NCBI RefSeq assembly: GCF_015354405.1
Contig: NZ_JADKYP010000002.1
Span: 310,001-374,000 of the forward strand
Direction of reading: 5' to 3'
DNA length: 64,000 nt
Source: Nocardia sp. BSTN01
GTDB lineage: Bacteria > Actinomycetota > Actinomycetes > Mycobacteriales > Mycobacteriaceae
Position 1 is the stretch's first letter. Every line of letters starts with the position of its first letter. A model generated the notes under the pieces. That model had not been told where the DNA came from. It did no database searches and was given only the letters and a program-made list of their open reading frames with translations. This document shows positions 1-64,000 of this stretch, piece by piece. A program made the translations under genes and the position numbers.

Positions 1-1
1 C

Positions 2-1522
2 GCCCCCGCCCATTCGGCGGCCAACGGTGCGCAGGGGCGGCCGTCCAAGCCGGTCAAGGTGGTTTCCGAGGACCGCGGTGAGTTTGTTCTCGATCACGGC
101 GCGGTCGTGGTCGCGGGCATCACCTCCTGCACCAACACCTCCAACCCGTCGGTCATGATCGGTGCGGCGCTGCTGGCCCGCAACGCGGTCGAGAAGGGCC
201 TGTCCAGCAAGCCGTGGGTCAAGACCAACATGGCCCCGGGCTCGCAGGTCGTCTCCGACTACTACGAGAAGGCCGGTCTGTGGCCCTACCTGGAGAAGCT
301 GGGCTTCTACCTGGGCGGTTACGGCTGCACCACCTGCATCGGCAACACCGGCCCGCTGCCGGAGGCGATCTCCAAGGCCGTCAACGACAACGACCTGTCG
401 GTCACCGCCGTGCTGTCCGGTAACCGCAACTTCGAGGGCCGCATCTCCCCCGATGTGAAGATGAACTACCTGGCCTCCCCGCCGCTGGTCATCGCCTACG
501 CCCTGGCCGGCACCATGGACTTCGACTTCGAGACCGACGCGCTGGGTCAGGACACCGAGGGCAACGACGTGTTCCTGCGTGACATCTGGCCCTCGGCCCA
601 GGAGATCGACGACACCATCAAGTCGGCGATCAGCCAGGACATGTTCCGCAAGTCCTACGCCGACGTCTTCAAGGGCGACGAGCGCTGGCGCAACCTCGAC
701 ACCCCGTCCGGTGACACCTTCGCCTGGGACGAGAACTCCACCTACGTCCGCAAGGCGCCGTACTTCGACGGGATGGAACTCGAGCCGGCCCCGGTCGAGG
801 ACATCAAGGGCGCCCGCGTGCTGGCCCTGCTGGGTGATTCGGTCACCACCGACCACATCTCCCCGGCCGGTCCGATCAAGCCGGGCACCCCGGCCGCGCA
901 GTACCTCGACTCGCACGGCGTCGAGCGCAAGGACTACAACTCCCTGGGCTCGCGGCGCGGCAACCACGAGGTGATGATCCGCGGCACGTTCGCCAACATC
1001 CGGCTGCGCAACCAGCTGCTCGAGGACGTCTCGGGTGGTTACACCCGCGACTTCACCCAGGACGGTGGCCCGCAGGCGTTCATCTACGACGCCTCGCAGA
1101 ACTACCAGAAGGCCGGCATCCCGCTGGTCGTGCTGGGCGGTAAGGAGTACGGCTCGGGTTCCTCGCGTGACTGGGCGGCCAAGGGCACCCGTCTGCTGGG
1201 CGTCAAGGCCGTCATCACCGAGTCGTTCGAGCGCATCCACCGGTCGAATCTGATCGGCATGGGCGTGATCCCGCTGCAGTTCCCGGCGGGTGAGTCGGCC
1301 GCGTCGCTGGGCCTGGACGGCACCGAGGTGTTCGACATCGAGGGCATCACCAAGCTCAACGAGGGCGTCACGCCGAAGACCCTGAAGGTCACCGCGACCA
1401 AGGAGAACGGCGAGAAGGTCACCTTCGACGCGGTCGTGCGCATCGACACCCCCGGTGAAGCCGACTACTACCGCAACGGCGGCATCCTGCAGTTCGTGCT
1501 GCGCAACATGATTCGCGGCTGA
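2..1522 (+). CDS. acn: Aconitate hydratase (aconitase A), 3' part
   Basis: C-terminal 506 residues of cytosolic aconitase, which interconverts citrate and isocitrate in the TCA cycle. The frame is already open at base 2, so roughly the first 430 residues of a usual ~930-residue enzyme lie outside the window. All three Cys ligands of the 4Fe-4S cluster are visible: one in TSCTNTS (codon 128-130) and two in YGCTTC (326-328 and 335-337). The swivel domain follows with [23 protein letters not shown] and the substrate-binding [12 protein letters not shown]. It is followed by acnR on the same strand, the arrangement known from Corynebacterium and Mycobacterium. The identification is secure. Confidence 0.97.
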
Positions 1523-1526
1523 TATC

Positions 1527-1544
1527 CCGCACCGCGCGGTGCGG
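1527..1544. terminator. 18-bp perfect palindrome just after acn
   Basis: CCGCACCGC followed directly by GCGGTGCGG, starting 5 bases after the acn stop codon. It could form a compact stem, but it has no separate loop and no T-run, so it is at best a weak terminator or mRNA 3' end protector. The function is inferred from position only. Confidence 0.35.
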
Positions 1545-1640
1545 CGTCGTGCCGCGCCCGGCGACCGTCCGGATCGCCGGGCCGGCGCGAACAGCGTTGC
1601 GCCGCCGCAGGATCTACGCGTCCATGCTCGTACTGTGAGA

Positions 1641-1672
1641 ACCCCCGCGCCGGATCGTCCCGGCGCGGGGGT
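1641..1672. terminator. Strong stem-loop between acn and acnR
   Basis: Perfect 13-bp inverted repeat ACCCCCGCGCCGG / CCGGCGCGGGGGT with a 6-base loop (1654-1659), ending 26 bases before the acnR start. GC-rich stems without a T-run are common terminators in actinobacteria. Here it may end the acn transcript or attenuate read-through into acnR. An operator role is also possible, because AcnR-type repressors bind inverted repeats. Confidence 0.6.
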
Positions 1673-1698
1673 CCGTGCATTCCCCGCTGGAGGAGCCC

Positions 1699-2265
1699 AT
1701 GCCCAAGGTCAGTGACGATCACCTCGCCGCCCGGCGCAGCCAGATTCTGGACGGAGCGCGGCGGTGTTTCGCCGAATTCGGGTACGAGGGTGCGACCGTC
1801 CGCCGTCTGGAAGAGGCGATCGGCCTGTCCCGCGGCGCGATCTTCCATCATTTCCGGGACAAGGACGCCCTGTTCCTCGCCCTGGCCCAGGAGGATGCCG
1901 GACGGATGGCCGAGGTCGCGGCCAACGAGGGCATCGTGCAGGTCATGCGGGAGATGCTCGACAATCCCGCGCAGTACAACTGGCTGGGAACCCGCCTCGA
2001 GATCGCCCGGCGCCTGCGCACCGATCCTGAATTCGCCGCCGGCTGGACCCAGCGTTCGGCCGAGCTCACCGCGGCCACCCTGGCCCGGCTGGAACGCCGC
2101 AAGGCGGCGGGCGCGCTGCGCGACGACGTGCCCACCGACGTGCTGCTCGGCTATCTCGATCTCGTGCTCGACGGGCTCATCGCCCGCATCGCGTCCGGCC
2201 ACGTCAACGAAAACCTCACGGCAGTACTCGATCTCGTGGAGGCGTCGGTCCGCCGCCGCGACTGA
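1699..2265 (+). CDS. acnR: TetR-family repressor of aconitase (AcnR)
   Basis: A 188-residue TetR regulator. The helix-turn-helix covers about residues 10-55 and contains ILDGARRCFAEFGY and the recognition helix SRGAIFHHFRDKDALF. The N-terminus MPKVSDDHLAARR and the DNA-binding domain closely match my recollection of the AcnR/Rv1474c group, whose Corynebacterium member represses acn. The start at 1699 is preferred because GGAGGA lies 5-10 bases upstream; an earlier GTG would add eight unrelated residues. It lies directly downstream of acn on the same strand, supporting a feedback role on aconitase. Whether it is transcribed from acn or from its own promoter is unclear, because a strong stem-loop separates them. 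Confidence 0.93.
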   Translation: MPKVSDDHLAARRSQILDGARRCFAEFGYEGATVRRLEEAIGLSRGAIFHHFRDKDALFLALAQEDAGRMAEVAANEGIVQVMREMLDNPAQYNWLGTRLEIARRLRTDPEFAAGWTQRSAELTAATLARLERRKAAGALRDDVPTDVLLGYLDLVLDGLIARIASGHVNENLTAVLDLVEASVRRRD

Positions 2266-2312
2266 ACCAACCACCGTATCCGCCCGTACCCCCGCGGTGT
2301 TCGTCGTACCAT

Positions 2313-4463
2313 GTGCTGATGATCATGGGGCGGGGACGACGAGACGGACATATCGGTGCCAGGCGCACCCCACTACATGCCGCGGTCGTGCTGTCGATCG
2401 CCGTGCTGATCGCGGCGTGCGGCAGTGCCGCCGCACCACAGGATCCCTATCTCTGGCTCGAGGAGCTCGACAGCCCCCGCGTGCAGGCGTGGGTCGGCGA
2501 TCAGAACCGGCGGACCCTCGATGTGCTCGAACACGATTCGCGCTACGCCGGCAATCTCGCGCAGGCGACGGCGCTGGCGAAGACGTCCGACCGGATCCCG
2601 ATGCCGCGCTTCGAGGACGGCACCGTCGAGAACTTCTGGCAGGACGATGACCACAAACGCGGCATCTGGCGCGAAACGACGGCCGCCGATTACGAAGCGC
2701 CGCAACCGAACTGGACCACCCTGCTCGACCTCGACGAGCTGTCGCGAGCCGAGGGGAAGAACTGGGTCTGGCGCGGCGCCGACTGCGATCCGGTCACGCA
2801 TCGCCGGTGCCTGATCAGTCTGTCCGATGGCGGCGAGGACGCCGTCTCGGTCCGCGAATTCGACCGCAGCACACGGCAGTTCGTGCCGGACGGATTCACG
2901 GTGCCGCGCGGCAAGGTGGACCTCACGTTCAGTGACGAGAACACGGTGCTCATCGCGCGGGAGTGGCACCCGGGTGAGATGACGGTCTCCGGCTACCCGT
3001 ATGTCGTCCGGCAGTGGCGCCGGGGCCAACCTCTCGACGCGGCAACCGAACTCGCGCGTGGCGACCGGACCGATCAGCTGTCGACCGCGCCGGTCGTGCT
3101 GGACAACGGCGCCGGGCGGCGGCTCGATCTCGTCGTGCGCGGCCGGACCTTCTTCGAACACGATGTCGACCTGCTCACCGCGACCGGCAGGGTACGGACC
3201 GCGCTCCCGGCGAAGTCGGACTTCGCCGGTCTGGTCGGCAACCACCTGCTGGTGTCGCTGCAGCAGGACTGGGTTCTCGGCGCGACGACTTTTCCGGCAG
3301 GCGCGCTGGTATCGGTGGACGCCGATCGACTGAGCACCGATCCGGACCATCCGCAGGTGACGCCGGTTTATCTCCCCGGCCCGGCGGAGAGTCTGAGCGG
3401 CGTGCAGGCCACGCGTGAGCACGTCGTGGTCACGTCACTGAACGACGTGCGCGGTCGCGCCACCGTCTACACACCGCGTCCGGACGGGACCTGGTCGCCG
3501 ACGCCGGTGCCGTTGCCGGACAACGCGACCGTCGACACCGTCACCGCCGATCCGGCGGGCGAGCACGCCTATCTCTCGGTGACCTCGTTCCTCGTTCCGA
3601 CCACGCTGTGGAGCGTGGACACCGCCGCCGGCACGGCCCGGCAGGTGAAAAGCACACCGCCGCAGTTCGATTCGTCCCGCTATGTGGTCGAGCAGCAGAA
3701 GGCGACCTCGGCCGACGGCACCCCGGTGCCGTATTTCGTGGTGCACGCCGCCGATATGGCGGTCGACGGCTCGAACCCCACCCTGATGAACGCCTACGGC
3801 GGCTTCGGGATATCGCAGACTCCCTCCTATCAGGCGACGCTCGGCCGGCTCTGGCTCGAGCACGGCGGCGTCTTCGTCCTGGCGAACATTCGCGGCGGCG
3901 GCGAATTCGGTCCCGCCTGGCACGAGGCCGCGCGCACCACCCGGCGGCAGCGGGCGTTCGACGATTTCGCCGCGGTCGGCAAGGATCTGGTGGCCCGGGG
4001 CGTGACCAGCCCACGGCGGCTCGGCATCCAGGGCGGTTCCAACGGCGGTCTGCTCATGGGGGTCGAATTCGTCCAGCATCCGGAGATGTGGAACGCGGTC
4101 GACATCCAGGTGCCATTGCTGGACATGATGCGCTACGAGAAGATCGCCGCGGGCGCCTCCTGGGTGGACGAGTACGGCAGCGTCGACGATCCCGCTCAGC
4201 GGGCGTTTCTCCAATCCATCTCGCCGTACGGGCAATTGCGACGCGGTGCGCGCTATCCGGAGCCGTTCGTCTGGACCACGACCAAGGACGACCGGGTGGG
4301 CCCGCAGCACGCCCGCAAGTTCGCCGCGCGGCTGGCCGAGTTCGGCGATCCGTATCTGTTCTACGAGGCGGGCGAGGGCGGTCACGGCGCCGGCGCCGAC
4401 CGGGAGGAACAGGCTCACACCAGCGCGCTCGAGTACACGTATCTGATGCGGCGACTGATGTAG
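2313..4463 (+). CDS. Prolyl oligopeptidase family (S9A) lipoprotein
   Basis: A serine peptidase of the prolyl oligopeptidase clan, 716 residues, cutting short peptides after proline or similar residues. The N-terminus is a lipoprotein signal: basic residues, a hydrophobic stretch and the lipobox L-I-A-A-C, so the mature enzyme should sit on the outer face of the membrane. It continues with PYLWLEE and the beta-propeller region. The alpha/beta-hydrolase domain then carries the triad: Ser in GGSNGG (about residue 575), Asp in TKDDRV (about 658) and His in GGHGA (about 690). The start is uncertain: GTG 2313, ATG 2319 and ATG 2325 all keep the signal and none has a clear ribosome site. It precedes the thioesterase and the ATP-grasp locus on the same strand. 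Confidence 0.9.
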   Translation: MLMIMGRGRRDGHIGARRTPLHAAVVLSIAVLIAACGSAAAPQDPYLWLEELDSPRVQAWVGDQNRRTLDVLEHDSRYAGNLAQATALAKTSDRIPMPRFEDGTVENFWQDDDHKRGIWRETTAADYEAPQPNWTTLLDLDELSRAEGKNWVWRGADCDPVTHRRCLISLSDGGEDAVSVREFDRSTRQFVPDGFTVPRGKVDLTFSDENTVLIAREWHPGEMTVSGYPYVVRQWRRGQPLDAATELARGDRTDQLSTAPVVLDNGAGRRLDLVVRGRTFFEHDVDLLTATGRVRTALPAKSDFAGLVGNHLLVSLQQDWVLGATTFPAGALVSVDADRLSTDPDHPQVTPVYLPGPAESLSGVQATREHVVVTSLNDVRGRATVYTPRPDGTWSPTPVPLPDNATVDTVTADPAGEHAYLSVTSFLVPTTLWSVDTAAGTARQVKSTPPQFDSSRYVVEQQKATSADGTPVPYFVVHAADMAVDGSNPTLMNAYGGFGISQTPSYQATLGRLWLEHGGVFVLANIRGGGEFGPAWHEAARTTRRQRAFDDFAAVGKDLVARGVTSPRRLGIQGGSNGGLLMGVEFVQHPEMWNAVDIQVPLLDMMRYEKIAAGASWVDEYGSVDDPAQRAFLQSISPYGQLRRGARYPEPFVWTTTKDDRVGPQHARKFAARLAEFGDPYLFYEAGEGGHGAGADREEQAHTSALEYTYLMRRLM

Positions 4464-4535
4464 CCGCCGCGATGCGGTGACCGATCCCACGCCCGATCCG
4501 GAAATACCCGGAACAGGGTGGCGGTTCGCCCGGGT

Positions 4536-4952
4536 ATGACCTTTTCTGTGCCCGTCACCGTCCGCGGATACGAACTCGACGTCAACGGCCATCTCAACCA
4601 GGCCGTGTACCACCAGTACGCCGAGCACGCCCGCTGGGAGGTGCTGCGCGCGGCCGGTCTGGTTCCGGACAAGATGCGGCTGTCCGGACTCGGCCCGGTG
4701 GTCCTGGAATCGACCGTCAAGTATCGGCGGGAACTGCATCTGGGCGACGAGATCACCGTGACCTGCGAATGCCGCTGGGGCGAGGGCAAGGCGTTCTGGA
4801 TGGACCAGCAGATCCGCAAGCTCGACGGCACCGTCTCCGCGGAGTTCTCCGTCGTGCTCGGTCTGATGGATCTCGACACGCGCAAACTCGTGTCGAACCC
4901 GGGTCGGCGGTTCCTGGAACTCGCCGAATCCCCCGGTGTGCTCGGTCTGTGA
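4536..4952 (+). CDS. Acyl-CoA thioesterase, hotdog (4HBT) family
   Basis: A 138-residue single hotdog-fold thioesterase, expected to hydrolyse acyl-CoA or aryl-CoA to the free acid in the cytosol. The signature region YELDVNGHLNQAVYHQY (about residues 10-26) contains the D-x-N-G-H-x-N pattern typical of 4-hydroxybenzoyl-CoA and YbgC-type thioesterases, with the usual long helix after it (HARWEVLRAAG). The ATG at 4536 gives a normal family start; an in-frame GTG at 4518 would add six residues. No strong ribosome site is seen for either. It sits between the peptidase and the graspetide-like pair, and nothing in the sequence ties it to either. Confidence 0.88.
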   Translation: MTFSVPVTVRGYELDVNGHLNQAVYHQYAEHARWEVLRAAGLVPDKMRLSGLGPVVLESTVKYRRELHLGDEITVTCECRWGEGKAFWMDQQIRKLDGTVSAEFSVVLGLMDLDTRKLVSNPGRRFLELAESPGVLGL

Positions 4953-5127
4953 GGCGTTGACAGCTCAACCGAATCGCTTTCGGCGATAGCGCTTTCCACG
5001 CCGGTGCCCCGGCACCGGGTTTGCACCGGAATTCTTTCGTTGCGAACCGGCCGGGCACCGTGGCGGGCTATGATCCAGTTCACGCTCGACTTCCGGGGCA
5101 AATCGCGAGCAGATCGGAGTCCAGCCC

Positions 5128-5601
5128 ATGAACGATGCCGGCCGCCAGGTACCCGGACACACCCGGCCGCGCCCGAAACCCCGCCACCCGGCGCCACCGC
5201 TGTCCGGCCGCCTGGTCGCCGAATCTCGCGACACCATCAGCGTCCGGGTCGCCGAGGGCATCTGGACCCTCGATCGCGACGACGTCCTCCAGCTGCGCGA
5301 CGAATCGCCGGATTCCGGCACCGGCGCCGCCGAACGCGCGGTCCTGGTCTGGATACGGCCCGGTGCCACAGCCGATTTCACGCAGCGTCGCCGCATTCAG
5401 CTCACCGAACGCCCGCTGACGCTGCCGCCCCGGCCCAGCCCTGCCGTCGGTGACGAGTTGCTGGCCCGCCTGACCGACCAGTGGGCCCGGAAGCTCGACC
5501 TCGCGCCCGCCCCGGGGGCCGCCGGCGCCACGGTGAGCTACAGCCAGACTCGCAGCGGCGGGGGCAGCGACGACGGCACCGCCTGCGACAGCCTGGACTG
5601 A
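5128..5601 (+). CDS. Candidate graspetide-type precursor, Ser/Thr/Asp-rich tail
   Basis: A 157-residue protein that I do not recognise from its own sequence. It begins with a Pro/Arg-rich stretch (residues 1-27), then a compact region (about 28-105: GRLVAESRD, GIWTLDRDDV, AVLVWIRPGA), then a helix-like segment, GDELLARLTDQWARKL. It ends in a flexible tail of about 25 residues carrying 3 Thr, 5 Ser, 4 Asp, Gly repeats and one Cys (TVSYSQTRSGGGSDDG, then TACDSLD). Such a tail is what an ATP-grasp ester/amide-forming ligase would need: hydroxyl donors and carboxylate acceptors. A good ribosome site (GGAG at 5116-5119) precedes the ATG, and the ATP-grasp gene starts 11 bases after its stop. The precursor role is inferred from tail composition and neighbour; a non-peptide partner role is possible. 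Confidence 0.7.
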   Translation: MNDAGRQVPGHTRPRPKPRHPAPPLSGRLVAESRDTISVRVAEGIWTLDRDDVLQLRDESPDSGTGAAERAVLVWIRPGATADFTQRRRIQLTERPLTLPPRPSPAVGDELLARLTDQWARKLDLAPAPGAAGATVSYSQTRSGGGSDDGTACDSLD

Positions 5602-5612
5602 GGAGCCGGTCG

Positions 5613-6572
5613 ATGAGTGCCCGGTCGCCGGGTGCCGTGCTGATCGTCGCCGAGAGCGGCGATCTGCACGCCGACGCGATGGCCTCGATGTTGCGGAATA
5701 TGTACGGACTCAATCCGATTCGTCTGGATATGCGCGATTTTCCGCGCGAATGCGGCAGTTTCCGGCTCGACCGCGCCGGCGCCGCCCGCTCGATGTCGCA
5801 TATCGCCGGTCTCGACGACGTGACCGCCGTCTGGTGGCGTCGTCCCCGGCCGTGCCGGGTGCCCGGCGGTTTCCTCGACGGCGACGACGATTTCCGGCAG
5901 GCCGAATGCGACGGGTTCCTGCAGGGCCTGCTGTGGTCGATACCGGCGGTCTGGGTCAACGATCCCGGCGCCGACCGCACCGCCACCCGCAAAATCGTGC
6001 AGCTCGACACCGCCCGGCGCAGTGGTTTCGCGATCCCGGAAACGTTGATCACCAATGATCCCGACGAGGCTCGCAGTTTCGTCGATTCCCGCGGCGGATC
6101 GGTCATCTACAAGCGGACGGGTACCGGCCGCGCGGAATTCTCCGAAACGCGCATCGTGAGCCGCGAGGATCTCGGCCGATTCGACACCATCCGCTCGGCG
6201 CCGACCACCTTCCAGGACTACGTCGAAGCCGAATGCGATCTGCGGGTGGTGTGGATCGACGGCGTCGAGTGGGCGGTGCGGATCGACTCGCAATCCGGTG
6301 CGGGATGGGTGGATTCGCGCCTCGACACCTCGGTGGCCTTCACTCGCGAGCGGCTGCCCGCGTCGGTGAGCAAGTCGCTGACCACGCTGATGGGCGCGCT
6401 CGGACTGGTGTTCGGCGTGCTCGACATCAGGCTCGGGCTCGACGGCGAGTACTACTTCCTCGAGGTGAACCCGCAGGGGCAGTTCGCCTACCTGGAGATC
6501 AAGACCGGGCTGCCGATCTTCGCCAGTCTCGCCCAGTTCCTCGTCCATGGTGAGGCGATGGTGTCGGGCTGA
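5613..6572 (+). CDS. ATP-grasp peptide ligase, MvdD/graspetide-maturase-like
   Basis: A 319-residue ATP-grasp enzyme. The N-terminal domain (1-105) has VLIVAESGDLHADAM and the W-W-R-R-P motif (TAVWWRRPRPCRVP) seen in the pre-ATP-grasp domain of microviridin/graspetide ligases. The ATP-grasp domain follows with lysine motif VIYKRTGTG, the segment QDYVEAECDLRVVWIDG and the metal-binding GVLDIRLGLDGEYYFLEVNP, then GQFAYLE. Family members form omega-ester or omega-amide crosslinks between Ser/Thr/Lys and Asp/Glu side chains of a precursor. GAGGAG overlaps the stop of the upstream gene, so the two are probably translated together. Membership in the graspetide-ligase clade is a strong family call; the substrate is an inference. 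Confidence 0.88.
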   Translation: MSARSPGAVLIVAESGDLHADAMASMLRNMYGLNPIRLDMRDFPRECGSFRLDRAGAARSMSHIAGLDDVTAVWWRRPRPCRVPGGFLDGDDDFRQAECDGFLQGLLWSIPAVWVNDPGADRTATRKIVQLDTARRSGFAIPETLITNDPDEARSFVDSRGGSVIYKRTGTGRAEFSETRIVSREDLGRFDTIRSAPTTFQDYVEAECDLRVVWIDGVEWAVRIDSQSGAGWVDSRLDTSVAFTRERLPASVSKSLTTLMGALGLVFGVLDIRLGLDGEYYFLEVNPQGQFAYLEIKTGLPIFASLAQFLVHGEAMVSG

Positions 6573-6578
6573 CCGCCG

Positions 6579-7082
6579 TCACGGCCGGTCGAGGTCGGCC
6601 AGCAGGATGCGAGCGATCCGGTCCAGTTCGCCGCGGTCGCGCGCCGACAAGCCGGACAGCAGGCGCGTCTCGTTGGCGGTGTGTGCCGTGACGACCTCGT
6701 CGACGCGGGCGCGACCGGCCTCGGTCAGGGCGACCCGGACCGCGCGGCGGTCGGCGCGATCGGCGATGCGTCGAACCAGTCCGGCCGATTCCAGGCGGTC
6801 CAGGCGGCCGGTCATGCCGGCGCGCGACAACATCAGCGTGTCGGCCAGGACCGACGGGGTCAGTTCGAACGGTTCACCCGAACGTCGCAGTGCCGCAAGC
6901 ACATCGAACTCGCCGCGCTGCAGCCCGTGCGCGGTGAACACCGCGTCGATCTCGCGCTCGGCGAGGACGTAGAGACGCCCGAGGCGGCCGAGCACCGCCA
7001 TCGCCGTGAGGTCCAGGTCGGGCCGTTCCCGCTCCCACTGCGCCACGATCGCATCCACCGCATCGGTCTGTCGTCCAGCCAT
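6579..7082 (-). CDS. MarR-family transcriptional regulator
   Basis: A 167-residue MarR-type winged-helix regulator, usually a dimeric repressor released by a small aromatic or oxidising ligand. The family core is clear: VFTAHGLQRGEFDVLAALR, then LTPSVLADTLMLSRAGMTGRLDRLESAGLVRR as recognition helix, and the wing DRRAVRVALTEAGRA. The ATG at 7082 is chosen; a GTG two codons upstream is possible. It is transcribed away from the cupin gene at 7153, and repeated half-sites in the gap between them are likely its operator, so it probably controls itself and the cupin. Confidence 0.92.
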   Translation of the reverse strand: MAGRQTDAVDAIVAQWERERPDLDLTAMAVLGRLGRLYVLAEREIDAVFTAHGLQRGEFDVLAALRRSGEPFELTPSVLADTLMLSRAGMTGRLDRLESAGLVRRIADRADRRAVRVALTEAGRARVDEVVTAHTANETRLLSGLSARDRGELDRIARILLADLDRP

Positions 7083-7105
7083 GGACACATACTATTCGAC
7101 GGGAT

Positions 7106-7140
7106 ATAGTTCGGTAGCGAACTATCCGATAGCGAACTAT
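7106..7140. promoter_or_regulatory. MarR-type operator in divergent promoter
   Basis: ATAGTTCG (7106-7113) and CGAACTAT (7118-7125) form a perfect inverted repeat around GTAG. A third half-site CGAACTAT lies at 7133-7140, so TAGCGAACTAT occurs twice as a direct repeat 15 bases apart. The AT-rich arms stand out from the GC-rich surroundings. TATAGT at 7105-7110 would make a good -10 element for the cupin gene and is buried in the operator, which fits repression. The regulator assignment is inferred from position. Confidence 0.75.
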
Positions 7141-7152
7141 TTGGGAGATCCG

Positions 7153-7653
7153 ATGACCACCGAACCCCGTATTCCCGCCGCCGTCGTCCAGCCCGCCGAG
7201 GCCGAGGTGCGCACGACCGACGCGGTGACCATGCGCCTGCTGCTGGATTCCGACCGCACCGGCGGCAGCGTCAGCACGCTCGAGGTCACGATGGCGCCCG
7301 GCGCCGACGGCGCGACTCCGCACTACCACACGCTGTCCGACGAGCTGTTCTACGTCGCCGAGGGCGAATTGCAGGTGCTCGCGGGCGAGGAGATCACGAC
7401 GGTCGCCGCAGGCGGCGCGATCACGGTGCCGCGGTTCATGCCGCACGCCTTCGGCGCCGCACCGGGTTCACCGGCGCGGATCCTCATCGCCCTGACCCCC
7501 GCCGTGCAGCGCTTCGGCTACTTCCGACTGCTCGAGCGGGTGGCCGCCGGCGAGGCCACCCTCGCCGAACTCGCCGCCACCCAGGACGAGTACGACAACC
7601 ATTTCGTGGACGCGCCGAACTGGTGGGCCGAACGCAACGCCCACCGTGCGTGA
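7153..7653 (+). CDS. Cupin-domain protein
   Basis: A 166-residue single-cupin protein, probably a metal-binding beta-barrel oxygenase, isomerase or sensor of a small organic compound. Cupin motif 1 is visible as G-x5-PHYHTLSDELFYVAEGE, giving two His and the Glu of the metal site; motif 2 has VPRFMPHAF with the last His. The C-terminal third (residues 120-166) is an extra region, rich in Glu and Trp near the end. Start ATG 7153 has GGGAG 6-10 bases upstream. It is divergent from a MarR gene with a shared operator, so expression is probably induced by the MarR ligand. The substrate cannot be read from the sequence. Confidence 0.88.
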   Translation: MTTEPRIPAAVVQPAEAEVRTTDAVTMRLLLDSDRTGGSVSTLEVTMAPGADGATPHYHTLSDELFYVAEGELQVLAGEEITTVAAGGAITVPRFMPHAFGAAPGSPARILIALTPAVQRFGYFRLLERVAAGEATLAELAATQDEYDNHFVDAPNWWAERNAHRA

Positions 7654-7667
7654 AGCGAGTGGGCGGG

Positions 7668-7910
7668 TCAGGGCTTGCTGACCGCTTTGCGCCGGTTGGC
7701 ACCACCCCGGCTGCGGAGTTGCACATGCGACTCCACGAGCACGTTGTGAATGAATCCGTACGAGCGGCCGGTCTCCCGCGCCAGCGAACGAATGCTGGCG
7801 CCCGCCTCGTATTGCTTCTTCAGCTGGGTTTGCAGCCGGTCGCGCGACTTGCCCGTGACGCGCGTGCCCTTACCCAACATCGACTTCCCCTGTGCGGGCC
7901 TGTCACTCAT
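7668..7910 (-). CDS. Small HTH protein (Rv1473A-like)
   Basis: An 80-residue basic protein with one predicted helix-turn-helix: QLKKQYEAGASIRSLARETGRSYGFIHNVL, a compact DNA-binding unit that fills most of the protein. It resembles the short regulator Rv1473A that lies next to the ABC-F gene Rv1473 in mycobacteria, and the same ABC-F gene lies just upstream here on the same strand. The start at 7910 gives MSDRPAQGKS before the conserved MLGKGTRVTGKSRD; the ATG of that Met (7880) is an equally good start. The target is unknown. Confidence 0.85.
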   Translation of the reverse strand: MSDRPAQGKSMLGKGTRVTGKSRDRLQTQLKKQYEAGASIRSLARETGRSYGFIHNVLVESHVQLRSRGGANRRKAVSKP

Positions 7911-8050
7911 GGCTTCCTCCGGTCGCCGTGCAGCCTCATTCCAGGCTAGACACTCGACTCGCAGTGATCAACGCCTCACTGTGATGAAACTCACCGATTG
8001 CGAGGATCTTTCGGCGTGTCTCGGCGCGTCGCGGGAAGCATTCGCCACGC

Positions 8051-9682
<1,632 letters not shown>

Positions 9683-9772
9683 AACAGTCTCCTAGCACGG
9701 TAAGGGGGCAAACGGTTCGATTGTGCATCCCTGGGACACACCAGAACCACCCATTTTACCGGCTCTCGACGG

Positions 9773-11236
9773 TCACTCGGCCACCACCCGCAGCGTGCGC
9801 AGCTCCGGATCGGCGGGATCGGGGACATTCATCCCGTTCTCCACTCCGGACCGCAGGTAGTCCACGACCGCGGCGTCGACCAGTTCCCCGGGCACGATCA
9901 CCGGAATCCCCGGCGGGTACGGCGTGACCTGTTCGGCGGCGATGCGGCCGATCGCCTTCTCGAACGGCACCGTCTCCTCCGGGCCGAAGAAGGCGTCTCG
10001 CGGGTTCATCACCGATTCCAGCTGCAGCTCACGCGGTGCGGGCACATGGATGTCGGCCGGGTTCGGACCGGCGCCGCGGTAGTGCACACGCCAGGCGGTC
10101 ATGGCGTCGACCAGTGCGTCGACGGTGTCGGCGTCGTCGGCCATCGACAGCGTGGCCAGGATCCGGCGATGGTCACTGTGGCCCATATCGATGCGGCGGT
10201 GCTCGCGCAGCCAGTCGGCGACCTCGAAACCCGTTGCGCCGGTATCGGATACGTCCATCAGCACCTGCATGCGATCGAGGTCGTGGGAGGCCTCCGCGCC
10301 GAGCAGTTCGTCCTCCATCACCGAGATGCCGGGAATCCGGTCGAGCGCGGTCCGGGCCCGCTCGGCCGTGTGCAGCGCGTCGGTGAGCAGCTTCTCGCCG
10401 TGCTCCACCATCTGGCGGCGCCAGCCGTCGATGGCCGCGTAGAGCAGCACGTTGGGGCTCGTCGTGGTGAGCAGTTCGGCGCACAGCTTCAACTTGTCGA
10501 CATCGACCAGATCGCCCTGGACGTGGAAGACCGAACCCTGTTCGAATCCGGCGCCCATCTTGTGCACGCTGACCACGCAGACATCGGCGCCGGCGTCCAT
10601 CGCCCAGGTCGGCAGATCGGGATGGAACGGCAGATGCGCGCCCCACGCCTCGTCGATGATCAGCGGCTTGCCACGGCGATGGCACACCTGCGCGATACCG
10701 GAGATGTCGGCGCAGGTGCCGTACGGGCTCGGGCTGACGATCAGCGCGGCCGCGGCGTCGGGATATTTCTCCCACGCTCGGTCGACCTGCTCGGGCGACG
10801 GCGGATGTGACAGGTGCCGCTGCGCGTCCCAGCGCGGCGGCACCCAGCGTGGCAGCACGCCGGAGAACACCAGCCCCGCGACGATCGACTTGTGGCTGTC
10901 GCGGCCCAGGATGAGACCGCCCTCGGCGCCGCCGGCGACGGCGAGCATCGCCGCCTTCACCGACAGCGAACTGCCGCAAGTGGAGAAGAACGCCGCGTCG
11001 GCGCCCACCGCGTCGGCCATCAACTGCTCGGCCTCGCTCAGATAGCCGCCCCGCGAGAGCCGGTCGTCGAGGCCGGGTGCGGCGAGGATGTCGACCGCCA
11101 GCGCGCCGCCGAGCACCTCGCGCACGCGCGGGTCCGCGCCCGCGCCCTGCCGATGGCCGGGCGGGGTGAAGCCGTAGCGGCCGAGTTGCCGGTATTCGGC
11201 CAATGCGTCCAGCACAGGGGCCCGTGACTGATCCAT
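9773..11236 (-). CDS. Orn/Lys/Arg decarboxylase-like PLP enzyme
   Basis: A 487-residue fold-type I PLP enzyme of the Orn/Lys/Arg decarboxylase group. N-terminal FTPPGHRQGAGADPRV and STCGSSLSVKAAML are family motifs; IIDEAWGAHLPFHP supplies the cofactor-contacting Asp/His; the PLP lysine is K226 in SVHKMGAGFEQGS. The C-terminal domain (about 390-487) includes TPYPPGIPVIVPGE, typical of the short family without a wing domain, so it is shorter than the enterobacterial inducible enzymes. Start ATG 11236 lies 41 bases after the stop of the F420 enzyme gene, so it ends a four-gene operon. Lysine, ornithine and arginine are all possible substrates. Confidence 0.92.
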   Translation of the reverse strand: MDQSRAPVLDALAEYRQLGRYGFTPPGHRQGAGADPRVREVLGGALAVDILAAPGLDDRLSRGGYLSEAEQLMADAVGADAAFFSTCGSSLSVKAAMLAVAGGAEGGLILGRDSHKSIVAGLVFSGVLPRWVPPRWDAQRHLSHPPSPEQVDRAWEKYPDAAAALIVSPSPYGTCADISGIAQVCHRRGKPLIIDEAWGAHLPFHPDLPTWAMDAGADVCVVSVHKMGAGFEQGSVFHVQGDLVDVDKLKLCAELLTTTSPNVLLYAAIDGWRRQMVEHGEKLLTDALHTAERARTALDRIPGISVMEDELLGAEASHDLDRMQVLMDVSDTGATGFEVADWLREHRRIDMGHSDHRRILATLSMADDADTVDALVDAMTAWRVHYRGAGPNPADIHVPAPRELQLESVMNPRDAFFGPEETVPFEKAIGRIAAEQVTPYPPGIPVIVPGELVDAAVVDYLRSGVENGMNVPDPADPELRTLRVVAE

Positions 11237-11277
11237 CCGTTCGCCTCTCGTGGATATCGATGGTGATCGCGTACCGC

Positions 11278-12231
11278 TCAGCGCAGTGCCGGCAGTACTT
11301 CCTTCTCGTATGCGGTGAAGAAGCCCTCCAGATCCGGCCCTATCTGGCCGACGTAGACCTCGTCGGCGCCCGCGTCCACACATGTGCGCAGCTGGTCGAT
11401 GTGGCGCTGCGGGTCCGGCCCGGCGGCGAAGTGCTGCCGCGACGCCTCGCGATCGAGCAACGACATCGCGTCCTCGAAATCGGCGGGGCGCGGCAGGGTC
11501 TGGCCCAGCTGGCCCGGCAGCAGTTCGTTGGCCCACAGCCGATGCGCGGCGTCGACACCGGACTCCTCGTCGGCCGCCCAGCTCACCTTGGTGCCCATCT
11601 GCACCGGCTTGGTGCCACCTCCGCTGTCGCGGAACAGGCCCACCAACTCGGCATCGGGCATGCTCGTGCAGTAGCCGTCGCCGATGCGCGCCGCCAATTC
11701 CGTTGCCTGCGGGCCGAATCCGGACACGTAGATCGGCACCGGCTGTTCGGGCAGGGTGTAGATCCTCGCCTCCTGCACCTCGTAGTGCTCGCCGCGGTAG
11801 GTCACCAGGTCGCCGCGATGCAGGCGGCGGATCACGTCCACGGCTTCGGCCAGCATCTGCATCCGTTCCCCCGGCGCGGGCCACGGATCGCCGAAAATGT
11901 GTTCGTTGAGCGCCTCGCCGCTGCCGACGCCGAGTACGAAGCGGCCGTCGAGCTGCACGGCCGCGGTGGCGGCGGCCTGGGCGATGATCGCGGGGTGGAT
12001 GCGCACCGTCGGGCAGGTCACGGCCGTGGTGATCGGTAGCGACGTGGCCTGGGACAACGCGCCGATCGTGCCCCAGACGAACGGACTGTGACCCTGGGCG
12101 TCGTTCCAGGGATGAAAGTGATCGGAAATCCACAGCCGCTCGAAACCGGCTTGCTCCGCGCGCTGGGCCTGCTCGACGAGTTCCTTCGGCCCGAATTGTT
12201 CGCTGGCGAGAAAATATCCGATGGCTGCCAT
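11278..12231 (-). CDS. F420-dependent LLM-class oxidoreductase (TIGR03557 type)
   Basis: A 317-residue luciferase-like TIM-barrel oxidoreductase. The start region IGYFLASEQFGPKELVEQA and the segment LWISDHFHPWNDAQGHSPFVW match the F420-binding subfamily that includes F420-dependent glucose-6-phosphate dehydrogenase relatives. Further motifs are VRIHPAIIAQAAAT, GVGSGEALNEHIFG and PVPIYVSGFGPQA. The ATG at 12231 is preferred because it begins directly at MAAIGYF; a longer version would add 16 non-family residues. It lies 54 bases downstream of the enolase-superfamily gene. It probably transfers hydride between coenzyme F420 and an alcohol, aldehyde or unsaturated substrate; the substrate is unknown. 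Confidence 0.9.
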   Translation of the reverse strand: MAAIGYFLASEQFGPKELVEQAQRAEQAGFERLWISDHFHPWNDAQGHSPFVWGTIGALSQATSLPITTAVTCPTVRIHPAIIAQAAATAAVQLDGRFVLGVGSGEALNEHIFGDPWPAPGERMQMLAEAVDVIRRLHRGDLVTYRGEHYEVQEARIYTLPEQPVPIYVSGFGPQATELAARIGDGYCTSMPDAELVGLFRDSGGGTKPVQMGTKVSWAADEESGVDAAHRLWANELLPGQLGQTLPRPADFEDAMSLLDREASRQHFAAGPDPQRHIDQLRTCVDAGADEVYVGQIGPDLEGFFTAYEKEVLPALR

Positions 12232-12285
12232 ATCCGGCGGATACCCAGCAACCGCGGCGGTATTCGGCCGCCCGCGCACACCATC

Positions 12286-13389
12286 TCACCGGTGACCGGC
12301 ACCCTCGACCGAATATTTTCCGGCCGAGTCGGCGAGCCGCATACCGTGCCCGGCGCCCCGGCCGGTCGCGAGCGCCCCGTCGCGGACGCCGGGCACACCG
12401 TCGGCCAGCAGTGGTTCCAGGCGGCTGTGGTCGATGAACCATTCCACGTGGCGCAGATGGGCGAACGAGGACACGATCGGCGCGTGCAGCGCGGGCGCGC
12501 AGTGAGCGGAAATGTCGAGCCCGTGCGCCGCGGCGAGCGCGGCGCATTCCAGGAAGCCGCTGTAGCCGCCGCAGCGGGTCACGTCCAGTTGCAGGCAGTC
12601 CACCGAGCCGATCAGCGTGGCCGCGTCGTAGTGGCGGTAGACGTATTCGCCGGCGGTCACGTCGCAGCGCAGCGCCGCGCGCAGCAGGGCCAGACCGGGC
12701 GGATCGTCGCTGGTGACGGGCTCTTCGAACCAGATCACGCCGTGCCGGTCCAGTTCCGCGCCCACCCGGCGGGCCAGGGCGGTGGAGTAGGCGCCGTTCG
12801 CGTCGACCATCAGGCGGGCACGGTCGCCGAGCAGACCGTTCGCGAAGGACACCCGCTCGAGATCGCGATCGGTCCGCTCGCCGCGGTCCTCGCCGATCTT
12901 GATCTTGACGCATCGGCATCCCGCCGACAGCCAGCCGTCGATCTGCTCGCCCAGCTCGTCGTCGGTGAGAGTGGTGAAACCCCCCGAACCGTAGACCGGT
13001 GTGGCCGGACGCGCGGCACCGAACAGCCGGCTCAGCGGCATGTCGAGCAGGCGGGCCTTCAGATCCCATAGGGCGATATCGACGGCACTGAGCGCATGGG
13101 CGACGACCGCGGCCGTGCCCAGATTGCGGCAGGCACGCTGCATCCGGATCCGGCAGTCGCCGATATCGAACGGCGAACGCCCGGCCAGGACCGGCGCGAG
13201 CACATCGCGCACGATCGCGGCGGTGGCGCCGCCGCTGTAGGTCCACCCCAGCCCGGTCCGCCCGCCCGCGTCGATTTCGACGGTCACCGCAGTGGTCGCC
13301 TCCCACTGCAGGGTGCCGTCGGCTTCCGGCTCCGGCGTCGGGAAGCGATAGACCCCCACCCGAACCGGCTCGTCGATGGTCGCCGTCAC
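12286..13389 (-). CDS. Enolase-superfamily enzyme (mandelate racemase/MLE type)
   Basis: A 367-residue two-domain enzyme: N-terminal capping domain, then a TIM barrel. Catalytic features are K-x-K in CVKIKIGED (about residue 165), metal ligands Asp in MVDANGAY and Glu in WFEEPVTSDD, a third acid in TAGEYVYRH, and His in DISAHCAPALHAP. Members abstract a proton alpha to a carboxylate and act as racemases, dehydratases or cycloisomerases of acid sugars or muconates. The GTG start at 13389 overlaps the stop of the upstream dehydrogenase by 4 bases (GTGA), showing translational coupling. Next to a 2-hydroxyacid-type dehydrogenase it is most easily read as part of hydroxyacid or sugar-acid catabolism. 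Confidence 0.9.
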   Translation of the reverse strand: MTATIDEPVRVGVYRFPTPEPEADGTLQWEATTAVTVEIDAGGRTGLGWTYSGGATAAIVRDVLAPVLAGRSPFDIGDCRIRMQRACRNLGTAAVVAHALSAVDIALWDLKARLLDMPLSRLFGAARPATPVYGSGGFTTLTDDELGEQIDGWLSAGCRCVKIKIGEDRGERTDRDLERVSFANGLLGDRARLMVDANGAYSTALARRVGAELDRHGVIWFEEPVTSDDPPGLALLRAALRCDVTAGEYVYRHYDAATLIGSVDCLQLDVTRCGGYSGFLECAALAAAHGLDISAHCAPALHAPIVSSFAHLRHVEWFIDHSRLEPLLADGVPGVRDGALATGRGAGHGMRLADSAGKYSVEGAGHR

Positions 13390-16304
13390 TTCCGGTCCTT
13401 CGCCGCCAGTGCTTCGGCCAGCAGCTCGACCGCGTGGCGGGGGTCGGCGTCCGGTTGCAGCTGTCTGATCTGGGTGCGGCAGCTGAACCCGTCGGCGAGC
13501 ACCACGGTCCCCGGATCGCGCTCGCGCACGGCCGGCATCAGCTTGTCCTCCGCGCAGGCCACCGAGACGTCGTAGTGGCCGCGTTCGAAGCCGAAATTGC
13601 CTGCCAGACCGCAACATCCGGCATCGAGGACCTCGACGTCGGCGCCGGTCGCCGTCAGCAGTTCCCGATCGGTGTCGTAGTGCATGATCGCGTGGTGGTG
13701 GCAGTGCGGCTGCACCATCGCGGCGGTGTCGACGTGTGGCGGCTTCCAGTCCGGCGCCCGCTCGGCCAGCAGTTCGGCCAGGGTGTAGGTCTGTTTCGAC
13801 AGTCGCTCGGCATCCTGGTCGCCGTAGAGCAGTTCGGGCAGATCGGCCCGGAACACGGCCGCGCAGCTGGGCTCGAGCACGACGATCGGTGTGCTGTCGC
13901 GCAATTGGGGCGCCAGCACCCGCAACGTGCGGCGCAGCACCCGTTTGGCGGTGGGCAGCTGCCCGGTCGAAATCCAGGTCAGACCGCAGCAGGCCGTGCG
14001 CTCGGGCACGATCACGGAGAAGCCCGCGGCCTCCAGCACCGTCACCGCGGCGTCGGCTATTCCCGGTTCGAAATTGTTGGTGAAGGTGTCGGGCCACAGC
14101 AGCACGGTGCCGCGCTCGCCCGTCGTGGAGCTCGTGTGATTGCGGAATGTCCGGGTGAACCGAGTGCGGGCGAAGCGCGGCATCTCGCGTTGCCGCGCGA
14201 TGCCGCCCGCGGCCGAGACCAGGCGCCGCAGGCCGGGGGCGTGGGTCACCGCGTTGGCGAGCGGGGCCACCGAAGTACCCAGCCGGGCCCACAGCGGAAT
14301 CCAGCCCATCGAATAGTGGGCCATCGGCCGGACCCGGTGTTCGTAGTGGTGGGACAGGAATTCGGCCTTGTAGGTGGCCATGTCCACGTCGACCGGGCAG
14401 TCGCTGCGACATCCCTTGCAGGCCAGGCACAGATCCAGCGCGTCGCGGACCTCTGTCGACCGCCAGCCGTCGGTGATCGCCTCACCCTGCAGCATTTCGA
14501 ACAACAGCCGGGCCCGGCCACGGGTGGAATGCTCCTCCTCGCGCGTGGCCCGGTAGCTGGGACACATCACCCCGCTGCTCTCGCCGCGGCACTTGCCGAC
14601 ACCCACACAACGTCCGGCCGCCTCGCTGAATCGGTGGTCGTCGTCGGGAAAGGCGAAGTGCGTCACCGGTTCCCACGGTCGGTAGGCGCTGCCCTGGCGC
14701 AGATCCGAATCCAGCCGGTGTGGTTCGACGATTTTGCCCGGATTCATCCGATTGCGCGGGTCGAACAGCGCTTTGACCTCGCCGAAAGCGCGAACTACCT
14801 TGTCGCCGAACATGATCGGCAACAGTTCCGCGCGCGACTGGCCGTCGCCGTGCTCACCGGACAGCGACCCGCCGTAGCTGCTCACCAGGCGCGCGGCACG
14901 TTCGACGAAGCGCCGGTAGTGCGCGATGCCGTCCGCGGTGCGCAGGTCGAACGGGATGCGGGTATGCACGCAGCCGTGACCGAAATGCCCGTAGAGCGAA
15001 CTGGATTCGTAGCCGAATTCGTCGAGCAGGGCGTCGAAGTCACGCAGGTAGTCGCCGAGCCGCTCGGGCGGGACCGCGGCGTCCTCCCAGCCCTCGTGCG
15101 TTTCCGGGCCGTCGGGCGGATAGGCGGTGGCGCCCAATCCGGCCTCGCGGGCGGCCCACACCTCGGCCTCCCGGTCGGGATCGTCGAGGATGGTGGAACT
15201 CGCCCCGGTGGCGCGTTCGAGGTCGGCGATCATCTTCTTCGCCCGCGCGTCGGCCTCCTTCTGGTCGTCGCCGTCGAATTGCACCATCAGCCAGGCCTTC
15301 CCGTCGGGCAGCTGCGAGATGGCCTTCGCCGCCAGGTGCTGGCTGTGCTCGAGTTGGATCAGACGATGGTCCAGGCCCTCGAGCGCGGCCGGGTCGTGCG
15401 GCAGGATCCGGGAGACCGCGTCGGCGGCGTGATAGACGTCGGGGAAGCCGAGGACGACCATCGCCTTCGCGGCGGGCACCCGCACCAGCTCGATCTCCGC
15501 CCGCAGGACGGTCACCAGGGTGCTCTCACTGCCGACCAGGAACTTCGCGATATCGAATCCACGCTCCGGCAGCAGCGCATCGAGGTTGTAACCGGAGACG
15601 CGGCGGGGAATGTCGGGATAGGCAGCACGGATGTCGTCGGCGTAGCGGTCCCGGATCTCGCGCAGACGGCGGACCAGTTCGTCGGCCTCCGGATTCGCGC
15701 CCGGGATCGGATCCTCGGCACCCACCCAGGCGCGCAGCCCGTCGTAGGTGAGGATCTCGAGCCGGCGCACCGAATCGACCATCTTGCCGTAGGCCTGCGC
15801 GGTGGCACCGCACGAGTTGTTGCCGATCATCCCGCCGATCGTGCAGCTGACATGGGTCGAGGGCTTGGGCCCGACCATCAGCCCGGACGACTTCAGCTGC
15901 TGATTGAGCGGGTCGAGCGCGATGCCGGGTTCGACCACGGCCGTGCGGGTTTCGGCGTCGACGGCGAGCAGCCGGTGGCAGTATTTGGTCCAGTCGAGGA
16001 CGACCGCGGTATTACAACTCTGCCCGGCGAGGCTGGTGCCGCCACCGCGTGAGAGCAACGGGACGTCGTGGTCGCGGCAGATGCCGACCGCCGTCGCGGC
16101 GGCTTCCGGTGTGCGCGGAACGACCACCCCCAGGGGCAGCGCGCGATAGTTCGAGGCGTCGGTGGAATAGGTGGCGCGAGTTCCCGAATCGAAACGGACC
16201 TCCCCGTCGACCGCCTCCTTCAGTGCGGTCTCGAGCGCCTGCAGCGGCCATCGGTCTCGATTCGAGCCGCGGTGCGGGCGGGTCGCGCGATCGGAAATCG
16301 TCAT
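13386..16304 (-). CDS. FAD/Fe-S 2-hydroxyacid dehydrogenase (YdiJ-like)
   Basis: A 972-residue fusion of an FAD-linked oxidase and an Fe-S/CCG electron-transfer unit, as in E. coli YdiJ and D-lactate/D-2-hydroxyglutarate dehydrogenases. PCMH-type FAD motifs are PLLSRGGGTSLAGQ and GGMIGNNSCGA (about residues 85-165). The central region carries CVGVGKCRGESSGVMCPSYR; two 4Fe-4S-type motifs follow, including CLACKGCRSDCPVDVDM (about 625). Two CCG repeats are near the end: CCGLTWISTGQ and CCGLAGNFGFERG. It is membrane-associated by family but no membrane span is seen. The start ATG 16304 follows AGGGG, 6 bases upstream on this strand. It heads the operon with the enolase-type, F420 and PLP enzymes. 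Confidence 0.93.
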   Translation of the reverse strand: MTISDRATRPHRGSNRDRWPLQALETALKEAVDGEVRFDSGTRATYSTDASNYRALPLGVVVPRTPEAAATAVGICRDHDVPLLSRGGGTSLAGQSCNTAVVLDWTKYCHRLLAVDAETRTAVVEPGIALDPLNQQLKSSGLMVGPKPSTHVSCTIGGMIGNNSCGATAQAYGKMVDSVRRLEILTYDGLRAWVGAEDPIPGANPEADELVRRLREIRDRYADDIRAAYPDIPRRVSGYNLDALLPERGFDIAKFLVGSESTLVTVLRAEIELVRVPAAKAMVVLGFPDVYHAADAVSRILPHDPAALEGLDHRLIQLEHSQHLAAKAISQLPDGKAWLMVQFDGDDQKEADARAKKMIADLERATGASSTILDDPDREAEVWAAREAGLGATAYPPDGPETHEGWEDAAVPPERLGDYLRDFDALLDEFGYESSSLYGHFGHGCVHTRIPFDLRTADGIAHYRRFVERAARLVSSYGGSLSGEHGDGQSRAELLPIMFGDKVVRAFGEVKALFDPRNRMNPGKIVEPHRLDSDLRQGSAYRPWEPVTHFAFPDDDHRFSEAAGRCVGVGKCRGESSGVMCPSYRATREEEHSTRGRARLLFEMLQGEAITDGWRSTEVRDALDLCLACKGCRSDCPVDVDMATYKAEFLSHHYEHRVRPMAHYSMGWIPLWARLGTSVAPLANAVTHAPGLRRLVSAAGGIARQREMPRFARTRFTRTFRNHTSSTTGERGTVLLWPDTFTNNFEPGIADAAVTVLEAAGFSVIVPERTACCGLTWISTGQLPTAKRVLRRTLRVLAPQLRDSTPIVVLEPSCAAVFRADLPELLYGDQDAERLSKQTYTLAELLAERAPDWKPPHVDTAAMVQPHCHHHAIMHYDTDRELLTATGADVEVLDAGCCGLAGNFGFERGHYDVSVACAEDKLMPAVRERDPGTVVLADGFSCRTQIRQLQPDADPRHAVELLAEALAAKDRK

Positions 16305-16534
16305 TCGTGCACCCCTGTCGTGATCGGCCGGATTACCGGGCGGCCGCACCTCGCCAGCGGGCGGCCGGACACCGCGCGAATACCCGGTCACCCGCAGGTC
16401 ACACCCGCCGAATCGGACACGATGCCGGGCGATCCGCCGCCGCATAACACCGCGCGTCCCGGGTACGCGGCAGATGCGACGCCCGCGCGATATGCCCTCG
16501 GGCGCCGGACAACCGCGCGAGGAGAGGAGACCGA

Positions 16535-17515
16535 GTGAGCGCACAGTCACCGGTAGTGGTGGTCACCGGAGCCAGCGCCGGAATCGGGCGCGCCGCCGCA
16601 CGGCGCTTCGCCGCCGACGGGGCGCGCGTGGCGCTGCTGGCCCGCGGGCGGGCCGGACTGGACGCCGCGGCGAAGGACGTCGAGCAGGCCGGTGGTGAGG
16701 CACTGCCGATTCCGACCGACGTCGCCGACCATGACGCCGTCGAGGCGGCCGCCGACCGCGTCGAGCAACAGTGGGGTCCGATCGACGTCTGGGTGAATTC
16801 GGCGTTCACCTCGGTTTTCGCGCCCTTCACCGAGATCGAGCCGGAGGAGTTCCGCCGCGTCACGGAGGTGACCTACCTCGGGTCGGTGCACGGGGTGATG
16901 GTGGCGCTGGGCCGGATGCGCCCGCGCAAGCGGGGCACCATCGTGCAGGTCGGATCGGCGCTCGGCGAACGCGCGATCCCGCTGCAATCGGCCTACTGCG
17001 GCGCCAAGCACGCGGTCAACGGATTCCTCGAGGCGGTGCGGGTGGAGTTGATGCACGAGCGCAGCGGCGTGCACGTGACGATCGTGCAGGCACCGGCGGT
17101 CAACACACCCCAATTCTCGTGGGTACGTTCGCGTTTGCCGAAGAAGCCGCAGCCGGTGCCGCCGATCTACCAGCCCGAGGTGGTGGCCGACACCATCGCC
17201 TTCGCCGCCGAGCATCCCGAACGCAAGCAGTACTGGGTCGGCGCGAGCACGGTCGGCACCGTCGTCGCGCAGCGGCTCGCGCCCGCGGTGCTGGATCGCT
17301 ATCTGGCACGCACCGGCTACGACTCGCAGCAGACCGACGCCGAGGAGACCGGCCGGCCGGACAACCTGTGGCGCCCGCTCGACGACGAACACGGCCACGA
17401 TTTCGGCGCCCACGGTGACTTCGACGGCCGGGCGCACCGGCACAGTCCGCAGGCGTGGATGTCGCGCTGCGTCGAATCGGTGGCCGGTTCGGTCGCCCGG
17501 ATGGCCCGGCACTGA
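16535..17515 (+). CDS. SDR-family oxidoreductase with C-terminal extension
   Basis: A 326-residue short-chain dehydrogenase. The nucleotide-binding TGASAGIGRAAARRF is at residues 11-25, NSAF replaces the usual N-N/A-G element, and the catalytic pair is Tyr and Lys in YCGAKHAVNGFLEA (about residue 155). About 90 residues follow the normal SDR core (from AEHPERKQYW onwards), ending with a His/Asp-rich segment. GTG 16535 is supported by GGAGAGGAG 6-14 bases upstream. It lies 114 bases before a TPP enzyme gene on the same strand, and I have the impression such SDR/TPP pairs recur in actinobacteria, so a joint role in 2-oxoacid metabolism is possible but unproven. Confidence 0.9.
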   Translation: MSAQSPVVVVTGASAGIGRAAARRFAADGARVALLARGRAGLDAAAKDVEQAGGEALPIPTDVADHDAVEAAADRVEQQWGPIDVWVNSAFTSVFAPFTEIEPEEFRRVTEVTYLGSVHGVMVALGRMRPRKRGTIVQVGSALGERAIPLQSAYCGAKHAVNGFLEAVRVELMHERSGVHVTIVQAPAVNTPQFSWVRSRLPKKPQPVPPIYQPEVVADTIAFAAEHPERKQYWVGASTVGTVVAQRLAPAVLDRYLARTGYDSQQTDAEETGRPDNLWRPLDDEHGHDFGAHGDFDGRAHRHSPQAWMSRCVESVAGSVARMARH

Positions 17516-17629
17516 CCCACCATCGGCCCCGCCGGCCGCGGTTGAGCACCGCGACCGCGGGTACCCGCCCGGCGACCAGGGGCACGCAGCGCATCCCCGC
17601 GGGCTCGACACGGAGAGGACAGGACAGAT

Positions 17630-19435
17630 ATGGCACAACAGGTTGCTGACTACGTCGTGGCCCGGCTCAACGAGTGGGGCGTGAAACAGGTTTTCGCCTA
17701 TCCCGGCGACGGAATCAACGGTCTCGTCGCCGCTTTCGGCCGCACCGACGACCGGCCGACATTCGTCCAGGCCCGGCACGAGGAGATGGCGGCGTTCTCG
17801 GCCACCGGCTACGCGAAATTCAGCGGGCACGTCGGTGTGTGCATGGCCACCTCCGGTCCCGGGGCGATCCATCTGCTCAACGGCCTCTACGACGCCAAAC
17901 TCGACCACGTCCCGGTGGTGGCGATCATCGGCCAGACCGCGCGCAGCGCGATGGGCGGCAGCTATCAGCAGGAGGTCGACCTGCAGAGCCTGTACAAGGA
18001 CGTGGCCTCCGAATATCTCGTCGAGGTCAACGTCGCCGAACAGCTCCCCAACGCCCTCGACCGTGCCTTCCGCACGGCCTGGACCCGGCGCGCACCCACC
18101 GCGGTGATCATTCCGGCGGACCTGCAGGAGGAGACCTACGAGCCGCCGCAGCACGAATTCAAACAGGTGCCGTCGAGCCCGCCCGCCGAGATGCATTCGG
18201 TGGTCGTTCCGGCGCGCGCGGAGATCGAGCGCGCCGCGGAGGTGATCGGCGCCGGTTCCAAAGTGGCGATCCTGGTCGGCCAGGGCGCCCGCTCGGCCGC
18301 GCGCGAGGTGACCGAGCTCGCCGAGATCACCGGCGGCGGCGTCGCCAAGGCGCTGCTCGGCAAGGATGTGCTGCCCGACGATCTGCCGTTCGTGACGGGC
18401 CCGATCGGGTTGCTCGGCACCCGCCCGAGCTATGAGCTGATGCGTGATTGCGACACTCTGGTCATCGTCGGCTCGAACTTCCCCTACAGCCAGTTCCTGC
18501 CGCCGCTGGATCAGGCCCGCGCCGTGCAGATCGATATCGACGGCACCATGATCGGGATGCGGTATCCGACCGAGGTGAATCTCGTCGGTGACGCGAAAGC
18601 CACACTGGCCGAGATCATTCCGCTGTTGAAGCCGGTGAGCGACCGGTCCTGGCGGGAGACGATCGAGTCGAATGTGTCGCGCTGGTGGGAGACCGTCGAA
18701 CGCCAGTCGACGCTGGACGCGAAACCCGTCAATCCGATGCGGGTGGTCTGGGAACTGTCGCAGCAGATTCCGGACAATGCCATCGTCACCGCCGATTCCG
18801 GTTCCTCCACCAACTGGTACGCGCGCTGCTTGAAATTCCACGGCAGCATGCGTGGCTCGCTGTCGGGCACGCTGGCCACCATGGGACCCGGTGTGCCGTA
18901 CGCGATCGGCGCGAAATTCGCCCACCCGGATCGCCCGGTGATCGCCCTCGTCGGCGACGGCGCGATGCAGATGAACGGTTTGGCCGAACTGATCACCATC
19001 GCCCGCTACACCGAGCAGTGGAGCGATAAGCGACTGGTGGTGTGCGTCTTCCACAACAACGACCTCAACCAGGTGACCTGGGAGCTGCGGTCCATGGGCG
19101 GTTCGCCCAAATTCGAGGATTCGCAGTCACTTCCGGACATTTCGTACGCGGACGCGGCGCGCTGCTTCGGCCTCGCCGCGATCGAGGTCGACGATCCGGA
19201 GCAGTTGGCCGGGGCCTGGGAACGGGCGCTGAGCGCGGATCGCCCGACCCTGCTGGACGTACGCTGCGATCCCGAGGTTCCGCCGATCCCACCGCACGCC
19301 ACCTGGGATCAGATGAAGGCGACCGCGGAGGCCGTGCTGCGCGGCGACCCGAACGCCTGGCATCTGGTCACTCAGGGCATGAAGACCAAGGCACAGGAGT
19401 TCCTGCCCGGGCGCCGTTCGGGCGACGGCGAATAA
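17630..19435 (+). CDS. Thiamine-diphosphate enzyme (pyruvate oxidase/ALS-like)
   Basis: A 601-residue three-domain TPP enzyme. The N-terminal pyrimidine-binding domain has YPGDGINGL and the catalytic Glu in ARHEEMAAF; the middle domain has GQGARSAAREV; the C-terminal domain has VGDGAMQMNGLAELITIARYT ending in FHNNDLNQVT, the G-D-G...N-N cofactor motif. The overall pattern is closest to pyruvate oxidase/PoxB and stand-alone acetolactate-synthase-like proteins that decarboxylate a 2-oxoacid. No membrane-binding C-terminal amphipathic helix is evident, and no small ALS subunit is nearby. The ATG at 17630 is preceded by GGAGAGGACAGGAC. The substrate is uncertain. Confidence 0.92.
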   Translation: MAQQVADYVVARLNEWGVKQVFAYPGDGINGLVAAFGRTDDRPTFVQARHEEMAAFSATGYAKFSGHVGVCMATSGPGAIHLLNGLYDAKLDHVPVVAIIGQTARSAMGGSYQQEVDLQSLYKDVASEYLVEVNVAEQLPNALDRAFRTAWTRRAPTAVIIPADLQEETYEPPQHEFKQVPSSPPAEMHSVVVPARAEIERAAEVIGAGSKVAILVGQGARSAAREVTELAEITGGGVAKALLGKDVLPDDLPFVTGPIGLLGTRPSYELMRDCDTLVIVGSNFPYSQFLPPLDQARAVQIDIDGTMIGMRYPTEVNLVGDAKATLAEIIPLLKPVSDRSWRETIESNVSRWWETVERQSTLDAKPVNPMRVVWELSQQIPDNAIVTADSGSSTNWYARCLKFHGSMRGSLSGTLATMGPGVPYAIGAKFAHPDRPVIALVGDGAMQMNGLAELITIARYTEQWSDKRLVVCVFHNNDLNQVTWELRSMGGSPKFEDSQSLPDISYADAARCFGLAAIEVDDPEQLAGAWERALSADRPTLLDVRCDPEVPPIPPHATWDQMKATAEAVLRGDPNAWHLVTQGMKTKAQEFLPGRRSGDGE

Positions 19436-19436
19436 A

Positions 19437-19586
19437 TCATTCGCGGGCGGCGCCCCAATCGGTCAGCGAATGCCTGGCGTGCCGCAGGGCACACCGGAAC
19501 TCCGCCCGGTCACCGCGCGGCGCCACGGTGTCGAACAGGGCGGCCGCCACCGCCGCCACGACCGCGATGATCAGCAGAGTTGTCAT
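19437..19586 (-). CDS. Possible small single-span membrane protein
   Basis: A 49-residue product: a hydrophobic stretch LLIIAVVAAVAAALF at residues 4-18 followed by a charged tail with several Arg, Glu and His. This is the look of a short membrane-anchored peptide with a cytosolic tail. No strong ribosome site is visible before ATG 19586, and an upstream in-frame start would add 17 Trp/Arg/Cys-containing residues. It is convergent with the TPP enzyme, one base apart. It may be real or a chance reading frame in GC-rich DNA. Confidence 0.35.
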   Translation of the reverse strand: MTTLLIIAVVAAVAAALFDTVAPRGDRAEFRCALRHARHSLTDWGAARE

Positions 19587-19645
19587 ATCGGTCAGTCTGC
19601 GACGACCGGCCACGAAGCAACAGAGCCAATACCACATCAGTGGCC

Positions 19646-19687
19646 CGGAAGCCGGGCGTCGGACATGCTGCCGATGCCCGGCTTCCG
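19646..19687. terminator. Long stem-loop between TPP and P450 genes
   Basis: CGGAAGCCGGGC (19646-19657) pairs perfectly with GCCCGGCTTCCG (19676-19687). The stem continues inward through one G-T pair and four more pairs, leaving an 8-base loop (19663-19670). A 17-bp stem is much stronger than expected by chance. It lies 135 bases upstream of the P450 start, so it could stop read-through from the left or act in the P450 leader. Confidence 0.6.
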
Positions 19688-19822
19688 CTGCGCAACCGGC
19701 ACGCGGGTGGGTATCATCGGCCCTCGGACCTCAGATCATGGTTCGGCCCAACGCTTTTGGCCTCACGACTGGTGACGGCCGCCGCCGTCGTCGTCCACCA
19801 CGACCGTTTGGAGTTGTCTTCT

Positions 19823-21091
19823 GTGACCACGCCGCATTCGCTGGAGTCGTCGTCGAACAGGTGCCCCGTGGCACACGATTCACCGATCGCCCCGGACGAA
19901 CGGCGTGTTCCCCTCTACACCGAGGAATTCGCCGCCGACCCGCGCGGCGGATACGACTGGATGCGCGGCCACCACCGCTCCTTCGCTCCCATCGAACTCG
20001 CCCCCGGAGTGCCGGCGACATTGGTGATCGGCTATCAGGCCGCCCTCGGCATTCTCAATGATCCCGAGCATTTCCCGGCCGACCCGCGTACCTGGCAACG
20101 CACCGTACCGGCCGACAGCCCGATTCTGCCGATGCTCGAATGGCGCCCGAACGCGTTGCGCAATACGGGTCCCGAGCACGCGCGTTTTCGCGCCGCCAAC
20201 GTCGCGGCCATCGATCGGGTGGATCTGCACACGGTGCACACCGTCGTCGAGCAGATCGCGATGCCGTTGATCAACTCCTTCAGCGCCGACGGCCATGCCG
20301 ATCTGCTGACCCAATACATCCATCCGCTGGTGTCGGCCAACCTGAACACGATGCTGGGCATCGAGCCGGATATCGCCGAGCGGGTCGCGGCCGGCATGGC
20401 CGCCATTTTCGACGCGACCGGCGACGCGGCCGCGGGCAACCGGATGCTGGCCGCCGCGCTGCAGGAACATACCGATCGCAAGCGCGCCTACCCGGGCGAC
20501 GACATCACCTCGCGGCTGATCGCGCACGACAGCGGTCTCGACGACGAGGAGGTCATCAACCAGCTGGTCAGCCTGTTCGGTGCCGGGATCGAACCGCAGG
20601 TGCATCTGGTCGCCAACGCCCTGCTGCTGATGATGACAGACGAACGGTTCTCCGGAAGCCTGCTCGGTGGCGCGCTGACCACCCGCGACGCGCTGGACTG
20701 GGTGTTGTTCAACAATCCTCCGCTGGTGAACTACTGCGCGAGCTATCCGCGACAGCCGATGCTCATCGAGGACGTGTGGCTGCCCGCCCATCAGCCGGTG
20801 CTGATCGGCATCGCCGCCTGCAACAACGATCCGCAGGTGCGCGAGGGCGACCGCAACGGCAACCGCTCCCATCTGTCGTGGGGCGCCGGGCCGCACGCGT
20901 GCCCGGCCCGGCAGATCGGCTATCTGGTCGCCCAGGATGCCGTCGACCAGCTCCTGGACGCGCTGCCGGATATCGAGCTGGCCGTGCCGGTGAACGAACT
21001 CCGCTGGCGCCCAGGCCCTTTCCACCGCGCCCTGACCGCCCTACCGGTCACCTTCCCGCCCTCGCCGCCATTGCGCGGCGCGCTCGGCTAG
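19823..21091 (+). CDS. Cytochrome P450, conservon-like, ExxR missing
   Basis: A 422-residue P450-fold protein. The heme loop SWGAGPHACPARQIG (about residues 351-365) keeps the axial Cys. The I-helix segment LFGAGIEPQVHLVANAL lacks the usual acid-alcohol pair (A-G-x-D/E-T), and the K-helix region ALDWVLFNNPPLVNYCASYPR has no ExxR. Loss of ExxR is known in the CYP157-type P450s of Streptomyces conservons, which lie beside a histidine-kinase-like protein, roadblock protein and GTPase; none of these partners is in this window. GTG 19823 is chosen because TTGGAG lies 8 bases upstream. The protein may bind heme but its monooxygenase activity is doubtful. Confidence 0.88.
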   Translation: MTTPHSLESSSNRCPVAHDSPIAPDERRVPLYTEEFAADPRGGYDWMRGHHRSFAPIELAPGVPATLVIGYQAALGILNDPEHFPADPRTWQRTVPADSPILPMLEWRPNALRNTGPEHARFRAANVAAIDRVDLHTVHTVVEQIAMPLINSFSADGHADLLTQYIHPLVSANLNTMLGIEPDIAERVAAGMAAIFDATGDAAAGNRMLAAALQEHTDRKRAYPGDDITSRLIAHDSGLDDEEVINQLVSLFGAGIEPQVHLVANALLLMMTDERFSGSLLGGALTTRDALDWVLFNNPPLVNYCASYPRQPMLIEDVWLPAHQPVLIGIAACNNDPQVREGDRNGNRSHLSWGAGPHACPARQIGYLVAQDAVDQLLDALPDIELAVPVNELRWRPGPFHRALTALPVTFPPSPPLRGALG

Positions 21092-21160
21092 CGGGCCCAC
21101 GGCGGCGGAGCGCCGATCCGCTGCCGGACGTGCGGACCGCACGCGGGTTACCGTCGTGAC

Positions 21161-22081
21161 ATGCACACCCTCGTGATGACCGGCGCGACACGCGGAATCG
21201 GCCGGATCGCCGCCCGGGAAATCTTGCGCATCGCACCGGATACGCGACTCCTGATACTGGCCCGCGGCGAGTCCGGGTCGCAGGTGTGCGCGGAACTGTC
21301 CGGCGCGGGCTACGCGGCCTCGCACGTGGAGGCCGATCTCGCCTCGCTGACCGGTATTCGTTCGGCGGCGCGGCGGATCCACGACCTGCTCGATCGCGGT
21401 GAGGTGCCGCCGCTGGCCGGATTCGTCGGCAATGCCGGGATGCAGTACACCGAGGCGACCATCGCGACCGAGGACGGGCTCGAGGCCACCTTCGCCGTCA
21501 ATGTCGTGGCCAACCATCTGCTGCTGCGCCTGCTCGGCGACCGCTTCGTGGTGCCCTCGCGCATCGTGATCACCGTCAGCGACACCCATTTCGGCGACCT
21601 GCGGCACAACCTGGGCATGGTGCCCGGCCCGGTGTGGCACTCCCCCGACGTGCTGGCCCACCCCGGCGCGTTCGCCGATCCGTCGAGTACGGCCGCGGGC
21701 CGCACCGCCTACTCGACGAGCAAACTGGCCATGATCTACCTGGTGCACGAATACGCCCGCCGGCTTCCGGCCGGAATCGACATCCTCTCCTACAACCCGG
21801 GTTTCGTTCCCGGCACCGGATTGACCCGCAACGCCGGGCCGTTGGAGCGCTTCGCCGTCCGCCGGCTCGCACCCGCGCTCACCTGGACGCCGCTGGCGAG
21901 CACGCCGAAGACGGCGGGCCGGCGCCTCGCCGAGGTGGTCACCGGATCCGTCCCGGCCGATTCCGGTAGCTACATCGATCGCTACCGGGTCGCCGAATCG
22001 TCACCGGAGTCCTACGATCCGGCGCGCGAACGCGACGTGTGGGAGTGCGCCGAACGTCTCACCGCCGCGCATCCGGCCTGA
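21161..22081 (+). CDS. SDR-family oxidoreductase (retinol/protochlorophyllide reductase-like)
   Basis: A 306-residue short-chain dehydrogenase with TGATRGIGRIAAREI at residues 7-21, GNAGMQYTEA in place of NNAG, the N of NVVANHLLL, the catalytic Ser in VITVSDTHFG and the Tyr/Lys in YSTSKLAMIYLVHEY (about residue 190). The long loop between Ser and Tyr (DLRHNLGMVPGPVWH and so on) is typical of protochlorophyllide/retinol-type SDRs acting on bulky lipophilic substrates. No partner gene is obvious; an F420 enzyme follows 49 bases later on the same strand and may be co-transcribed. Confidence 0.9.
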   Translation: MHTLVMTGATRGIGRIAAREILRIAPDTRLLILARGESGSQVCAELSGAGYAASHVEADLASLTGIRSAARRIHDLLDRGEVPPLAGFVGNAGMQYTEATIATEDGLEATFAVNVVANHLLLRLLGDRFVVPSRIVITVSDTHFGDLRHNLGMVPGPVWHSPDVLAHPGAFADPSSTAAGRTAYSTSKLAMIYLVHEYARRLPAGIDILSYNPGFVPGTGLTRNAGPLERFAVRRLAPALTWTPLASTPKTAGRRLAEVVTGSVPADSGSYIDRYRVAESSPESYDPARERDVWECAERLTAAHPA

Positions 22082-22090
22082 GCCGGCGCA

Positions 22091-22123
22091 CCTTCCGCTA
22101 GCGTGATGCCACCGAACGGAAGG
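22091..22123 (+). promoter_or_regulatory. Inverted repeat covering the ribosome site
   Basis: CCTTCCG (22091-22097) is complementary to CGGAAGG (22117-22123). The right arm contains the GGAAGG ribosome site of the GTG at 22131. Pairing would hide that site and lower translation. Seven base pairs with a 19-base loop is only moderately stable, so this may be chance. Confidence 0.3.
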
Positions 22124-22130
22124 ATCACCG

Positions 22131-23144
22131 GTGAAAGTGCATCTGCAGGTGGAGGGTTCGCCGCTGCGCGCCCGGGACAGCGCTCGCGCGATCGCCGCGC
22201 TCGGCGCCGACGGCATCTTCTCCTTCGAGGGCCCGCACGACGTGTTCGTGCCGCTGGTTCTCGCCGCGGCGGAAACCGATCTGCACCTGATGACCAATGT
22301 CGCCATCGCCGGGCCGCGCAGTCCGCTGCATCTGGCGCACACCGCCTACGATCTGCAGGCGCTCAGCGGCGGACGGTTCCGGCTGGGGCTGGGGTCGCAG
22401 ATCCGGGTGCACATCGAGAAGCGTTACGGCAGCCGGTGGGAACGTCCGGCCCGGCGCACCGGGGAATCGGTGGCGGCGGTGAAGGCCATCCTCGCCGCCT
22501 GGGAAGGCCACGCGCCCTTGGATTTCCGAGGCGAATTCTTCACCCATACGCTGATGCCGCCGACCTTCGATCCGGGCCCGAATCCGTTCGGGCCGCCGCC
22601 GGTGCTGATGGGCGCGCTCGGCCCGGTGATGACCCGGACCGCCGCCGAGGTGGCGGACGGACTGCTGGTCATGCCGTTCAACAGCGCCACGCATTTCACC
22701 GGGCGCACGGTGCCGGCGCTGCGGCGCGGGCTGGCCGAATCGGGCCGCACACTCGACGAATTCGAGGTGGTCGCCCAGGCCATGGTCGCTCTCGGCCGTA
22801 CCGCCGGCGAGCTCGCCGCCGCGGTCGACGCGGTCGCGCGGCTCATCGCCTTCTACGCCTCCACCCCGGCCTACCGCCCGGTCCTCGACGCCGAGGGCTG
22901 GGGTGAGGTGCAACCCGAACTCAACGCGCTGTCGAAGCGGGGCCGCTACGCCGAGATGCGGGCGCTGATCACCGAGCCGATGGTCCGCACCATCGCCCTG
23001 GTCGGCTCGCCTGCCGACTGCGCGGCGCAGGCTCATGCCCGCTTCGGCGACTATGCCCGCGACATCTGCTGTTACTTCCCGGGTTACGACCCCGCCGCCG
23101 GTGACGTGGCCGAGTTCGTGGCCCGGTTGCAGTCCTCGGAGTAA
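22131..23144 (+). CDS. F420-dependent LLM-class oxidoreductase (TIGR03617 type)
   Basis: A 337-residue luciferase-like TIM-barrel enzyme. Family features include FSFEGPHDVFVPLVLAAA near residue 38, VAIAGPRSPLHLAHTAYDLQ, GGRFRLGLGSQIRVHIEKRYG and PPPVLMGALGPVM. The segment G-L-G-S-Q-I-R-x-H-I-E-K-R-Y-G is characteristic of the TIGR03617 subgroup, predicted to use coenzyme F420. GTG 22131 has GGAAGG 8-13 bases upstream. It is the second F420-type enzyme in the window, consistent with a Mycobacteriales genome where F420 is abundant. The substrate is unknown. Confidence 0.9.
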   Translation: MKVHLQVEGSPLRARDSARAIAALGADGIFSFEGPHDVFVPLVLAAAETDLHLMTNVAIAGPRSPLHLAHTAYDLQALSGGRFRLGLGSQIRVHIEKRYGSRWERPARRTGESVAAVKAILAAWEGHAPLDFRGEFFTHTLMPPTFDPGPNPFGPPPVLMGALGPVMTRTAAEVADGLLVMPFNSATHFTGRTVPALRRGLAESGRTLDEFEVVAQAMVALGRTAGELAAAVDAVARLIAFYASTPAYRPVLDAEGWGEVQPELNALSKRGRYAEMRALITEPMVRTIALVGSPADCAAQAHARFGDYARDICCYFPGYDPAAGDVAEFVARLQSSE

Positions 23145-23170
23145 CGAACAGAAATCTACTTCTCATTCAA

Positions 23171-23203
23171 TGGAAACTGGATTCTCACATGACTACTATG
23201 TGA
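23171..23203. promoter_or_regulatory. Possible operator upstream of MFS gene
   Basis: TCACAT (23185-23190) and ATGTGA (23198-23203) form a 6-bp inverted repeat with a 7-base spacer in an unusually AT-rich patch. It overlaps a poor match (23171-23187, ending ATTCTCA) to the inverted repeat found in front of the catabolic genes at 54-61 kb. The position 63 bases before the transporter start suits an operator; the evidence is modest. Confidence 0.35.
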
Positions 23204-23265
23204 TTCACCGCACTCAGGCCGCAGCGAGCCGACGCACGGGTGGCGGTGAAGGAGAAGAACTACCC

Positions 23266-24918
23266 ATGGCAACCGCGACCACCAGCGTCGACAGCCCCGA
23301 TGACAACGACACCGGACGCCTGGAAAACGCCTCCACGCTCCGTGTCGTTCTCATCATCGTGGCGATCGTCGCGAGCACCGAGATCGTCCCGTTCCATTTC
23401 ACGTTCATCAGTCTCAGCGCCCGCTTCATCGGCGAATCCTTCCCCGAGCAGAGCGCCGGCCAGCTGACCTGGCTGACCACGCTGTACTCACTGATCGGCG
23501 GCGTAGCGGTACCGGTCTTCGGCAAATTGTCCGATCTGGTCGGCAAGAAGAAGATCATCCTGTTCTGCCTGCTGCTGTCGATCCTGGGCTGCCTCATCGA
23601 CGCGCTGACCTCGAACTGGACGCTGATGCTGCTCGGGCGCGGACTACAGGGGCTGGCCTTCCCCGCGATCTTCGTGTCCTACGGCCTGATCCGCGATCTC
23701 GCACCGCGCCGCCATCTGAACATGGCGATCGCACTCGCGGGCGGCGGCACCGGTGTCGGCGCGATCCTGGGTCCGGTGATCGGCGGTGTCCTCACCGACC
23801 ACTACAGCTGGCGTTCACTGTTCTGGTTCTGCGTGATCTGGACCGTGGTGACGATTCTGCCGCTCGCGCTGTTCGTTCCGGAGACAAAGCTGCGCGCCAA
23901 GGTCAAGATCGATCTGCTCGGCGCGGTGCTGCTCGGCGCCGGTATCGCCGGTGTGCTCATCTACCTCAGCAACGGCGCCACCTGGGGCTGGGGTGAACTG
24001 TCGGCCCTGGCCTGGCTCATCGGCGGCGTGGTCCTGCTGGTGGCGTTCTACGTGTGGGAGCTGATCACCCCGGAACCGATCATGGATCCGAAGTTGTTGC
24101 GGGCCCCGCGCTTCACCGGAATTCTCGCCGCGGCCTTCCTGTCCGTGGGCGTCATGCAGGGCCTGTCCTACGCGATGGGCTATCTCGCGGAGACACCCGG
24201 TGGGGCCGAGGGCGAGGCGATCAAGAAGCAGATCGTCGACGGTGCGGCCGCCGAAGCCGCCAAGCAGGCCTCCGAGCAGATGCACATCCAGGTCCCCACA
24301 TCGGCTGTCACCCAGTACTTCTCGGTGGAGGGCACCCTGCCCGGTTTCGGTCTGACACTGCTGCAGTTCACCGTGCAGGCCATGCTGGGCCTGGCGCTGG
24401 TGTACGTGCTCGTCGCCCCGGTGTGCGGCTGGATGTCGACCCGGATCGGGTTGCTCAAGCCCTACCTCGCCTCGACCATCGCGTTCGTGATCGGCTGCCT
24501 GCTCTTCGCCCGTTTCCACGACAGCGTGTGGCAGATGGCATTGATCGCCCTGATCATCGGTGTCGGCGCGGGAGCGTATCTGGGCACCCTGCCCAATATG
24601 GTGGTGGAGGCGGTGCCGCAGGAACAGCAGGGCATCAGCGCCGGAATGTACGGCGCCTTCAACAGTTTCGGCACCGCGGCCGCCACCGCCGCCGTCGCAG
24701 CGGTCATGTCGGCCAATCCGCTGATTCTGCACATCAACGCTCCCGGACACGTCGAGGAACGTAAACTGAACACCGGTCCGTTGGCGCAGCTGCCGGACGG
24801 CGCCGCGTATACGAACATCTTCTACGTGTTCGCCGGCGCGTCGGCCGTCGCCTTCGTCCTGGCGCTGCTGTTGCTGCGCTACTACAACCGGCCGAGCACC
24901 GGAGGTACCGCCCACTGA
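23266..24918 (+). CDS. MFS drug/metabolite exporter, DHA2 (14-TM) type
   Basis: A 550-residue major facilitator. Hydrophobic segments begin at residue 25 (LRVVLIIVAIVAS). The A-motif GKLSDLVGKKK follows TM2, GRGLQGLAFPAIFVSYGLIRD and GGGTGVGAILGPVIGG match motifs B and C of drug:H+ antiporters, and the segment count (about 14) fits DHA2. A polar loop of about 65 residues near the middle (ETPGGAEGEAIKK to VTQYFSVEG) is longer than usual and probably extracellular. ATG 23266 is backed by GAAGGAG. It precedes a mycofactocin-type SDR by 52 bases, so the two may export and oxidise related compounds. The substrate is unknown. Confidence 0.92.
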   Translation: MATATTSVDSPDDNDTGRLENASTLRVVLIIVAIVASTEIVPFHFTFISLSARFIGESFPEQSAGQLTWLTTLYSLIGGVAVPVFGKLSDLVGKKKIILFCLLLSILGCLIDALTSNWTLMLLGRGLQGLAFPAIFVSYGLIRDLAPRRHLNMAIALAGGGTGVGAILGPVIGGVLTDHYSWRSLFWFCVIWTVVTILPLALFVPETKLRAKVKIDLLGAVLLGAGIAGVLIYLSNGATWGWGELSALAWLIGGVVLLVAFYVWELITPEPIMDPKLLRAPRFTGILAAAFLSVGVMQGLSYAMGYLAETPGGAEGEAIKKQIVDGAAAEAAKQASEQMHIQVPTSAVTQYFSVEGTLPGFGLTLLQFTVQAMLGLALVYVLVAPVCGWMSTRIGLLKPYLASTIAFVIGCLLFARFHDSVWQMALIALIIGVGAGAYLGTLPNMVVEAVPQEQQGISAGMYGAFNSFGTAAATAAVAAVMSANPLILHINAPGHVEERKLNTGPLAQLPDGAAYTNIFYVFAGASAVAFVLALLLLRYYNRPSTGGTAH

Positions 24919-24970
24919 GTCGAAACCCGTTCGCGCCATGGGTATTCCGCATCGGGCCACAGGAGGGCAC

Positions 24971-25792
24971 ATGACCGGCAGACTCGCCGACCGCGTCGCA
25001 TTCGTCACCGGGGCCGCCCGCGGGCAGGGCCGCGCACACGCGGTGCGGATGGCGCGCGAGGGCGCCGACATCATCGCGGTCGACATCGCGGGACCGCTAC
25101 CGCCCTGTGTCCCTTACGATTCCGCGACCGGTGCGGATCTGGCCGAGACGGTCCGCCTCGTGGAGGCGACCGGCCGGCGGATCCGCGCCGCGGCGGTCGA
25201 CACCCGCGACCTCGACGGCCTGCGCAAGACCGTCGACGAGGGGGTGGGCGAATTCGGGCGCCTCGACGTCGTGGTGGCCAATGCCGGGATCGCGGTCCCG
25301 GAGCCGTGGGACGCGATCACCCCGCAGTCCTTCCGCGACGTCATCGACATCAATGTGACCGGCACGTGGAATACCGTCGCCGTCGCGGCGCCGCATCTCG
25401 TCGAGGGCGGGCGCGGCGGGTCCATCGTGCTGATCAGCTCGGCGGCGGGGATCAAGATGCAGCCGTTCATGGTGCACTACACCGCCAGCAAGCACGCGGT
25501 CGCCGGAATGGCCCGCGCGCTGGCGGCCGAACTCGGCAGGCACGCCATCCGCGTGAACAGCGTGCATCCGGGGCCGGTGAATTCGGCGATGGGAACCGGC
25601 GAGATGGTGACCCGGCTGGGCGCCGCCATGGAGACCAATCCGCAACTGGCCCACATGATGACGCCGTTCCTGCCGACATGGGTACTCGAACCGGAGGACA
25701 TCGCCGACACCGTCTGCTGGCTGGCCTCCGACGAATCGCGGTATCTCACCGCGGCGGCGATCCCGGTGGATCAGGGCAGCACCCAGTACTGA
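24971..25792 (+). CDS. Mycofactocin-type SDR oxidoreductase
   Basis: A 273-residue SDR with the marks of mycofactocin-associated dehydrogenases: the cofactor loop TGAARGQGRAHAVRMAREGADI, the insert VDIAGPLPPCVPYDSAT and VDTRDLDGL. The catalytic residues are Ser in VLISSAAGIKMQP and Tyr/Lys in YTASKHAVAGMARAL. Such enzymes hold NAD(H) permanently and pass electrons to the peptide-derived cofactor mycofactocin. The perfect AGGAGGG four bases before ATG 24971 decides the start. The biosynthesis genes themselves are not in the window. Family assignment is strong, alcohol substrate unknown. Confidence 0.92.
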   Translation: MTGRLADRVAFVTGAARGQGRAHAVRMAREGADIIAVDIAGPLPPCVPYDSATGADLAETVRLVEATGRRIRAAAVDTRDLDGLRKTVDEGVGEFGRLDVVVANAGIAVPEPWDAITPQSFRDVIDINVTGTWNTVAVAAPHLVEGGRGGSIVLISSAAGIKMQPFMVHYTASKHAVAGMARALAAELGRHAIRVNSVHPGPVNSAMGTGEMVTRLGAAMETNPQLAHMMTPFLPTWVLEPEDIADTVCWLASDESRYLTAAAIPVDQGSTQY

Positions 25793-25811
25793 AGTGGTTG
25801 GGAGAGAACAG

Positions 25812-26252
25812 ATGAGCGACTTCGACAGCAGCGGACCGACCCCGCGACTCACCGCGGCGCTGTGCCACGCGGCGCAACTGCTCGGCGACGAGGTGCGCGC
25901 CGTCCTGCTGCACAGCCCCCGTCCGGTATTCCTGTTCTACCTGGCCCAGACCTTCGACCAGCTCGAGGCCGACCTGTCCTCCGGGCGCCCGCCCGGCCCG
26001 GCGACCCCGGCCCAGCAGCTGTGCCTGCATCTGATGCTGGCTCACGCGCAAGCGCGGGTGCCGGCGGAGGACCTGTCCCGGGCACGGCGCCGGCTGCTGC
26101 GCCACGACACCGGCGATATCCTGTCCGAGGTGCGCGCGGTCGCCGGAAGGTCCGGTGGCCGTTACGATTTCATCGCACTGGGTGATGTGCTGGCCGCGGG
26201 CGGAATGGGCGCCTTCTTCGCACCGTTCGAGCCCTCCGACCTGGCCGCCTGA
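25812..26252 (+). CDS. Hypothetical protein, 146 residues
   Basis: I do not recognise this protein. It is 146 residues, largely helical and hydrophilic, with no signal peptide, no Cys and no clear membrane segment: TAALCHAAQLLGDEVRAVLL, a Pro-rich turn SSGRPPGPATPAQQ, then RARRRLLRHDTGDILSEVRAV and a Gly-rich end. ATG 25812 has GGAGAG 6-11 bases upstream, 19 bases after the SDR stop, so it is probably in the same operon as the transporter and SDR. It is followed by a P450 remnant, and before that deletion it may have been part of a P450 operon. Confidence 0.7.
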   Translation: MSDFDSSGPTPRLTAALCHAAQLLGDEVRAVLLHSPRPVFLFYLAQTFDQLEADLSSGRPPGPATPAQQLCLHLMLAHAQARVPAEDLSRARRRLLRHDTGDILSEVRAVAGRSGGRYDFIALGDVLAAGGMGAFFAPFEPSDLAA

Positions 26253-26267
26253 ACCCGGGCGTACGCG

Positions 26268-26594
26268 ATGTCCGCCGACCGGCCGGGCACGTCCCGGCGA
26301 CGCTTCCACGCACTCGACGTCTCCGATACGGTTTTCTGGCGCAACGACTTCCGGACCCGGGACCGGACGTTCGCGACGTTGCGATCGGAACCCGGGCTGA
26401 GCTGGCATCCGCCCGTCGAGTCGATCTTCCCGCACGAGGAGCGCGGCTACTGGGCGGTCACCCGCCACGCCGACATCGCGCACGTCAGCCGCCATCCGGT
26501 TCACGGTGCTGCTCGGCTCGGCCGGCAACGACACCACTATGTGCACAGAGATTTCGTGCACGGCATCAAACGCCTGCCGCTCAGGCTGCGTTGA
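26268..26594 (+). pseudogene. Cytochrome P450 remnant (N-terminus joined to I-helix)
   Basis: The first ~75 codons read as a P450 N-terminus of the CYP125/CYP142 style: FHALDVSDTVFW, RDRTFATLRSEPGLSWHPP, GYWAVTRHADIAHVSRHP. Directly afterwards, in another frame, comes FTVLLGSAGNDTT (from about 26500), the I-helix oxygen-binding motif that should lie about 150-180 residues later. After it the sequence is degenerate and no heme-Cys loop is present. So the middle of the gene was deleted out of frame at about 26495-26500 and the 3' half is lost. It can make no active enzyme. Confidence 0.75.
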
Positions 26595-26607
26595 CCACCG
26601 ACGCGGC

Positions 26608-27177
26608 TCAGCTGCCGGATTCGCGGCTGAGCCCGCGCATCAGCAGACCCCAGGCCCGCCGCGCGGTGGCCTGACGCGCCGGAAGTTCGGTTTTGATGAG
26701 CACGGCCGCCAGCATGGCCAGCGCGGTCACGACATCCTCGGCGGTGAGTTCCGGGCGCAGCGAGCCGCGCAGATCGGTATCGGTCAGTTTGGCGCCGATC
26801 AGGTCGACGAGCCGGCGCGACACCTCGAACAGCCGCGGATCGTCGAAACCGGTGGGGTCGATGGTGGCGATGAATCCGGCCGAGACCGCGATCTGGTCGA
26901 CGATGAAATCCAGCAGATCCACCGCCGTGGTCCCCGGCCGATTCGCCACCTGCTCGATCTCGACGATGTTGTCGTCGAACACCGCAAGAATCATCGATTC
27001 ACGGGTCGGGAAATGCCGGTACAGCACGCCGGGACCCACTCCCGCCGCGCGCGCGATCGAGTTCAGCGGCGCGTCGAAGCCGTTCTCGGCGAACACCTCC
27101 CGCGCCGCGCGAACCAACGCCCGTCGGTTCGCCGCAGCGGCCTTCGGCCCTCGATTGGCCCGGGGTGACGCGGTCAT
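26608..27177 (-). CDS. TetR-family transcriptional regulator
   Basis: A 189-residue TetR regulator. DNA-binding domain at residues 15-62: ALVRAAREVFAENGFDAPLNSIARAAGVGPGVLYRHFPTRESM. The ligand domain has the DLLDFIVDQIAVSAGF and LFEVSRRLVDLIGAKL helices of the SbtR-like group. ATG 27177 starts just before the basic MTASPRANRG arm. It is divergent from the cholesterol-oxidase gene; the 290-base gap contains a 24-bp inverted repeat, so it may control that gene and itself. It is convergent with the P450 remnant. Confidence 0.9.
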   Translation of the reverse strand: MTASPRANRGPKAAAANRRALVRAAREVFAENGFDAPLNSIARAAGVGPGVLYRHFPTRESMILAVFDDNIVEIEQVANRPGTTAVDLLDFIVDQIAVSAGFIATIDPTGFDDPRLFEVSRRLVDLIGAKLTDTDLRGSLRPELTAEDVVTALAMLAAVLIKTELPARQATARRAWGLLMRGLSRESGS

Positions 27178-27346
27178 CTGATCGACGTTACCGCACGCGT
27201 TCGGCGACTCGACACGGCGGACGGATGCCGCCATCCGCGCCCGGTGCCCTTCGGCGCGTGCGGATTTCACGACATCGAACCCCGGCCACCTCGATTGGAA
27301 CAAGTTGCAGTTGACGAGACGGGTCCGGTCGTACACACTGCCCTAG

Positions 27347-27370
27347 CAACCGGAGACAGTTGTCCGGTTG
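27347..27370. promoter_or_regulatory. 24-bp inverted-repeat operator before cholesterol oxidase
   Basis: CAACCGGA (27347-27354) and TCCGGTTG (27363-27370) are perfect 8-bp arms with an 8-base spacer, about 97 bases upstream of the oxidase ATG and 170 bases upstream of the TetR gene. Size and symmetry suit a TetR dimer. The rest of the 290-base intergenic region shows only TTGACG at 27311-27316 as a possible -35 element. Confidence 0.6.
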
Positions 27371-27466
27371 GTTTAGGTCACACTCGCCGGGCACGCACCC
27401 TGTTTTCGCGTCCGAGGCGAACCGCGCGACCGATGTTACGTACCTGTAGGTCTTGATGGAGAGTGC

Positions 27467-29065
27467 ATGACCCCGATGAAGCGACGCTCCTTTCTGCTCG
27501 GCGCCACCGCCGCCGGACTGACTCTGGCCACCGCGGCCACCGCGAGCGCCCAGCCCTGGATGACCACCGGGAGACGGCAGACGTCGGTCCCGCTGACCAG
27601 GGAAGATCATCGGGTCGTCATCATCGGCTCCGGATTCGGTGGCGGCGTCAGCGCGCTGCGCCTGGCCGAGGCCGGCGTCGACGTTCTGGTCCTCGAACGC
27701 GGTATGCGCTGGCCGACCGGCCCGAATGCCGACACCTTCCCGCATCCGTCCCGCCCCGACCGGCGCATGCTCTGGTACCGGTCCGCTCCCGAGGTGCTGG
27801 GCGTGCCGGTGGCGCTCGAGCCGTACACCGGCCTGCTCGAGGCCGTCGTCGGGGAGAATATGACCGCGGTCTGCGCCGCGGGTGTCGGCGGCGGCTCGCT
27901 GGTGTACCAGGGCATGACGCTGCAGCCGACCGAGGCGACCTTCTCCGAGGTCTTCCCCGCCGAACTCGACTACGCGCTGATGGCGCGGGAACACTATCCG
28001 CGGGTGGCGCGGATGCTGGGCGCCGGCGTCGCGCCCGACGAGCTGATCGACAGCCCCACCTATCTGCCCTCCCGGGCGTTCGCGCGCAACGTCGGCGCGG
28101 CCGGCTACGAGCTGTCGAAAATCCCCATGCCGATCGACTGGAGCTTCGCGTTGCGCGAGGTGCGCGGCGAGATGAAGCCCTCCTACATCAACGGCGACTG
28201 CGCGCTCGGGGTGAACAACGGCGGCAAACATTCCGTCGATGTCACCTATCTGGCCCGCGCCGAGGCCACCGGCCGCGCCACCGTGCGAACCCAGCACGAG
28301 GTCACCGATGTGGCGCGCACGCCCGACGGCCGGTGGCAGATCAGCGTCGATCGGATCGATACCGCCGGACGGGTCGTCGAACAGCTGGTTCTCACCTCGA
28401 ACGCGCTGATCATGGCCGCGGGCAGTATCAACACCACCAAGCTGCTGCTGCGGGCCGCCGCGAAGGGACAGATCCCGGATCTGCCCGACGGCCTCGGCGG
28501 TCAGTGGGGCAACAACGGCGACCGGATCTTCACCTGGACCAGCCCCACCGACGATTTCGGCACCGCCCAGGGCGGGCCGGTGGTCTACGGCAGCAAGGAG
28601 TGGGACGACCCGGCCGTCGCCAATACCGTGATCCAGGCGTCGATTCCGCCGGCCGGCGTGGACGCGCATTCGACCATGCTGGTCGGATTCGGAATCACCG
28701 ACGGCCGTGGACATCTCGCCTACGACGCGGCCACCGACGACGCGAAACTGTACTGGCCCGCCGACGCCGACGCCGCACTGCAGCAGCGCATCGCCGCGCG
28801 CGTCCATGCCATCGCGGGACCCGGCAGTACGGTGCTCGACACCAATGCCGCGGCCCCGAGCACCTGGCATCCACTCGGTGGCGCGCCGATGGGCACGGTC
28901 TGCGACCTGGAGGGACGAGTCCACGGTACGCGCGGTCTCTACGTTCTCGACGGCGCCCTGATTCCGGGCAGTACGGCGGCCTGCAATCCGTCGATGACCA
29001 TCGCCGCGGTCGCCGAGCGCGCGCTCGACCGCATCGTCGCCGCCGATATCGGCACCGTCATCTGA
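27467..29065 (+). CDS. Tat-exported GMC oxidoreductase, cholesterol oxidase family
   Basis: A 532-residue flavoenzyme of the non-covalent FAD cholesterol-oxidase type, oxidising 3-beta-hydroxysterols to cholest-4-en-3-ones with H2O2 release. The N-terminus KRRSFLLGATAAG then an Ala-rich segment is a twin-arginine signal, cleaved near ASA-QP, so the enzyme is exported folded with FAD. The FAD fold is VVIIGSGFGGGVSALRLAEAG, followed by AAGVGGGSLVYQGM. The active-site His and Asn match Streptomyces ChoA: WHPLGGAPMG and ACNPSMTIAAVAER. ATG 27467 has GGAGAG upstream; ATG 27476 is possible. It converges with a TetR gene, overlapping by 8 bases. Sterol substrate is inferred from family. Confidence 0.88.
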   Translation: MTPMKRRSFLLGATAAGLTLATAATASAQPWMTTGRRQTSVPLTREDHRVVIIGSGFGGGVSALRLAEAGVDVLVLERGMRWPTGPNADTFPHPSRPDRRMLWYRSAPEVLGVPVALEPYTGLLEAVVGENMTAVCAAGVGGGSLVYQGMTLQPTEATFSEVFPAELDYALMAREHYPRVARMLGAGVAPDELIDSPTYLPSRAFARNVGAAGYELSKIPMPIDWSFALREVRGEMKPSYINGDCALGVNNGGKHSVDVTYLARAEATGRATVRTQHEVTDVARTPDGRWQISVDRIDTAGRVVEQLVLTSNALIMAAGSINTTKLLLRAAAKGQIPDLPDGLGGQWGNNGDRIFTWTSPTDDFGTAQGGPVVYGSKEWDDPAVANTVIQASIPPAGVDAHSTMLVGFGITDGRGHLAYDAATDDAKLYWPADADAALQQRIAARVHAIAGPGSTVLDTNAAAPSTWHPLGGAPMGTVCDLEGRVHGTRGLYVLDGALIPGSTAACNPSMTIAAVAERALDRIVAADIGTVI

Positions 29066-29714
29066 GGCTCGGCGCCGGGGCCCCAGCGCCGCCGCGGCGC
29101 GCGGCCTCGGCGTCGATCCAGTCGCCGATCATGCGCGCCGTCATGTCGATGGCCTCGCGGCGCTGCTGCTCGTCGAATTCGATGGCCGAGGCCCGCAGCA
29201 CCGCGGAGAAGCCGGTGTTGATCACCACGAAGGTCATCACGTCGTATTCGTGATCGTTACCGGGGCCGAGCACCTGGATCAGCAGCACCTTGATCAGCAG
29301 GCGCAGCCGCGGCTCGAATTCCGGAATGCCGCTGCTGTAGAACTGCACCCCGGCGACCAGCGCGCGGACAAGCAGCGCGTTGGCCACCAGCTCCTCGGCG
29401 ATCGAGTTCAGCAGGCGCGCGGTCAGCTCGTGCATGGTGGCGTCCGAGCGGTCGAAAATGCTGTCGGTGGCGCGCTTTTCGATGTTCTCGAGCAGGCGTG
29501 CGAGCAGCTCCTCGACGATGACGGTGCGATCGGAGAAGTAGCGGTACACGGTGCCGATGCTCATACCGGCCTCGGCGGCGATCCGGTTGGTCGAGGTGTT
29601 GGCGATGCCGCGCTCACCGAACAGCCGGGCGGCGGTGTCGAGGATGTGCTCCCGGGTCGCCTTGGCCCGCTCCTGGGTGGGCCGGCGACGCTGCCCGGCG
29701 GCTTTCGACGCCAT
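29058..29714 (-). CDS. TetR-family transcriptional regulator
   Basis: A 218-residue TetR regulator with a basic N-terminal arm (QRRRPTQERAKATREHIL), HTH in IANTSTNRIAAEAGMSIGTVYRYFSDRTVIVEEL (residues 35-70) and a ligand domain ending in a Gly/Ala/Pro-rich tail. ATG 29714 is supported by CAGGAG upstream on this strand. It overlaps the end of the cholesterol-oxidase gene by 8 bases (convergent) and is divergent from another TetR gene at 29915; the 200-base gap between these two start codons carries an AT-rich patch (29797-29826) that may hold both promoters. Confidence 0.9.
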   Translation of the reverse strand: MASKAAGQRRRPTQERAKATREHILDTAARLFGERGIANTSTNRIAAEAGMSIGTVYRYFSDRTVIVEELLARLLENIEKRATDSIFDRSDATMHELTARLLNSIAEELVANALLVRALVAGVQFYSSGIPEFEPRLRLLIKVLLIQVLGPGNDHEYDVMTFVVINTGFSAVLRASAIEFDEQQRREAIDMTARMIGDWIDAEAARRGGAGAPAPSLR

Positions 29715-29914
29715 CACATACTCCTGCCTGGTCTTCGGCCGAGGACCGATCGTCGATCCTAGCCCGGCGCACGGCCCCGCCGAGACCGGGAAAGTTCGCA
29801 CATTATTTTCTCCGGCCGGGAAAAAGCGGCTACGCTCGACATACGGCGCGCTCGCCCAAAGTCGTGCGACGCGTCGTGCCGACCGCCGCCTTCCGAGGAA
29901 CAGCGAGGCCACCC

Positions 29915-30640
29915 ATGGCAGATTCCGGTGATGCCGTGGTCGCCGCGGGGCGTCGGCGCGGGCGCCCGCCCCGGCTGAACCGCCGCCGCATCCTCGCCGC
30001 CGCACGCGATCTGGAGCCGGAGAATCTGACCATGCAGGCGGTGGCCGATGCGCTGGGCGTGCATCGCAAATCGCTGAACTATCACGTCAGCGATCGCCAG
30101 GGCCTGCTCGAACTGGTCGCGTTCGACGCGTTCGACACCGGCTTCGGCCGCGTCGATCTGCCCGAACGTGCGGACTGGCGCGAGTTGCTGCGATTGTTCG
30201 GCCACGCGGTCGTCGACGCCCTGGTGCAGGTCGGTGCGCTCATCGCCTACGTCCGGTTCGACGGGAAGGCGGGGCTGTCGGCGCTGCTCCTGGTCGAGCG
30301 AATCATGGCCACGCTGGTCCGCGCCGGACTGGATCCCGGCGAAGCCGGGCGGACGCTGAAACTCGTTGCGGCGATGGCCTATTCGGCCGCGCGCGAGGCG
30401 CTCGACGTCGGCGGCGGGCCGCTCGACCCACAGGCGGCCGCGGTGCGGCGCACGCTGGGCAACGAGTCCGGATTCCCGCTGCTGCGCGCGGTCGCCTCCG
30501 CTCGCGAGACCGACGGGCGCGTCGGTGAGCAGTTCGAATTCGCTCTCGCCCTGATCATCGACGGACTGGAACGGCGGCTGGAAATCCGGCACGGCGCGGG
30601 CGCACCGGCGGCGCCCGGGAATGGTCCCGGCCGGTCCTGA
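29915..30640 (+). CDS. TetR-family regulator (TetR-like C-terminal domain)
   Basis: A 241-residue regulator. After the basic GRRRGRPPRLNRRRIL arm comes a short HTH: LTMQAVADALGVHRKSLNYHVSDRQGLLELV (residues 45-75). The pattern, with H-R-K-S-L-N-Y-H-V instead of the usual G-A-L-Y-R-H-F, places it in the TetR-C class group. The C-terminal domain (80-241) is helical with VERIMATLVRAGLDPGEAGR. Its target is unknown. It stands next to the mosaic pseudogene region on its right (14 bases from its stop) and may originally have controlled the monooxygenase or SDR now reduced to fragments there. Confidence 0.87.
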   Translation: MADSGDAVVAAGRRRGRPPRLNRRRILAAARDLEPENLTMQAVADALGVHRKSLNYHVSDRQGLLELVAFDAFDTGFGRVDLPERADWRELLRLFGHAVVDALVQVGALIAYVRFDGKAGLSALLLVERIMATLVRAGLDPGEAGRTLKLVAAMAYSAAREALDVGGGPLDPQAAAVRRTLGNESGFPLLRAVASARETDGRVGEQFEFALALIIDGLERRLEIRHGAGAPAAPGNGPGRS

Positions 30641-30654
30641 CCGCGCGGGCGCGG

Positions 30655-30938
30655 TCAGCTGTCCTTGGCGCGGCGGTCCACGGCCTCGGCGAGGTAGTCG
30701 CCCAGTTCCTCCCGCAGCACGCGGTCCAGCGACCGGGCCAGGGTGTTGTTCACCGCCGTGACGGCGAGACCGCGCAAATGATTGAGCATCTTGGCGGTTT
30801 CGGCGATTTCGTCGTCGGTGTCGGGCAGCCGGCCGGGGCCGTGCGTGTCGACGATATGTTCCTTGGCGGCCGCCATCATGTCGTGGGCGATCTCGTCCAG
30901 GCGTGCGCTGACGGCCGCCTGCAGATCGGCCAGCCGGC
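30655..30938 (-). pseudogene. C-terminal fragment of an unidentified helical protein
   Basis: In this frame about 90 codons read as good helical protein: RLADLQAAVSARLDEIAHDM, DDEIAETAKMLNHLRGLAV, then REELGDYLAEAVDRRAKDS and a stop. The codon use is typical of the genome. I cannot identify the family; it might be the C-terminus of a regulator. No start codon with a ribosome site precedes it, and upstream the sequence passes straight into a monooxygenase fragment in another frame, so it looks like one piece of a rearranged gene remnant. Confidence 0.45.
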
Positions 30939-31526
30939 CCAGGTGGTCGCCCGCAGCCGGCGCTGCAAACGGTGGTTGTAGCGGTCCTGCCGGTCACGGC
31001 GCACCTCGAGCGAATGCAGATTCCGTTCCAGCAGCATGCCGATCGCCGCGGCCAGATAATCGATCTGCGCCTCCAGGTACACCAGCGCCGAATTGTGCCC
31101 GGGGCCGGAATTGGGTCCGAAGACGACCCTCGCGTCCAGCTGCGGCAGCACCTGCAGGCGACCGCGCTCGTGGGCGTCGAGGGTGATGCGCGCGACATGG
31201 TCGGGCGAGAAGCCGGTCCAGCGCATCAGTTCGGTGGCCAGCCGGGCCGATCCGGCGGTGATGCGTCCGTCGCGGGCGACGTTGGTGCGCACGAAGGTCG
31301 GGCACAGCACCGTCACGGCCAGGCCGGTGCCGGACAGTTCGGCGGCGAGGGTTTCCGACAGCGACACCACGGCCGCTTTGGAGACGTTGTACGGGGCCAT
31401 CGCGGGCGCGGCGGCGAATCCGGCCGCCGAGGCCACGTTGATGATGCCGCCGCGTCGGGCGCGGCGCAGGTGCGGCACGAACAGTTCGCACCCGTGCACC
31501 ACACCCCACAGGCGCCGGATGTTTCG
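30939..31526 (-). pseudogene. Mosaic remnant: SDR core fused to Baeyer-Villiger monooxygenase piece
   Basis: Reading leftwards from 31526, the frame opens as IRRLWGVVHGCELFVPHL, GIINVASAAGFAAAP and the SDR catalytic YNVSKAAVVSLSETLAAELS: an SDR without its first ~100 residues, so it has no nucleotide-binding glycine loop. At about 31122 the same frame changes into FGPNSGPGHNSALVYLEAQIDYL then EVRRDRQDRYNHRLQRRL, which is the C-terminal region of flavin-containing Baeyer-Villiger monooxygenases (Y-G-P-N-x-G-x-G-H-N). The SDR piece starts right at the stop codon of the regulator at 31527. At least two deletions made this chimera; no function is expected. Confidence 0.65.
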
Positions 31527-33452
31527 TTACGGTGCCGAACGATCCAGGAGCGCGCCGGCCGGGCCGAGGCTCAGCATGCCGGTGCCCGCCCCCAGCAGTT
31601 CGCCGCGCACCGGGGTCAGCGCGCGGTGCACCTGGCGCGCGGTCTCCCGGTCCGCGAATCGGTCGGCGGCGATTCCCAGTAGCGCCCAACGCAATTCGGC
31701 CAGGTGGTCCGGCGGCGGGGCCGGCGCCGCACGCAGCAGCTCGTGAGCGCGCCCCGGTTGAAGCAGGGCGGCGACGTAGGGGGTGTTCGGCCCGAAGTCG
31801 TCCGCGGCGAATTCGGCCGGGTCGCGGCCGGCCCGCAGCGCGAGGCACAGGCGGGTCAGCGGCGCGAGACCGGCTGCCACACCGGGCATTCCGCAGCCCG
31901 GCAGGGTGGCGAGTGCGCGTTCGTAGGCGTCCGCCACCTCCGGCTCCGGCCGGTCGGTGAGGACGGTGCGCAGCGCGCGGTACCAGGTGGTGAACACACC
32001 GACCAGGTCTCGCTCGTAGCGCACCGCGAGCCGGTCGGCCGTGGCGGCGTGCTCGTCGGCAGCGGCTACCTCGCCCAGAGCGGCCGCGGCCTGCATCGCG
32101 ACGAGATGCCCCAGGATCAGGTAGGTCGACAGGTCGGCTCGGCTCGACACGGTGATGAGCTCGCGCGCGAGCCGCGCCCGCATCGGCCATCGGCCCGGGG
32201 TGTGGAAGGACTGCAGGAATCGGGCGTCGAGAGCGAGCACGAGCACGGACGGATCACCCAGGTCGCGGGCGATGCCTTCGGCGGCGCGCGCGGCCTCGGC
32301 ACCGGAAGTGCCACGGCGGCCGCGGGTTTCGATGGCGAACAGCGCGAGCAGCCGGGCGCGCAGCGCGGGCGCGGCCTCGGCGTCCAAGCGCTCGAGGGTG
32401 GTGCGGGCGGCCTCGGCCACGCGCGCCGACCGGGCCGGGTCGTCGAGTACCGACCAGACCCCGGGGACCTCCATGCGAGTCAGCGCGGTGGCCGTGAGTT
32501 CGGGATCGTCGATCGCGGACAGGTCGTCGATCGCGCCCGCCCTGCGGTCCTGGGCGGTCATGAGACCGGTCGCGTCGGTGAGGGCCAGGCCGCGCAGGAG
32601 GTCGGCGGAGGAGGTCAGGCGGCTGCGCGGGCCGGTGGCACCGTAGGCGGCGACGGTCTCACGCCACAATCGATGCTCGCCGAATTCCGGTTCCCCGGTG
32701 AGGATTTCGCGTTCGAGGGCGATCAGTTCGGCGCTGGGATCCAGTCCGGCCTCCGCGCCGAGCCGGGTGCGAGCCCGCCGCAGTGCCGCCAGCGCGTCTT
32801 CCCGGCGCCCGGCCTGCCACAGCCCGCGCGCCTGCAGCAGCCACGCCCGTTCCCGCGCGGGATGGGCGTGCAGATGCGTTTCGAGTTCGGCGACGGCCTG
32901 TTCCGGCCGACCCTGCCGGATCCGCGCCTCCGCGAGCGTTTCCACTGCGGCCGAACGGAGTTCGGCGAGTTTCGCGGCTTCTCCCCTCGCCCACCGGTAG
33001 TCGCCGTAGGCGTCTCCGCGCCAGAGCGCGAGAGCCGTCTCGAGCGTCGCTATCCGCGCGGGCCCGGCCTGATTCGCCGCCGCGCGGACCAGATCGTCGA
33101 AATACCAGGCGTCCACGTGGTCGCGGGGCAACATCAGCCGGTAGCCGGCGCCCTCGGTGACGATCACGCGGGAAGGGGTGCGCGGTGCGCGGGCGGGTTC
33201 CAGGGCACGCCGCAGCGCGGCGACGAAGGTGCGCACGGCGGCTACCGCTCCCGCCGGCGGCTCCTCCCACAGGTCTCCCACCACTGCCGGCACCGGCACC
33301 ACCCGTCCCGCCGCGGCGATCAGACGGGCCAGCACCTCGGCGTGGCGGGGGCCGTGCAGCGGCAGCGGCGTCCCGTCCGCGGCGACGGCCCGCACCGGGC
33401 CCAGGACACCGGCCGAGGGAGCGGCATCGGGGTCGGTGAGCTGCGCACTCAT
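31527..33452 (-). CDS. BTAD/SARP-type transcriptional regulator, probably 3'-truncated
   Basis: A 641-residue AfsR/SARP-like regulator. The OmpR-type winged helix occupies residues 12-95 (VLARLIAAAGRVVPVPAVVGDLWEEPPAG, RTFVAALRRAL, TEGAGYRLML). The bacterial transcriptional activation domain follows, with VDAWYFDDLV and TLETALALWRGDAYGDYRWA, to about residue 245. The rest is a TPR-like helical region. No NB-ARC ATPase is present. The end, GAGTGMLSLGPAGALLD, then stops abruptly with TAA, a rare stop here, exactly where the SDR fragment begins, so the last residues were probably lost in the same deletion. It is divergent from the hydrolase at 33522. Confidence 0.85.
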   Translation of the reverse strand: MSAQLTDPDAAPSAGVLGPVRAVAADGTPLPLHGPRHAEVLARLIAAAGRVVPVPAVVGDLWEEPPAGAVAAVRTFVAALRRALEPARAPRTPSRVIVTEGAGYRLMLPRDHVDAWYFDDLVRAAANQAGPARIATLETALALWRGDAYGDYRWARGEAAKLAELRSAAVETLAEARIRQGRPEQAVAELETHLHAHPARERAWLLQARGLWQAGRREDALAALRRARTRLGAEAGLDPSAELIALEREILTGEPEFGEHRLWRETVAAYGATGPRSRLTSSADLLRGLALTDATGLMTAQDRRAGAIDDLSAIDDPELTATALTRMEVPGVWSVLDDPARSARVAEAARTTLERLDAEAAPALRARLLALFAIETRGRRGTSGAEAARAAEGIARDLGDPSVLVLALDARFLQSFHTPGRWPMRARLARELITVSSRADLSTYLILGHLVAMQAAAALGEVAAADEHAATADRLAVRYERDLVGVFTTWYRALRTVLTDRPEPEVADAYERALATLPGCGMPGVAAGLAPLTRLCLALRAGRDPAEFAADDFGPNTPYVAALLQPGRAHELLRAAPAPPPDHLAELRWALLGIAADRFADRETARQVHRALTPVRGELLGAGTGMLSLGPAGALLDRSAP

Positions 33453-33521
33453 CGGTTGCTCATTCCCGCCGCCGAGTATCGATCGCGCACCGAACCAGCC
33501 TAGAGAAGGGATCGTCACCGC

Positions 33522-34403
33522 ATGTCCGCACCCACCGTCCCCGGTTTCGACTACGACCGTGTTCCGGTCGCCGAGCATGTCGCGTTGTCCGTGGCGCACG
33601 CCGGCTCCGGAACTCCGATCGTGCTGTTGCACGGCTTCCCGCAGACGCATCTGATGTGGCGTCACGTCGCCCCGGCACTGGCCCGCGAGCACACGGTGCT
33701 GTGCCCGGATCTGCGCGGCTACGGCGACAGCGGCAAACCGGTTGCCACCGGCCCGGACACCTACGCCAAACGCACGATGGCCTCGGATGTGATCGCACTG
33801 GCCGACCACTTCGGATTCGATCGGTTCGCGCTGGCCGGGCACGACCGCGGCGCCCTGGTCGCGATCCGCGCGGGACTCGACCGGCCCGATCGGATCTCCC
33901 ATCTCGCGGTGCTGGATGTGCTGCCGACGCCGGACATGTGGGAGGTCCTGCACGGCCACACCGCCGCGGTGGCGTTCCATCTGTATCTGATGGCTCAACC
34001 GCCCGGGCTGCCCGAGCGCATGATCCGCGCGAGCGCCGACGACTTCTTCGGCCACTTCCTCGACGCCTGGTGCCTGCACCCCGGGGCGATTCCCGGCGAC
34101 GTCCGCGCGGAGTACCTGCGGGCGTGCGCCGGCGCGGTCGATTCGATCGTCGCCGACTACCGCGCCTCGGCCACCGTCGATCTCGACCACGATCGGGCCG
34201 ACCGCGCCGCCGGACGGCGACTCACCATGCCGGTCACCGTGATTCAGCAGGATTGGGGCGCCGCACTCGGATACGACGCGGCCGCGGTCTGGCGCGAGTG
34301 GGCGACCGATCTCGACCATCGCACTCTCGCCCTGGGGCATTTCATGGCCGAGGAGGCGCCGGACGCCGTGGTCGACGTGATCACCGATCTGCTGCGACGC
34401 TGA
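33522..34403 (+). CDS. Alpha/beta hydrolase, haloacetate dehalogenase-like
   Basis: A 293-residue alpha/beta hydrolase. The oxyanion region is VLLHGFPQTHLMWRHVAPAL. The nucleophile elbow is GHDRGA, giving Asp instead of Ser, as in fluoroacetate dehalogenase and soluble epoxide hydrolases. The catalytic His is in LALGHFMAEEAP near the C-terminus. The Asp nucleophile plus the R-G-Y-G-D-S segment support hydrolysis of a C-halogen bond or epoxide through an aspartyl ester. ATG 33522 is preceded by GAAGGG at 9-14 bases. It is convergent with a DinB-like gene, overlapping by 23 bases. Epoxide hydrolase is the main alternative. Confidence 0.9.
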   Translation: MSAPTVPGFDYDRVPVAEHVALSVAHAGSGTPIVLLHGFPQTHLMWRHVAPALAREHTVLCPDLRGYGDSGKPVATGPDTYAKRTMASDVIALADHFGFDRFALAGHDRGALVAIRAGLDRPDRISHLAVLDVLPTPDMWEVLHGHTAAVAFHLYLMAQPPGLPERMIRASADDFFGHFLDAWCLHPGAIPGDVRAEYLRACAGAVDSIVADYRASATVDLDHDRADRAAGRRLTMPVTVIQQDWGAALGYDAAAVWREWATDLDHRTLALGHFMAEEAPDAVVDVITDLLRR

Positions 34404-34974
34404 GCGACACGTCGGGCACGTCGCGGCCGAGGAAGGCCAGCAGGTGCCGATGCGGCGGCGCCTGCGCGGGGGCCGGGACCGCCGCCGCGAACATCCCGGG
34501 CCGGCGGAACATGTCGAAGTCCATCGCCCGCATGGTGGCCAGCAATTCGGCGCTCTGCCGTTCGTCGATGCGATCCGTCAGGCCCGCGACGACGGCGAGA
34601 TCTATTCCGTGGACGAGGATTTCGGTGCGATGGATCTGTGCGGCCAGGGGCGCGGGTACCGCACCGAATCCCAGCCGCACGGTCGCGGACAAGGCGTCCG
34701 GCCGATGCCAGGCCGCGCGATCGAGTTCGGCGGCGGTGGCGAAGGCCCCGTGCGGGTCACCGCCGAGCCACTCGTCGTGATGATCCTGCTCGGCCTCTGT
34801 TCCGGCGAGTTCGGCGGCGAAGATCCGCATCCCGCCGACCAGGTGATTCAGTTCGAAGCGCAGATCCCAGCCGGCGCACAGCGACGGCGTCGCGAGCAGA
34901 TCGGCGCGCAGACCGGCGACGATCCGCGTGGTCGCGTCCAGGGCAGCGTCGATGTGGTCGATGGGAGTGGTCAT
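34381..34974 (-). CDS. TIGR03086/DinB-fold maleylpyruvate isomerase-like protein
   Basis: A 197-residue four-helix protein of the mycothiol-dependent maleylpyruvate isomerase N-terminal/DinB family. Features are LCAGWDLRFELNHLVGGMRIF (residues 32-52), where the His is a usual metal ligand, and QIHRTEILVHGIDLAVVAGL with the second His cluster (His-x8-His). Such proteins often use mycothiol, the low-molecular-weight thiol of actinobacteria, as cofactor for detoxification. It is divergent from a TetR gene, and two copies of the same inverted repeat lie between them, so it is very likely the regulated target. Its 3' end overlaps that of the hydrolase. Confidence 0.87.
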   Translation of the reverse strand: MTTPIDHIDAALDATTRIVAGLRADLLATPSLCAGWDLRFELNHLVGGMRIFAAELAGTEAEQDHHDEWLGGDPHGAFATAAELDRAAWHRPDALSATVRLGFGAVPAPLAAQIHRTEILVHGIDLAVVAGLTDRIDERQSAELLATMRAMDFDMFRRPGMFAAAVPAPAQAPPHRHLLAFLGRDVPDVSLSVAADR

Positions 34975-35009
34975 GGCGACTCCATGCGGATTCGTATGGT
35001 GGGAGATCT

Positions 35010-35076
35010 AACGCAGCTGTCAGCTGCGTTTGAACCGTAGAGGCGCACGACGCTAAACGCAAGTGTGCGCTGCGTT
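35010..35076. promoter_or_regulatory. Twin TetR operators AACGCA-N9-TGCGTT
   Basis: Two inverted repeats with identical arms and spacing: 35010-35030 (spacer GCTGTCAGC) and 35056-35076 (spacer AGTGTGCGC), centres 46 bases apart. Each sits close to one of the divergent start codons (34974 leftward, 35088 rightward). This is the expected layout for a TetR protein repressing itself and its neighbour. The match of two independent copies makes chance unlikely. Confidence 0.8.
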
Positions 35077-35087
35077 AAGATCGGGGC

Positions 35088-35678
35088 ATGGCAGACACCG
35101 GTAAGGCGCGGCGTCCGGGCGGCCGCGGTGCGCGCGTAGCGGCGGCGGTGCACCGGGCGGTGATGGAACTGGTGGCCGAGCGCGGCTACGGCGCCTTCAC
35201 CGTCGCCGATGTCGCCGCGCGCGCCGGAGTCGCCGACACGAGCATCTACCGGCGTTGGGGCACGCTCGAACAGCTCACCGCCGATGTCACCCTGGGCTGG
35301 CTGACCAGCACGTCACCGATTCCGGACACCGGCGACCTCACCGGCGACCTGCGCGCCTACGCCACCGGGGTGGCCCACGACCTCAGCGGCCCCGACGGAG
35401 TGGCGGTGCTGCGCCTGATGATCGCGCTGTCGAGTGCGGGCGACGCGGGCCTGCGCGCGCGGGACGCCTTCCTCGCCGAACGCGGCCGCCAGATCCAACG
35501 CATGCTCGATCGGGCCCACGCCCGCGGCGACCGCGCGCCCAGTGCTCTCGACATCCTCGATCACCTGTTGGCGCCCATGTACATTCGCACGCTCTTCGGA
35601 ACGGGCCCGGTGACCGCGGACTACGCACACGAACTGGTCACCACGCTGTTGTCGCAGACGTCGGCGCGCGCGAGCTGA
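35088..35678 (+). CDS. TetR-family transcriptional regulator
   Basis: A 196-residue TetR regulator. HTH residues 14-60: VAAAVHRAVMELVAERGYGAFTVADVAARAGVADTSIYRRWGTLEQL, the S-I-Y-R-R-W variant seen in the TetR_C_11/MphR-like group. The ligand domain contains DLSGPDGVAVLRLMIALSS and ILDHLLAPMYIRTLFGTGPV. It starts 11 bases after the second of two identical operators and is divergent from the DinB-like gene, so autoregulation plus control of that gene is the natural reading. The inducer is unknown, perhaps a toxic electrophile handled by mycothiol. Confidence 0.92.
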   Translation: MADTGKARRPGGRGARVAAAVHRAVMELVAERGYGAFTVADVAARAGVADTSIYRRWGTLEQLTADVTLGWLTSTSPIPDTGDLTGDLRAYATGVAHDLSGPDGVAVLRLMIALSSAGDAGLRARDAFLAERGRQIQRMLDRAHARGDRAPSALDILDHLLAPMYIRTLFGTGPVTADYAHELVTTLLSQTSARAS

Positions 35679-35821
35679 CGTCGCTTCCGACCGAAGCCCC
35701 CTGCACCGCCGCAGGTTTCACCATTACGCGCCGCGCTCCCCCGCCTCTCGGATACGCACTCGCCATATCGGGCACGTACAGTGCGCGATATCGGACGAGC
35801 GCAGGCGAGGGGGCCGTAGAG

Positions 35822-37207
35822 GTGAGCAGCGACAGCCGAGCCGGCGAGATACGCGGCGCCGACCCGAACGCGCACAATGGCGCAACGGCCGATGCGCCCA
35901 CCGGCGCGGTGACGATGGCCGACGAACGCCTCGGTGTCAACGATGCCGTCGCCGCCGCCCTCACGCGCTGGATCGGGTCGATGCCCGCGCTGTATCTGGT
36001 GCTGATCGGATTCAGCACCTGGATGGCGCTCGCGATCTGGGGTCCGTTGCGCCCGGTGGACCCGTACCCGTTCCCGTTCCTGCTGTTCGTCGACAATGTC
36101 GCCCAGCTGATTCTGTGCCTGGTGATCCTGGTCGGTCAGCGGGTGCTCAGCGCCGCCGCCGACCGCCGGTCGGTGCAGACCTACGAGAACACCGAGGCGA
36201 TCTTCGCCCAGGTCGCCGATCTGCAGGCACATCTGGACCACCACGACCGCGCGCTCAGCCGGGGCCTGAGCCTGCTCGAGTCGACGCCGCATCCGTGGAT
36301 CGAACGCCATCGGGTGCAGCCGCCACCGCAGGCCGCCGACCAGGCGGTCAGCACCAACGACCGGATCGCGGTGTGGCTGACCGAGCGGCTGGGCAGCGTC
36401 TGGGGCTTCTATCTCGCGCTCGGTTCGCAGATTATGTGGGTTGTGCTGGCGCAGGCGGGAATTCAGCGCTTGGACCCGTTTCCGTTCGCCTTCATGGCGT
36501 TTCTGTCCACACTCGCCCAGCTGGTGTTCATGATCGTGATCATGGTCGGTCAGGACGTGCTCGGACGCACCGGTGACCGCCGTTCCGAGCAGACCTTCCT
36601 CGACGCCCAGGCGGTGCTGCACGAATGCCGGCGGATGAAGGCCCGGCTCACCGCACAGGACCGCGTCATCGACAGTCTCACCGGATACGTCACCGACCGG
36701 GTCAGCGAACAACTCGGCAGAGCCCTGCACGAGACCAGCGAACGGGTCGACCATCAGGCCCGCGCCCACACCGTCATGACCACCGGTGAGGCGCCGGCCG
36801 ACGCCGCCGCCCTGCGGCACTGGAACGAGCTGAGCGACCACGCTCGCCGGACCTATCGGCTGCAGGCCCGCGGGATCGGCGAGGATCTGGCCGCGATCGG
36901 CTGCTTCATGGTGCCCGCCTTCGATCCGGCCTTCGCGGTCACCTTCGACGACGACGAGATCGGGCTGCTGGCACGGCTCGACTACGAACGCCGGATCGCG
37001 GATCGGCGCGCCCTGCTCGGCGAGTCCGCACACCCCGATCCCGACGACGCCGAACCGCTGCCGTGGCCGGACCTGCCCCCCTCCGCGCGGATCCGCTACC
37101 TGCAGGCCGCGCGCCGCATTCCGGTCATGGTCTCCGGCGCCGGCTTCCAAGTGCTGCGCAGCACCCCGCCCCGGGTCCGCGGCGGCGCCCACGCCGACCT
37201 GACGTAA
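35822..37207 (+). CDS. Tandem DUF1003 membrane protein with RyR-like repeats
   Basis: A 461-residue protein built from repeats. Two DUF1003 units (about residues 35-125 and 178-268) each have a Trp/Gly-rich first membrane helix (WIGSMPALYLVLIGFSTWMALAIWG; GSVWGFYLALGSQIMWVVL), the D-P-(Y/F)-P-F motif and a second helix ending at VGQ(R/D)VL, then D-R-R-S-x-Q-T, so four membrane spans. A coiled-coil-like charged region follows each. The C-terminal part has two short repeats of RyR-domain style: WNELSDHARRTYRLQARGIGEDLAAIG and PDLPPSARIRYLQAARRI. GTG 35822 gives the natural start; ATG 35914 would still keep both pairs. Function unknown, possibly a sensor or channel-like protein. Confidence 0.8.
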   Translation: MSSDSRAGEIRGADPNAHNGATADAPTGAVTMADERLGVNDAVAAALTRWIGSMPALYLVLIGFSTWMALAIWGPLRPVDPYPFPFLLFVDNVAQLILCLVILVGQRVLSAAADRRSVQTYENTEAIFAQVADLQAHLDHHDRALSRGLSLLESTPHPWIERHRVQPPPQAADQAVSTNDRIAVWLTERLGSVWGFYLALGSQIMWVVLAQAGIQRLDPFPFAFMAFLSTLAQLVFMIVIMVGQDVLGRTGDRRSEQTFLDAQAVLHECRRMKARLTAQDRVIDSLTGYVTDRVSEQLGRALHETSERVDHQARAHTVMTTGEAPADAAALRHWNELSDHARRTYRLQARGIGEDLAAIGCFMVPAFDPAFAVTFDDDEIGLLARLDYERRIADRRALLGESAHPDPDDAEPLPWPDLPPSARIRYLQAARRIPVMVSGAGFQVLRSTPPRVRGGAHADLT

Positions 37208-37218
37208 GGTCGCGATCC

Positions 37219-37983
37219 ATGAGCGAGGATCTGTTGGGTAAGGGTGCGCTGGTCAGCGGCGCAAGCCGCGGCATCGGCTACGCGGTGGCGGCGGAACTGC
37301 TGCGGCGCGGGGCGAACGTGCTGATCACCGCCCGCAAGCCGGAACCGCTGGCCGAGGCGGCCGACCGGCTGCGGGCGCTGGGCCATCCCGGCACGGTCGT
37401 CGCGCTGGCGGGCAATTCGGGTGACGAGGCGGCGCGCGCCGAGCAGGTGGACACCGCGGTCGCCGAATTCGGATCCCTGGACATCCTGATCAACAACACC
37501 GGCATCAACCCCGTCTACGGATCGCTGATGGAGGCCGATCTCGGGGCGGTGCGCAAGATCTTCGACGTCAACGTGGTCGCGGCGCTGGGCTATGTGCAGC
37601 AGGCCTATCGGGCGTGGATGGGTGAGCACGGCGGCGCGGTGGTGAACCTCGCGAGTGTGGCCGGCATCCGCTCGACGGGTGTGATCGCCGCCTACGGCGC
37701 GTCCAAGGCGGCCCTCATCCGGCTCACCGAGGAACTGGCCTGGCAGCTGGGCCCCTCGATCCGGGTCAACGCCGTCGCGCCGGGCGTGGTCAAGACGAAA
37801 TTCGCCGACGCGCTGGTCACCGACAACGAGGAGGCCGTGGCCGCGACCTACCCGCTGCGCCGCCTGGGCGCGCCGGAGGATGTGGCCGCGCTGGTCGGAT
37901 TCCTGGTCTCCGATCAGGCCGCGTGGATCACCGGCGAGGTGGTGCGGGTCGACGGCGGCCTGCTCGCGACCGGCGGTATCTGA
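37219..37983 (+). CDS. SDR-family oxidoreductase (FabG-like)
   Basis: A 254-residue classical SDR. SGASRGIGYAVAAELLRRGANV (residues 11-32) binds NAD(P); NNTGINPVYG replaces NNAG; Ser is in NLASVAGIRSTG; Tyr and Lys in YGASKAALIRLTEELAWQLG; the end has DQAAWITGEVVRVDGG, typical of 3-oxoacyl reductase-like enzymes. It begins 11 bases after the DUF1003 gene on the same strand and may share its transcript. It is convergent with the lipid-surface protein gene. The substrate is unknown. Confidence 0.92.
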   Translation: MSEDLLGKGALVSGASRGIGYAVAAELLRRGANVLITARKPEPLAEAADRLRALGHPGTVVALAGNSGDEAARAEQVDTAVAEFGSLDILINNTGINPVYGSLMEADLGAVRKIFDVNVVAALGYVQQAYRAWMGEHGGAVVNLASVAGIRSTGVIAAYGASKAALIRLTEELAWQLGPSIRVNAVAPGVVKTKFADALVTDNEEAVAATYPLRRLGAPEDVAALVGFLVSDQAAWITGEVVRVDGGLLATGGI

Positions 37984-38004
37984 GCCGGACGACCGCACAC
38001 CCGG

Positions 38005-38865
38005 TCAGCGGAAGGCGAGGGCGCCGAGAATGTCGCCGTGCCGGTACTTCAGGTACTTCTTCACGGTGTCCTCGTCCACCGAGCTGGTGGCGGTGGCGAA
38101 GGTGATGACCAGGAACTGCTTTTCGGCGTCGTCCTTCCATTTGCCGGTCGCGAAGTTCGAGATGTAGGTGCCGGGCCGCAGTTTCAGGTCGTCGTCGGTG
38201 TAGGCGTCCGGTGCGGCCGCGGCCTTCTCGCTGCTCGACATGCCGACGATGAATTGGGTCAGCATCAGCGAACCACCCTCGGCCTTGTACACCATCTCCG
38301 CGGCGTACTGGCAGCCCAGCGAGGTGAGCTTGCCGCCGACCTCGATATCGGCGCAGCTGGGATGATCGCGGCCCTCCACCCAGTCGGCGTGCAGTTCCAC
38401 ATCGCCGGCCTTGAAGTTCCAGTCGTGCCCGTATTCCTGATAGCTCAGGTGGCCGGAGGTCTCGGGACTCGCGCTGGTGGTGGGTGCTGCGGTGGTGGTC
38501 GGGGACTCGGTGGTCGCGGGAACGAGCGCGGGAGTGCTGGTTCCGGCGGCCTGGTTGTCGCTGCCGGAGTCGCGCGTCGCGACCACGACGATGCCACCCG
38601 CGATCACCAGCAGCGCGATCACGCCGAAGACGATGCCGACGATGAGCCCGGTGTTGTTCTTCGGTGGCGGGGGTGTCGGGTAGCCGCCGGGAGCGGGCTG
38701 CCCCCAGTGCGGGGCGGGCATCTGCTGATCCCACGCCGGTGTCTCCCACCCGCTGGGCGCCGCGTCCCAGCCGGAGCCGGGCTGGTTCGGGTCGCGCCCC
38801 CACCCCGCGTCGTGGGGTTGTTGCGGGCCGTAGCCGTACGGCCCGGGTCCGGGGGGATACGTCAT
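38005..38865 (-). CDS. Membrane-anchored protein with Pro/Gly-rich cytosolic arm
   Basis: A 286-residue protein. Residues 1-68 are rich in Pro, Gly, Tyr, Trp and Gln (YPPGPGPYGYGPQQP and so on), a low-complexity cytosolic arm. One membrane span follows (LIVGIVFGVIALLVIAGGIVVVA, about 74-96), then a Thr/Ser/Pro/Ala linker and an extracellular domain with two Cys (HPSCADIEV, SLGCQYAAEM) that may form a disulfide. This layout is common in Mycobacteriales surface proteins of unknown function. GGAAGGTGG, 7-15 bases upstream, supports ATG 38865. It is divergent from the lycopene cyclase gene. Confidence 0.8.
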   Translation of the reverse strand: MTYPPGPGPYGYGPQQPHDAGWGRDPNQPGSGWDAAPSGWETPAWDQQMPAPHWGQPAPGGYPTPPPPKNNTGLIVGIVFGVIALLVIAGGIVVVATRDSGSDNQAAGTSTPALVPATTESPTTTAAPTTSASPETSGHLSYQEYGHDWNFKAGDVELHADWVEGRDHPSCADIEVGGKLTSLGCQYAAEMVYKAEGGSLMLTQFIVGMSSSEKAAAAPDAYTDDDLKLRPGTYISNFATGKWKDDAEKQFLVITFATATSSVDEDTVKKYLKYRHGDILGALAFR

Positions 38866-38956
38866 CTGCTGCCACCTTCCGCGTCCCGGGGCAGCGCCCT
38901 CCGCGGTCGTGGTCTCCCCCCGGGCATCGTGGGTCGACCCTACCGGACCCGACACA

Positions 38957-38975
38957 CCCGTCGTGATGCGACGGG
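38957..38975. promoter_or_regulatory. 7-bp perfect stem in divergent gap
   Basis: CCCGTCG and CGACGGG around a 5-base loop, 40 bases before the cyclase ATG and 92 bases before the membrane-protein start. It could be an operator or an RNA hairpin in the cyclase leader. Seven GC-rich pairs are not rare in this genome, so confidence is low. Confidence 0.3.
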
Positions 38976-39014
38976 CGGGCACACCGCGGCCGGTCGATCT
39001 GCTGCAATGGCGGC

Positions 39015-40115
39015 ATGAGTGCCGATCTCATCGTCTGCGGGCTCGGCCCGGCGGGGCGGGCGCTGGCGCATCGCGCGGCCGTCCACGGACTCACCGTGAC
39101 CGCGATCGATCCGCATCCGTGGCGCCGCTGGCCCGCGACCTACGCCACCTGGGCCGACGAATTGCCGGACTGGTTACCGGCCCGGGTCGTGGCCGCGACG
39201 GTCGAGCGACCGCTGGCCCGGGGTACGCGGGAAGTCGGCATCGCCCGCGCCTACCAGGTTTTCGGCACCGCCGCGCTGCAGGACGCTCTGGACCTGTCCC
39301 GGGTGCGGGTGATCGCCGACCGGGTACTGGATATCGACCGAGGCGGGCGGGTGCGGCTGGCCTCGGGCCGGATCCTGACCGCGCGCCGCGTGGTCGACGC
39401 GCGCGGACTGGCCCGCGACGCGCGGCGAGCCGAGCAGACCGCGTACGGCATTGTGCTGCACCGTGATCGCGAACCGGCCGTCTTCATGGACTGGTCCCGC
39501 GACAACGGTGCCGGCGCCGCCGAACCGGCGTCGTTCCTGTACACGATCCCGCTGGGCGGGGACCGAGTGCTGTTCGAGGAGACCTGCCTGGCCGGGCGGC
39601 CGGCGATCGGCCTCGACGAGTTGCGGCGCCGGCTGGAACATCGATTGCGCTGCCGCGGAATCGAATTCGGTGCGGACGCCCCGGTCGAACGGGTGCGCTT
39701 CCCGGTCGAGGGCGGCCGGGCTGGCGACGGCGTCTTCGGGGCGGCGGGCGGACTGCTGCATCCGGCGACCGGTTACAGCGTCGGCGCCGCACTGGCCGCG
39801 GCCGACGCCGTCGCCACCGGTCGCAGTCTCTGGCCGGTCTCGGCGCGGCTGGTGTTCGCCCTGCGCAAGGCCGGACTGCGGGCGCTGCTGGCGCTGCCGC
39901 CACACGAACTTCCGGCGTTCTTCGACGCCTTCTTCGCCCTGCCACCGGATCTGCAGCGCGCCTACCTGTCCGGGCGCACCGATCCGCGCGGCACCGCCGC
40001 CGCGATGACCGCGCTGTTTCGCGAATTGCCGTGGCCGCTGCGCCGGGTCCTGGCCGCGGCAGCGGCCGGTGTACCCGCCGCGGCCGCGACCGGTGTGCCC
40101 GCCGGTCAGCCGTGA
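39015..40115 (+). CDS. Lycopene cyclase-family flavoprotein
   Basis: A 366-residue FAD-dependent protein of the CrtL/CrtY lycopene beta-cyclase family, which closes the ionone rings of carotenoids in the membrane without net redox change. The dinucleotide fold GLGPAGRALAHRAAVHGLTVTAID begins at residue 9. PATYATWADELPDWLP is the region around the cyclase substrate tunnel; FLYTIPLGGDRVLFEETCLAGRP and AAGGLLHPATGYSVGAAL are diagnostic family blocks. No other carotenoid gene is in the window, so the pathway must be encoded elsewhere or the protein has a different lipid substrate. Its end overlaps the convergent phosphatase gene by 10 bases. Confidence 0.88.
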   Translation: MSADLIVCGLGPAGRALAHRAAVHGLTVTAIDPHPWRRWPATYATWADELPDWLPARVVAATVERPLARGTREVGIARAYQVFGTAALQDALDLSRVRVIADRVLDIDRGGRVRLASGRILTARRVVDARGLARDARRAEQTAYGIVLHRDREPAVFMDWSRDNGAGAAEPASFLYTIPLGGDRVLFEETCLAGRPAIGLDELRRRLEHRLRCRGIEFGADAPVERVRFPVEGGRAGDGVFGAAGGLLHPATGYSVGAALAAADAVATGRSLWPVSARLVFALRKAGLRALLALPPHELPAFFDAFFALPPDLQRAYLSGRTDPRGTAAAMTALFRELPWPLRRVLAAAAAGVPAAAATGVPAGQP

Positions 40116-40846
40116 TCGAAGACCAGTGCGGTGGTGTTGTCGGTGGCACCGGCCGTGATCGCCGCCTCGACCAGGGCGTCCGCGGCGGTCGACGCGGAGT
40201 CGGCGTCGGCGAGGATCTGCTTGATCTCGGTCATCGCCAGCGTCTTGTGCACCCCGTCCGTGCTGAGCAGCCAGCGGCCGGTGCCCGTGCCGGTGATGCC
40301 GTGGCCCACGGCGTCCGGCCGCACGGTCCGCGCCGAGGTCGTGACCATGTGGTGCATCCGGGGCGCGACGGCGACGCCGCGGGCGTTCATCATCTCGGCG
40401 ACGGTGTGATCGCTGGTGATCTGATGCAGCACTCGACCGTTCCAGTGGTAGGCCCGGCAGTCGCCGACCCAGGCGATATCACAGGGTCCCTCGATGCGGT
40501 CCGGTGTCGGGCACACGGCCACGACCACCACGCTATCGGCGGAGGGTTCGGGGAATTCGCGCAGCAATTGTTGTTGTGCGGCAAGGATTCCGGCGGCCGC
40601 GCTGCCACCGACGGCCACCCGCGCGGCGACCTGCGCCACGCTGCGCGCCGCCCGCGCGGCCAGCAGATGATCGCCGATGCCGTCCGCGACGGCGAAGGCG
40701 CTGCGCCCGACAGCGGAGTCGATATAGCCCGACACCGCGTCGGCATTGAGCGATCGGCCGCCGCGGCGGCTGACCGAATGCGCTGTGATTCCCGTGAGCC
40801 GCATCAACTCACGCCGTGTGATTGCCGTCGTCACCGCTGTGTGCAC
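40106..40846 (-). CDS. PP2C-family protein serine/threonine phosphatase
   Basis: A 246-residue PP2C/PPM phosphatase, a metal-dependent enzyme removing phosphate from Ser/Thr in proteins. Motifs: N-A-D-A-V near residue 36 in place of the N-E-D motif, VADGIGDH for the metal Asp, IAWVGDCRAYHW, LLSTDGVHKTL and the final TDNTTALVFDHG. All metal-binding Asp positions appear kept. GTG 40846 is preceded by GAGGAGGT. No partner kinase is nearby. It is a compact soluble enzyme without a membrane span, unlike PstP of mycobacteria, so it is probably an accessory phosphatase. Confidence 0.88.
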   Translation of the reverse strand: MHTAVTTAITRRELMRLTGITAHSVSRRGGRSLNADAVSGYIDSAVGRSAFAVADGIGDHLLAARAARSVAQVAARVAVGGSAAAGILAAQQQLLREFPEPSADSVVVVAVCPTPDRIEGPCDIAWVGDCRAYHWNGRVLHQITSDHTVAEMMNARGVAVAPRMHHMVTTSARTVRPDAVGHGITGTGTGRWLLSTDGVHKTLAMTEIKQILADADSASTAADALVEAAITAGATDNTTALVFDHG

Positions 40847-41171
40847 GGCCGACCTCCTCGACTGCCCCTGCCGACTGCGGTTCCGTTCGTTCTCGCCGGC
40901 GATCGCCCGGACAGCGACCGGCGCCGAAACTGCCCTGAACAGAACTCGCCTGCTCAGACTATGTCAGCTGGGACCGTGCTCAACCTGTGAAAAGGGGCAC
41001 GAGTTCATCACAGGCCGCCGTCCGGCGCCACATCGTGGTGGTCATTCTCCATATTCGGTGCCCGAAATGCCCGGAACATCCGGCTTCGATCGCCCGGGCG
41101 AGCATGTCCGTGACCGGTGCGACGCCGGCGCTTCGCCCGGCCGTGACCTGCGACGTCCGCCCGGGGCGCGG
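40847..41171. other. 325-base noncoding gap
   Basis: This gap separates the phosphatase start (leftward) from the mutase small-subunit stop. It should contain the phosphatase promoter: on the minus strand TTGAGC then, 16 bases on, TAGTCT (about 40959-40986) is a weak candidate. A 5-bp CCGGA-ACA-TCCGG hairpin at about 41074-41086 could end the mutase operon. No convincing gene is seen on either strand. Confidence 0.4.
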
Positions 41172-41585
41172 TCATCTCGGCTCGGGCGGCCCCGCCACCG
41201 TCGCGGTGAGCGCGCGTATCTCGCTCACCAGCTGATCCAGCGGGGTACCGGTGGGAAACACCGCCGCCGCGCCCGCCTCGAGGAGTTTGGGCACATCGGC
41301 CTGCGGAATGGTGCCGCCGACCACGACCGCGATATCGGCGGCGTCGGCGGCGCGCAGTCCCTCCACCACCTTGGTGGTGAGCCCGAGATGTGCGCCCGAG
41401 AGGATGCTCAGCCCCACCACCGCGACATCCTCGGCCACCGCGATCGACACGATCTCCTCGACGCGGCGGCGGATGCCGGTGTAGACGACCTCGAAACCGG
41501 CGTCGCGCAGCGTGCGCGCGACGATCTTCGCGCCACGATCGTGGCCGTCGAGCCCGGGTTTGGCGACCAGTACGCGCGCGGGCAT
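41172..41585 (-). CDS. Cobalamin-binding small subunit of acyl-CoA mutase
   Basis: A 137-residue B12-binding domain. The D-x-H-x-x-G signature, whose His replaces the lower cobalt ligand, is DGHDRG in VLVAKPGLDGHDRGAKIVA (residues 4-22). SILSGAHLGLT and VVVGGTIPQADVPKLLEAGAAAVFPTGTP complete the Rossmann-like fold. The ATG overlaps the stop of the catalytic-subunit gene (TGATG), so the two are translated together. It is the partner of the large subunit, forming an adenosylcobalamin mutase as in split-subunit methylmalonyl-CoA and isobutyryl-CoA mutases. The MeaB-type chaperone is not in the window. Confidence 0.95.
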   Translation of the reverse strand: MPARVLVAKPGLDGHDRGAKIVARTLRDAGFEVVYTGIRRRVEEIVSIAVAEDVAVVGLSILSGAHLGLTTKVVEGLRAADAADIAVVVGGTIPQADVPKLLEAGAAAVFPTGTPLDQLVSEIRALTATVAGPPEPR

Positions 41586-43162
41586 CAGAACACCACCGGC
41601 TGCCGGAATTCGCCCCACACCGATTTCAGCGCGGAGGTCATCTCTCCCACCGTGCAGTAGGCGTTGGCGCAGTCGATGAGCCGGTGCATCAGATTCTCGT
41701 CTCCCTCGGCGGCGCGCGACAGCGCCGACAGCGTGGTGGCGACCGCGCCGGAATCCCGGTCCGCCTTGACCTTGGCCAGTCGCTTCAATTGCAGATCCCT
41801 TCCGGCGGCATCCAATTCGTAGGTGCCGATCTCGGGTGCGGGCTCGTCGGAGGTGAATCGGTTGACTCCGACGATCGGGCGCGCCCCGGATTCGATGTCC
41901 TGGTGGGCGCGGTAGGCCTCGTCGGCGATCAGGCCCTGCAGATAACCGTCCTCGATGCAGCGGACCATGCCGCCGTGCGCGTCGAGATCCGCCATGATCT
42001 CGACGATCCGCTCCTCGGTCGCATCGGTGAGCGCCTCCACGAAATAGGAGCCGCCCAGCGGATCGGCCACCCGCGTGACGCCGGTTTCGTAGGCCAGGAT
42101 CTGCTGGGTGCGCAGCGCCAGTGTCGCCGATTCCTCGCTGGGCAGGGCGAACGGTTCGTCCCAGGCGGCGGTGAACATCGACTGCACCCCGCCCAGGACC
42201 GAGGCCATCGCCTCGTAGGCCACGCGCACCAGATTGTTCTGCGCCTGCGGTGCGTACAGCGAGGCGCCGCCGGAGACGCAGCCGAATCGGAACATCGACG
42301 CGCGGTCGGTCGTGGCGCCGTAGCGTTCCCGCACCAGCGTGGCCCAGCGCCGCCGTCCGGCACGGTATTTGGCGATCTCCTCGAAGAAGTCGCCGTGGGT
42401 GTAGAAGAAGAACGAGATCTGCGGCGCGAACTCGTCGATACTCATACGGCCGCGTTCGACGACGGTGTCGCAGTAGGTGACTCCGTCGGCGAGGGTGAAC
42501 GCCATCTCCTGCACCGCCGTCGCGCCCGCATCGCGAAAGTGCGCGCCCGCCACCGAGATCGCGTTGAATCGCGGCACCTCGGCGGCACAGAATTCGATCG
42601 TGTCGGCGATCAACCGCAGGGAGGGCTGCGCCGGCCAGATCCAGGTGCCTCGCGACGCGTACTCCTTGAGGATGTCGTTCTGAATGGTGCCGGTCAGTTT
42701 CGCGCGCGCGACGCCCTTGCGTTCGGCGGCGGCCACGTAGAACGCCAGCAGGATCGCGGCGGTGCCGTTGATGGTGAAGCTGGTGCTGATCTTGTCCAGC
42801 GGAATCGAGTCGAACAGGATCTCGGCGTCGGCGAGGGTGTCCACGGCCACGCCCACCCGGCCGACCTCCTCGCTCACTTCGGGATCGTCGGAGTCGTAAC
42901 CACATTGGGTCGGCAGATCCAGGGCCACCGACAGTCCGGTGCCGCCCTGATCGAGCAGATAGCGGTAGCGGCGGTTGGATTCCTCGGCGGTGCCGAAACC
43001 GGAGTACTGCCGGAAGGTCCACAGTCGCCCGCGGTAGCCGGTGCCGAAATTGCCGCGGGTGAAGGGATAGTCACCTGGCGGCGGTGGTTCGGCGGCGCGA
43101 TCGCCCGGGCCGTAGACCGGGGCGAGCGGGATGCCGGAAGAGGTCTGGACGTCGTCGTTCAT
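41585..43162 (-). CDS. Acyl-CoA mutase large subunit (methylmalonyl-CoA mutase type)
   Basis: A 525-residue catalytic TIM-barrel subunit of an adenosylcobalamin acyl-CoA mutase. RLWTFRQYSGFGTAEESN, GLSVALDLPTQCGYDSDDP and KLTGTIQNDILKEY are family blocks. By alignment to the Propionibacterium enzyme the residues that hold the methylmalonyl carboxylate are kept: Tyr in GTGYRGR (Y89), Arg in QPSLRLI (R207) and His in AGAHFRDAGA (H244). This supports methylmalonyl-CoA rather than isobutyryl- or hydroxyisobutyryl-CoA, although separate large and small subunits also occur in those enzymes. ATG 43162 is used; an upstream TTG is weaker. It is divergent from an SDR gene and near mmsA, fitting propionate/valine-type metabolism. 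Confidence 0.92.
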   Translation of the reverse strand: MNDDVQTSSGIPLAPVYGPGDRAAEPPPPGDYPFTRGNFGTGYRGRLWTFRQYSGFGTAEESNRRYRYLLDQGGTGLSVALDLPTQCGYDSDDPEVSEEVGRVGVAVDTLADAEILFDSIPLDKISTSFTINGTAAILLAFYVAAAERKGVARAKLTGTIQNDILKEYASRGTWIWPAQPSLRLIADTIEFCAAEVPRFNAISVAGAHFRDAGATAVQEMAFTLADGVTYCDTVVERGRMSIDEFAPQISFFFYTHGDFFEEIAKYRAGRRRWATLVRERYGATTDRASMFRFGCVSGGASLYAPQAQNNLVRVAYEAMASVLGGVQSMFTAAWDEPFALPSEESATLALRTQQILAYETGVTRVADPLGGSYFVEALTDATEERIVEIMADLDAHGGMVRCIEDGYLQGLIADEAYRAHQDIESGARPIVGVNRFTSDEPAPEIGTYELDAAGRDLQLKRLAKVKADRDSGAVATTLSALSRAAEGDENLMHRLIDCANAYCTVGEMTSALKSVWGEFRQPVVF

Positions 43163-43236
43163 CTTTGAATACGTTACTTGCAAAAAAAGAGAATGCCAAT
43201 ACCATCATGGGTGAACGACTGACTTCGAGGAGCGTC

Positions 43237-44058
43237 ATGCCCGCATATCCGTTGGCCGGCCGCACCATGGTCGTCTCCGGCGCAAGCCGCGGGATCGGCC
43301 TCGCCATCGCGCTCGCCGCGGCCGCCCGGGGCGCGAATATCGTGCTGATGGCCAAGACCGCGCAACCGCATCCGAAACTGCCGGGCACCGTCCACACCGC
43401 CGTGGCCGAGATCGAGGCCGCCGGCGGCAAAGCCGTCGCGGTGGTGGGCGATGTGCGCCGGGAGGACGATGTGCGGCGCGCGGCGCGGACCGCGGTCGAC
43501 CGCTTCGGCGGCATCGACATCTGCGTCAACAACGCCGGCGCGATCGCGGTGGAGCCGACCGCATCGCTTCCGGCCAAACGGTTCGATCTGATGCAGGAGA
43601 TCAACGTGCGCGGCACATTCCTGCTCACCCAGGCCTGCCTGCCCGCCCTGCGCGAGGCCCCGGAGGCCCATGTGCTGACCATCTCGCCGCCGCTGAATCT
43701 CAGCCCGCGCTGGCTGGGCGCGCATCCGGCCTACACCCAGTCCAAATACGCGATGACACTGTTGTCCCTCGGCTGGGCCACCGAATTCGCCGGCGCGATC
43801 GCGGTGAACTGTCTGTGGCCCCAGACCTACATCGCGACCTCGGCGGTGGCGAATATGGCCGACGGGTCCGCACTGCTCGACTCGGCGCGCGATCCGCGCA
43901 TCATGGGCGATGCCGCCGCCGAGATCTTTTGCCGCCCCGCGAAATACACCACCGGCAACTGCTTCGTCGACGCCGAGGTGCTCATCGAATCCGGGGTCCG
44001 CGACCTGTCGGGCTACGGCGGCGGCGAGCGGCCGATCCCGGACCTGTTCCTCGACTGA
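43237..44058 (+). CDS. SDR-family oxidoreductase (HSDL2-like)
   Basis: A 273-residue SDR resembling the dehydrogenase half of hydroxysteroid dehydrogenase-like protein 2: VSGASRGIGLAIALAAAARGANI, MAKTAQPHPKLPGTVHTA, CVNNAGAIAVEPTASLPAKRFDLM, TISPPLNLSPRWLGAHPAYTQSKYAMTLL with catalytic Tyr/Lys, and VDAEVLIESGVRDLSGYG at the end. The SCP2 lipid-binding half of animal HSDL2 is absent. GAGGAG six bases upstream selects ATG 43237 over ATG 43207. It is divergent from the mutase genes across a 74-base, partly AT-rich gap with GAGAAT at 43189-43194. It probably acts on a fatty or branched acyl compound. Confidence 0.9.
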   Translation: MPAYPLAGRTMVVSGASRGIGLAIALAAAARGANIVLMAKTAQPHPKLPGTVHTAVAEIEAAGGKAVAVVGDVRREDDVRRAARTAVDRFGGIDICVNNAGAIAVEPTASLPAKRFDLMQEINVRGTFLLTQACLPALREAPEAHVLTISPPLNLSPRWLGAHPAYTQSKYAMTLLSLGWATEFAGAIAVNCLWPQTYIATSAVANMADGSALLDSARDPRIMGDAAAEIFCRPAKYTTGNCFVDAEVLIESGVRDLSGYGGGERPIPDLFLD

Positions 44059-44115
44059 CCGCGCGCCCCGCGAACCTATTGCCGCACCGATCAACTCGTG
44101 ACCCCGGAGGTACTG

Positions 44116-44334
44116 ATGCAGCCGCCCGTCGATATCGCGGTCGTCCAGATACTGGACTACTTCGGCACCTGCCCGCGCTGCGGCTACGCCGCGGAGGCGG
44201 TCCGCACCGTGCGCACCTTCGCTGATCATCGCCGCGAGATCGAGATCACCGCCAGCTGCGGCCTGCCCTGCGGCTGGTACGGCGCGGCGCCGCTGACCAC
44301 CATGACGGGTGTGCACGCGGGGGTTCGGTCATGA
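44116..44334 (+). CDS. Small Cys-rich protein, probable zinc ribbon
   Basis: A 72-residue protein of unknown function. Four Cys are paired as CPRCGY (residues 19-24) and CGLPC (about 48-52), the spacing of a zinc-ribbon knuckle pair, with a basic, beta-rich segment between them (VRTVRTFADHRREIEITAS). GGAGG 6-10 bases upstream marks ATG 44116. Its stop overlaps the start of mmsA by 4 bases (ATGA), so it is co-translated with it. This tight coupling hints at a role beside the aldehyde dehydrogenase, but the function is unknown. Confidence 0.75.
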   Translation: MQPPVDIAVVQILDYFGTCPRCGYAAEAVRTVRTFADHRREIEITASCGLPCGWYGAAPLTTMTGVHAGVRS

Positions 44335-45872
44335 CCGGCACGATCGAACCCACCACCACCACAGACGTCACGCAGATCGGCCACTGGATCGACGGCGGTC
44401 CGCGCCCCGGCGTCGCCGCGCGCACCGCCCCGGTGACCGATCCTGCCACCGGCCGGATCACGGGCGCGGTCGCCATGGCCGGGCCCGAGGACGTCCGCGC
44501 CGCCGTCGAGTCCGCGGCGGCCGCCTTTCCGGGCTGGCGCGACACCTCGCTGACCCGGCGCACCTCGATCATGTTCCGCTTCCGCGAACTGCTCAATGCC
44601 CGCAAATCCGAACTGGCCGGACTGATCACGGCCGAACACGGCAAGGTGTTCTCCGACGCCCTCGGCGAGGTCTCCCGCGGTCAGGAAGTGATCGAATTCG
44701 CCTGCGGCATACCGCATCTGATGGAAGGCGGTTTCACGCAGAACGTCTCGACCGGCGTGGACGCGTACTCGGTGCGAGCCCCGCTGGGCCCGGTCGCGAT
44801 CATCTCGCCGTTCAACTTCCCGGCCATGGTGCCGATGTGGTTCTTCCCGCTGGCCGTGGCCACCGGCAACACCGTCGTGCTCAAACCCAGCGAGAAGGAT
44901 CCGTCGGCAGCGCTGTGGCTGGCGAAGCTGTGGGACGAGGCCGGACTTCCGCCCGGCGTCTTCACTGTCGTGCAGGGCGACAAGGAGGCCGTGGACGCGC
45001 TGTTGACCGACCCCGCGATCAAGGCGGTCTCCTTCGTGGGCTCCACTCCGATCGCCGAGTACGTCTATGCCACCGCCACCGCGACCGGCAAACGGGTACA
45101 GGCCCTCGGCGGCGCCAAGAACCACGCGGTGATCCTTCCCGACGCCGATCTGGATCTGGCCGCGGACGCGCTGGTCAATGCCGGATACGGGTCGGCCGGG
45201 GAACGCTGCATGGCCATCTCGGTGGCCGTCGCGGTGGGCGATATCGCCGACGATCTGGTGGCCCGGGTGGCCGAGCGGACCCGCGGCCTGCGCCTCGGCG
45301 ACGGACACGGCGAGGCCGATATGGGTCCCCTGGTCACCCGCGCGCACCGCGACAAGGTGGCCGCCGCCATCGACACCGCCGAGGCCGAAGGCGCCCGCGT
45401 CGTCGTCGACGGTCGCGGCGCGACCGGCACCGCCGACGCCGATATCGATGTGTCCCAGGGCTTCTGGCTCGGGCCGACGCTGCTGGATCACGTGACTCCG
45501 GAGATGGCCGCCTATCGCGAGGAGATCTTCGGCCCGGTTCTCTCGGTGGTGCGAGTCGACGGATACGAGCAGGCCCTCGACCTGATCAACGGCAATCCGT
45601 ACGGCAACGGCACCGCGATCTTCACCAACGACGGCGGCGCGGCCCGGCGCTTCCAGTACGAGGTCGAGGTCGGGATGGTCGGCATCAACGTGCCCATCCC
45701 GGTTCCCATGGCCTACTACAGTTTCGGTGGCTGGAAGAACTCACTGTTCGGTGACACCCACGCGCACGGCGTGCAGGGCGTGCACTTCTTCACCCGCACC
45801 AAGGCCGTGACCAGCCGCTGGCTGGATCCGAGCCACGGCGGGCTGAATCTGGGCTTCCCGCGCAACGACTGA
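44331..45872 (+). CDS. mmsA: CoA-acylating methylmalonate-semialdehyde dehydrogenase
   Basis: A 513-residue aldehyde dehydrogenase of the MmsA class, which oxidises methylmalonate or malonate semialdehyde with NAD+ and CoA to propionyl- or acetyl-CoA in valine and inositol breakdown. Family marks are IGHWIDGG, MFRFRELLNARKSELAGLITAEHGK, PFNFPAMVPMWFFPLA, KPSEKDPSA, the catalytic Cys in GSAGERCMAISVAV and PVPMAYYSFGGWKNSLFGD. The general-base Glu of ordinary aldehyde dehydrogenases is replaced in LGGAKNHAVI, as expected for CoA-acylating enzymes. It overlaps the small Cys-rich gene and lies next to the mutase/SDR block, so propionyl-CoA metabolism is the common theme. Confidence 0.95.
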   Translation: MTGTIEPTTTTDVTQIGHWIDGGPRPGVAARTAPVTDPATGRITGAVAMAGPEDVRAAVESAAAAFPGWRDTSLTRRTSIMFRFRELLNARKSELAGLITAEHGKVFSDALGEVSRGQEVIEFACGIPHLMEGGFTQNVSTGVDAYSVRAPLGPVAIISPFNFPAMVPMWFFPLAVATGNTVVLKPSEKDPSAALWLAKLWDEAGLPPGVFTVVQGDKEAVDALLTDPAIKAVSFVGSTPIAEYVYATATATGKRVQALGGAKNHAVILPDADLDLAADALVNAGYGSAGERCMAISVAVAVGDIADDLVARVAERTRGLRLGDGHGEADMGPLVTRAHRDKVAAAIDTAEAEGARVVVDGRGATGTADADIDVSQGFWLGPTLLDHVTPEMAAYREEIFGPVLSVVRVDGYEQALDLINGNPYGNGTAIFTNDGGAARRFQYEVEVGMVGINVPIPVPMAYYSFGGWKNSLFGDTHAHGVQGVHFFTRTKAVTSRWLDPSHGGLNLGFPRND

Positions 45873-45943
45873 CGCCCCCGCGCAGCCCGGACGGAGTCGG
45901 GTCACCACCACCCCCACGCGGGCATATCGGTCACACTGAGCAC

Positions 45944-47239
45944 ATGCCACGAACACGGATCCCCGCCGCACCGGCCGCCGCCCGCGCCGACAGCACACGA
46001 CGGTCGGAGATCCTGCGCGCGGCCGCGGACCTGTTCGCTTCGGCGGGATACGCCGGGACGAACGTGAAGGACGTCGCCGACGCGTGCGGCATCCTGCCCG
46101 GCAGCCTGTATCACCACTTCGACTCGAAGGAAGCGATCGCGGTCGAACTGCTCGAGCGCTATCACGCCGCACTGGATGCCGTGGCCCGGTCCGCGCCGCC
46201 GCCGTCGGCGATCACGAGCGCCGACGGGGCCTTCGATGTCGTGAACGGGTACGCCACCGCCCTCGCCGCCTGCGCCCTGGAACACCGTGCGGCACTGCAG
46301 TTGTCGATCTACGAACCGCATACCGGCGCCGGAACCGCGCTGATCGCCCTGGCCGCCGATCCGCCGGCCGCCCCGATCGCGGCCATGCGCGTCCTGCTCG
46401 ACGCCGGCGCTGCGCACGGCTACCTCGCCGCGACCGTGGATCGGTCGGTGCTGGCCGAACAGTTGTGCCAGACCATGCTGCACATCGGCCTGTCGGTTCT
46501 GCATCGGGAGAATTCCGCCGACCGCGTCGCCACCGTGGTGTGCCGCCTGCTGCTCGACGGCCTGCCCGCCGAGCCGGCCTCCCCCGCCGCACTCGATCGC
46601 TCGGCGGCCCTGCGCGCCGCGCACGACAGCATCGCCACCTGGGCGGCTCCCGACGACACCGGCGGCGACGAGCGCACCGCCCGGTTGCGCGCGGTGGCGC
46701 GAGTGGAATTCGCCCGCCGCGGTTACGAGGCGACCACCATGCGCGATATCGCCACCGCCGCCGGAATGGGCGCGGGCAGCGTGTACCGGGCCGTGGAATC
46801 GAAACAGGCGCTGCTGGACTCGATCATGGGGTCGTTCCACGACGAGATCTCACGCGCCTACGCCGCCGTGGTCGCCACCGACAGTTCCGCCGTCGCCAAG
46901 CTGGACGCGCTCACCTGGATCAACCTCAACGCACTGCAGCGTTTCGACCTCGAGTTCGCGATCCAGCGCGCCTGGTTCCGGTCCACTCCCCCCGACACCA
47001 GCGACGTGATCGAGGTTCTGCGCCGGCGTGCCCGGCAGATCGCGAGCGTCGTCGATCAGGGCCGCGCCGACGGCGAGATCACGCTCGAGGGCATGACCAA
47101 GAGCCGGTTGTCGGCGTGCGTGCGCGACCTGATCTGGATGCCGCCGCCGGTGGTCGCGCGCGTGGGAATCCGTGCCGCACACGCGCATTCCCGCGCGACA
47201 TTGCTGTGCGGCGCCACGCGCACCGCCCCCGCCGCCTGA
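45944..47239 (+). CDS. Double-TetR fusion regulator
   Basis: A 431-residue protein with two complete TetR modules in one chain. Module 1: HTH at residues 20-65 (EILRAAADLFASAGYAGTNVKDVADACGILPGSLYHHFDSKEAI) with ligand domain to about 215. Module 2: HTH at about 248-290 (RVEFARRGYEATTMRDIATAAGMGAGSVYRAVESKQAL) with its own ligand domain to the end. Ordinary TetR proteins are about 200 residues and dimerise; a fused pair may act as a pseudodimer or bind two sites. It heads the catabolic island on the + strand and is the best local candidate for the regulator of the inverted repeats found there. That link is an inference. Confidence 0.9.
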   Translation: MPRTRIPAAPAAARADSTRRSEILRAAADLFASAGYAGTNVKDVADACGILPGSLYHHFDSKEAIAVELLERYHAALDAVARSAPPPSAITSADGAFDVVNGYATALAACALEHRAALQLSIYEPHTGAGTALIALAADPPAAPIAAMRVLLDAGAAHGYLAATVDRSVLAEQLCQTMLHIGLSVLHRENSADRVATVVCRLLLDGLPAEPASPAALDRSAALRAAHDSIATWAAPDDTGGDERTARLRAVARVEFARRGYEATTMRDIATAAGMGAGSVYRAVESKQALLDSIMGSFHDEISRAYAAVVATDSSAVAKLDALTWINLNALQRFDLEFAIQRAWFRSTPPDTSDVIEVLRRRARQIASVVDQGRADGEITLEGMTKSRLSACVRDLIWMPPPVVARVGIRAAHAHSRATLLCGATRTAPAA

Positions 47240-47287
47240 CCGCCGGACGCCGGCCCTTGTGCGCCGGCCGGGTTTCGACGTACAGTT

Positions 47288-47330
47288 GCGGAACAAATAT
47301 TTGGTTCGCGAGTTCGCCCGCGAGTTCGCC
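47288..47330. promoter_or_regulatory. Palindrome plus tandem repeats upstream of amidohydrolases
   Basis: An imperfect 22-bp palindrome centred on AAATATTT (47295-47302; 9 of 11 pairs in the whole 47288-47309 match) is followed by CGCGAGTTCGCC twice in tandem (47307-47318, 47319-47330). The AT-rich centre stands out. GTTCGC appears three times in 27 bases. It lies in the 281-base gap between the double-TetR gene and the amidohydrolase operon and probably includes the operon promoter/operator. Confidence 0.5.
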
Positions 47331-47437
47331 CGGACGAATGCGCACCGGTCCGTTCACACAGGTTGTCCGGGCACTCTCCCCGACCGCCGAACCGACGGCA
47401 GCCCGCGAACGCGCCGACTTCCCGCAACGGAGCCCGC

Positions 47438-47524
47438 ATGACCGACCATCCCGAGCCGATCCGTTCCGCCCCGCCGGGACCGAATCCCTCAGCGCCCCGG
47501 CATCTTCCGCGGGAGGGCCGATGA
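47438..47524 (+). CDS. Possible 28-residue leader peptide
   Basis: ATG 47438, with ACGGAG 6-11 bases upstream, opens a 28-codon frame rich in Pro, Arg and Ser. Its TGA overlaps the ATG of the amidohydrolase gene by 4 bases (ATGA). Such an arrangement is typical of translational coupling by a short leader. Because Pro/Arg-rich peptides also arise by chance in GC-rich DNA, and the next gene has its own GGGAGGG site, it may not be functional. Confidence 0.35.
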   Translation: MTDHPEPIRSAPPGPNPSAPRHLPREGR

Positions 47525-48612
47525 TCACCCTCCCCGACGGCAGCACCAGTCCGCTGATCGACGCCAGTGTGCACATCTTCTTCCAGGGCAATGCCGAACT
47601 GCGCAGCTGGCTGCGCGAACCGTACAGCGCCCGCGGCTACCCGGATGTCGAGATGGACTGGTACGGCGCCCCGGGCGGTGAATACGCGCCGGGCACCGTC
47701 CTGTCCGAGGGCGGATATCCCGGCTCCGAGCCCGACGCCGTCGGGCGGGTGCTGTTCGGCGAGCGCGGCGCCGATTTCGCGATCCTGCATCCGATGACCC
47801 GGGGCATCATGCCCGACCGCCACCTCGGGACGGCGATCGCGAGCGCGCACAACGAGATGATGATCTCGCGCTGGCTGGACTCCGGCACCTACGCCGAGCG
47901 CTACCGCGGCACGCTGCGGGTGAATCCGGAGGACATCTCCGGAGCGGTCCGCGAGATCGAACGCTGGGGTTCCCATCCGCGCGTCGTGCAGATCGGCATT
48001 CCGCTGCAGTCGCGCGAACTGTACGGAAAGCCGCAGTTCTGGCCCCTGTGGGAGGCGGCTGCGGCCGCCCATCTCCCCGTCGCCGTGCACATCGAATCCG
48101 GTTCCGGCGTGGCCTATCCGCCCACCCCGTCCGGACATCCGCGCACCTATGAGCAGTACCTCGGCTTCATGGCGCTGAACTACCTCTACCACCAGATGAA
48201 CATGATCGCCGAGGGTGTGTTCGAACGCTTCACCGATCTGCGCTTCGTATGGGCCGACGGGGCCGCCGACCTGCTCACCCCGATGATGTGGCGGATGGAC
48301 ACCTTCGGCCGTCCGCACCTCGAGCAGACGCCGTGGGCGCCGCGCATGCCCAGCGACTACCTTCCCGGTTCGATCTACTTCGTTCAGGGCCGGCTCGACG
48401 GGCCCGGCGATGTCGACTTCGCCGGGGACTGGCTGGAATTCACCGGCAAGGACGACATGGTGATGTTCGGTTCCAGCTATCCGCACTGGCAACTCGACGA
48501 TCCGGCGCGGCTGCCGTCCGCGTTGACTTCCGCCCAGCGCGAGAAGGTGCTGTGGCGCAATGCCGCCGGACTGTACGGCATCGACATTCCCGCCGCGGCC
48601 ACGACGCGGTAA
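47521..48612 (+). CDS. Amidohydrolase-2-like protein with altered metal site
   Basis: A 363-residue TIM-barrel protein of the amidohydrolase-2 family (ACMS decarboxylase/gamma-resorcylate decarboxylase relatives). Conserved parts: FAILHPMTRGIMPDRHLGTAIASAHN, VVQIGIPLQSRELYGKPQFWPLWEAAAAAHLPVAVHIESG and RFVWADGAADLLTPMMWRMD. Two metal positions look lost: the N-terminal D-x-H-x-H is D-A-S-V-H, and the C-terminal G-S-D-Y-P-H is G-S-S-Y-P-H, replacing the ligand Asp by Ser. It may be a non-catalytic partner of the paralogue encoded 27 bases downstream. GGGAGGG, 4-10 bases upstream, fixes ATG 47521. Confidence 0.85.
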   Translation: MITLPDGSTSPLIDASVHIFFQGNAELRSWLREPYSARGYPDVEMDWYGAPGGEYAPGTVLSEGGYPGSEPDAVGRVLFGERGADFAILHPMTRGIMPDRHLGTAIASAHNEMMISRWLDSGTYAERYRGTLRVNPEDISGAVREIERWGSHPRVVQIGIPLQSRELYGKPQFWPLWEAAAAAHLPVAVHIESGSGVAYPPTPSGHPRTYEQYLGFMALNYLYHQMNMIAEGVFERFTDLRFVWADGAADLLTPMMWRMDTFGRPHLEQTPWAPRMPSDYLPGSIYFVQGRLDGPGDVDFAGDWLEFTGKDDMVMFGSSYPHWQLDDPARLPSALTSAQREKVLWRNAAGLYGIDIPAAATTR

Positions 48613-48639
48613 CCGGTATCGGAATCGAAAGGGATACCC

Positions 48640-49794
48640 ATGACGCAGGCGAATATCGAGATACGCGAACGGGTTCCGAGCTCGGATCGGGTCGCGGTGC
48701 GGGTGGTCGACTCCGACGTCCACCCGGTGCCCCGGCCGGGGCGGCTCGCGGAACTGTACCCCGAACCGTTGCGCAGCAAGTATTTTCTCAATCGCCAGGT
48801 CGGTAGCACCATCTTCTACGACGCCCCCGACTTCGCCTATGCCTACGCGATGCGCGTGGACGCGTTCACACCCGACGGCGGTTTCCCGGGCAGCGACCCC
48901 GACACCCTGTTCCGGCAGCTCATCATGGGCGCCGGATCCGATATCGCCATCCTCGAGCCGGGACTGCATCAGGCCCGGCTGCCGGAGGCGACCTCGGCGG
49001 CCGCGGCGGCGGTCAACACCTGGCTGGACCAGGACTGGCTCGACGGCCACAACAACTGGCACCAGCGCTTTCGCGGGTCGATCAGCGCGGCGGCCGAGGA
49101 CCCGGCCGGTGCCGTGCGCGAGATCGAGAAGTGGGCCGGACATCCGTACATGGCGCAGATCCTCATCCGCGCGGAACCGCGTCCGGCGTGGGGCGATCCG
49201 ATGTACGACCCGGTGTGGGCGGCCGCGGTGAAGCACGACCTGCCGGTGGCCTGTCACCTCTCGCGCGGCTGCTTCGAGACGCTGCCGATGCCGCCGGTCG
49301 GATATCCCAGCTACAACCACGATTTCATGGTCACCTACTCGCTGCTGGCGATGAATCAGGTGATGAGCCTGATCTTCGACGGTGTCTTCGACCGCTTCCC
49401 CGCGTTGCGGATCGTCCTGGTCGAGCACGCGTTCACCTGGATCCTGCCGCTGATGTGGCGGATGGACGCGATCTACGCGGCGCGCAAACCGTGGGTCGAG
49501 ATCAAGCGCAAGCCGTCGGAGTACGTGAAGGAACACATCAAGTTCACCACCCAGCCGCTGGACTATCCCGACGACAAGACGGAATTGACCCGGGCGCTGG
49601 AGTGGATGGAGGCGGAGAAGATTCTGCTGTTCTCCTCGGATTACCCGCACTGGACCTTCGACGATCCGCGCTGGCTGGTCAAACACCTGCCCGCGCATAC
49701 CCGCGAGGCGGTGATGTTCGGCAACGGGCTGAAGACCTACGCCACAGTGCCCGATACCGTGCCGGTACTGCCCGGGCAAGTACGGGTGTTCTGA
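48640..49794 (+). CDS. Amidohydrolase-2 family metal-dependent hydrolase/decarboxylase
   Basis: A 384-residue TIM-barrel amidohydrolase paralogous to the protein encoded just upstream. Metal-site candidates are intact for this subgroup: D-S-D-V-H near residue 27, His in LPVACHLSRGC (about 205), IVLVEHAFTWILPLMWRMD, and Asp in LFSSDYPHWTFDDPRW. The family cleaves C-C or C-N bonds next to carboxylates in ring-fission products. Between them, the two neighbours could form a heterodimer with one active site. The next gene, a Rieske protein, starts one base after this stop codon, so all are in one operon. Confidence 0.9.
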   Translation: MTQANIEIRERVPSSDRVAVRVVDSDVHPVPRPGRLAELYPEPLRSKYFLNRQVGSTIFYDAPDFAYAYAMRVDAFTPDGGFPGSDPDTLFRQLIMGAGSDIAILEPGLHQARLPEATSAAAAAVNTWLDQDWLDGHNNWHQRFRGSISAAAEDPAGAVREIEKWAGHPYMAQILIRAEPRPAWGDPMYDPVWAAAVKHDLPVACHLSRGCFETLPMPPVGYPSYNHDFMVTYSLLAMNQVMSLIFDGVFDRFPALRIVLVEHAFTWILPLMWRMDAIYAARKPWVEIKRKPSEYVKEHIKFTTQPLDYPDDKTELTRALEWMEAEKILLFSSDYPHWTFDDPRWLVKHLPAHTREAVMFGNGLKTYATVPDTVPVLPGQVRVF

Positions 49795-49795
49795 G

Positions 49796-50191
49796 ATGAG
49801 CGACGATCTCGGCGCCACCCCGCGGCTGCCGCAGGGACGTGAGCACGCCGTCGCCACCGTCCACGAAATACCGCCCGGCACACATAAACTCGTACCCATC
49901 GGCCGCCACGGCGTCGGCGTCTACAACGTCGACGGCACCTTCTACGCCATCGCCAACTACTGTCCGCACGAGGGCGGGCCGCTGTGTGCGGGTCGTACCC
50001 GGGGACTGACCGCGGTCGACGAATCGGTGCCCGGCGACGCGGTCAGTGTGCGCGCCGGCGAATACATCTACTGCCCGTGGCACCAGTGGGGATTCGAACT
50101 GGCCACCGGCACCACCGCGGTGAAACCGGAATGGAGTATCCGCACGTATCCGGTGCGGGTGGTCGGCAACGACGTTCTGGTCACCGCGTGA
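49796..50191 (+). CDS. Rieske 2Fe-2S protein (ferredoxin type)
   Basis: A 131-residue Rieske protein. The cluster is held by C-P-H in NYCPHEGGPLC (about residue 59) and C-P-W-H in YCPWHQWGFELATG (about 97). The loop between the two ligand pairs is 34 residues, about twice the usual length, containing TRGLTAVDESVPGDAVS. No catalytic oxygenase domain is attached, so it is an electron carrier or a regulatory subunit. It directly follows the amidohydrolase gene and precedes an alpha/beta hydrolase. No matching oxygenase alpha subunit is in the window. Confidence 0.92.
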   Translation: MSDDLGATPRLPQGREHAVATVHEIPPGTHKLVPIGRHGVGVYNVDGTFYAIANYCPHEGGPLCAGRTRGLTAVDESVPGDAVSVRAGEYIYCPWHQWGFELATGTTAVKPEWSIRTYPVRVVGNDVLVTA

Positions 50192-50214
50192 ATTCCAGAC
50201 GAGGAGGTCTGTCC

Positions 50215-51072
50215 ATGCCGTTCGCCGAAATCCGCGGTGGTGAGGTCTATTACGACATTCTGGGTGAGTCCGGTCCGCTGATCGTGCTCACTCCGGGTGG
50301 CCGGTTCAGTACGGAGATTCCCGGATTACGCCCGCTGGCCGAGGCCCTGGTCGCCGGTGGCCACCGCGTCCTGCTGTGGGACCGGCCCAATTGCGGGCGC
50401 AGCGAGGTCGCGTTCTGGGGGCCCACCGAATCGCATATGCGTGCCGAGGTCCTGCACGAGCTGCTCGTGCGTCTGGATACGGGCCCGGTGATCATCGCCG
50501 GCGGTTCCGGCGGTGCGCGCGATTCGATTCTGACGGCGATGTTGTATCCGGAGATCGCGACGAAGCTGATTGTGTGGAATATCGTCGGCGGCACCTACGG
50601 ATCGATCGCACTGGGTTCGCATTACATCATCCCCAACATCACCGCGGCGAAGATCAAGGGAATCGAGGGTCTGATCGAACTGCCGGAATGGCAGGAGCGG
50701 ATTCAGGACAATCCGAAGAACAAGGACCGGTTGCTGGCGCTGGACGCGGAGGAATTCCAGGCGCAGATGTTGCGCTGGCTCGACGCCTATGTTTCCAAAC
50801 CGGGCCAGACGATTCCGGGTGTGCCCGATTACGAGTTCTCGAAGCTGAAGATCCCGACGCTGATCATCCGGGGAGGCGAGCACGATATCGACCATCCCAA
50901 GCGCACCTCGATGGAAGTGCACTGCCTGATCGAGGGGTCGATCCTGATCGATCCGCCGTGGCCGGAGGATGCCTGGCAGCAGGGTCAGCGGGCCCGCGCG
51001 CGGGGTGAAGGGCATCCGTTCGACTGCTGGGTGCAGGCGGCTCCGGCGATCCTGGACTTCGTCGCGCGATAG
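50215..51072 (+). CDS. Alpha/beta hydrolase (meta-cleavage hydrolase-like)
   Basis: A 285-residue alpha/beta hydrolase with nucleophile elbow GGSGGA (Ser about residue 100), oxyanion loop LTPGGRFSTEIPGL instead of the usual H-G-x-G, PTLIIRGGEHDIDHP holding the Asp, and a C-terminal GHPFD with the likely His. Relatives include C-C bond hydrolases of ring-cleavage pathways and esterases. GAGGAGGT 7-14 bases upstream gives ATG 50215. It ends the amidohydrolase-Rieske-hydrolase operon. The lid region (residues 130-190) is Ile/Asn/Lys-rich compared with the rest of the protein. Confidence 0.88.
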   Translation: MPFAEIRGGEVYYDILGESGPLIVLTPGGRFSTEIPGLRPLAEALVAGGHRVLLWDRPNCGRSEVAFWGPTESHMRAEVLHELLVRLDTGPVIIAGGSGGARDSILTAMLYPEIATKLIVWNIVGGTYGSIALGSHYIIPNITAAKIKGIEGLIELPEWQERIQDNPKNKDRLLALDAEEFQAQMLRWLDAYVSKPGQTIPGVPDYEFSKLKIPTLIIRGGEHDIDHPKRTSMEVHCLIEGSILIDPPWPEDAWQQGQRARARGEGHPFDCWVQAAPAILDFVAR

Positions 51073-51134
51073 CGATGGCGTGCTGCGAATCCCGATGTGG
51101 CGGTGGGCCGTTCGTGAGCGGCCCACCGGTCGCG

Positions 51135-51608
51135 TCACCGCACGACGATGACCACTTCGGCATTGGTCGCCGCCTCGAGTGCGGTCTGGATCCGGCTTTC
51201 CGGGATGCGCTCCAGATCGCTGGATGCCAGGCGGACGGTGAGGGTGTCGAAGCCGGCCTCGTCGTGGGTGCGGTCGATCTCCCCGGTGATGCCGAATCCG
51301 GCCAGGACGCCGTGGGCGTCGTCATCGGTTCCCCGGCTGACGAAGGTGACCGGCCCCGGCCGCACGGCGGAGCCGAAGATCTCGGCACAGATCCCGACCG
51401 CGTGGTCGCGCATCGCGGCCGTGTCCGCACCGTCGACCAGCAGATGAATTTCGCGCCGCCGCGACGGCAGCCGGTCGATTTCCGGTGCGGTCACGGCCAT
51501 TCCGGATTCCGCGGCGACGGACGTGAGCGCCGATATTCTTTCACCGAATTCCGCGGGCGACAGTTCCCCGGCGGGATCCACATCGACGCGAATTACTGCG
51601 GTACGCAT
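51135..51608 (-). CDS. Hypothetical protein, 157 residues
   Basis: I do not recognise this protein. It is acidic, without signal peptide, Cys or membrane segments. It looks alpha/beta: AVIRVDVDPAGELSPAEFGERISALTS, EIHLLVDGADTAAMRDHAVGICAEIFGS, VTFVSRGTDDDAHGVLAGFGI and a C-terminal strand AEVVIVVR. The repeated strand-helix pattern suggests two ferredoxin-like halves. ATG 51608 is divergent from the NuoF-like gene across 74 bases that contain GCCGCCGA...TCGGCGGC arms (51609-51616, 51650-51657). Its conservation next to the NuoF-like/ferredoxin pair would be worth testing. Confidence 0.65.
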   Translation of the reverse strand: MRTAVIRVDVDPAGELSPAEFGERISALTSVAAESGMAVTAPEIDRLPSRRREIHLLVDGADTAAMRDHAVGICAEIFGSAVRPGPVTFVSRGTDDDAHGVLAGFGITGEIDRTHDEAGFDTLTVRLASSDLERIPESRIQTALEAATNAEVVIVVR

Positions 51609-51682
51609 GCCGCCGATTGTAGGCACAGCAATTTCCGCACCGACGCTTTTCGGCGGCGGACGATATTCCGAAGGACGGATTG

Positions 51683-52978
51683 ATGGATGCGATCGCGAAT
51701 CCGATAGTCGCCGCACCACCGGGGACCACACCGCGGATCGCCGGCGGCGAGGCGGGCACCGAATCGGCGGCGGCATACCGGGCGAGCGGCGGTTACGCGC
51801 CGATCGAGGATCCGGCGCGGCTGCTGGCCGAGATCGTCGAGTCGGGCCTGCGCGGGCGCGGCGGCGCGGGCTTTCCGCTGGGCGCGAAACTGCTGTCGGT
51901 CCAGCGGCATTGCGGTACCGGGGTGCGTCCGGTGGTCGTCGCCAACGGTGAGGAAGGCGAACCCGCCTCAGGCAAGGATCGCTGGTTGCTGCGCCGGCGC
52001 CCGCATCTGGTGCTGGACGGATTGCGCGCCGCCGCAGCGATTCTCGGCGCCGACCGCGCCGTGGTGTACGTCTCCGACGACCGGGCCGCCGATTCCGTCG
52101 CCGCCGCGGTGGCCGAACTCGACCCTGCCGAACTGGCGGTGCCGCCGGAAATCGTCACCGTCGCCGCCGGGTATGTGGCCGGGGAGGAAACCGCGGCCGT
52201 GCGCGCGATCGACGGCGGGCCCGCCACACCCACCGACAAGCCACCGCGTCCGTATGCGGCCGGTGTCGGCGGACGCCCCACTCTGGTGAGCAATGTGGAG
52301 ACCCTCGCCCAGCTGGCCTGGATTCACCGCTGCGGCGCCGCGGCCTTCCGCACCGTGGGCACCGCGGACTCACCGGGCACCTTCCTGGCCACCGTCACCG
52401 GAGCCGGCCGCGAACCGGCCATCTACGAACTGCCGCATGGTTATTCGTTCCGTGCGCTCCTCGGGTTGCACGGCGTCGCCGCGGAACGGGTGCACGGCGC
52501 GCTGCTGGGTGGCTATTTCAACGGCCTCACCAACATCCGCATCCTCGACGCCCGGCTCGATCACGAAACGCTGCGGTCGATGGGGACGGGCTTGGGCTGC
52601 GGGGCGGTGGCGCTGCTGACGCCCGACGACTGCCCGGTCGCGGTGGCGGCGGCGATGCTCGCGTATTTCGACCGGGAGAACGCCGGCCAGTGCGGCTCGT
52701 GTTTCAACGGCACCGCGGCGATGAGCGCGGTCGCCTCCGCGCTGCGCGACGGCGTCGCCGAGGCCGCCGATCTGGACCGGCTGCGCCGGTGGTCCACCGT
52801 CCTGCGCGGGCGCGGCGCCTGCGGAACTCTCGATGCCGCGACGAACGCGGCCCGGACCCTGCTCGACGAATTCCCGGATGCGGTGGCGCGCCACCTCGTC
52901 GGCGGCTGCGCGATCTGCGCGGCCACACCGTTCGCCGCGGTCCGGCCCTTCGATGTGGAAGCGGTGACCTCGCTGTGA
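51683..52978 (+). CDS. NuoF-like NADH:ferredoxin oxidoreductase with atypical Fe-S site
   Basis: A 431-residue stand-alone relative of complex I subunit NuoF. FMN/NADH motifs are GLRGRGGAGFPLGAKL, VVANGEEGEPASGKDRWLLRRRPH and YVAGEETA; the SLBB-like part is TLVSNVETLAQLAW to GGYFNGL. In the N3 cluster region the expected C-x2-C-x2-C reads QCGSCFNG: the third Cys is Gly. The distal Cys is in GRGACGTLDA, and two more Cys occur near the end (GGCAICAA). It may have lost or remodelled the 4Fe-4S cluster. The next gene, a ferredoxin, overlaps it by 4 bases, so NADH to flavin to ferredoxin transfer is likely. Confidence 0.9.
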   Translation: MDAIANPIVAAPPGTTPRIAGGEAGTESAAAYRASGGYAPIEDPARLLAEIVESGLRGRGGAGFPLGAKLLSVQRHCGTGVRPVVVANGEEGEPASGKDRWLLRRRPHLVLDGLRAAAAILGADRAVVYVSDDRAADSVAAAVAELDPAELAVPPEIVTVAAGYVAGEETAAVRAIDGGPATPTDKPPRPYAAGVGGRPTLVSNVETLAQLAWIHRCGAAAFRTVGTADSPGTFLATVTGAGREPAIYELPHGYSFRALLGLHGVAAERVHGALLGGYFNGLTNIRILDARLDHETLRSMGTGLGCGAVALLTPDDCPVAVAAAMLAYFDRENAGQCGSCFNGTAAMSAVASALRDGVAEAADLDRLRRWSTVLRGRGACGTLDAATNAARTLLDEFPDAVARHLVGGCAICAATPFAAVRPFDVEAVTSL

Positions 52979-53181
52979 AGATTCGACTCGACCGCACCGT
53001 CTGCGACGGTTTCGGCACCTGCGCCAAACACGCGCCGAAGTACTTCTCCCTCGACGACTGGGGGTACGCCTCCCTGGAGGGTGACGGCGCCGTCCCGCCC
53101 GCCGATCGCGACGGCGTGCACCGGGCACTCCTGGACTGCCCGGTGCACGCCATCACCGAAATCGACAGCGCGGCCGAATAA
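52975..53181 (+). CDS. Ferredoxin (3Fe-4S/4Fe-4S, P450-type)
   Basis: A 68-residue ferredoxin. The cluster Cys are in VCDGFGTCAKHAP (first two) and LLDCPVHAITEI (third), so only three ligands in the usual positions: the typical [3Fe-4S] carriers that feed P450s in actinobacteria. The variable residue of C-x-x-X-x-x-C is Phe here. GTG 52975 overlaps the stop of the NuoF-like gene (GTGA), so the two are a coupled electron-transfer pair. No intact P450 lies in the same operon; the acceptor must be elsewhere or be another oxygenase. Confidence 0.93.
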   Translation: MKIRLDRTVCDGFGTCAKHAPKYFSLDDWGYASLEGDGAVPPADRDGVHRALLDCPVHAITEIDSAAE

Positions 53182-53190
53182 TTCGCGCCG

Positions 53191-53463
53191 TCAGCGCCAG
53201 GGCAGGCAGCCCGCGCTCCGCAGCCGCGAGGCCAATCCCGCGTCGATCCCCACCGGCCCACCGAACCCGCCGGCGCTCAGGGTGGGAACCAGCTGCGCGC
53301 CGAGCCCGGCGCCGATCGAGCATCCGAGGAGATTGATGTCGACGGTGACGATCTCCTTGGGCGGGGTGAACCCTGGGTCGTCCTCGGCCGCAGCGGCGCC
53401 TGCCCCCGCCACCGCGGCGACGGTCAACGCCGCGGTGGCGAGACCGGTGGTGATGATGCGCAC
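53191..53463 (-). CDS. Small secreted protein
   Basis: A 90-residue product with a Sec signal peptide: VRIITTGLATAALTVAAVAGAGAAAA, probably cut near AAA-ED. The mature part of about 63 residues has two Cys (LLGCSIGAGLG and AGCLPWR at the very end) that may form a disulfide, and a Gly/Leu-rich middle. GTG 53463 has GGAGG at 6-10 bases upstream (GAAGGAGGATAC), an excellent ribosome site. Small secreted proteins of this style are frequent in Nocardia and mycobacteria; the function is unknown. Confidence 0.8.
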   Translation of the reverse strand: MRIITTGLATAALTVAAVAGAGAAAAEDDPGFTPPKEIVTVDINLLGCSIGAGLGAQLVPTLSAGGFGGPVGIDAGLASRLRSAGCLPWR

Positions 53464-53474
53464 GTATCCTCCTT

Positions 53475-53493
53475 CTGCGCCGGTGTGGCGCAG
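53475..53493 (-). promoter_or_regulatory. Leader hairpin of the secreted-protein gene
   Basis: CTGCGCC and GGCGCAG form a 7-bp stem with a 5-base loop, ending just upstream of the ribosome site of the gene at 53463. It may stabilise the mRNA 5' end or be an operator. Evidence is position and symmetry only. Confidence 0.3.
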
Positions 53494-53630
53494 GTCGATT
53501 TCCGGTGTACACAGCAATGACGGCCCGCCGGAACCAGGCCGACAAGGCCGGAACATAGTGTTGACCACCGGTGAACGCGCCAAACCACGCCCGGGGGTAT
53601 CCGGCGATCCGGCTCGGCGAGCAGTAGTTG

Positions 53631-54371
53631 CTAGGCCCGCGCGGTCGCACCGTCGGCCGAGCGGCGGTTCAGCACCCGGTCCGCGGCCTCCCAGTGCGCA
53701 TCCGAGACCCAGAGCCGGGCAAAAGCTTCCACCGCCTCGGATTCCGTGGCGCCGGATACGACCCGCTTGATCGGCGCCGACGCCGGATGCGCCAGCCCGG
53801 CGGCCAGGGCGCGCCACTCCTGCTCGAAATCCGCTCGTGGCACCACCCGGTCGATCAGGCCGTACCGCTCGGCGTCCGCGGCGGACAGCACGGTGCCCGA
53901 TCCCGCGAGCAGCAGGGCGCGGCTGCGCCCGACCAACCGGGTGAGCCGTTCGGCCCCACCCCAGGCCGGCATGATCGCCAGCGCCACCTGATTGAACCCG
54001 ATGGTGATGTCGTCGGCGGCGATCCGGATATCGGCGGCCACCGCGAATTCCGCGCCGCCGCCCAGGGCATGACCGTTGAGCGCCGCGACCACCGGGGCCG
54101 GGAACGCGGCCAGCCGATCGCAGATGCCGCGCATCCGCCACGCCATCCGGGCCGCACCTTCCTCGGTGCGAATCGCGGCCAGCTGCTTGAGATCTCCGCC
54201 GGAGACGAACGCGCGCTCTCCCGCACCGCGCACCACGAGCACCCGGGCACCGGCCGCGGCGTCGATCGCTTCATCGAGCTGGTCCATCGTCTCCGGTGCG
54301 ATGGCGTTGCGCGCCTGCGGGCGGTTGATGGTCAGTACCGCGATCCCGCCGTCCACTTCGAGGTCGACCAT
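53631..54371 (-). CDS. Crotonase-family protein (enoyl-CoA hydratase-like)
   Basis: A 246-residue crotonase-fold protein. The oxyanion-hole segments are GERAFVSGGDLKQLAAI and LNGHALGGGAEFAVAADIRIA. The first catalytic Glu (rat E144) is kept in GGGAE. The second (rat E164, normally in P-E-I) is Gln: the segment reads GFNQVALAIMPAWGGAERL. True hydratases need both, so this enzyme may instead be an isomerase, decarboxylase, thioesterase or C-C lyase of the same fold. It is divergent from the acyl-CoA ligase at 54483 with an operator-like repeat between them. Confidence 0.87.
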   Translation of the reverse strand: MVDLEVDGGIAVLTINRPQARNAIAPETMDQLDEAIDAAAGARVLVVRGAGERAFVSGGDLKQLAAIRTEEGAARMAWRMRGICDRLAAFPAPVVAALNGHALGGGAEFAVAADIRIAADDITIGFNQVALAIMPAWGGAERLTRLVGRSRALLLAGSGTVLSAADAERYGLIDRVVPRADFEQEWRALAAGLAHPASAPIKRVVSGATESEAVEAFARLWVSDAHWEAADRVLNRRSADGATARA

Positions 54372-54410
54372 CGCACGTTCTCCATTCTGGATATGTTGCT
54401 TCTCCGAATC

Positions 54411-54427
54411 TGAGAATATCATCTCCA
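54411..54427. promoter_or_regulatory. GAGAAT-type operator copy 1 (imperfect)
   Basis: TGAGAATATCATCTCCA in the 111-base gap between the divergent crotonase and ligase genes. GAGA and TCTC arms surround an AT-rich centre, and TTCTC at 54400-54404 pairs with GAGAA at 54412-54416 as an overlapping repeat. The first nine bases are identical to the perfect copy at 56034-56050. Confidence 0.5.
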
Positions 54428-54482
54428 TATTCGGGTCCGGACACCCGGCCTTCCCCATTTCGTCGGGCATTGGAGCTGAGCC

Positions 54483-56036
54483 ATGCGAAAGATCCCGCAG
54501 CAGTTGGTCGATCGATACGAGGCGCGCGGATGGTGGACGCGCGAATCCCTCGGCGAGATGCTGGCGCGGGGCCTGGCCGGGGCGCCCGAGGTGCCGTTCC
54601 GCGTGCACTCCGCACTGCGCCCCTGGTCGGGCACAGTGCGCGAGGTCGAGCACATCGCCCGTCGGCTCGCCGCCGGATTGCGCCGCCGCGGTGTGGGGCC
54701 CGGCGATGTGGTCGCCTTCCAGCTACCCAACTGGATGGAGGCCGCCGCCACGTTCTGGGCCGCCTCCTTCCTCGGGGCCACCCTGGTGCCGATCGTGCAC
54801 TTCTACGGCCGCAAGGAACTCGGTTACATCCTCGACGCCGTGCGCCCGAAGGTGTTCGTCACCGCGGAACGCTTCGGCGCCTTGGAGTTTCAGCCCGATC
54901 TGTGCGAGCGGGTGCCGATCGTCGGCGTGGTGGGACGCGACTTCGACATCCTGCTCGACGACGAGCCGATGCCCGGGATCGTCGCGGTGTCACCGGACTC
55001 CCCCGCGCTGATCGCCTTCACCTCCGGTACCACCCGCGACCCGAAGGGCGTGATCCACAGCCACCGCACGCTCGGCTTCGAAACTCGCCAGCTCAGTGCG
55101 CATTACCCGCCCGATCTGGGCGCCCAGCTCACCGCCGCACCGGTCGGGCATTTCATCGGTATGGTCAACGCCCTGCTCATCCCGGTGCTCGACGGGACGG
55201 AGATCAACCTGGTCGACGTGTGGGATCCCGGCCGGATCCTGGCGCTGATGTCGGATGTCGGCGCCACCGTGGCGGGCGGTGTGCCCTACTACCTGACCAG
55301 CCTGCTCGACCATCCGTCGTTCACCGACGCACATCTGCGCCAGATGAAATACGCGGGCCTGGGCGGAAGTTCGGTGCCGGCCGCGGTGACCACCCGGCTC
55401 ACCGACCTCGGCATCATCGCCTACCGCGCCTACGGCAGTACCGAACATCCGTCCATCACCGGCTCCGACTGCACCGATCCGCAGGACAAACGCCTCTACA
55501 CCGACGGCTGCCCGCTGCCCGGCGTGGAGATCCGGCTCTCCGACGACGGTGAGATCTTCAGTCGCGGACCGGATCTGTGCCTGGGCTACACGGATCCGAA
55601 ACTGACCGCCGCCGCATTCGACGACGAGGGCTGGTACCGCACCGGGGATGTCGGCCACTTGGACGAGGACGGCTATCTCACCATCACCGACCGGACCACC
55701 GACCTGATCATCCGGGGCGGCGAGAACATCAGCGCGGTCGAGGTCGAAGACGTTCTGCACCGCATGCCCGCGGTCGCGGAAGCGGTTGTCGTCGCCGCGC
55801 CCGATGCGCGGCTCATCGAACATGCCGCCGCGGTGGTACGGCTGCGGTCCGGCAGCACCACCCCGACGCTGGCCGACGTGCAGGCGCATCTGGCAGCGGC
55901 CGGGCTGGCCAAACAGAAGTGGCCCGAGGAGCTGCACATCGTCGACGACTTTCCCCGCACCCCGAGCGGCAAGGTCCAGAAGTACCGCGTGCGCGCCGCC
56001 GTCGCCGGCCAGGCCGTTGCCACGCACAACAAGTGA
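54483..56036 (+). CDS. Acyl-CoA synthetase (adenylate-forming, cyclohexanecarboxylate-CoA ligase-like)
   Basis: A 517-residue ANL-superfamily ligase that activates a carboxylic acid through an acyl-adenylate to its CoA ester. The P-loop-like motif is AFTSGTTRDPKGVIHSH, with AYGSTEHPS, GWYRTGDVGHLDEDGYL and the catalytic C-terminal lysine in RTPSGKVQKYRVR. The N-terminal PQQLVDRYEARGWW and LPNWMEAAATFWA resemble cyclohexanecarboxylate-CoA ligase-type enzymes rather than long-chain FadDs, pointing to a cyclic or short acid. Its stop codon forms part of the perfect operator before the next gene. It is divergent from the crotonase. Confidence 0.92.
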   Translation: MRKIPQQLVDRYEARGWWTRESLGEMLARGLAGAPEVPFRVHSALRPWSGTVREVEHIARRLAAGLRRRGVGPGDVVAFQLPNWMEAAATFWAASFLGATLVPIVHFYGRKELGYILDAVRPKVFVTAERFGALEFQPDLCERVPIVGVVGRDFDILLDDEPMPGIVAVSPDSPALIAFTSGTTRDPKGVIHSHRTLGFETRQLSAHYPPDLGAQLTAAPVGHFIGMVNALLIPVLDGTEINLVDVWDPGRILALMSDVGATVAGGVPYYLTSLLDHPSFTDAHLRQMKYAGLGGSSVPAAVTTRLTDLGIIAYRAYGSTEHPSITGSDCTDPQDKRLYTDGCPLPGVEIRLSDDGEIFSRGPDLCLGYTDPKLTAAAFDDEGWYRTGDVGHLDEDGYLTITDRTTDLIIRGGENISAVEVEDVLHRMPAVAEAVVVAAPDARLIEHAAAVVRLRSGSTTPTLADVQAHLAAAGLAKQKWPEELHIVDDFPRTPSGKVQKYRVRAAVAGQAVATHNK

Positions 56037-56050
56037 GAATATGATTCTCA
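56034..56050. promoter_or_regulatory. GAGAAT-type operator copy 2 (perfect)
   Basis: TGAGAAT-ATG-ATTCTCA, a perfect 7-3-7 inverted repeat that includes the stop codon of the upstream ligase and lies 21 bases before the amidohydrolase start. It is followed by TAAC, as in copy 3. Size and position fit a TetR-family repressor. Confidence 0.7.
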
Positions 56051-56071
56051 TAACGAACAAAGGAGACTCTT

Positions 56072-57253
56072 ATGACGAAGATCGAGCTGCCGTATCAGCT
56101 CTTCGACGCCGATAACCACCTGTACGAAACCAAAGAGGCCCTCACCCGGTATCTGCCGAAGGAGTTCGACGGCGCCATCCAGTACGTGGAACTGGGCGGC
56201 CGCACCAAGATCGCGGTCCTCGGCCAGATCAGCGAGTACATCCCCAACCCCACCTTCGAGGTGGTCGCGCGGCCCGGCGCGATGGAGGAGTACTTCAAGA
56301 ACGGCAATCCCGAGGGCAAGAGCCGCCGGGAGATCTTCGGTAAGCCGATGCGTTCGATTCCCGCGTTCCACGAGCCGGGCCCGCGTCTCGAGCTCATGAA
56401 CGAACTCCAGCTCGACCGCACGCTGATGTTCCCGACCCTGGCCAGCCTCATCGAGGAGCGCATGCGCCATCACCCCGATCTCATTCACGCCGTGGTGCAT
56501 TCGCTCAACCAGTGGCTGCTCGAGGAATGGGGTTTCACCTACAAGGACCGCATCTTCACCGTGCCGGTGGTGAGCCTGCCGATCGTGGAGAAGGCGATCG
56601 AGGAGCTCGACTGGTGTGTCGAACACGGCGCCAAGGCGATTCTGGTGCGGCCGGCCCCGGTTCCGGGTCTGCGCGGGCCGCGCTCGTTCGCCCTGCCGGA
56701 ATTCGACCCCTTCTGGAAGCGCGTGGTCGAGCACGACGTGCTGGTGACGATGCACTCCTCCGACAGCGGCTATTCGCGGTTCAACGCCGAATGGGAGGGC
56801 AGCAACCTGGAGATGCTGCCGTTCAAGACGAACACCTTCCGGATGACCACCGAATGGCGGCCGATCCAGGACGCCGTGGCCTCGTGGGTGTGCCACGGCG
56901 CGCTGTTCCGCCACCCCGAACTGAAGGTGGCCGTCATCGAGAACGGCGCCTCCTGGCTGGCCCCGCTGCTCGAGAACCTGCACGACACGTACAAGAAGGC
57001 GCCGGAGGGCTTCGGATTCCAGGATCCGGTCGAGGCGGTCAAGCGCAGCATCCACGTCAGCCCGTTCTGGGAAGAGGATCTGCAGGCCATCGCCGATCTG
57101 ATCGGTGTGGAGAACGTGCTGTTCGGCTCGGATTATCCGCATCCGGAGGGCCTGGCCGAACCGGCTCGCTACATCAACGAGATCAAAGATATGCCGCTGG
57201 CCGACCAGGAGAAGATCATGGGCGGCAACCTGGCGAGGTTGCTGAAGGTATGA
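56072..57253 (+). CDS. Amidohydrolase-2 family protein
   Basis: A 393-residue TIM-barrel amidohydrolase. Metal-site candidates are D-A-D-N-H in LFDADNHLYE (residues 10-19), His in VLVTMHSSDSG, VIENGASWLAPLLENLH, and Asp in VLFGSDYPHPEGL near the C-terminus. The stretch MRHHPDLIHAVVHSLNQWLLEEWGF is typical of the mycobacterial/nocardial subgroup found beside fadD and fadE genes, where members are often annotated as hydrolases or decarboxylases of unknown substrate. AAAGGAGA, 6-13 bases upstream, sets ATG 56072. A perfect operator lies just upstream. The next ligase gene starts 40 bases later. Confidence 0.92.
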   Translation: MTKIELPYQLFDADNHLYETKEALTRYLPKEFDGAIQYVELGGRTKIAVLGQISEYIPNPTFEVVARPGAMEEYFKNGNPEGKSRREIFGKPMRSIPAFHEPGPRLELMNELQLDRTLMFPTLASLIEERMRHHPDLIHAVVHSLNQWLLEEWGFTYKDRIFTVPVVSLPIVEKAIEELDWCVEHGAKAILVRPAPVPGLRGPRSFALPEFDPFWKRVVEHDVLVTMHSSDSGYSRFNAEWEGSNLEMLPFKTNTFRMTTEWRPIQDAVASWVCHGALFRHPELKVAVIENGASWLAPLLENLHDTYKKAPEGFGFQDPVEAVKRSIHVSPFWEEDLQAIADLIGVENVLFGSDYPHPEGLAEPARYINEIKDMPLADQEKIMGGNLARLLKV

Positions 57254-57293
57254 GCGGTGCGGTGCGAAGGCGGCATACCGCAGAGGACACAGC

Positions 57294-58721
57294 ATGAGCT
57301 GGGAGACCATCCCGCAGATGGTCGCCTCCTGCGCCGACCGCTTCGGTGACGCCGAGGCGGTCGTCGACGGCGATCTGCGGCTGAGTTACACCGAACTCGT
57401 CGACCGGGTACGCCGGGCCGCGGGCGCGTTCGCGGAGGCCGGGGTCGGCAAGGGCGATCGGGTCGCGATCTGGGCGCCCAATTCCGCCGGCTGGATCGTG
57501 GCCGCCTTCGGCCTGCTCACCGCGGGCGGGGTGCTGGTTCCGGTGAACACCCGCTTCCAGGCGGCCGAGGCGTCGGATGTCATCGGCCGCAGCGGCGCCA
57601 AGCTCCTGCTGGTACAGCAGGGCTTCCTCGGGCGCGAGCTCAGCGGGCCCGCGGGTGTGCCGGTCATCGACCTCTCTTCCGACTTCCTTTCCAGCGGTTC
57701 ACCTTTCGAACGCGAGGTGGCGGGGACCGATATCTCCGACATCATCTACACCTCCGGGACCACCGGCCGCCCCAAGGGCGTGATGATGAACCACCGCCAG
57801 AACCTGCGGCTCTACACCGAATGGTGTGAGCTGGCGGATCTGCGCGAGGGTGACCGCTATCTGGCGGTCAATCCGTTCTTCCACACCTTCGGCTACAAGG
57901 CCGGCGTGCTGGCGTCGTTCATCCGCGGGGCCACGATTCTCCCGGTGCCGGTGTTCGATGTGGATCGCGTCTGTGAACTCGTTGCGCGCGAACGGATCAC
58001 GATGCTGCCCGGTCCGCCCACCCTCTACCACTCGCTGCTGGAGGCGCGCGGACGCTACGACCTGTCGTCGCTGCGGTCCGCGGTCACCGGCGCGGCCGAC
58101 ATCCCGGTGGAGCTGATCCGCCGGGTGAAGACCGAACTGCCGTTCCGTTCGATCATGACCGGATACGGGCTGACCGAGGCGGGTACCGCGACCGCCTCGC
58201 GCCCGGGCGACACCTTCGAGCAGATCGCGACGACCGCCGGAACCCCGTGCGACGGCGTGGAAGTCCGCATCGCCGCCGACAGTGAGGTGCTGCTGCGCGG
58301 CTACACCGTCATGCAGGGCTATCTCGACGATCCGGCGGCCACCGCGGAAGCGATCGACGCCGAGGGCTGGCTGCACACCGGCGATCTGGGCGCCCTGGAC
58401 GAGGACGGCCGGTTGCGGATCATCGGACGGAAGAAGGACATGTTCATCGTCGGCGGCTTCAACGCCTACCCCGCCGAGATCGAGGGCCTGCTGCTGCAGC
58501 ACCCGGCGGTCGTGCAGGCGGCGGTGATCGGTATCCCCGACGAGCGGCTGGGCCAGGTCGGCAAGGCGTTCGTCGTCACGCGCGCGCCGCTGACCGAGGC
58601 CGGGCTCATCGCCTGGAGTCGCGAGCACATGGCCGGATACAAGGCGCCGCGTGCGGTGGTGTTCCTGGACGAATTACCCCTCAACGCGACCGGAAAGGTG
58701 ATGAAAGACCAGCTGCGGTAA
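57294..58721 (+). CDS. Acyl-CoA synthetase, FadD3-like
   Basis: A 475-residue ANL ligase similar throughout to mycobacterial FadD3, which activates the bicyclic HIP acid left after sterol ring A/B removal: DRVAIWAPNSAGWIVAAFGLLTAGGVLVPVNTRF, IIYTSGTTGRPKGVMMNHRQ, NPFFHTFGYKAGVLA, LPGPPTLYHSLLEARG, TGYGLTEAG, GWLHTGDLGALDEDG and LNATGKVMKDQLR with the catalytic Lys. It is slightly shorter than FadD3, and other HIP-pathway genes are absent here, so the true substrate may be a different cyclic carboxylic acid. It follows the amidohydrolase gene by 40 bases in the same direction. Confidence 0.9.
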   Translation: MSWETIPQMVASCADRFGDAEAVVDGDLRLSYTELVDRVRRAAGAFAEAGVGKGDRVAIWAPNSAGWIVAAFGLLTAGGVLVPVNTRFQAAEASDVIGRSGAKLLLVQQGFLGRELSGPAGVPVIDLSSDFLSSGSPFEREVAGTDISDIIYTSGTTGRPKGVMMNHRQNLRLYTEWCELADLREGDRYLAVNPFFHTFGYKAGVLASFIRGATILPVPVFDVDRVCELVARERITMLPGPPTLYHSLLEARGRYDLSSLRSAVTGAADIPVELIRRVKTELPFRSIMTGYGLTEAGTATASRPGDTFEQIATTAGTPCDGVEVRIAADSEVLLRGYTVMQGYLDDPAATAEAIDAEGWLHTGDLGALDEDGRLRIIGRKKDMFIVGGFNAYPAEIEGLLLQHPAVVQAAVIGIPDERLGQVGKAFVVTRAPLTEAGLIAWSREHMAGYKAPRAVVFLDELPLNATGKVMKDQLR

Positions 58722-58766
58722 CCCTTTCCACCCGCGAACCATGCCTTCCGGCCGCACAGAACGGCG

Positions 58767-59009
58767 GTGACGATGACCACCAGCGCTGGTGACACAGACC
58801 TGCGATTCGCCGACCTGAACCTGGACCGCGACGGGAAGCCGCGGCAGCCGCTCACGGTCCTCGACGTCGAGGCGCTGCGGCATTCGAGTCCCGGACGCAT
58901 CGCCGATATCGCCGCCGCAGCGGCACTCACCGGCGCCACCATCGACGTCGACACCGCCCTGCGCTGGGGTCTGGTGGATCGCATCGAGCCCGCCGGCGGG
59001 CCGTCGTAG
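58767..59009 (+). pseudogene. Internally deleted crotonase-like gene
   Basis: An 80-codon in-frame reading frame. The N-terminal half, DLRFADLNLDRDGKPRQPLTVLDVEALRHSSPGRIADIA, looks like the beginning of a long enoyl-CoA hydratase-like protein found with CoA transferases in this group. The C-terminal half, ALTGATIDVDTALRWGLVDRIEP, looks like the region after the crotonase core (x-A-L-x-W-G-L-V-D). The whole active-site core of some 200-250 residues is missing between them, around 58915-58935. The short protein might be made, but it cannot catalyse the family reaction. The assignment of the N-terminal half rests on my recollection of the family. Confidence 0.55.
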
Positions 59010-59046
59010 CGACGGCCGCGCACACCCCTCGCCGAGGAGGTCCGAG

Positions 59047-59810
59047 ATGAATCACCCAGCCGCACAGTCCCCACCGGCCGCGCTGCCGCATCCGGTATGC
59101 GAACTGTGGCCGCCGCACGCGGCCGACACGTCCTCGTCCGGGTGCGAGGTCCGTAGATGGGCGGCGTCGGGGGCCATGGACCTCACCGGTCCCGCGGGCG
59201 GGCCGCCCGACATCCCCCCGCTCCCGCCTTCGCGCTGGGTGACGCACTGGACCTGCTCGCACGCACCACCGCCGCGCTGGGCCGGGCGGTCGTCCTGGCC
59301 CCCGGCCCGCTGCTCACCACGCGCGCCGTCGACCACGGTTTCCGGCGCGCGGGCACGCGGTCGGCGGGCGGGTCCACCCGCCTGCTGCGCACCGCCGACG
59401 GCTGGTGCGCACTGACACTGTCCCGCGCCGACGATATCGCCGTCGTGCCCGCGATCATCGGCACCCACCGCATCGACGATCACTGGAAGTCGCTGGTCGG
59501 CACCGGACACGGCATGCCGGTGTTCTGCGCGGACGCGATCGGCGACCCGCTGTCGGGAATCGCGGCGGCGCTGGCGGTCTGCGCGGCCGTGCGGGCCGGG
59601 GGCGGTGTCCTGGCCGACGTCTCGATGCGCGCGGTCACGGCCGCCTTCGCCGCTGCGCCACCACGCTGCCCGGGCCCGCATCGGGTGTTCACTCACGACG
59701 GGCGCTGGCAGGTCCGGTGCGCGCACACGGCGACCACCCAGGCCGTCCTGTCCCCGCGCTCCGCGCAGTCCCGCGCCGCGTCCGGATTTCCGGGTGGTGT
59801 CGCATGTTGA
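59047..59810 (+). pseudogene. CaiB/BaiF-type CoA transferase-like gene with frameshift
   Basis: ATG 59047 (GGAGG upstream) opens MNHPAAQSPP, then CELWPPHAADTSSSGCEVRRWAASGAMDLTGPAGGPPDIP. At a run of six C (59214-59219) the family sequence moves to another frame: APAFALGDALDLLARTTAALGRAV, RSAGGSTRLLRTADGWCALTLSRADDIAVVPAIIG, and on to 59810. The R-L-L-R-x-A-D-G-W segment is typical of CaiB/BaiF-related CoA transferases. One extra C in the run would restore a single 254-residue frame. It is either a real frameshift or a sequencing error in the homopolymer. At this length it lacks the second half of full-size CaiB proteins. Confidence 0.65.
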
Positions 59811-61189
59811 TCCGCAATGCCGTCGTCTTCGGCAGTGCCCATACCGACATCCGCTGCGAACGCGGCACGATCACCGAATGCGGGCGCGGCCTGCGACCCC
59901 GGACCGGCGAAGAGGATATCGACGCACGCGGTAGGTAGCTGGTGCCCGGCCTGCACGACCACCACATCCATCTGCGCTCACTGGCGGCTCGCTCGGAGTC
60001 GATTCCGGTGGGGCCGGACCGGATTCGCGGTGCCCGTGCCCTGGCCGACCGTTTGCGCGACGCCGCGCACCGAACGCCGGGACACGCGTGGCTGCGGGCC
60101 GTGGACTACCACGACGACGTCGCCGGGGCCATCGACCGGTGGGCGCTGGACCGCATGGAGGTGGGCCGGCCGGTGCGGGTGCAGCATCGTTCCGGCGCGC
60201 TGTGGATCCTCGACTCCAGCGCCTGCGCCCTGCTCGACGTCGACAACTGTCCTCTGCCGGGAGTGGAACGTGATCCGCAGGGCCGGGCCACGGGCCGGTT
60301 GTGGCGGATGGACACCTGGCTCGGCGACCGGCTCGGTTGCCTGGCGCCCGACCCGGCGCCGATCTCGGCGGCGGCAGCGACGCGGGGTATCACCGGATTC
60401 ACCGATGCCACACCGGATCTCACCCGTCCCGAGGTCGGCACCCTCGCCGCCGCCGTGCTGGACGGGCGCATCGTGCAACGCGTCTACTGCATGGCCGAGC
60501 CCGATATCGAGGATCCGCACGTCGAGCGATTCCGTCTGGGCCCCACCAAAATTCTGCTCGACGACACCGCACTGCCCGACCTCGACGATGTCGTCGTGCG
60601 GCTGCGCCGGCTGCACGGCGCGGGCCGAGCCGCCGCGGTGCACTGTGTCACGCGGCTGCAGCTGATTCTGACCATGGCCGCCTTCGACCTGGCGGGCGTG
60701 GTGCCCGGCGACCGCATCGAACACGGCGCGGTCGTCCCCGCCGAGGTGCTGAGCTGGTTGCGCCGCAACGACATTCCGGTGATCACCCAGCCGCATTTCC
60801 CGATCGAGCGCGCCGCCCAGTACGCGCGCGACGTGCCCGCCGAGGACCGGCCCGATCTGTGGCGGCTCGGTTCGCTACTCGCCGCGGGCGTCGGGGTGGC
60901 GGCGGGCACCGACGCGCCGTTCGGCGATCCGGATCCGTGGGCGGTGGTGCGCGCCGCCACCGAGCGCGGGCTCGGCCGCCCGGCCACCGAGGCCCTGTCC
61001 CCGGCCACCGCGCTGTCACTGTTCTTCGGCACCGCCGCCAGGCCTCACATTCCCCGGACTCTCGCCCCGGGCCACAACGCCGACCTGACTCTGCTGCAGG
61101 TCCCGCCCACCGAGCTCGGCGATGCGCTCGACTCGCCGCCCGTGGCCGCCACGATCGTCGCCGGGCAGGTCGTCTACCGCGCGCCCTAG
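59804..61189 (+). pseudogene. Amidohydrolase (YtcJ-like) gene interrupted by amber codon
   Basis: One frame runs from ATG 59804 to 61189 with a single TAG at 59936-59938 (codon 45). Before it: LIRNAVVFGSAHTDIRCERGTITECGRGL, DIDARGR; after it: LVPGLHDHHIHLRSLAARS. In this family the position reads G-R-W-(V/L)-V-P-G-L-x-D-x-H-x-H, so TAG most likely replaced TGG (Trp). Downstream parts are intact: metal-binding D-H-H-I-H, AAVHCVTRLQLI, GDRIEHGAVVP, GVGVAAGTDAPFGDPDPW. The protein could restart at GTG 59942, losing the small beta-sandwich strand region. The ATG overlaps the end of the CoA transferase frame. Confidence 0.75.
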
Positions 61190-61204
61190 TGCGAGGAGCG
61201 TGCA

Positions 61205-61390
61205 CTACCGCCCGGTGCGCACATCGATGCGCACGCCCACGAGTTCGGAGCCGTCCGGAGTACCGGCTCGGATCGCGCCGCGCCGGATGTGCTCGAGCGT
61301 GCCCTCCCGGCGCAGATTTCCGATCCGGAATTCGATCGACAGTTGAGGCCCGCCACCGAAGTTTGCCGTACCGGCGCCGAATCGGGTGTA
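61205..61390 (-). pseudogene. 3' fragment of an unidentified gene
   Basis: About 57 codons ending in TAG: FGGGPQLSIEFRIGNLRREG, then TLEHIRRGAIRAGTPDG and SELVGVRIDVRTGR. The codon choice (GGC, ATC, CGC, GAG) looks like real protein and unlike a chance frame, but there is no start codon with a ribosome site and the frame merges into the operator region. It is probably the surviving 3' end of a deleted gene. The family is not recognised. Confidence 0.35.
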
Positions 61391-61406
61391 TCGTCGCAGC
61401 CAAATA

Positions 61407-61423
61407 GGAGAGTATGATTCTCC
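61407..61423. promoter_or_regulatory. GAGAAT-type operator copy 3
   Basis: GGAGAGT-ATG-ATTCTCC, the same 7-3-7 design as the perfect copy at 56034-56050 (13 of 17 bases inside identical apart from ends), again followed by ATAAC. It lies 75 bases before the amidohydrolase start at 61499. Confidence 0.65.
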
Positions 61424-61498
61424 ATAACAGAGATTGCGCATCTCCTCCGTGGCCCACCGCAGTGGGCCGCCGCCGTCCGCACCAGCACGAGGAACCTC

Positions 61499-62749
61499 AT
61501 GAATACCGATGACATGATCCTGGTCAGCATCGACGACCATGTGGTCGAGCCGGCCGACATGTTCGACCGGCATACGCCGAAGAAGTACGCCGAGTACGTG
61601 CCGCGACTGCTCACCAACGACCAGGGCATCGATCAGTGGACCTATCGCGGCCGGCCGGTCGGTGTCACCGGACTGAACGCGGTCGTCGGCTGGCCCAAGG
61701 AGGAGTGGGACAAGAACCCCACCCGCTACGCCGAGATGCGGCCGGGCGTCTACGACATTCACGACCGGGTGCGGGATATGAACGCCAACGGGGTGTTCGC
61801 CTCGATGTGCTTCCCGACCTTCGCCGGCTTCAGCGCGGGCCACCTGAGCCAGTTCAAGGACGAGATCACCGTCGCGATGATCCAGGCCTACAACAACTGG
61901 CACATCGACGAGTGGTGCGCCACCTACCCGGGCCGGTTCATCCCGAATGCCATTCTGCCGCTGTGGGATCCGCAATTGGCGGTGGCGGAGATCCAGCGGG
62001 TGGCGGCCAAGGGATTCCACGGCGTCACCATGTCGGAGATTCCGCATGTGGAAGGCCACCCCTCCTATCACGACGTCGAGTACTGGGGTCCGGTGTTCGC
62101 GGCGCTCGCCGACACCGGGCTGGTGATGAACCTGCACATCGGGCCCGGTTTCGGCGCCCTGCGCATGGCCCCCGACGCGCCGATCGACAATCTGATGGTG
62201 CTGGCGCCCAGCGTGTCCCAGATCGCGATCCAGGATCTGCTGTGGGGTCCCGCGTTGCGCAGCTATCCAGGACTGAAGGTGGCGCTGTCGGAAGGCGGCA
62301 TCGGCTGGATCCCGTATTTCCTCGACCGCTCGGACCGGCATTACACCAACCAGAAGTGGCTGCGCCGCGACTTCGGCGGCAAGATGCCCTCGGACGTGTT
62401 CCGCGAGCACGTCATGGCCTGCTACGTCACCGACAAGACCTCGTTGAAGCTGCGGCACGAGATCGGCATCGACATCATCGCGTGGGAATGCGACTATCCG
62501 CATTCGGATTCGCTGTGGCCCGACGCCCCGGAATTCGTGCTCGCCGAACTCGAGGCGGCAGGCGCCGACGACGCCGATATCGACAAGATCACCTGGCAGA
62601 ACGCCTGCCGCTTCCTGAACTGGGAACCGTTCGCGCACATCCCGCGCGAGCAGGCGACCGTCGGCGCGCTGCGCGCACAGGCCGCCGATGTCGATCTGAC
62701 CGTCCGGCCACGCAAGGAATGGGCCGAACTGTACGCCCAGCGCGCCTGA
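61499..62749 (+). CDS. Amidohydrolase-2 family protein
   Basis: A 416-residue TIM-barrel amidohydrolase of the subgroup beginning VSIDDHVVEPADMFDRHTPKKY. Other blocks: GVFASMCFPTFAGFSAGHL, AYNNWHIDEWCATYPGRFIPNAILPLWDP, GLVMNLHIGPG with the barrel His, KVALSEGGIGWIPYFLDR, and Asp in IAWECDYPHSDSLWP. GAGGA is 9-13 bases before ATG 61499. The family name suggests hydrolysis or decarboxylation of a cyclic acid; no substrate is known for this subgroup to me. It is preceded by operator copy 3 and followed by an EthD-like gene and an acyl-CoA dehydrogenase. Confidence 0.93.
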   Translation: MNTDDMILVSIDDHVVEPADMFDRHTPKKYAEYVPRLLTNDQGIDQWTYRGRPVGVTGLNAVVGWPKEEWDKNPTRYAEMRPGVYDIHDRVRDMNANGVFASMCFPTFAGFSAGHLSQFKDEITVAMIQAYNNWHIDEWCATYPGRFIPNAILPLWDPQLAVAEIQRVAAKGFHGVTMSEIPHVEGHPSYHDVEYWGPVFAALADTGLVMNLHIGPGFGALRMAPDAPIDNLMVLAPSVSQIAIQDLLWGPALRSYPGLKVALSEGGIGWIPYFLDRSDRHYTNQKWLRRDFGGKMPSDVFREHVMACYVTDKTSLKLRHEIGIDIIAWECDYPHSDSLWPDAPEFVLAELEAAGADDADIDKITWQNACRFLNWEPFAHIPREQATVGALRAQAADVDLTVRPRKEWAELYAQRA

Positions 62750-62796
62750 TGGCGCGAAAGCCGTTGTCCCCCACCACTGATCGATAGGCACACACC

Positions 62797-63099
62797 ATGC
62801 AGATGCTGGTCTTCTCCACCCCGCGCGAGGGAATGGACGACGAATACAACACCTGGTACGCCGATGTGCACATTCCCGAACTACTGCAGATCGAGGGCAT
62901 CCGTTCGTGTGCGCGCTATCGGGCCCCGCAGCTCGAGGGGCAGGGCGCCACCCACCGGTATCTGGCGGTCTATGAGATCGACGGCGACGCCGAGGCCGTC
63001 TTCAAGCAGTTGCGCGCCAACTCGGCCGAGGGCAGATCCACCCTCAGCCCCGCGATCGATCCGAAGGCCACCCAGATCACCTTCTGGGAACCGCTGTAG
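62797..63099 (+). CDS. EthD-like dimeric alpha/beta barrel protein
   Basis: A 100-residue protein with the short ferredoxin-like fold of EthD/antibiotic-monooxygenase relatives: MLVFSTPREGMDDEYNTWYADVHIPELLQIEGIRSCARYRA, then THRYLAVYEIDGDAEAVFKQL and a C-terminal strand QITFWEPL. The N-T-W-Y-x-D-V-H-I-P-E-L-L motif is the usual signature. Such proteins form dimers and often act as accessory or ring-modifying enzymes in catabolic operons. It starts 47 bases after the amidohydrolase gene and is followed by two strong stem-loops that may end this transcript. Confidence 0.85.
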   Translation: MQMLVFSTPREGMDDEYNTWYADVHIPELLQIEGIRSCARYRAPQLEGQGATHRYLAVYEIDGDAEAVFKQLRANSAEGRSTLSPAIDPKATQITFWEPL

Positions 63100-63140
63100 A
63101 AACTCCGGTCGCCACCCCGGGGTGTCGACCGGCCACCACT

Positions 63141-63234
63141 CCCATCGGCGGCGCGCCGGCCTCTCGACGCCGCCGATGGGTGCCCCGCCTCCCGCGAACT
63201 CGATATCCGCACACCTCACCGGGTTCGCGGGAGG
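63141..63234. terminator. Two tandem stem-loops
   Basis: First: CCCATCGGCGGCG (63141-63153) with CGCCGCCGATGGG (63168-63180), 13 perfect pairs and a 14-base loop. Second: CCTCCCGCGAAC (63188-63199) with GTTCGCGGGAGG (63223-63234), 12 perfect pairs and a 23-base loop. They fill the 157-base gap between the EthD-like gene and the acyl-CoA dehydrogenase. A double terminator is most likely; partial read-through control of the next gene is possible. Confidence 0.65.
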
Positions 63235-63256
63235 CCTCTGCGTAAGGACCACATTC

Positions 63257-64000
63257 GTGACTGCCGCTCCCACCGCCGACCAACGACTGTTCCGGACCAC
63301 CACGCGCGACTTCCTCGCCGCCACCGTGCCCGTCGACGCGGTGCGCCACCTCGCCGACTCCCCCGACGGCTTCGACGGGGACTGGTGGCGGCGCGGCGCC
63401 GAACTGGGCTGGACCGCACCGCTGGTCCCCGAACGGCTCGGCGGCGGGGCAGTATCGGGCACTCCGATGGCCGACCTCGCGCTGATCGCCGAGGAATTCG
63501 GGCGGGTCTGCGCGCCGGGGCCGCTGCTGGCGGTGAACACCGCATTGGCCGGATTGCTCTGCAGCACAGGTGATTTCGAGACTGTGATCACAGCCGTCGT
63601 CGCTGGAGCCGCGATCGCGACCTGGGCCCACTACGAACCCGGAGCCGGTCTGCGCTCTGCTCCGGTCGAGACCGCGGCCACGCCGGACGGCGCCGGATTC
63701 CGGCTGTCCGGGGTGAAGGATCGCGTCGAATACGGCGCTCGAGCCGATCTGCTGGTCGTCGACGCACAGGGTCCCGAGGGCCCGATGCAACTGCTCGTGG
63801 CCACGGACGCGCCCGGTGTCACGATCACCCCGGTCTGGACGCTGGACGTCGTGCGCCGCACGGCCACAATCGTTTTCGACGACGTTCCCGTCGCCGCGGA
63901 CGCCGTCGTACACCGCGCCCCCCAAGCCGCCGCGGCCGCCGCCGAGGAACAGTTGCTCGTGGGCGCCACACTGAGCGCCGCGGAAATGGCCGGAGCTGCG
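63257..64000 (+). CDS. Acyl-CoA dehydrogenase, 5' part
   Basis: The frame opens at GTG 63257 and runs off the window end (248 codons visible). N-terminal helical domain: RLFRTTTRDFLAATVPVDAVRHL, WWRRGAELGWTAPLVPERLGGG, LALIAEEFGRVCAPGPLLAVNTALAG. The middle beta-domain follows: GFRLSGVKDRVEYGARADLLVVDA and TIVFDDVPVAADAVV. This is the FadE-like acyl-CoA dehydrogenase layout, an FAD enzyme making the alpha,beta-double bond of an acyl-CoA. The catalytic base lies beyond the window. The usual F-A-M-T-E-x-x-x-G-S-D segment is not present, replaced by a short Ala/Thr-rich stretch, as in the alpha subunits of heterotetrameric FadE pairs of steroid pathways; a partner gene may follow. Confidence 0.88.
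   Translation, partial: MTAAPTADQRLFRTTTRDFLAATVPVDAVRHLADSPDGFDGDWWRRGAELGWTAPLVPERLGGGAVSGTPMADLALIAEEFGRVCAPGPLLAVNTALAGLLCSTGDFETVITAVVAGAAIATWAHYEPGAGLRSAPVETAATPDGAGFRLSGVKDRVEYGARADLLVVDAQGPEGPMQLLVATDAPGVTITPVWTLDVVRRTATIVFDDVPVAADAVVHRAPQAAAAAAEEQLLVGATLSAAEMAGAA

Follow-up and report, generated by a model that had tools for sequence, protein, structure and literature searches.

Across Nocardia, the precursor and enzyme genes described here are a near-core, syntenic unit that mostly occurs in one copy. They probably make up a two-gene graspetide unit, in which the ATP-grasp enzyme crosslinks the tail of the protein encoded directly upstream and the N-terminal part of that protein is a long leader or carrier. 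The pair lies in a stretch of 64,000 nucleotides from Nocardia sp. BSTN01 (the window), with the following features.

5026..5127, + strand: the precursor's own promoter-like region and its 5′ leader, with TATGAT at 5069-5074 and GGCAAATCGCGAGCAGATCGGAG, including the Shine-Dalgarno GGAG, before the ATG
5128..5601, + strand: precursor gene, an ATG open reading frame of 157 residues, with a homologous frame directly upstream of the ATP-grasp gene in 108 of 120 loci
5200..5382, + strand: N-terminal β domain, residues 25-85, six strands (AlphaFold prediction)
5410..5424, + strand: R95-P96-[MLI]-T98-[LI] motif, a candidate recognition element (R95 and P96 in 102/102 precursors, T98 in 101/102)
5452..5493, + strand: conserved helix, residues 109-122, with L112, T116, W119 and A120 (predicted structure and conservation)
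5527..5598, + strand: core, residues 134-157, ATVSYSQTRSGGGSDDGTACDSLD, with T135, S137, D154 and D157 as the likely crosslinked residues (conservation)
5613..6572, + strand: ATP-grasp graspetide synthetase, 319 residues (matches to TIGR04187, MvdC, MvdD and PDB profiles)

The arrangement given in the earlier note, a 157-residue frame followed by an ATP-grasp gene, holds, coordinates included. The gap between the precursor stop and the ATP-grasp start is 11 nucleotides, and the enzyme carries W-W-R-R-P at residues 74-78 and L-E-V-N-P at residues 283-287. Its nominal frame is longer, starting from a GTG at 5481; the ATG at 5613 is preceded by GGAG. The proposed graspetide type of the enzyme is borne out by family and profile searches. 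The NCBIfam graspetide matches extend over nearly the full length, with all three scores under the curated cut-offs: 218 bits (1.7e-64) for TIGR04187, the SAV_5884 subfamily (cut-off 350), 170 bits for TIGR04185, MvdC (cut-off 425), and 130 bits for TIGR04184, MvdD (cut-off 475). The second-ranking maturase match has an E-value of 5.4e-50. The PDB profile comparison matches six solved ligases, 5ig8, 7m4s (AMdnB), 5ig9, 9bou, 7mgv (CdnC) and 7drm, of which we take 5ig8 and 5ig9 to be MdnC and MdnB. The predicted model of the enzyme itself has low confidence (pLDDT 51.8). K127, K167, D234, S235, D271, E284, N286, Q290 and Y293 are identical in all 109 paired enzymes (those of 108 loci and the window, four being duplicates of another row); K127, K167, D271, E284 and N286 presumably have the roles of the conserved ATP-grasp residues.

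It is quite unlikely that the enzyme instead works like RimK on ribosomal protein S6 and attaches a small molecule or an amino acid to the conserved Asp157 at the C-terminus. Its weak similarity to RimK (17.7 bits, E 0.0018), the presence of two S6-glutamate ligases in the PDB comparison (E about 0.01, far behind the six ligases) and a conservation of the tail that reaches the last residue (D157 in 101/102) would agree with such a reaction, but graspetide maturases are the best matches by a wide margin, and a C-terminal extension leaves unexplained why Thr135 and Thr/Ser137 are kept despite changes in loop length.

The upstream protein had been described as unlike typical graspetide precursors, with a folded-looking N-terminal domain, and both descriptions agree with the searches and the predicted model. 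The 157-residue protein has no match in NCBIfam and only a chance-level match in Pfam (E 0.086). Its 37 relatives share no consistent Pfam or NCBIfam family, GRASP_targ included, and none of the 37 matches the GRASP_targ model TIGR04186 (cut-off 25 bits) at E up to 1. The predicted strands lie between residues 25 and 85, and the 10-residue blocks from 21 to 60 have pLDDT 92-97; this six-strand domain is perhaps an OB/SH3-like small barrel. Further along, R95-P96 is invariant in the 102 distinct precursors and is followed by Met, Leu or Ile in most of them and then by T98, 63 residues from the end. The resemblance of R95-P96-[MLI]-T to the RPFG of canonical leaders is suggestive; when the Nocardia C-terminus was compared by hhalign with a profile of 20 canonical precursors, the probability was 0.2%, so that homology was not detected. 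The helix that the earlier note had put forward as the recognition leader is present in the predicted model (residues 109-122) and is conserved, while for the recognition element itself the helix and the R95-P96-[MLI]-T motif are equal candidates.

The core does lie in the tail, as had been suggested, and begins at about residue 134; its Ser/Thr/Asp pattern is conserved across the aligned homologous tails. Of the 102 distinct precursors, 99 retain T135, T/S137, D154 and D157 together; the exceptions are L009 and L128, which lack T135, and L080, which lacks D157. The five most conserved columns of the tail are all Ser, Thr or Asp (T135 in 100 precursors, D149 in 101, D154 in 102, S155 in 101 and D157 in 101). 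The number of residues between positions 137 and 154 is 16 in 93 precursors, 7 in eight and 31 in one. Since the short-loop form is without T141, S143 and S147 and has an Arg at 148, none of these can be an essential donor or acceptor there. Because the same tail recurs with the pair in 108 of the 120 loci, it is not a chance feature, and its conservation around a variable loop is the pattern that a stem-loop (hairpin) graspetide would show. AlphaFold predicts the hairpin of the tail with low confidence (block pLDDT 44-58). The L080 precursor (N. brevicatena, 5548-5985) has Tyr for the last Asp, Arg for Cys153 and a Pro at 143; its enzyme keeps the LEVNP Asn.

The 120 loci comprise the 80 best enzyme relatives and 40 loci from the genus chosen mainly for divergence, four of which repeat an enzyme already among the 80. 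The role of the upstream protein as precursor partner is upheld by the 108 loci with a long precursor directly upstream of the enzyme. The remaining 12 are ten divergent Nocardia loci (L127 and L129-L137) and two paralogue loci (L138 and L139). Homologues of the enzyme without the neighbour had been named beforehand as evidence against the pairing. They do occur, in those ten Nocardia loci, but a direct reading of the sequences shows that all ten enzymes carry Asp or Glu where 109/109 paired enzymes keep Asn286 of LEVNP, which argues for the pairing of enzyme and precursor. For nine of the unpaired enzymes the residues listed above were tabulated: Asp replaces N286 in eight and Glu in one, and the number of enzymes with a change at the other positions ranges from one (K167 and E284) to eight (D234, S235, Q290 and Y293). 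From these comparisons of sequence, the pairing is strongly supported.

On the enzyme tree (48 rows: 33 paired, 10 unpaired and 5 outgroup), the unpaired state requires at least three changes, the number of independent losses being rough because some branches are long and the deep forks are weakly supported. One such change is L129, which stands beside the intact L029 (support 99/91) with an end branch of 0.36 versus 0.017. In G010, G123 and G138, homologues of the aconitase, TetR, thioesterase, HTH and ABC-F genes are found on one stretch from which both genes of the pair are absent; in G055, also without the enzyme, there is no ABC-F match at threshold. A 37-residue enzyme match in L163 (E 0.05) was taken as chance. 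Four close pairs of unpaired enzymes have dN/dS of 0.11-0.18, with 0.10 and 0.16 in two paired control pairs and 0.26 and 0.39 in two wider unpaired pairs. The low values in the close pairs speak against simple decay, and some of these enzymes may have kept another role.

The constraint on these precursor-less enzymes, together with the known partner-dependent synthetase of rosaritide (PMC13097080), is what would favour a reading in which the upstream protein serves the enzyme as a partner or regulatory subunit and the substrate is something else. This is very unlikely: the unpaired enzymes, having lost the LEVNP Asn, look non-catalytic or altered and not simply redirected, the tail combines donor and acceptor conservation with a variable loop length, and no second copy of the tail was found in the genomes searched with the tail profile.

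The unpaired loci have features of their own. The ATP-grasp enzymes of L131-L136 lack the LEVNP Asn, yet their close pairs have low dN/dS, as would be expected if they were retained for a role that is altered or non-catalytic. That of L137 (from 4001), with Asp at the same place, has a run of TPADFADRV-like repeats after about residue 150. In L129, a 33-residue frame ends about 12 nucleotides before the ATP-grasp gene (4001); its first ten residues match the N-terminus of the long precursor, and its tail is a new Ser/Thr/Asp-rich sequence. In L127, L130, L132 and L134-L137, short frames still follow the conserved 5′ leader and the precursor's start codon, the domain and tail being gone, and L132, L134 and L135 have extra AGCAGACGCGAC-like repeats within the leader. 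L138 (enzyme near 3986) and L139 (enzyme near 3980), from two Nocardia genomes, represent a second, distant graspetide-type locus, with an enzyme about 30-33% identical and precursor frames of 118 and 138 residues (about 100-117 from the ATG) that end in TYYQTYVWTGTTLDPWGADCD; the one tested has no NCBIfam match.

In a whole-genome search (E up to 1e-20), the enzyme is present in 145 of 149 Nocardia genomes. It is single-copy, although G022 and G112 also have distant paralogues (33%), and in G063 it is represented by two pieces of a single frame. With a 54-column profile covering residues 104-157, the C-terminal part of the precursor is detected in 134 of 148 Nocardia genomes, a sample one genome smaller than that of the enzyme search. 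The 14 tail-less genomes are exactly the four without the enzyme (G010, G055, G123 and G138) and the ten with a divergent enzyme. No second copy of the tail was found, the only matches beyond the 134 strong ones being eight at E 0.013-0.085. The best 80 of 153 relatives in the enzyme scan are all titled Nocardia, and in a sample of 298 genomes of the order the matches outside the genus are 29-39% identical to the enzyme. Within that sample, none of the 20 listed genomes from other genera of the same family has a match, and 236 further genomes without one are not named individually. The precursor profile, run on 396 genomes of the phylum, finds three Nocardia genomes and two short matches judged to be chance.

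In the 120 loci, homologues are found for HTH in 115, ABC-F in 113, TetR in 106, aconitase in 103, thioesterase in 91, cupin in 89, MarR in 85, the decarboxylase-like gene in 8 and the S9 peptidase in 6, all of these counts being lower bounds because the flanks span at most 4 to 6 kb and contig ends cut several loci. The two paralogue loci have none of the followed neighbours. The S9 peptidase at 2313 had been suggested as the maturation protease; a counterpart in only 6 of the 120 loci speaks against a dedicated partner of the pair. None of the nine neighbours in the window that were followed through the 120 loci is a conserved protease, transporter or immunity gene. Upstream of the precursor, an alignment of 36 regions (28 from paired loci, including the window, and 8 from unpaired loci) contains TATGAT in 31 and GATCGGAG in all 36. 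In 107 of 108 precursors, CGGAG lies no more than 25 nucleotides from the start codon chosen first; in the remaining one, L069, an internal start behind GATCGGAG had been used. The precursor has a promoter-like region of its own.

We infer a reaction in which the ATP-grasp enzyme would phosphorylate Asp side-chains in the precursor tail, and the phosphorylated Asp would then be joined to Thr or Ser hydroxyls to form macrolactones. A hairpin is the most likely topology: T135 and D157 would form the outer link and S/T137 and D154 the inner one, with the variable loop enclosed between them and D149 as a possible third acceptor. The β domain, the RP(M/L)T motif and helix 109-122 would together form the long leader or carrier, and the product may act inside the cell or be released by an unlinked protease.

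An ordinary released graspetide, with the cyclised tail cut near G132-A134 by an unlinked general protease and exported as a protease inhibitor or signal, is a possible outcome. Graspimiditide leaders must be removed, by native proteases that PMC12291112 gives as not yet determined. Conservation of the linker at residues 126-133 is low, at a mean pairwise identity of 0.37 that is undercut only by the loop at 59-68 (0.14), and G133-A134 is common (84 and 97 of 102). However, position 133 is Pro in 16 of the 102, so there is no strict GG site, the β domain (mean pairwise identity 0.61 and 0.67) is nearly as conserved as the core (0.71), unlike a disposable leader, and the nine neighbours followed include no conserved transporter or peptidase gene. 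It is also possible, if less likely than not, that the macrocyclised hairpin stays on its β-domain carrier as a cytoplasmic Nocardia protein with a housekeeping-like distribution, and not as a secreted natural product.

The Nocardia pair shares features with several known graspetides. In the GRASP_targ/SAV_5884 type (TIGR04186 and TIGR04187), the precursor gene is also directly upstream of an MvdD-like ATP-grasp gene, and TxT, DG and D..D also stand near the C-terminus, with the consensus TxTxTxxDGxxxEDxxxDxxxD in 20 outgroup precursors. The Nocardia pair differs from this type in that its precursor is unmatched by TIGR04186, which scores 41 and 28 bits with the two outgroup precursors tested, in having RP(M/L)T instead of RPFG and an added β domain, and in being genus-wide, syntenic and mostly single-copy. 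In 20 of 23 outgroup loci, the precursors beside related enzymes have a [RQT]P[FWY][GASV] motif (a match in L088, in an unrelated long frame, was left out of the count), and the TIGR04186 match in the L089 precursor starts at this motif. RPFG is described as the key recognition sequence of ThfA (PMC13003496).

Fuscimiditide and the graspimiditides (group 13, ThfA/ThfB) have the same stem-loop pattern of two Thr, a long loop and two Asp. Both of their esters are reported to be made by one ATP-grasp enzyme, the fuscimiditide links being Thr3-Asp22 and Thr7-Asp18 around a 10-residue loop, and the synthetase ThfB to accept loops of 4 to 72 residues (PMC12291112). Unlike these, the Nocardia precursor has R95-P96-[MLI]-T98 instead of the RPFG leader motif, and no methyltransferase, which in group 13 is of the PIMT type, was recognised beside the pair by means other than profiles, in a set of nine neighbours. 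PMC13003496 describes the leader of ThfA as a random coil, whereas the Nocardia precursor has a predicted folded domain. The homology of the Nocardia enzyme to those of the microviridins (AMdnB, 7m4s, and CdnC, 7mgv) extends over nearly the full length. Microviridin precursors are short and have a PFFARFL leader (PMC8939145). The Nocardia pair has neither this leader nor the different core motif of the microviridins.

Carter et al. 2026 extend the 24 earlier groups by 19, a part of which consist of just a synthetase and a precursor. Nocardia is unnamed in the main text of Makarova et al., as far as it was available, and a survey of 263 Nocardia genomes (2025) gives, in its available part, RiPP classes without graspetides (PMC12153302). 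In the accessible portions of the literature no description of the pair was found, and it may be listed among the supplementary synthetases of Carter et al. 2026. Judging from sequence and model, we call the pair a graspetide type that is new in its near-core distribution and in its unusual precursor, for which a folded carrier domain is predicted.

RiPP loci are usually patchy and mobile. That this pair keeps a fixed place in roughly 90% of the searched Nocardia genomes (134/148) raises the question of whether graspetide chemistry serves the producing cell, as does the lack of conserved export, protease and immunity genes among the followed neighbours. The genomes with an intact pair, with an Asn-less enzyme and with neither gene form a natural set in which function is testable by comparison. 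The Nocardia pair appears to be a wider-spread, oddly built version of the known graspetides, with a hairpin probably tied into the tail of its precursor.
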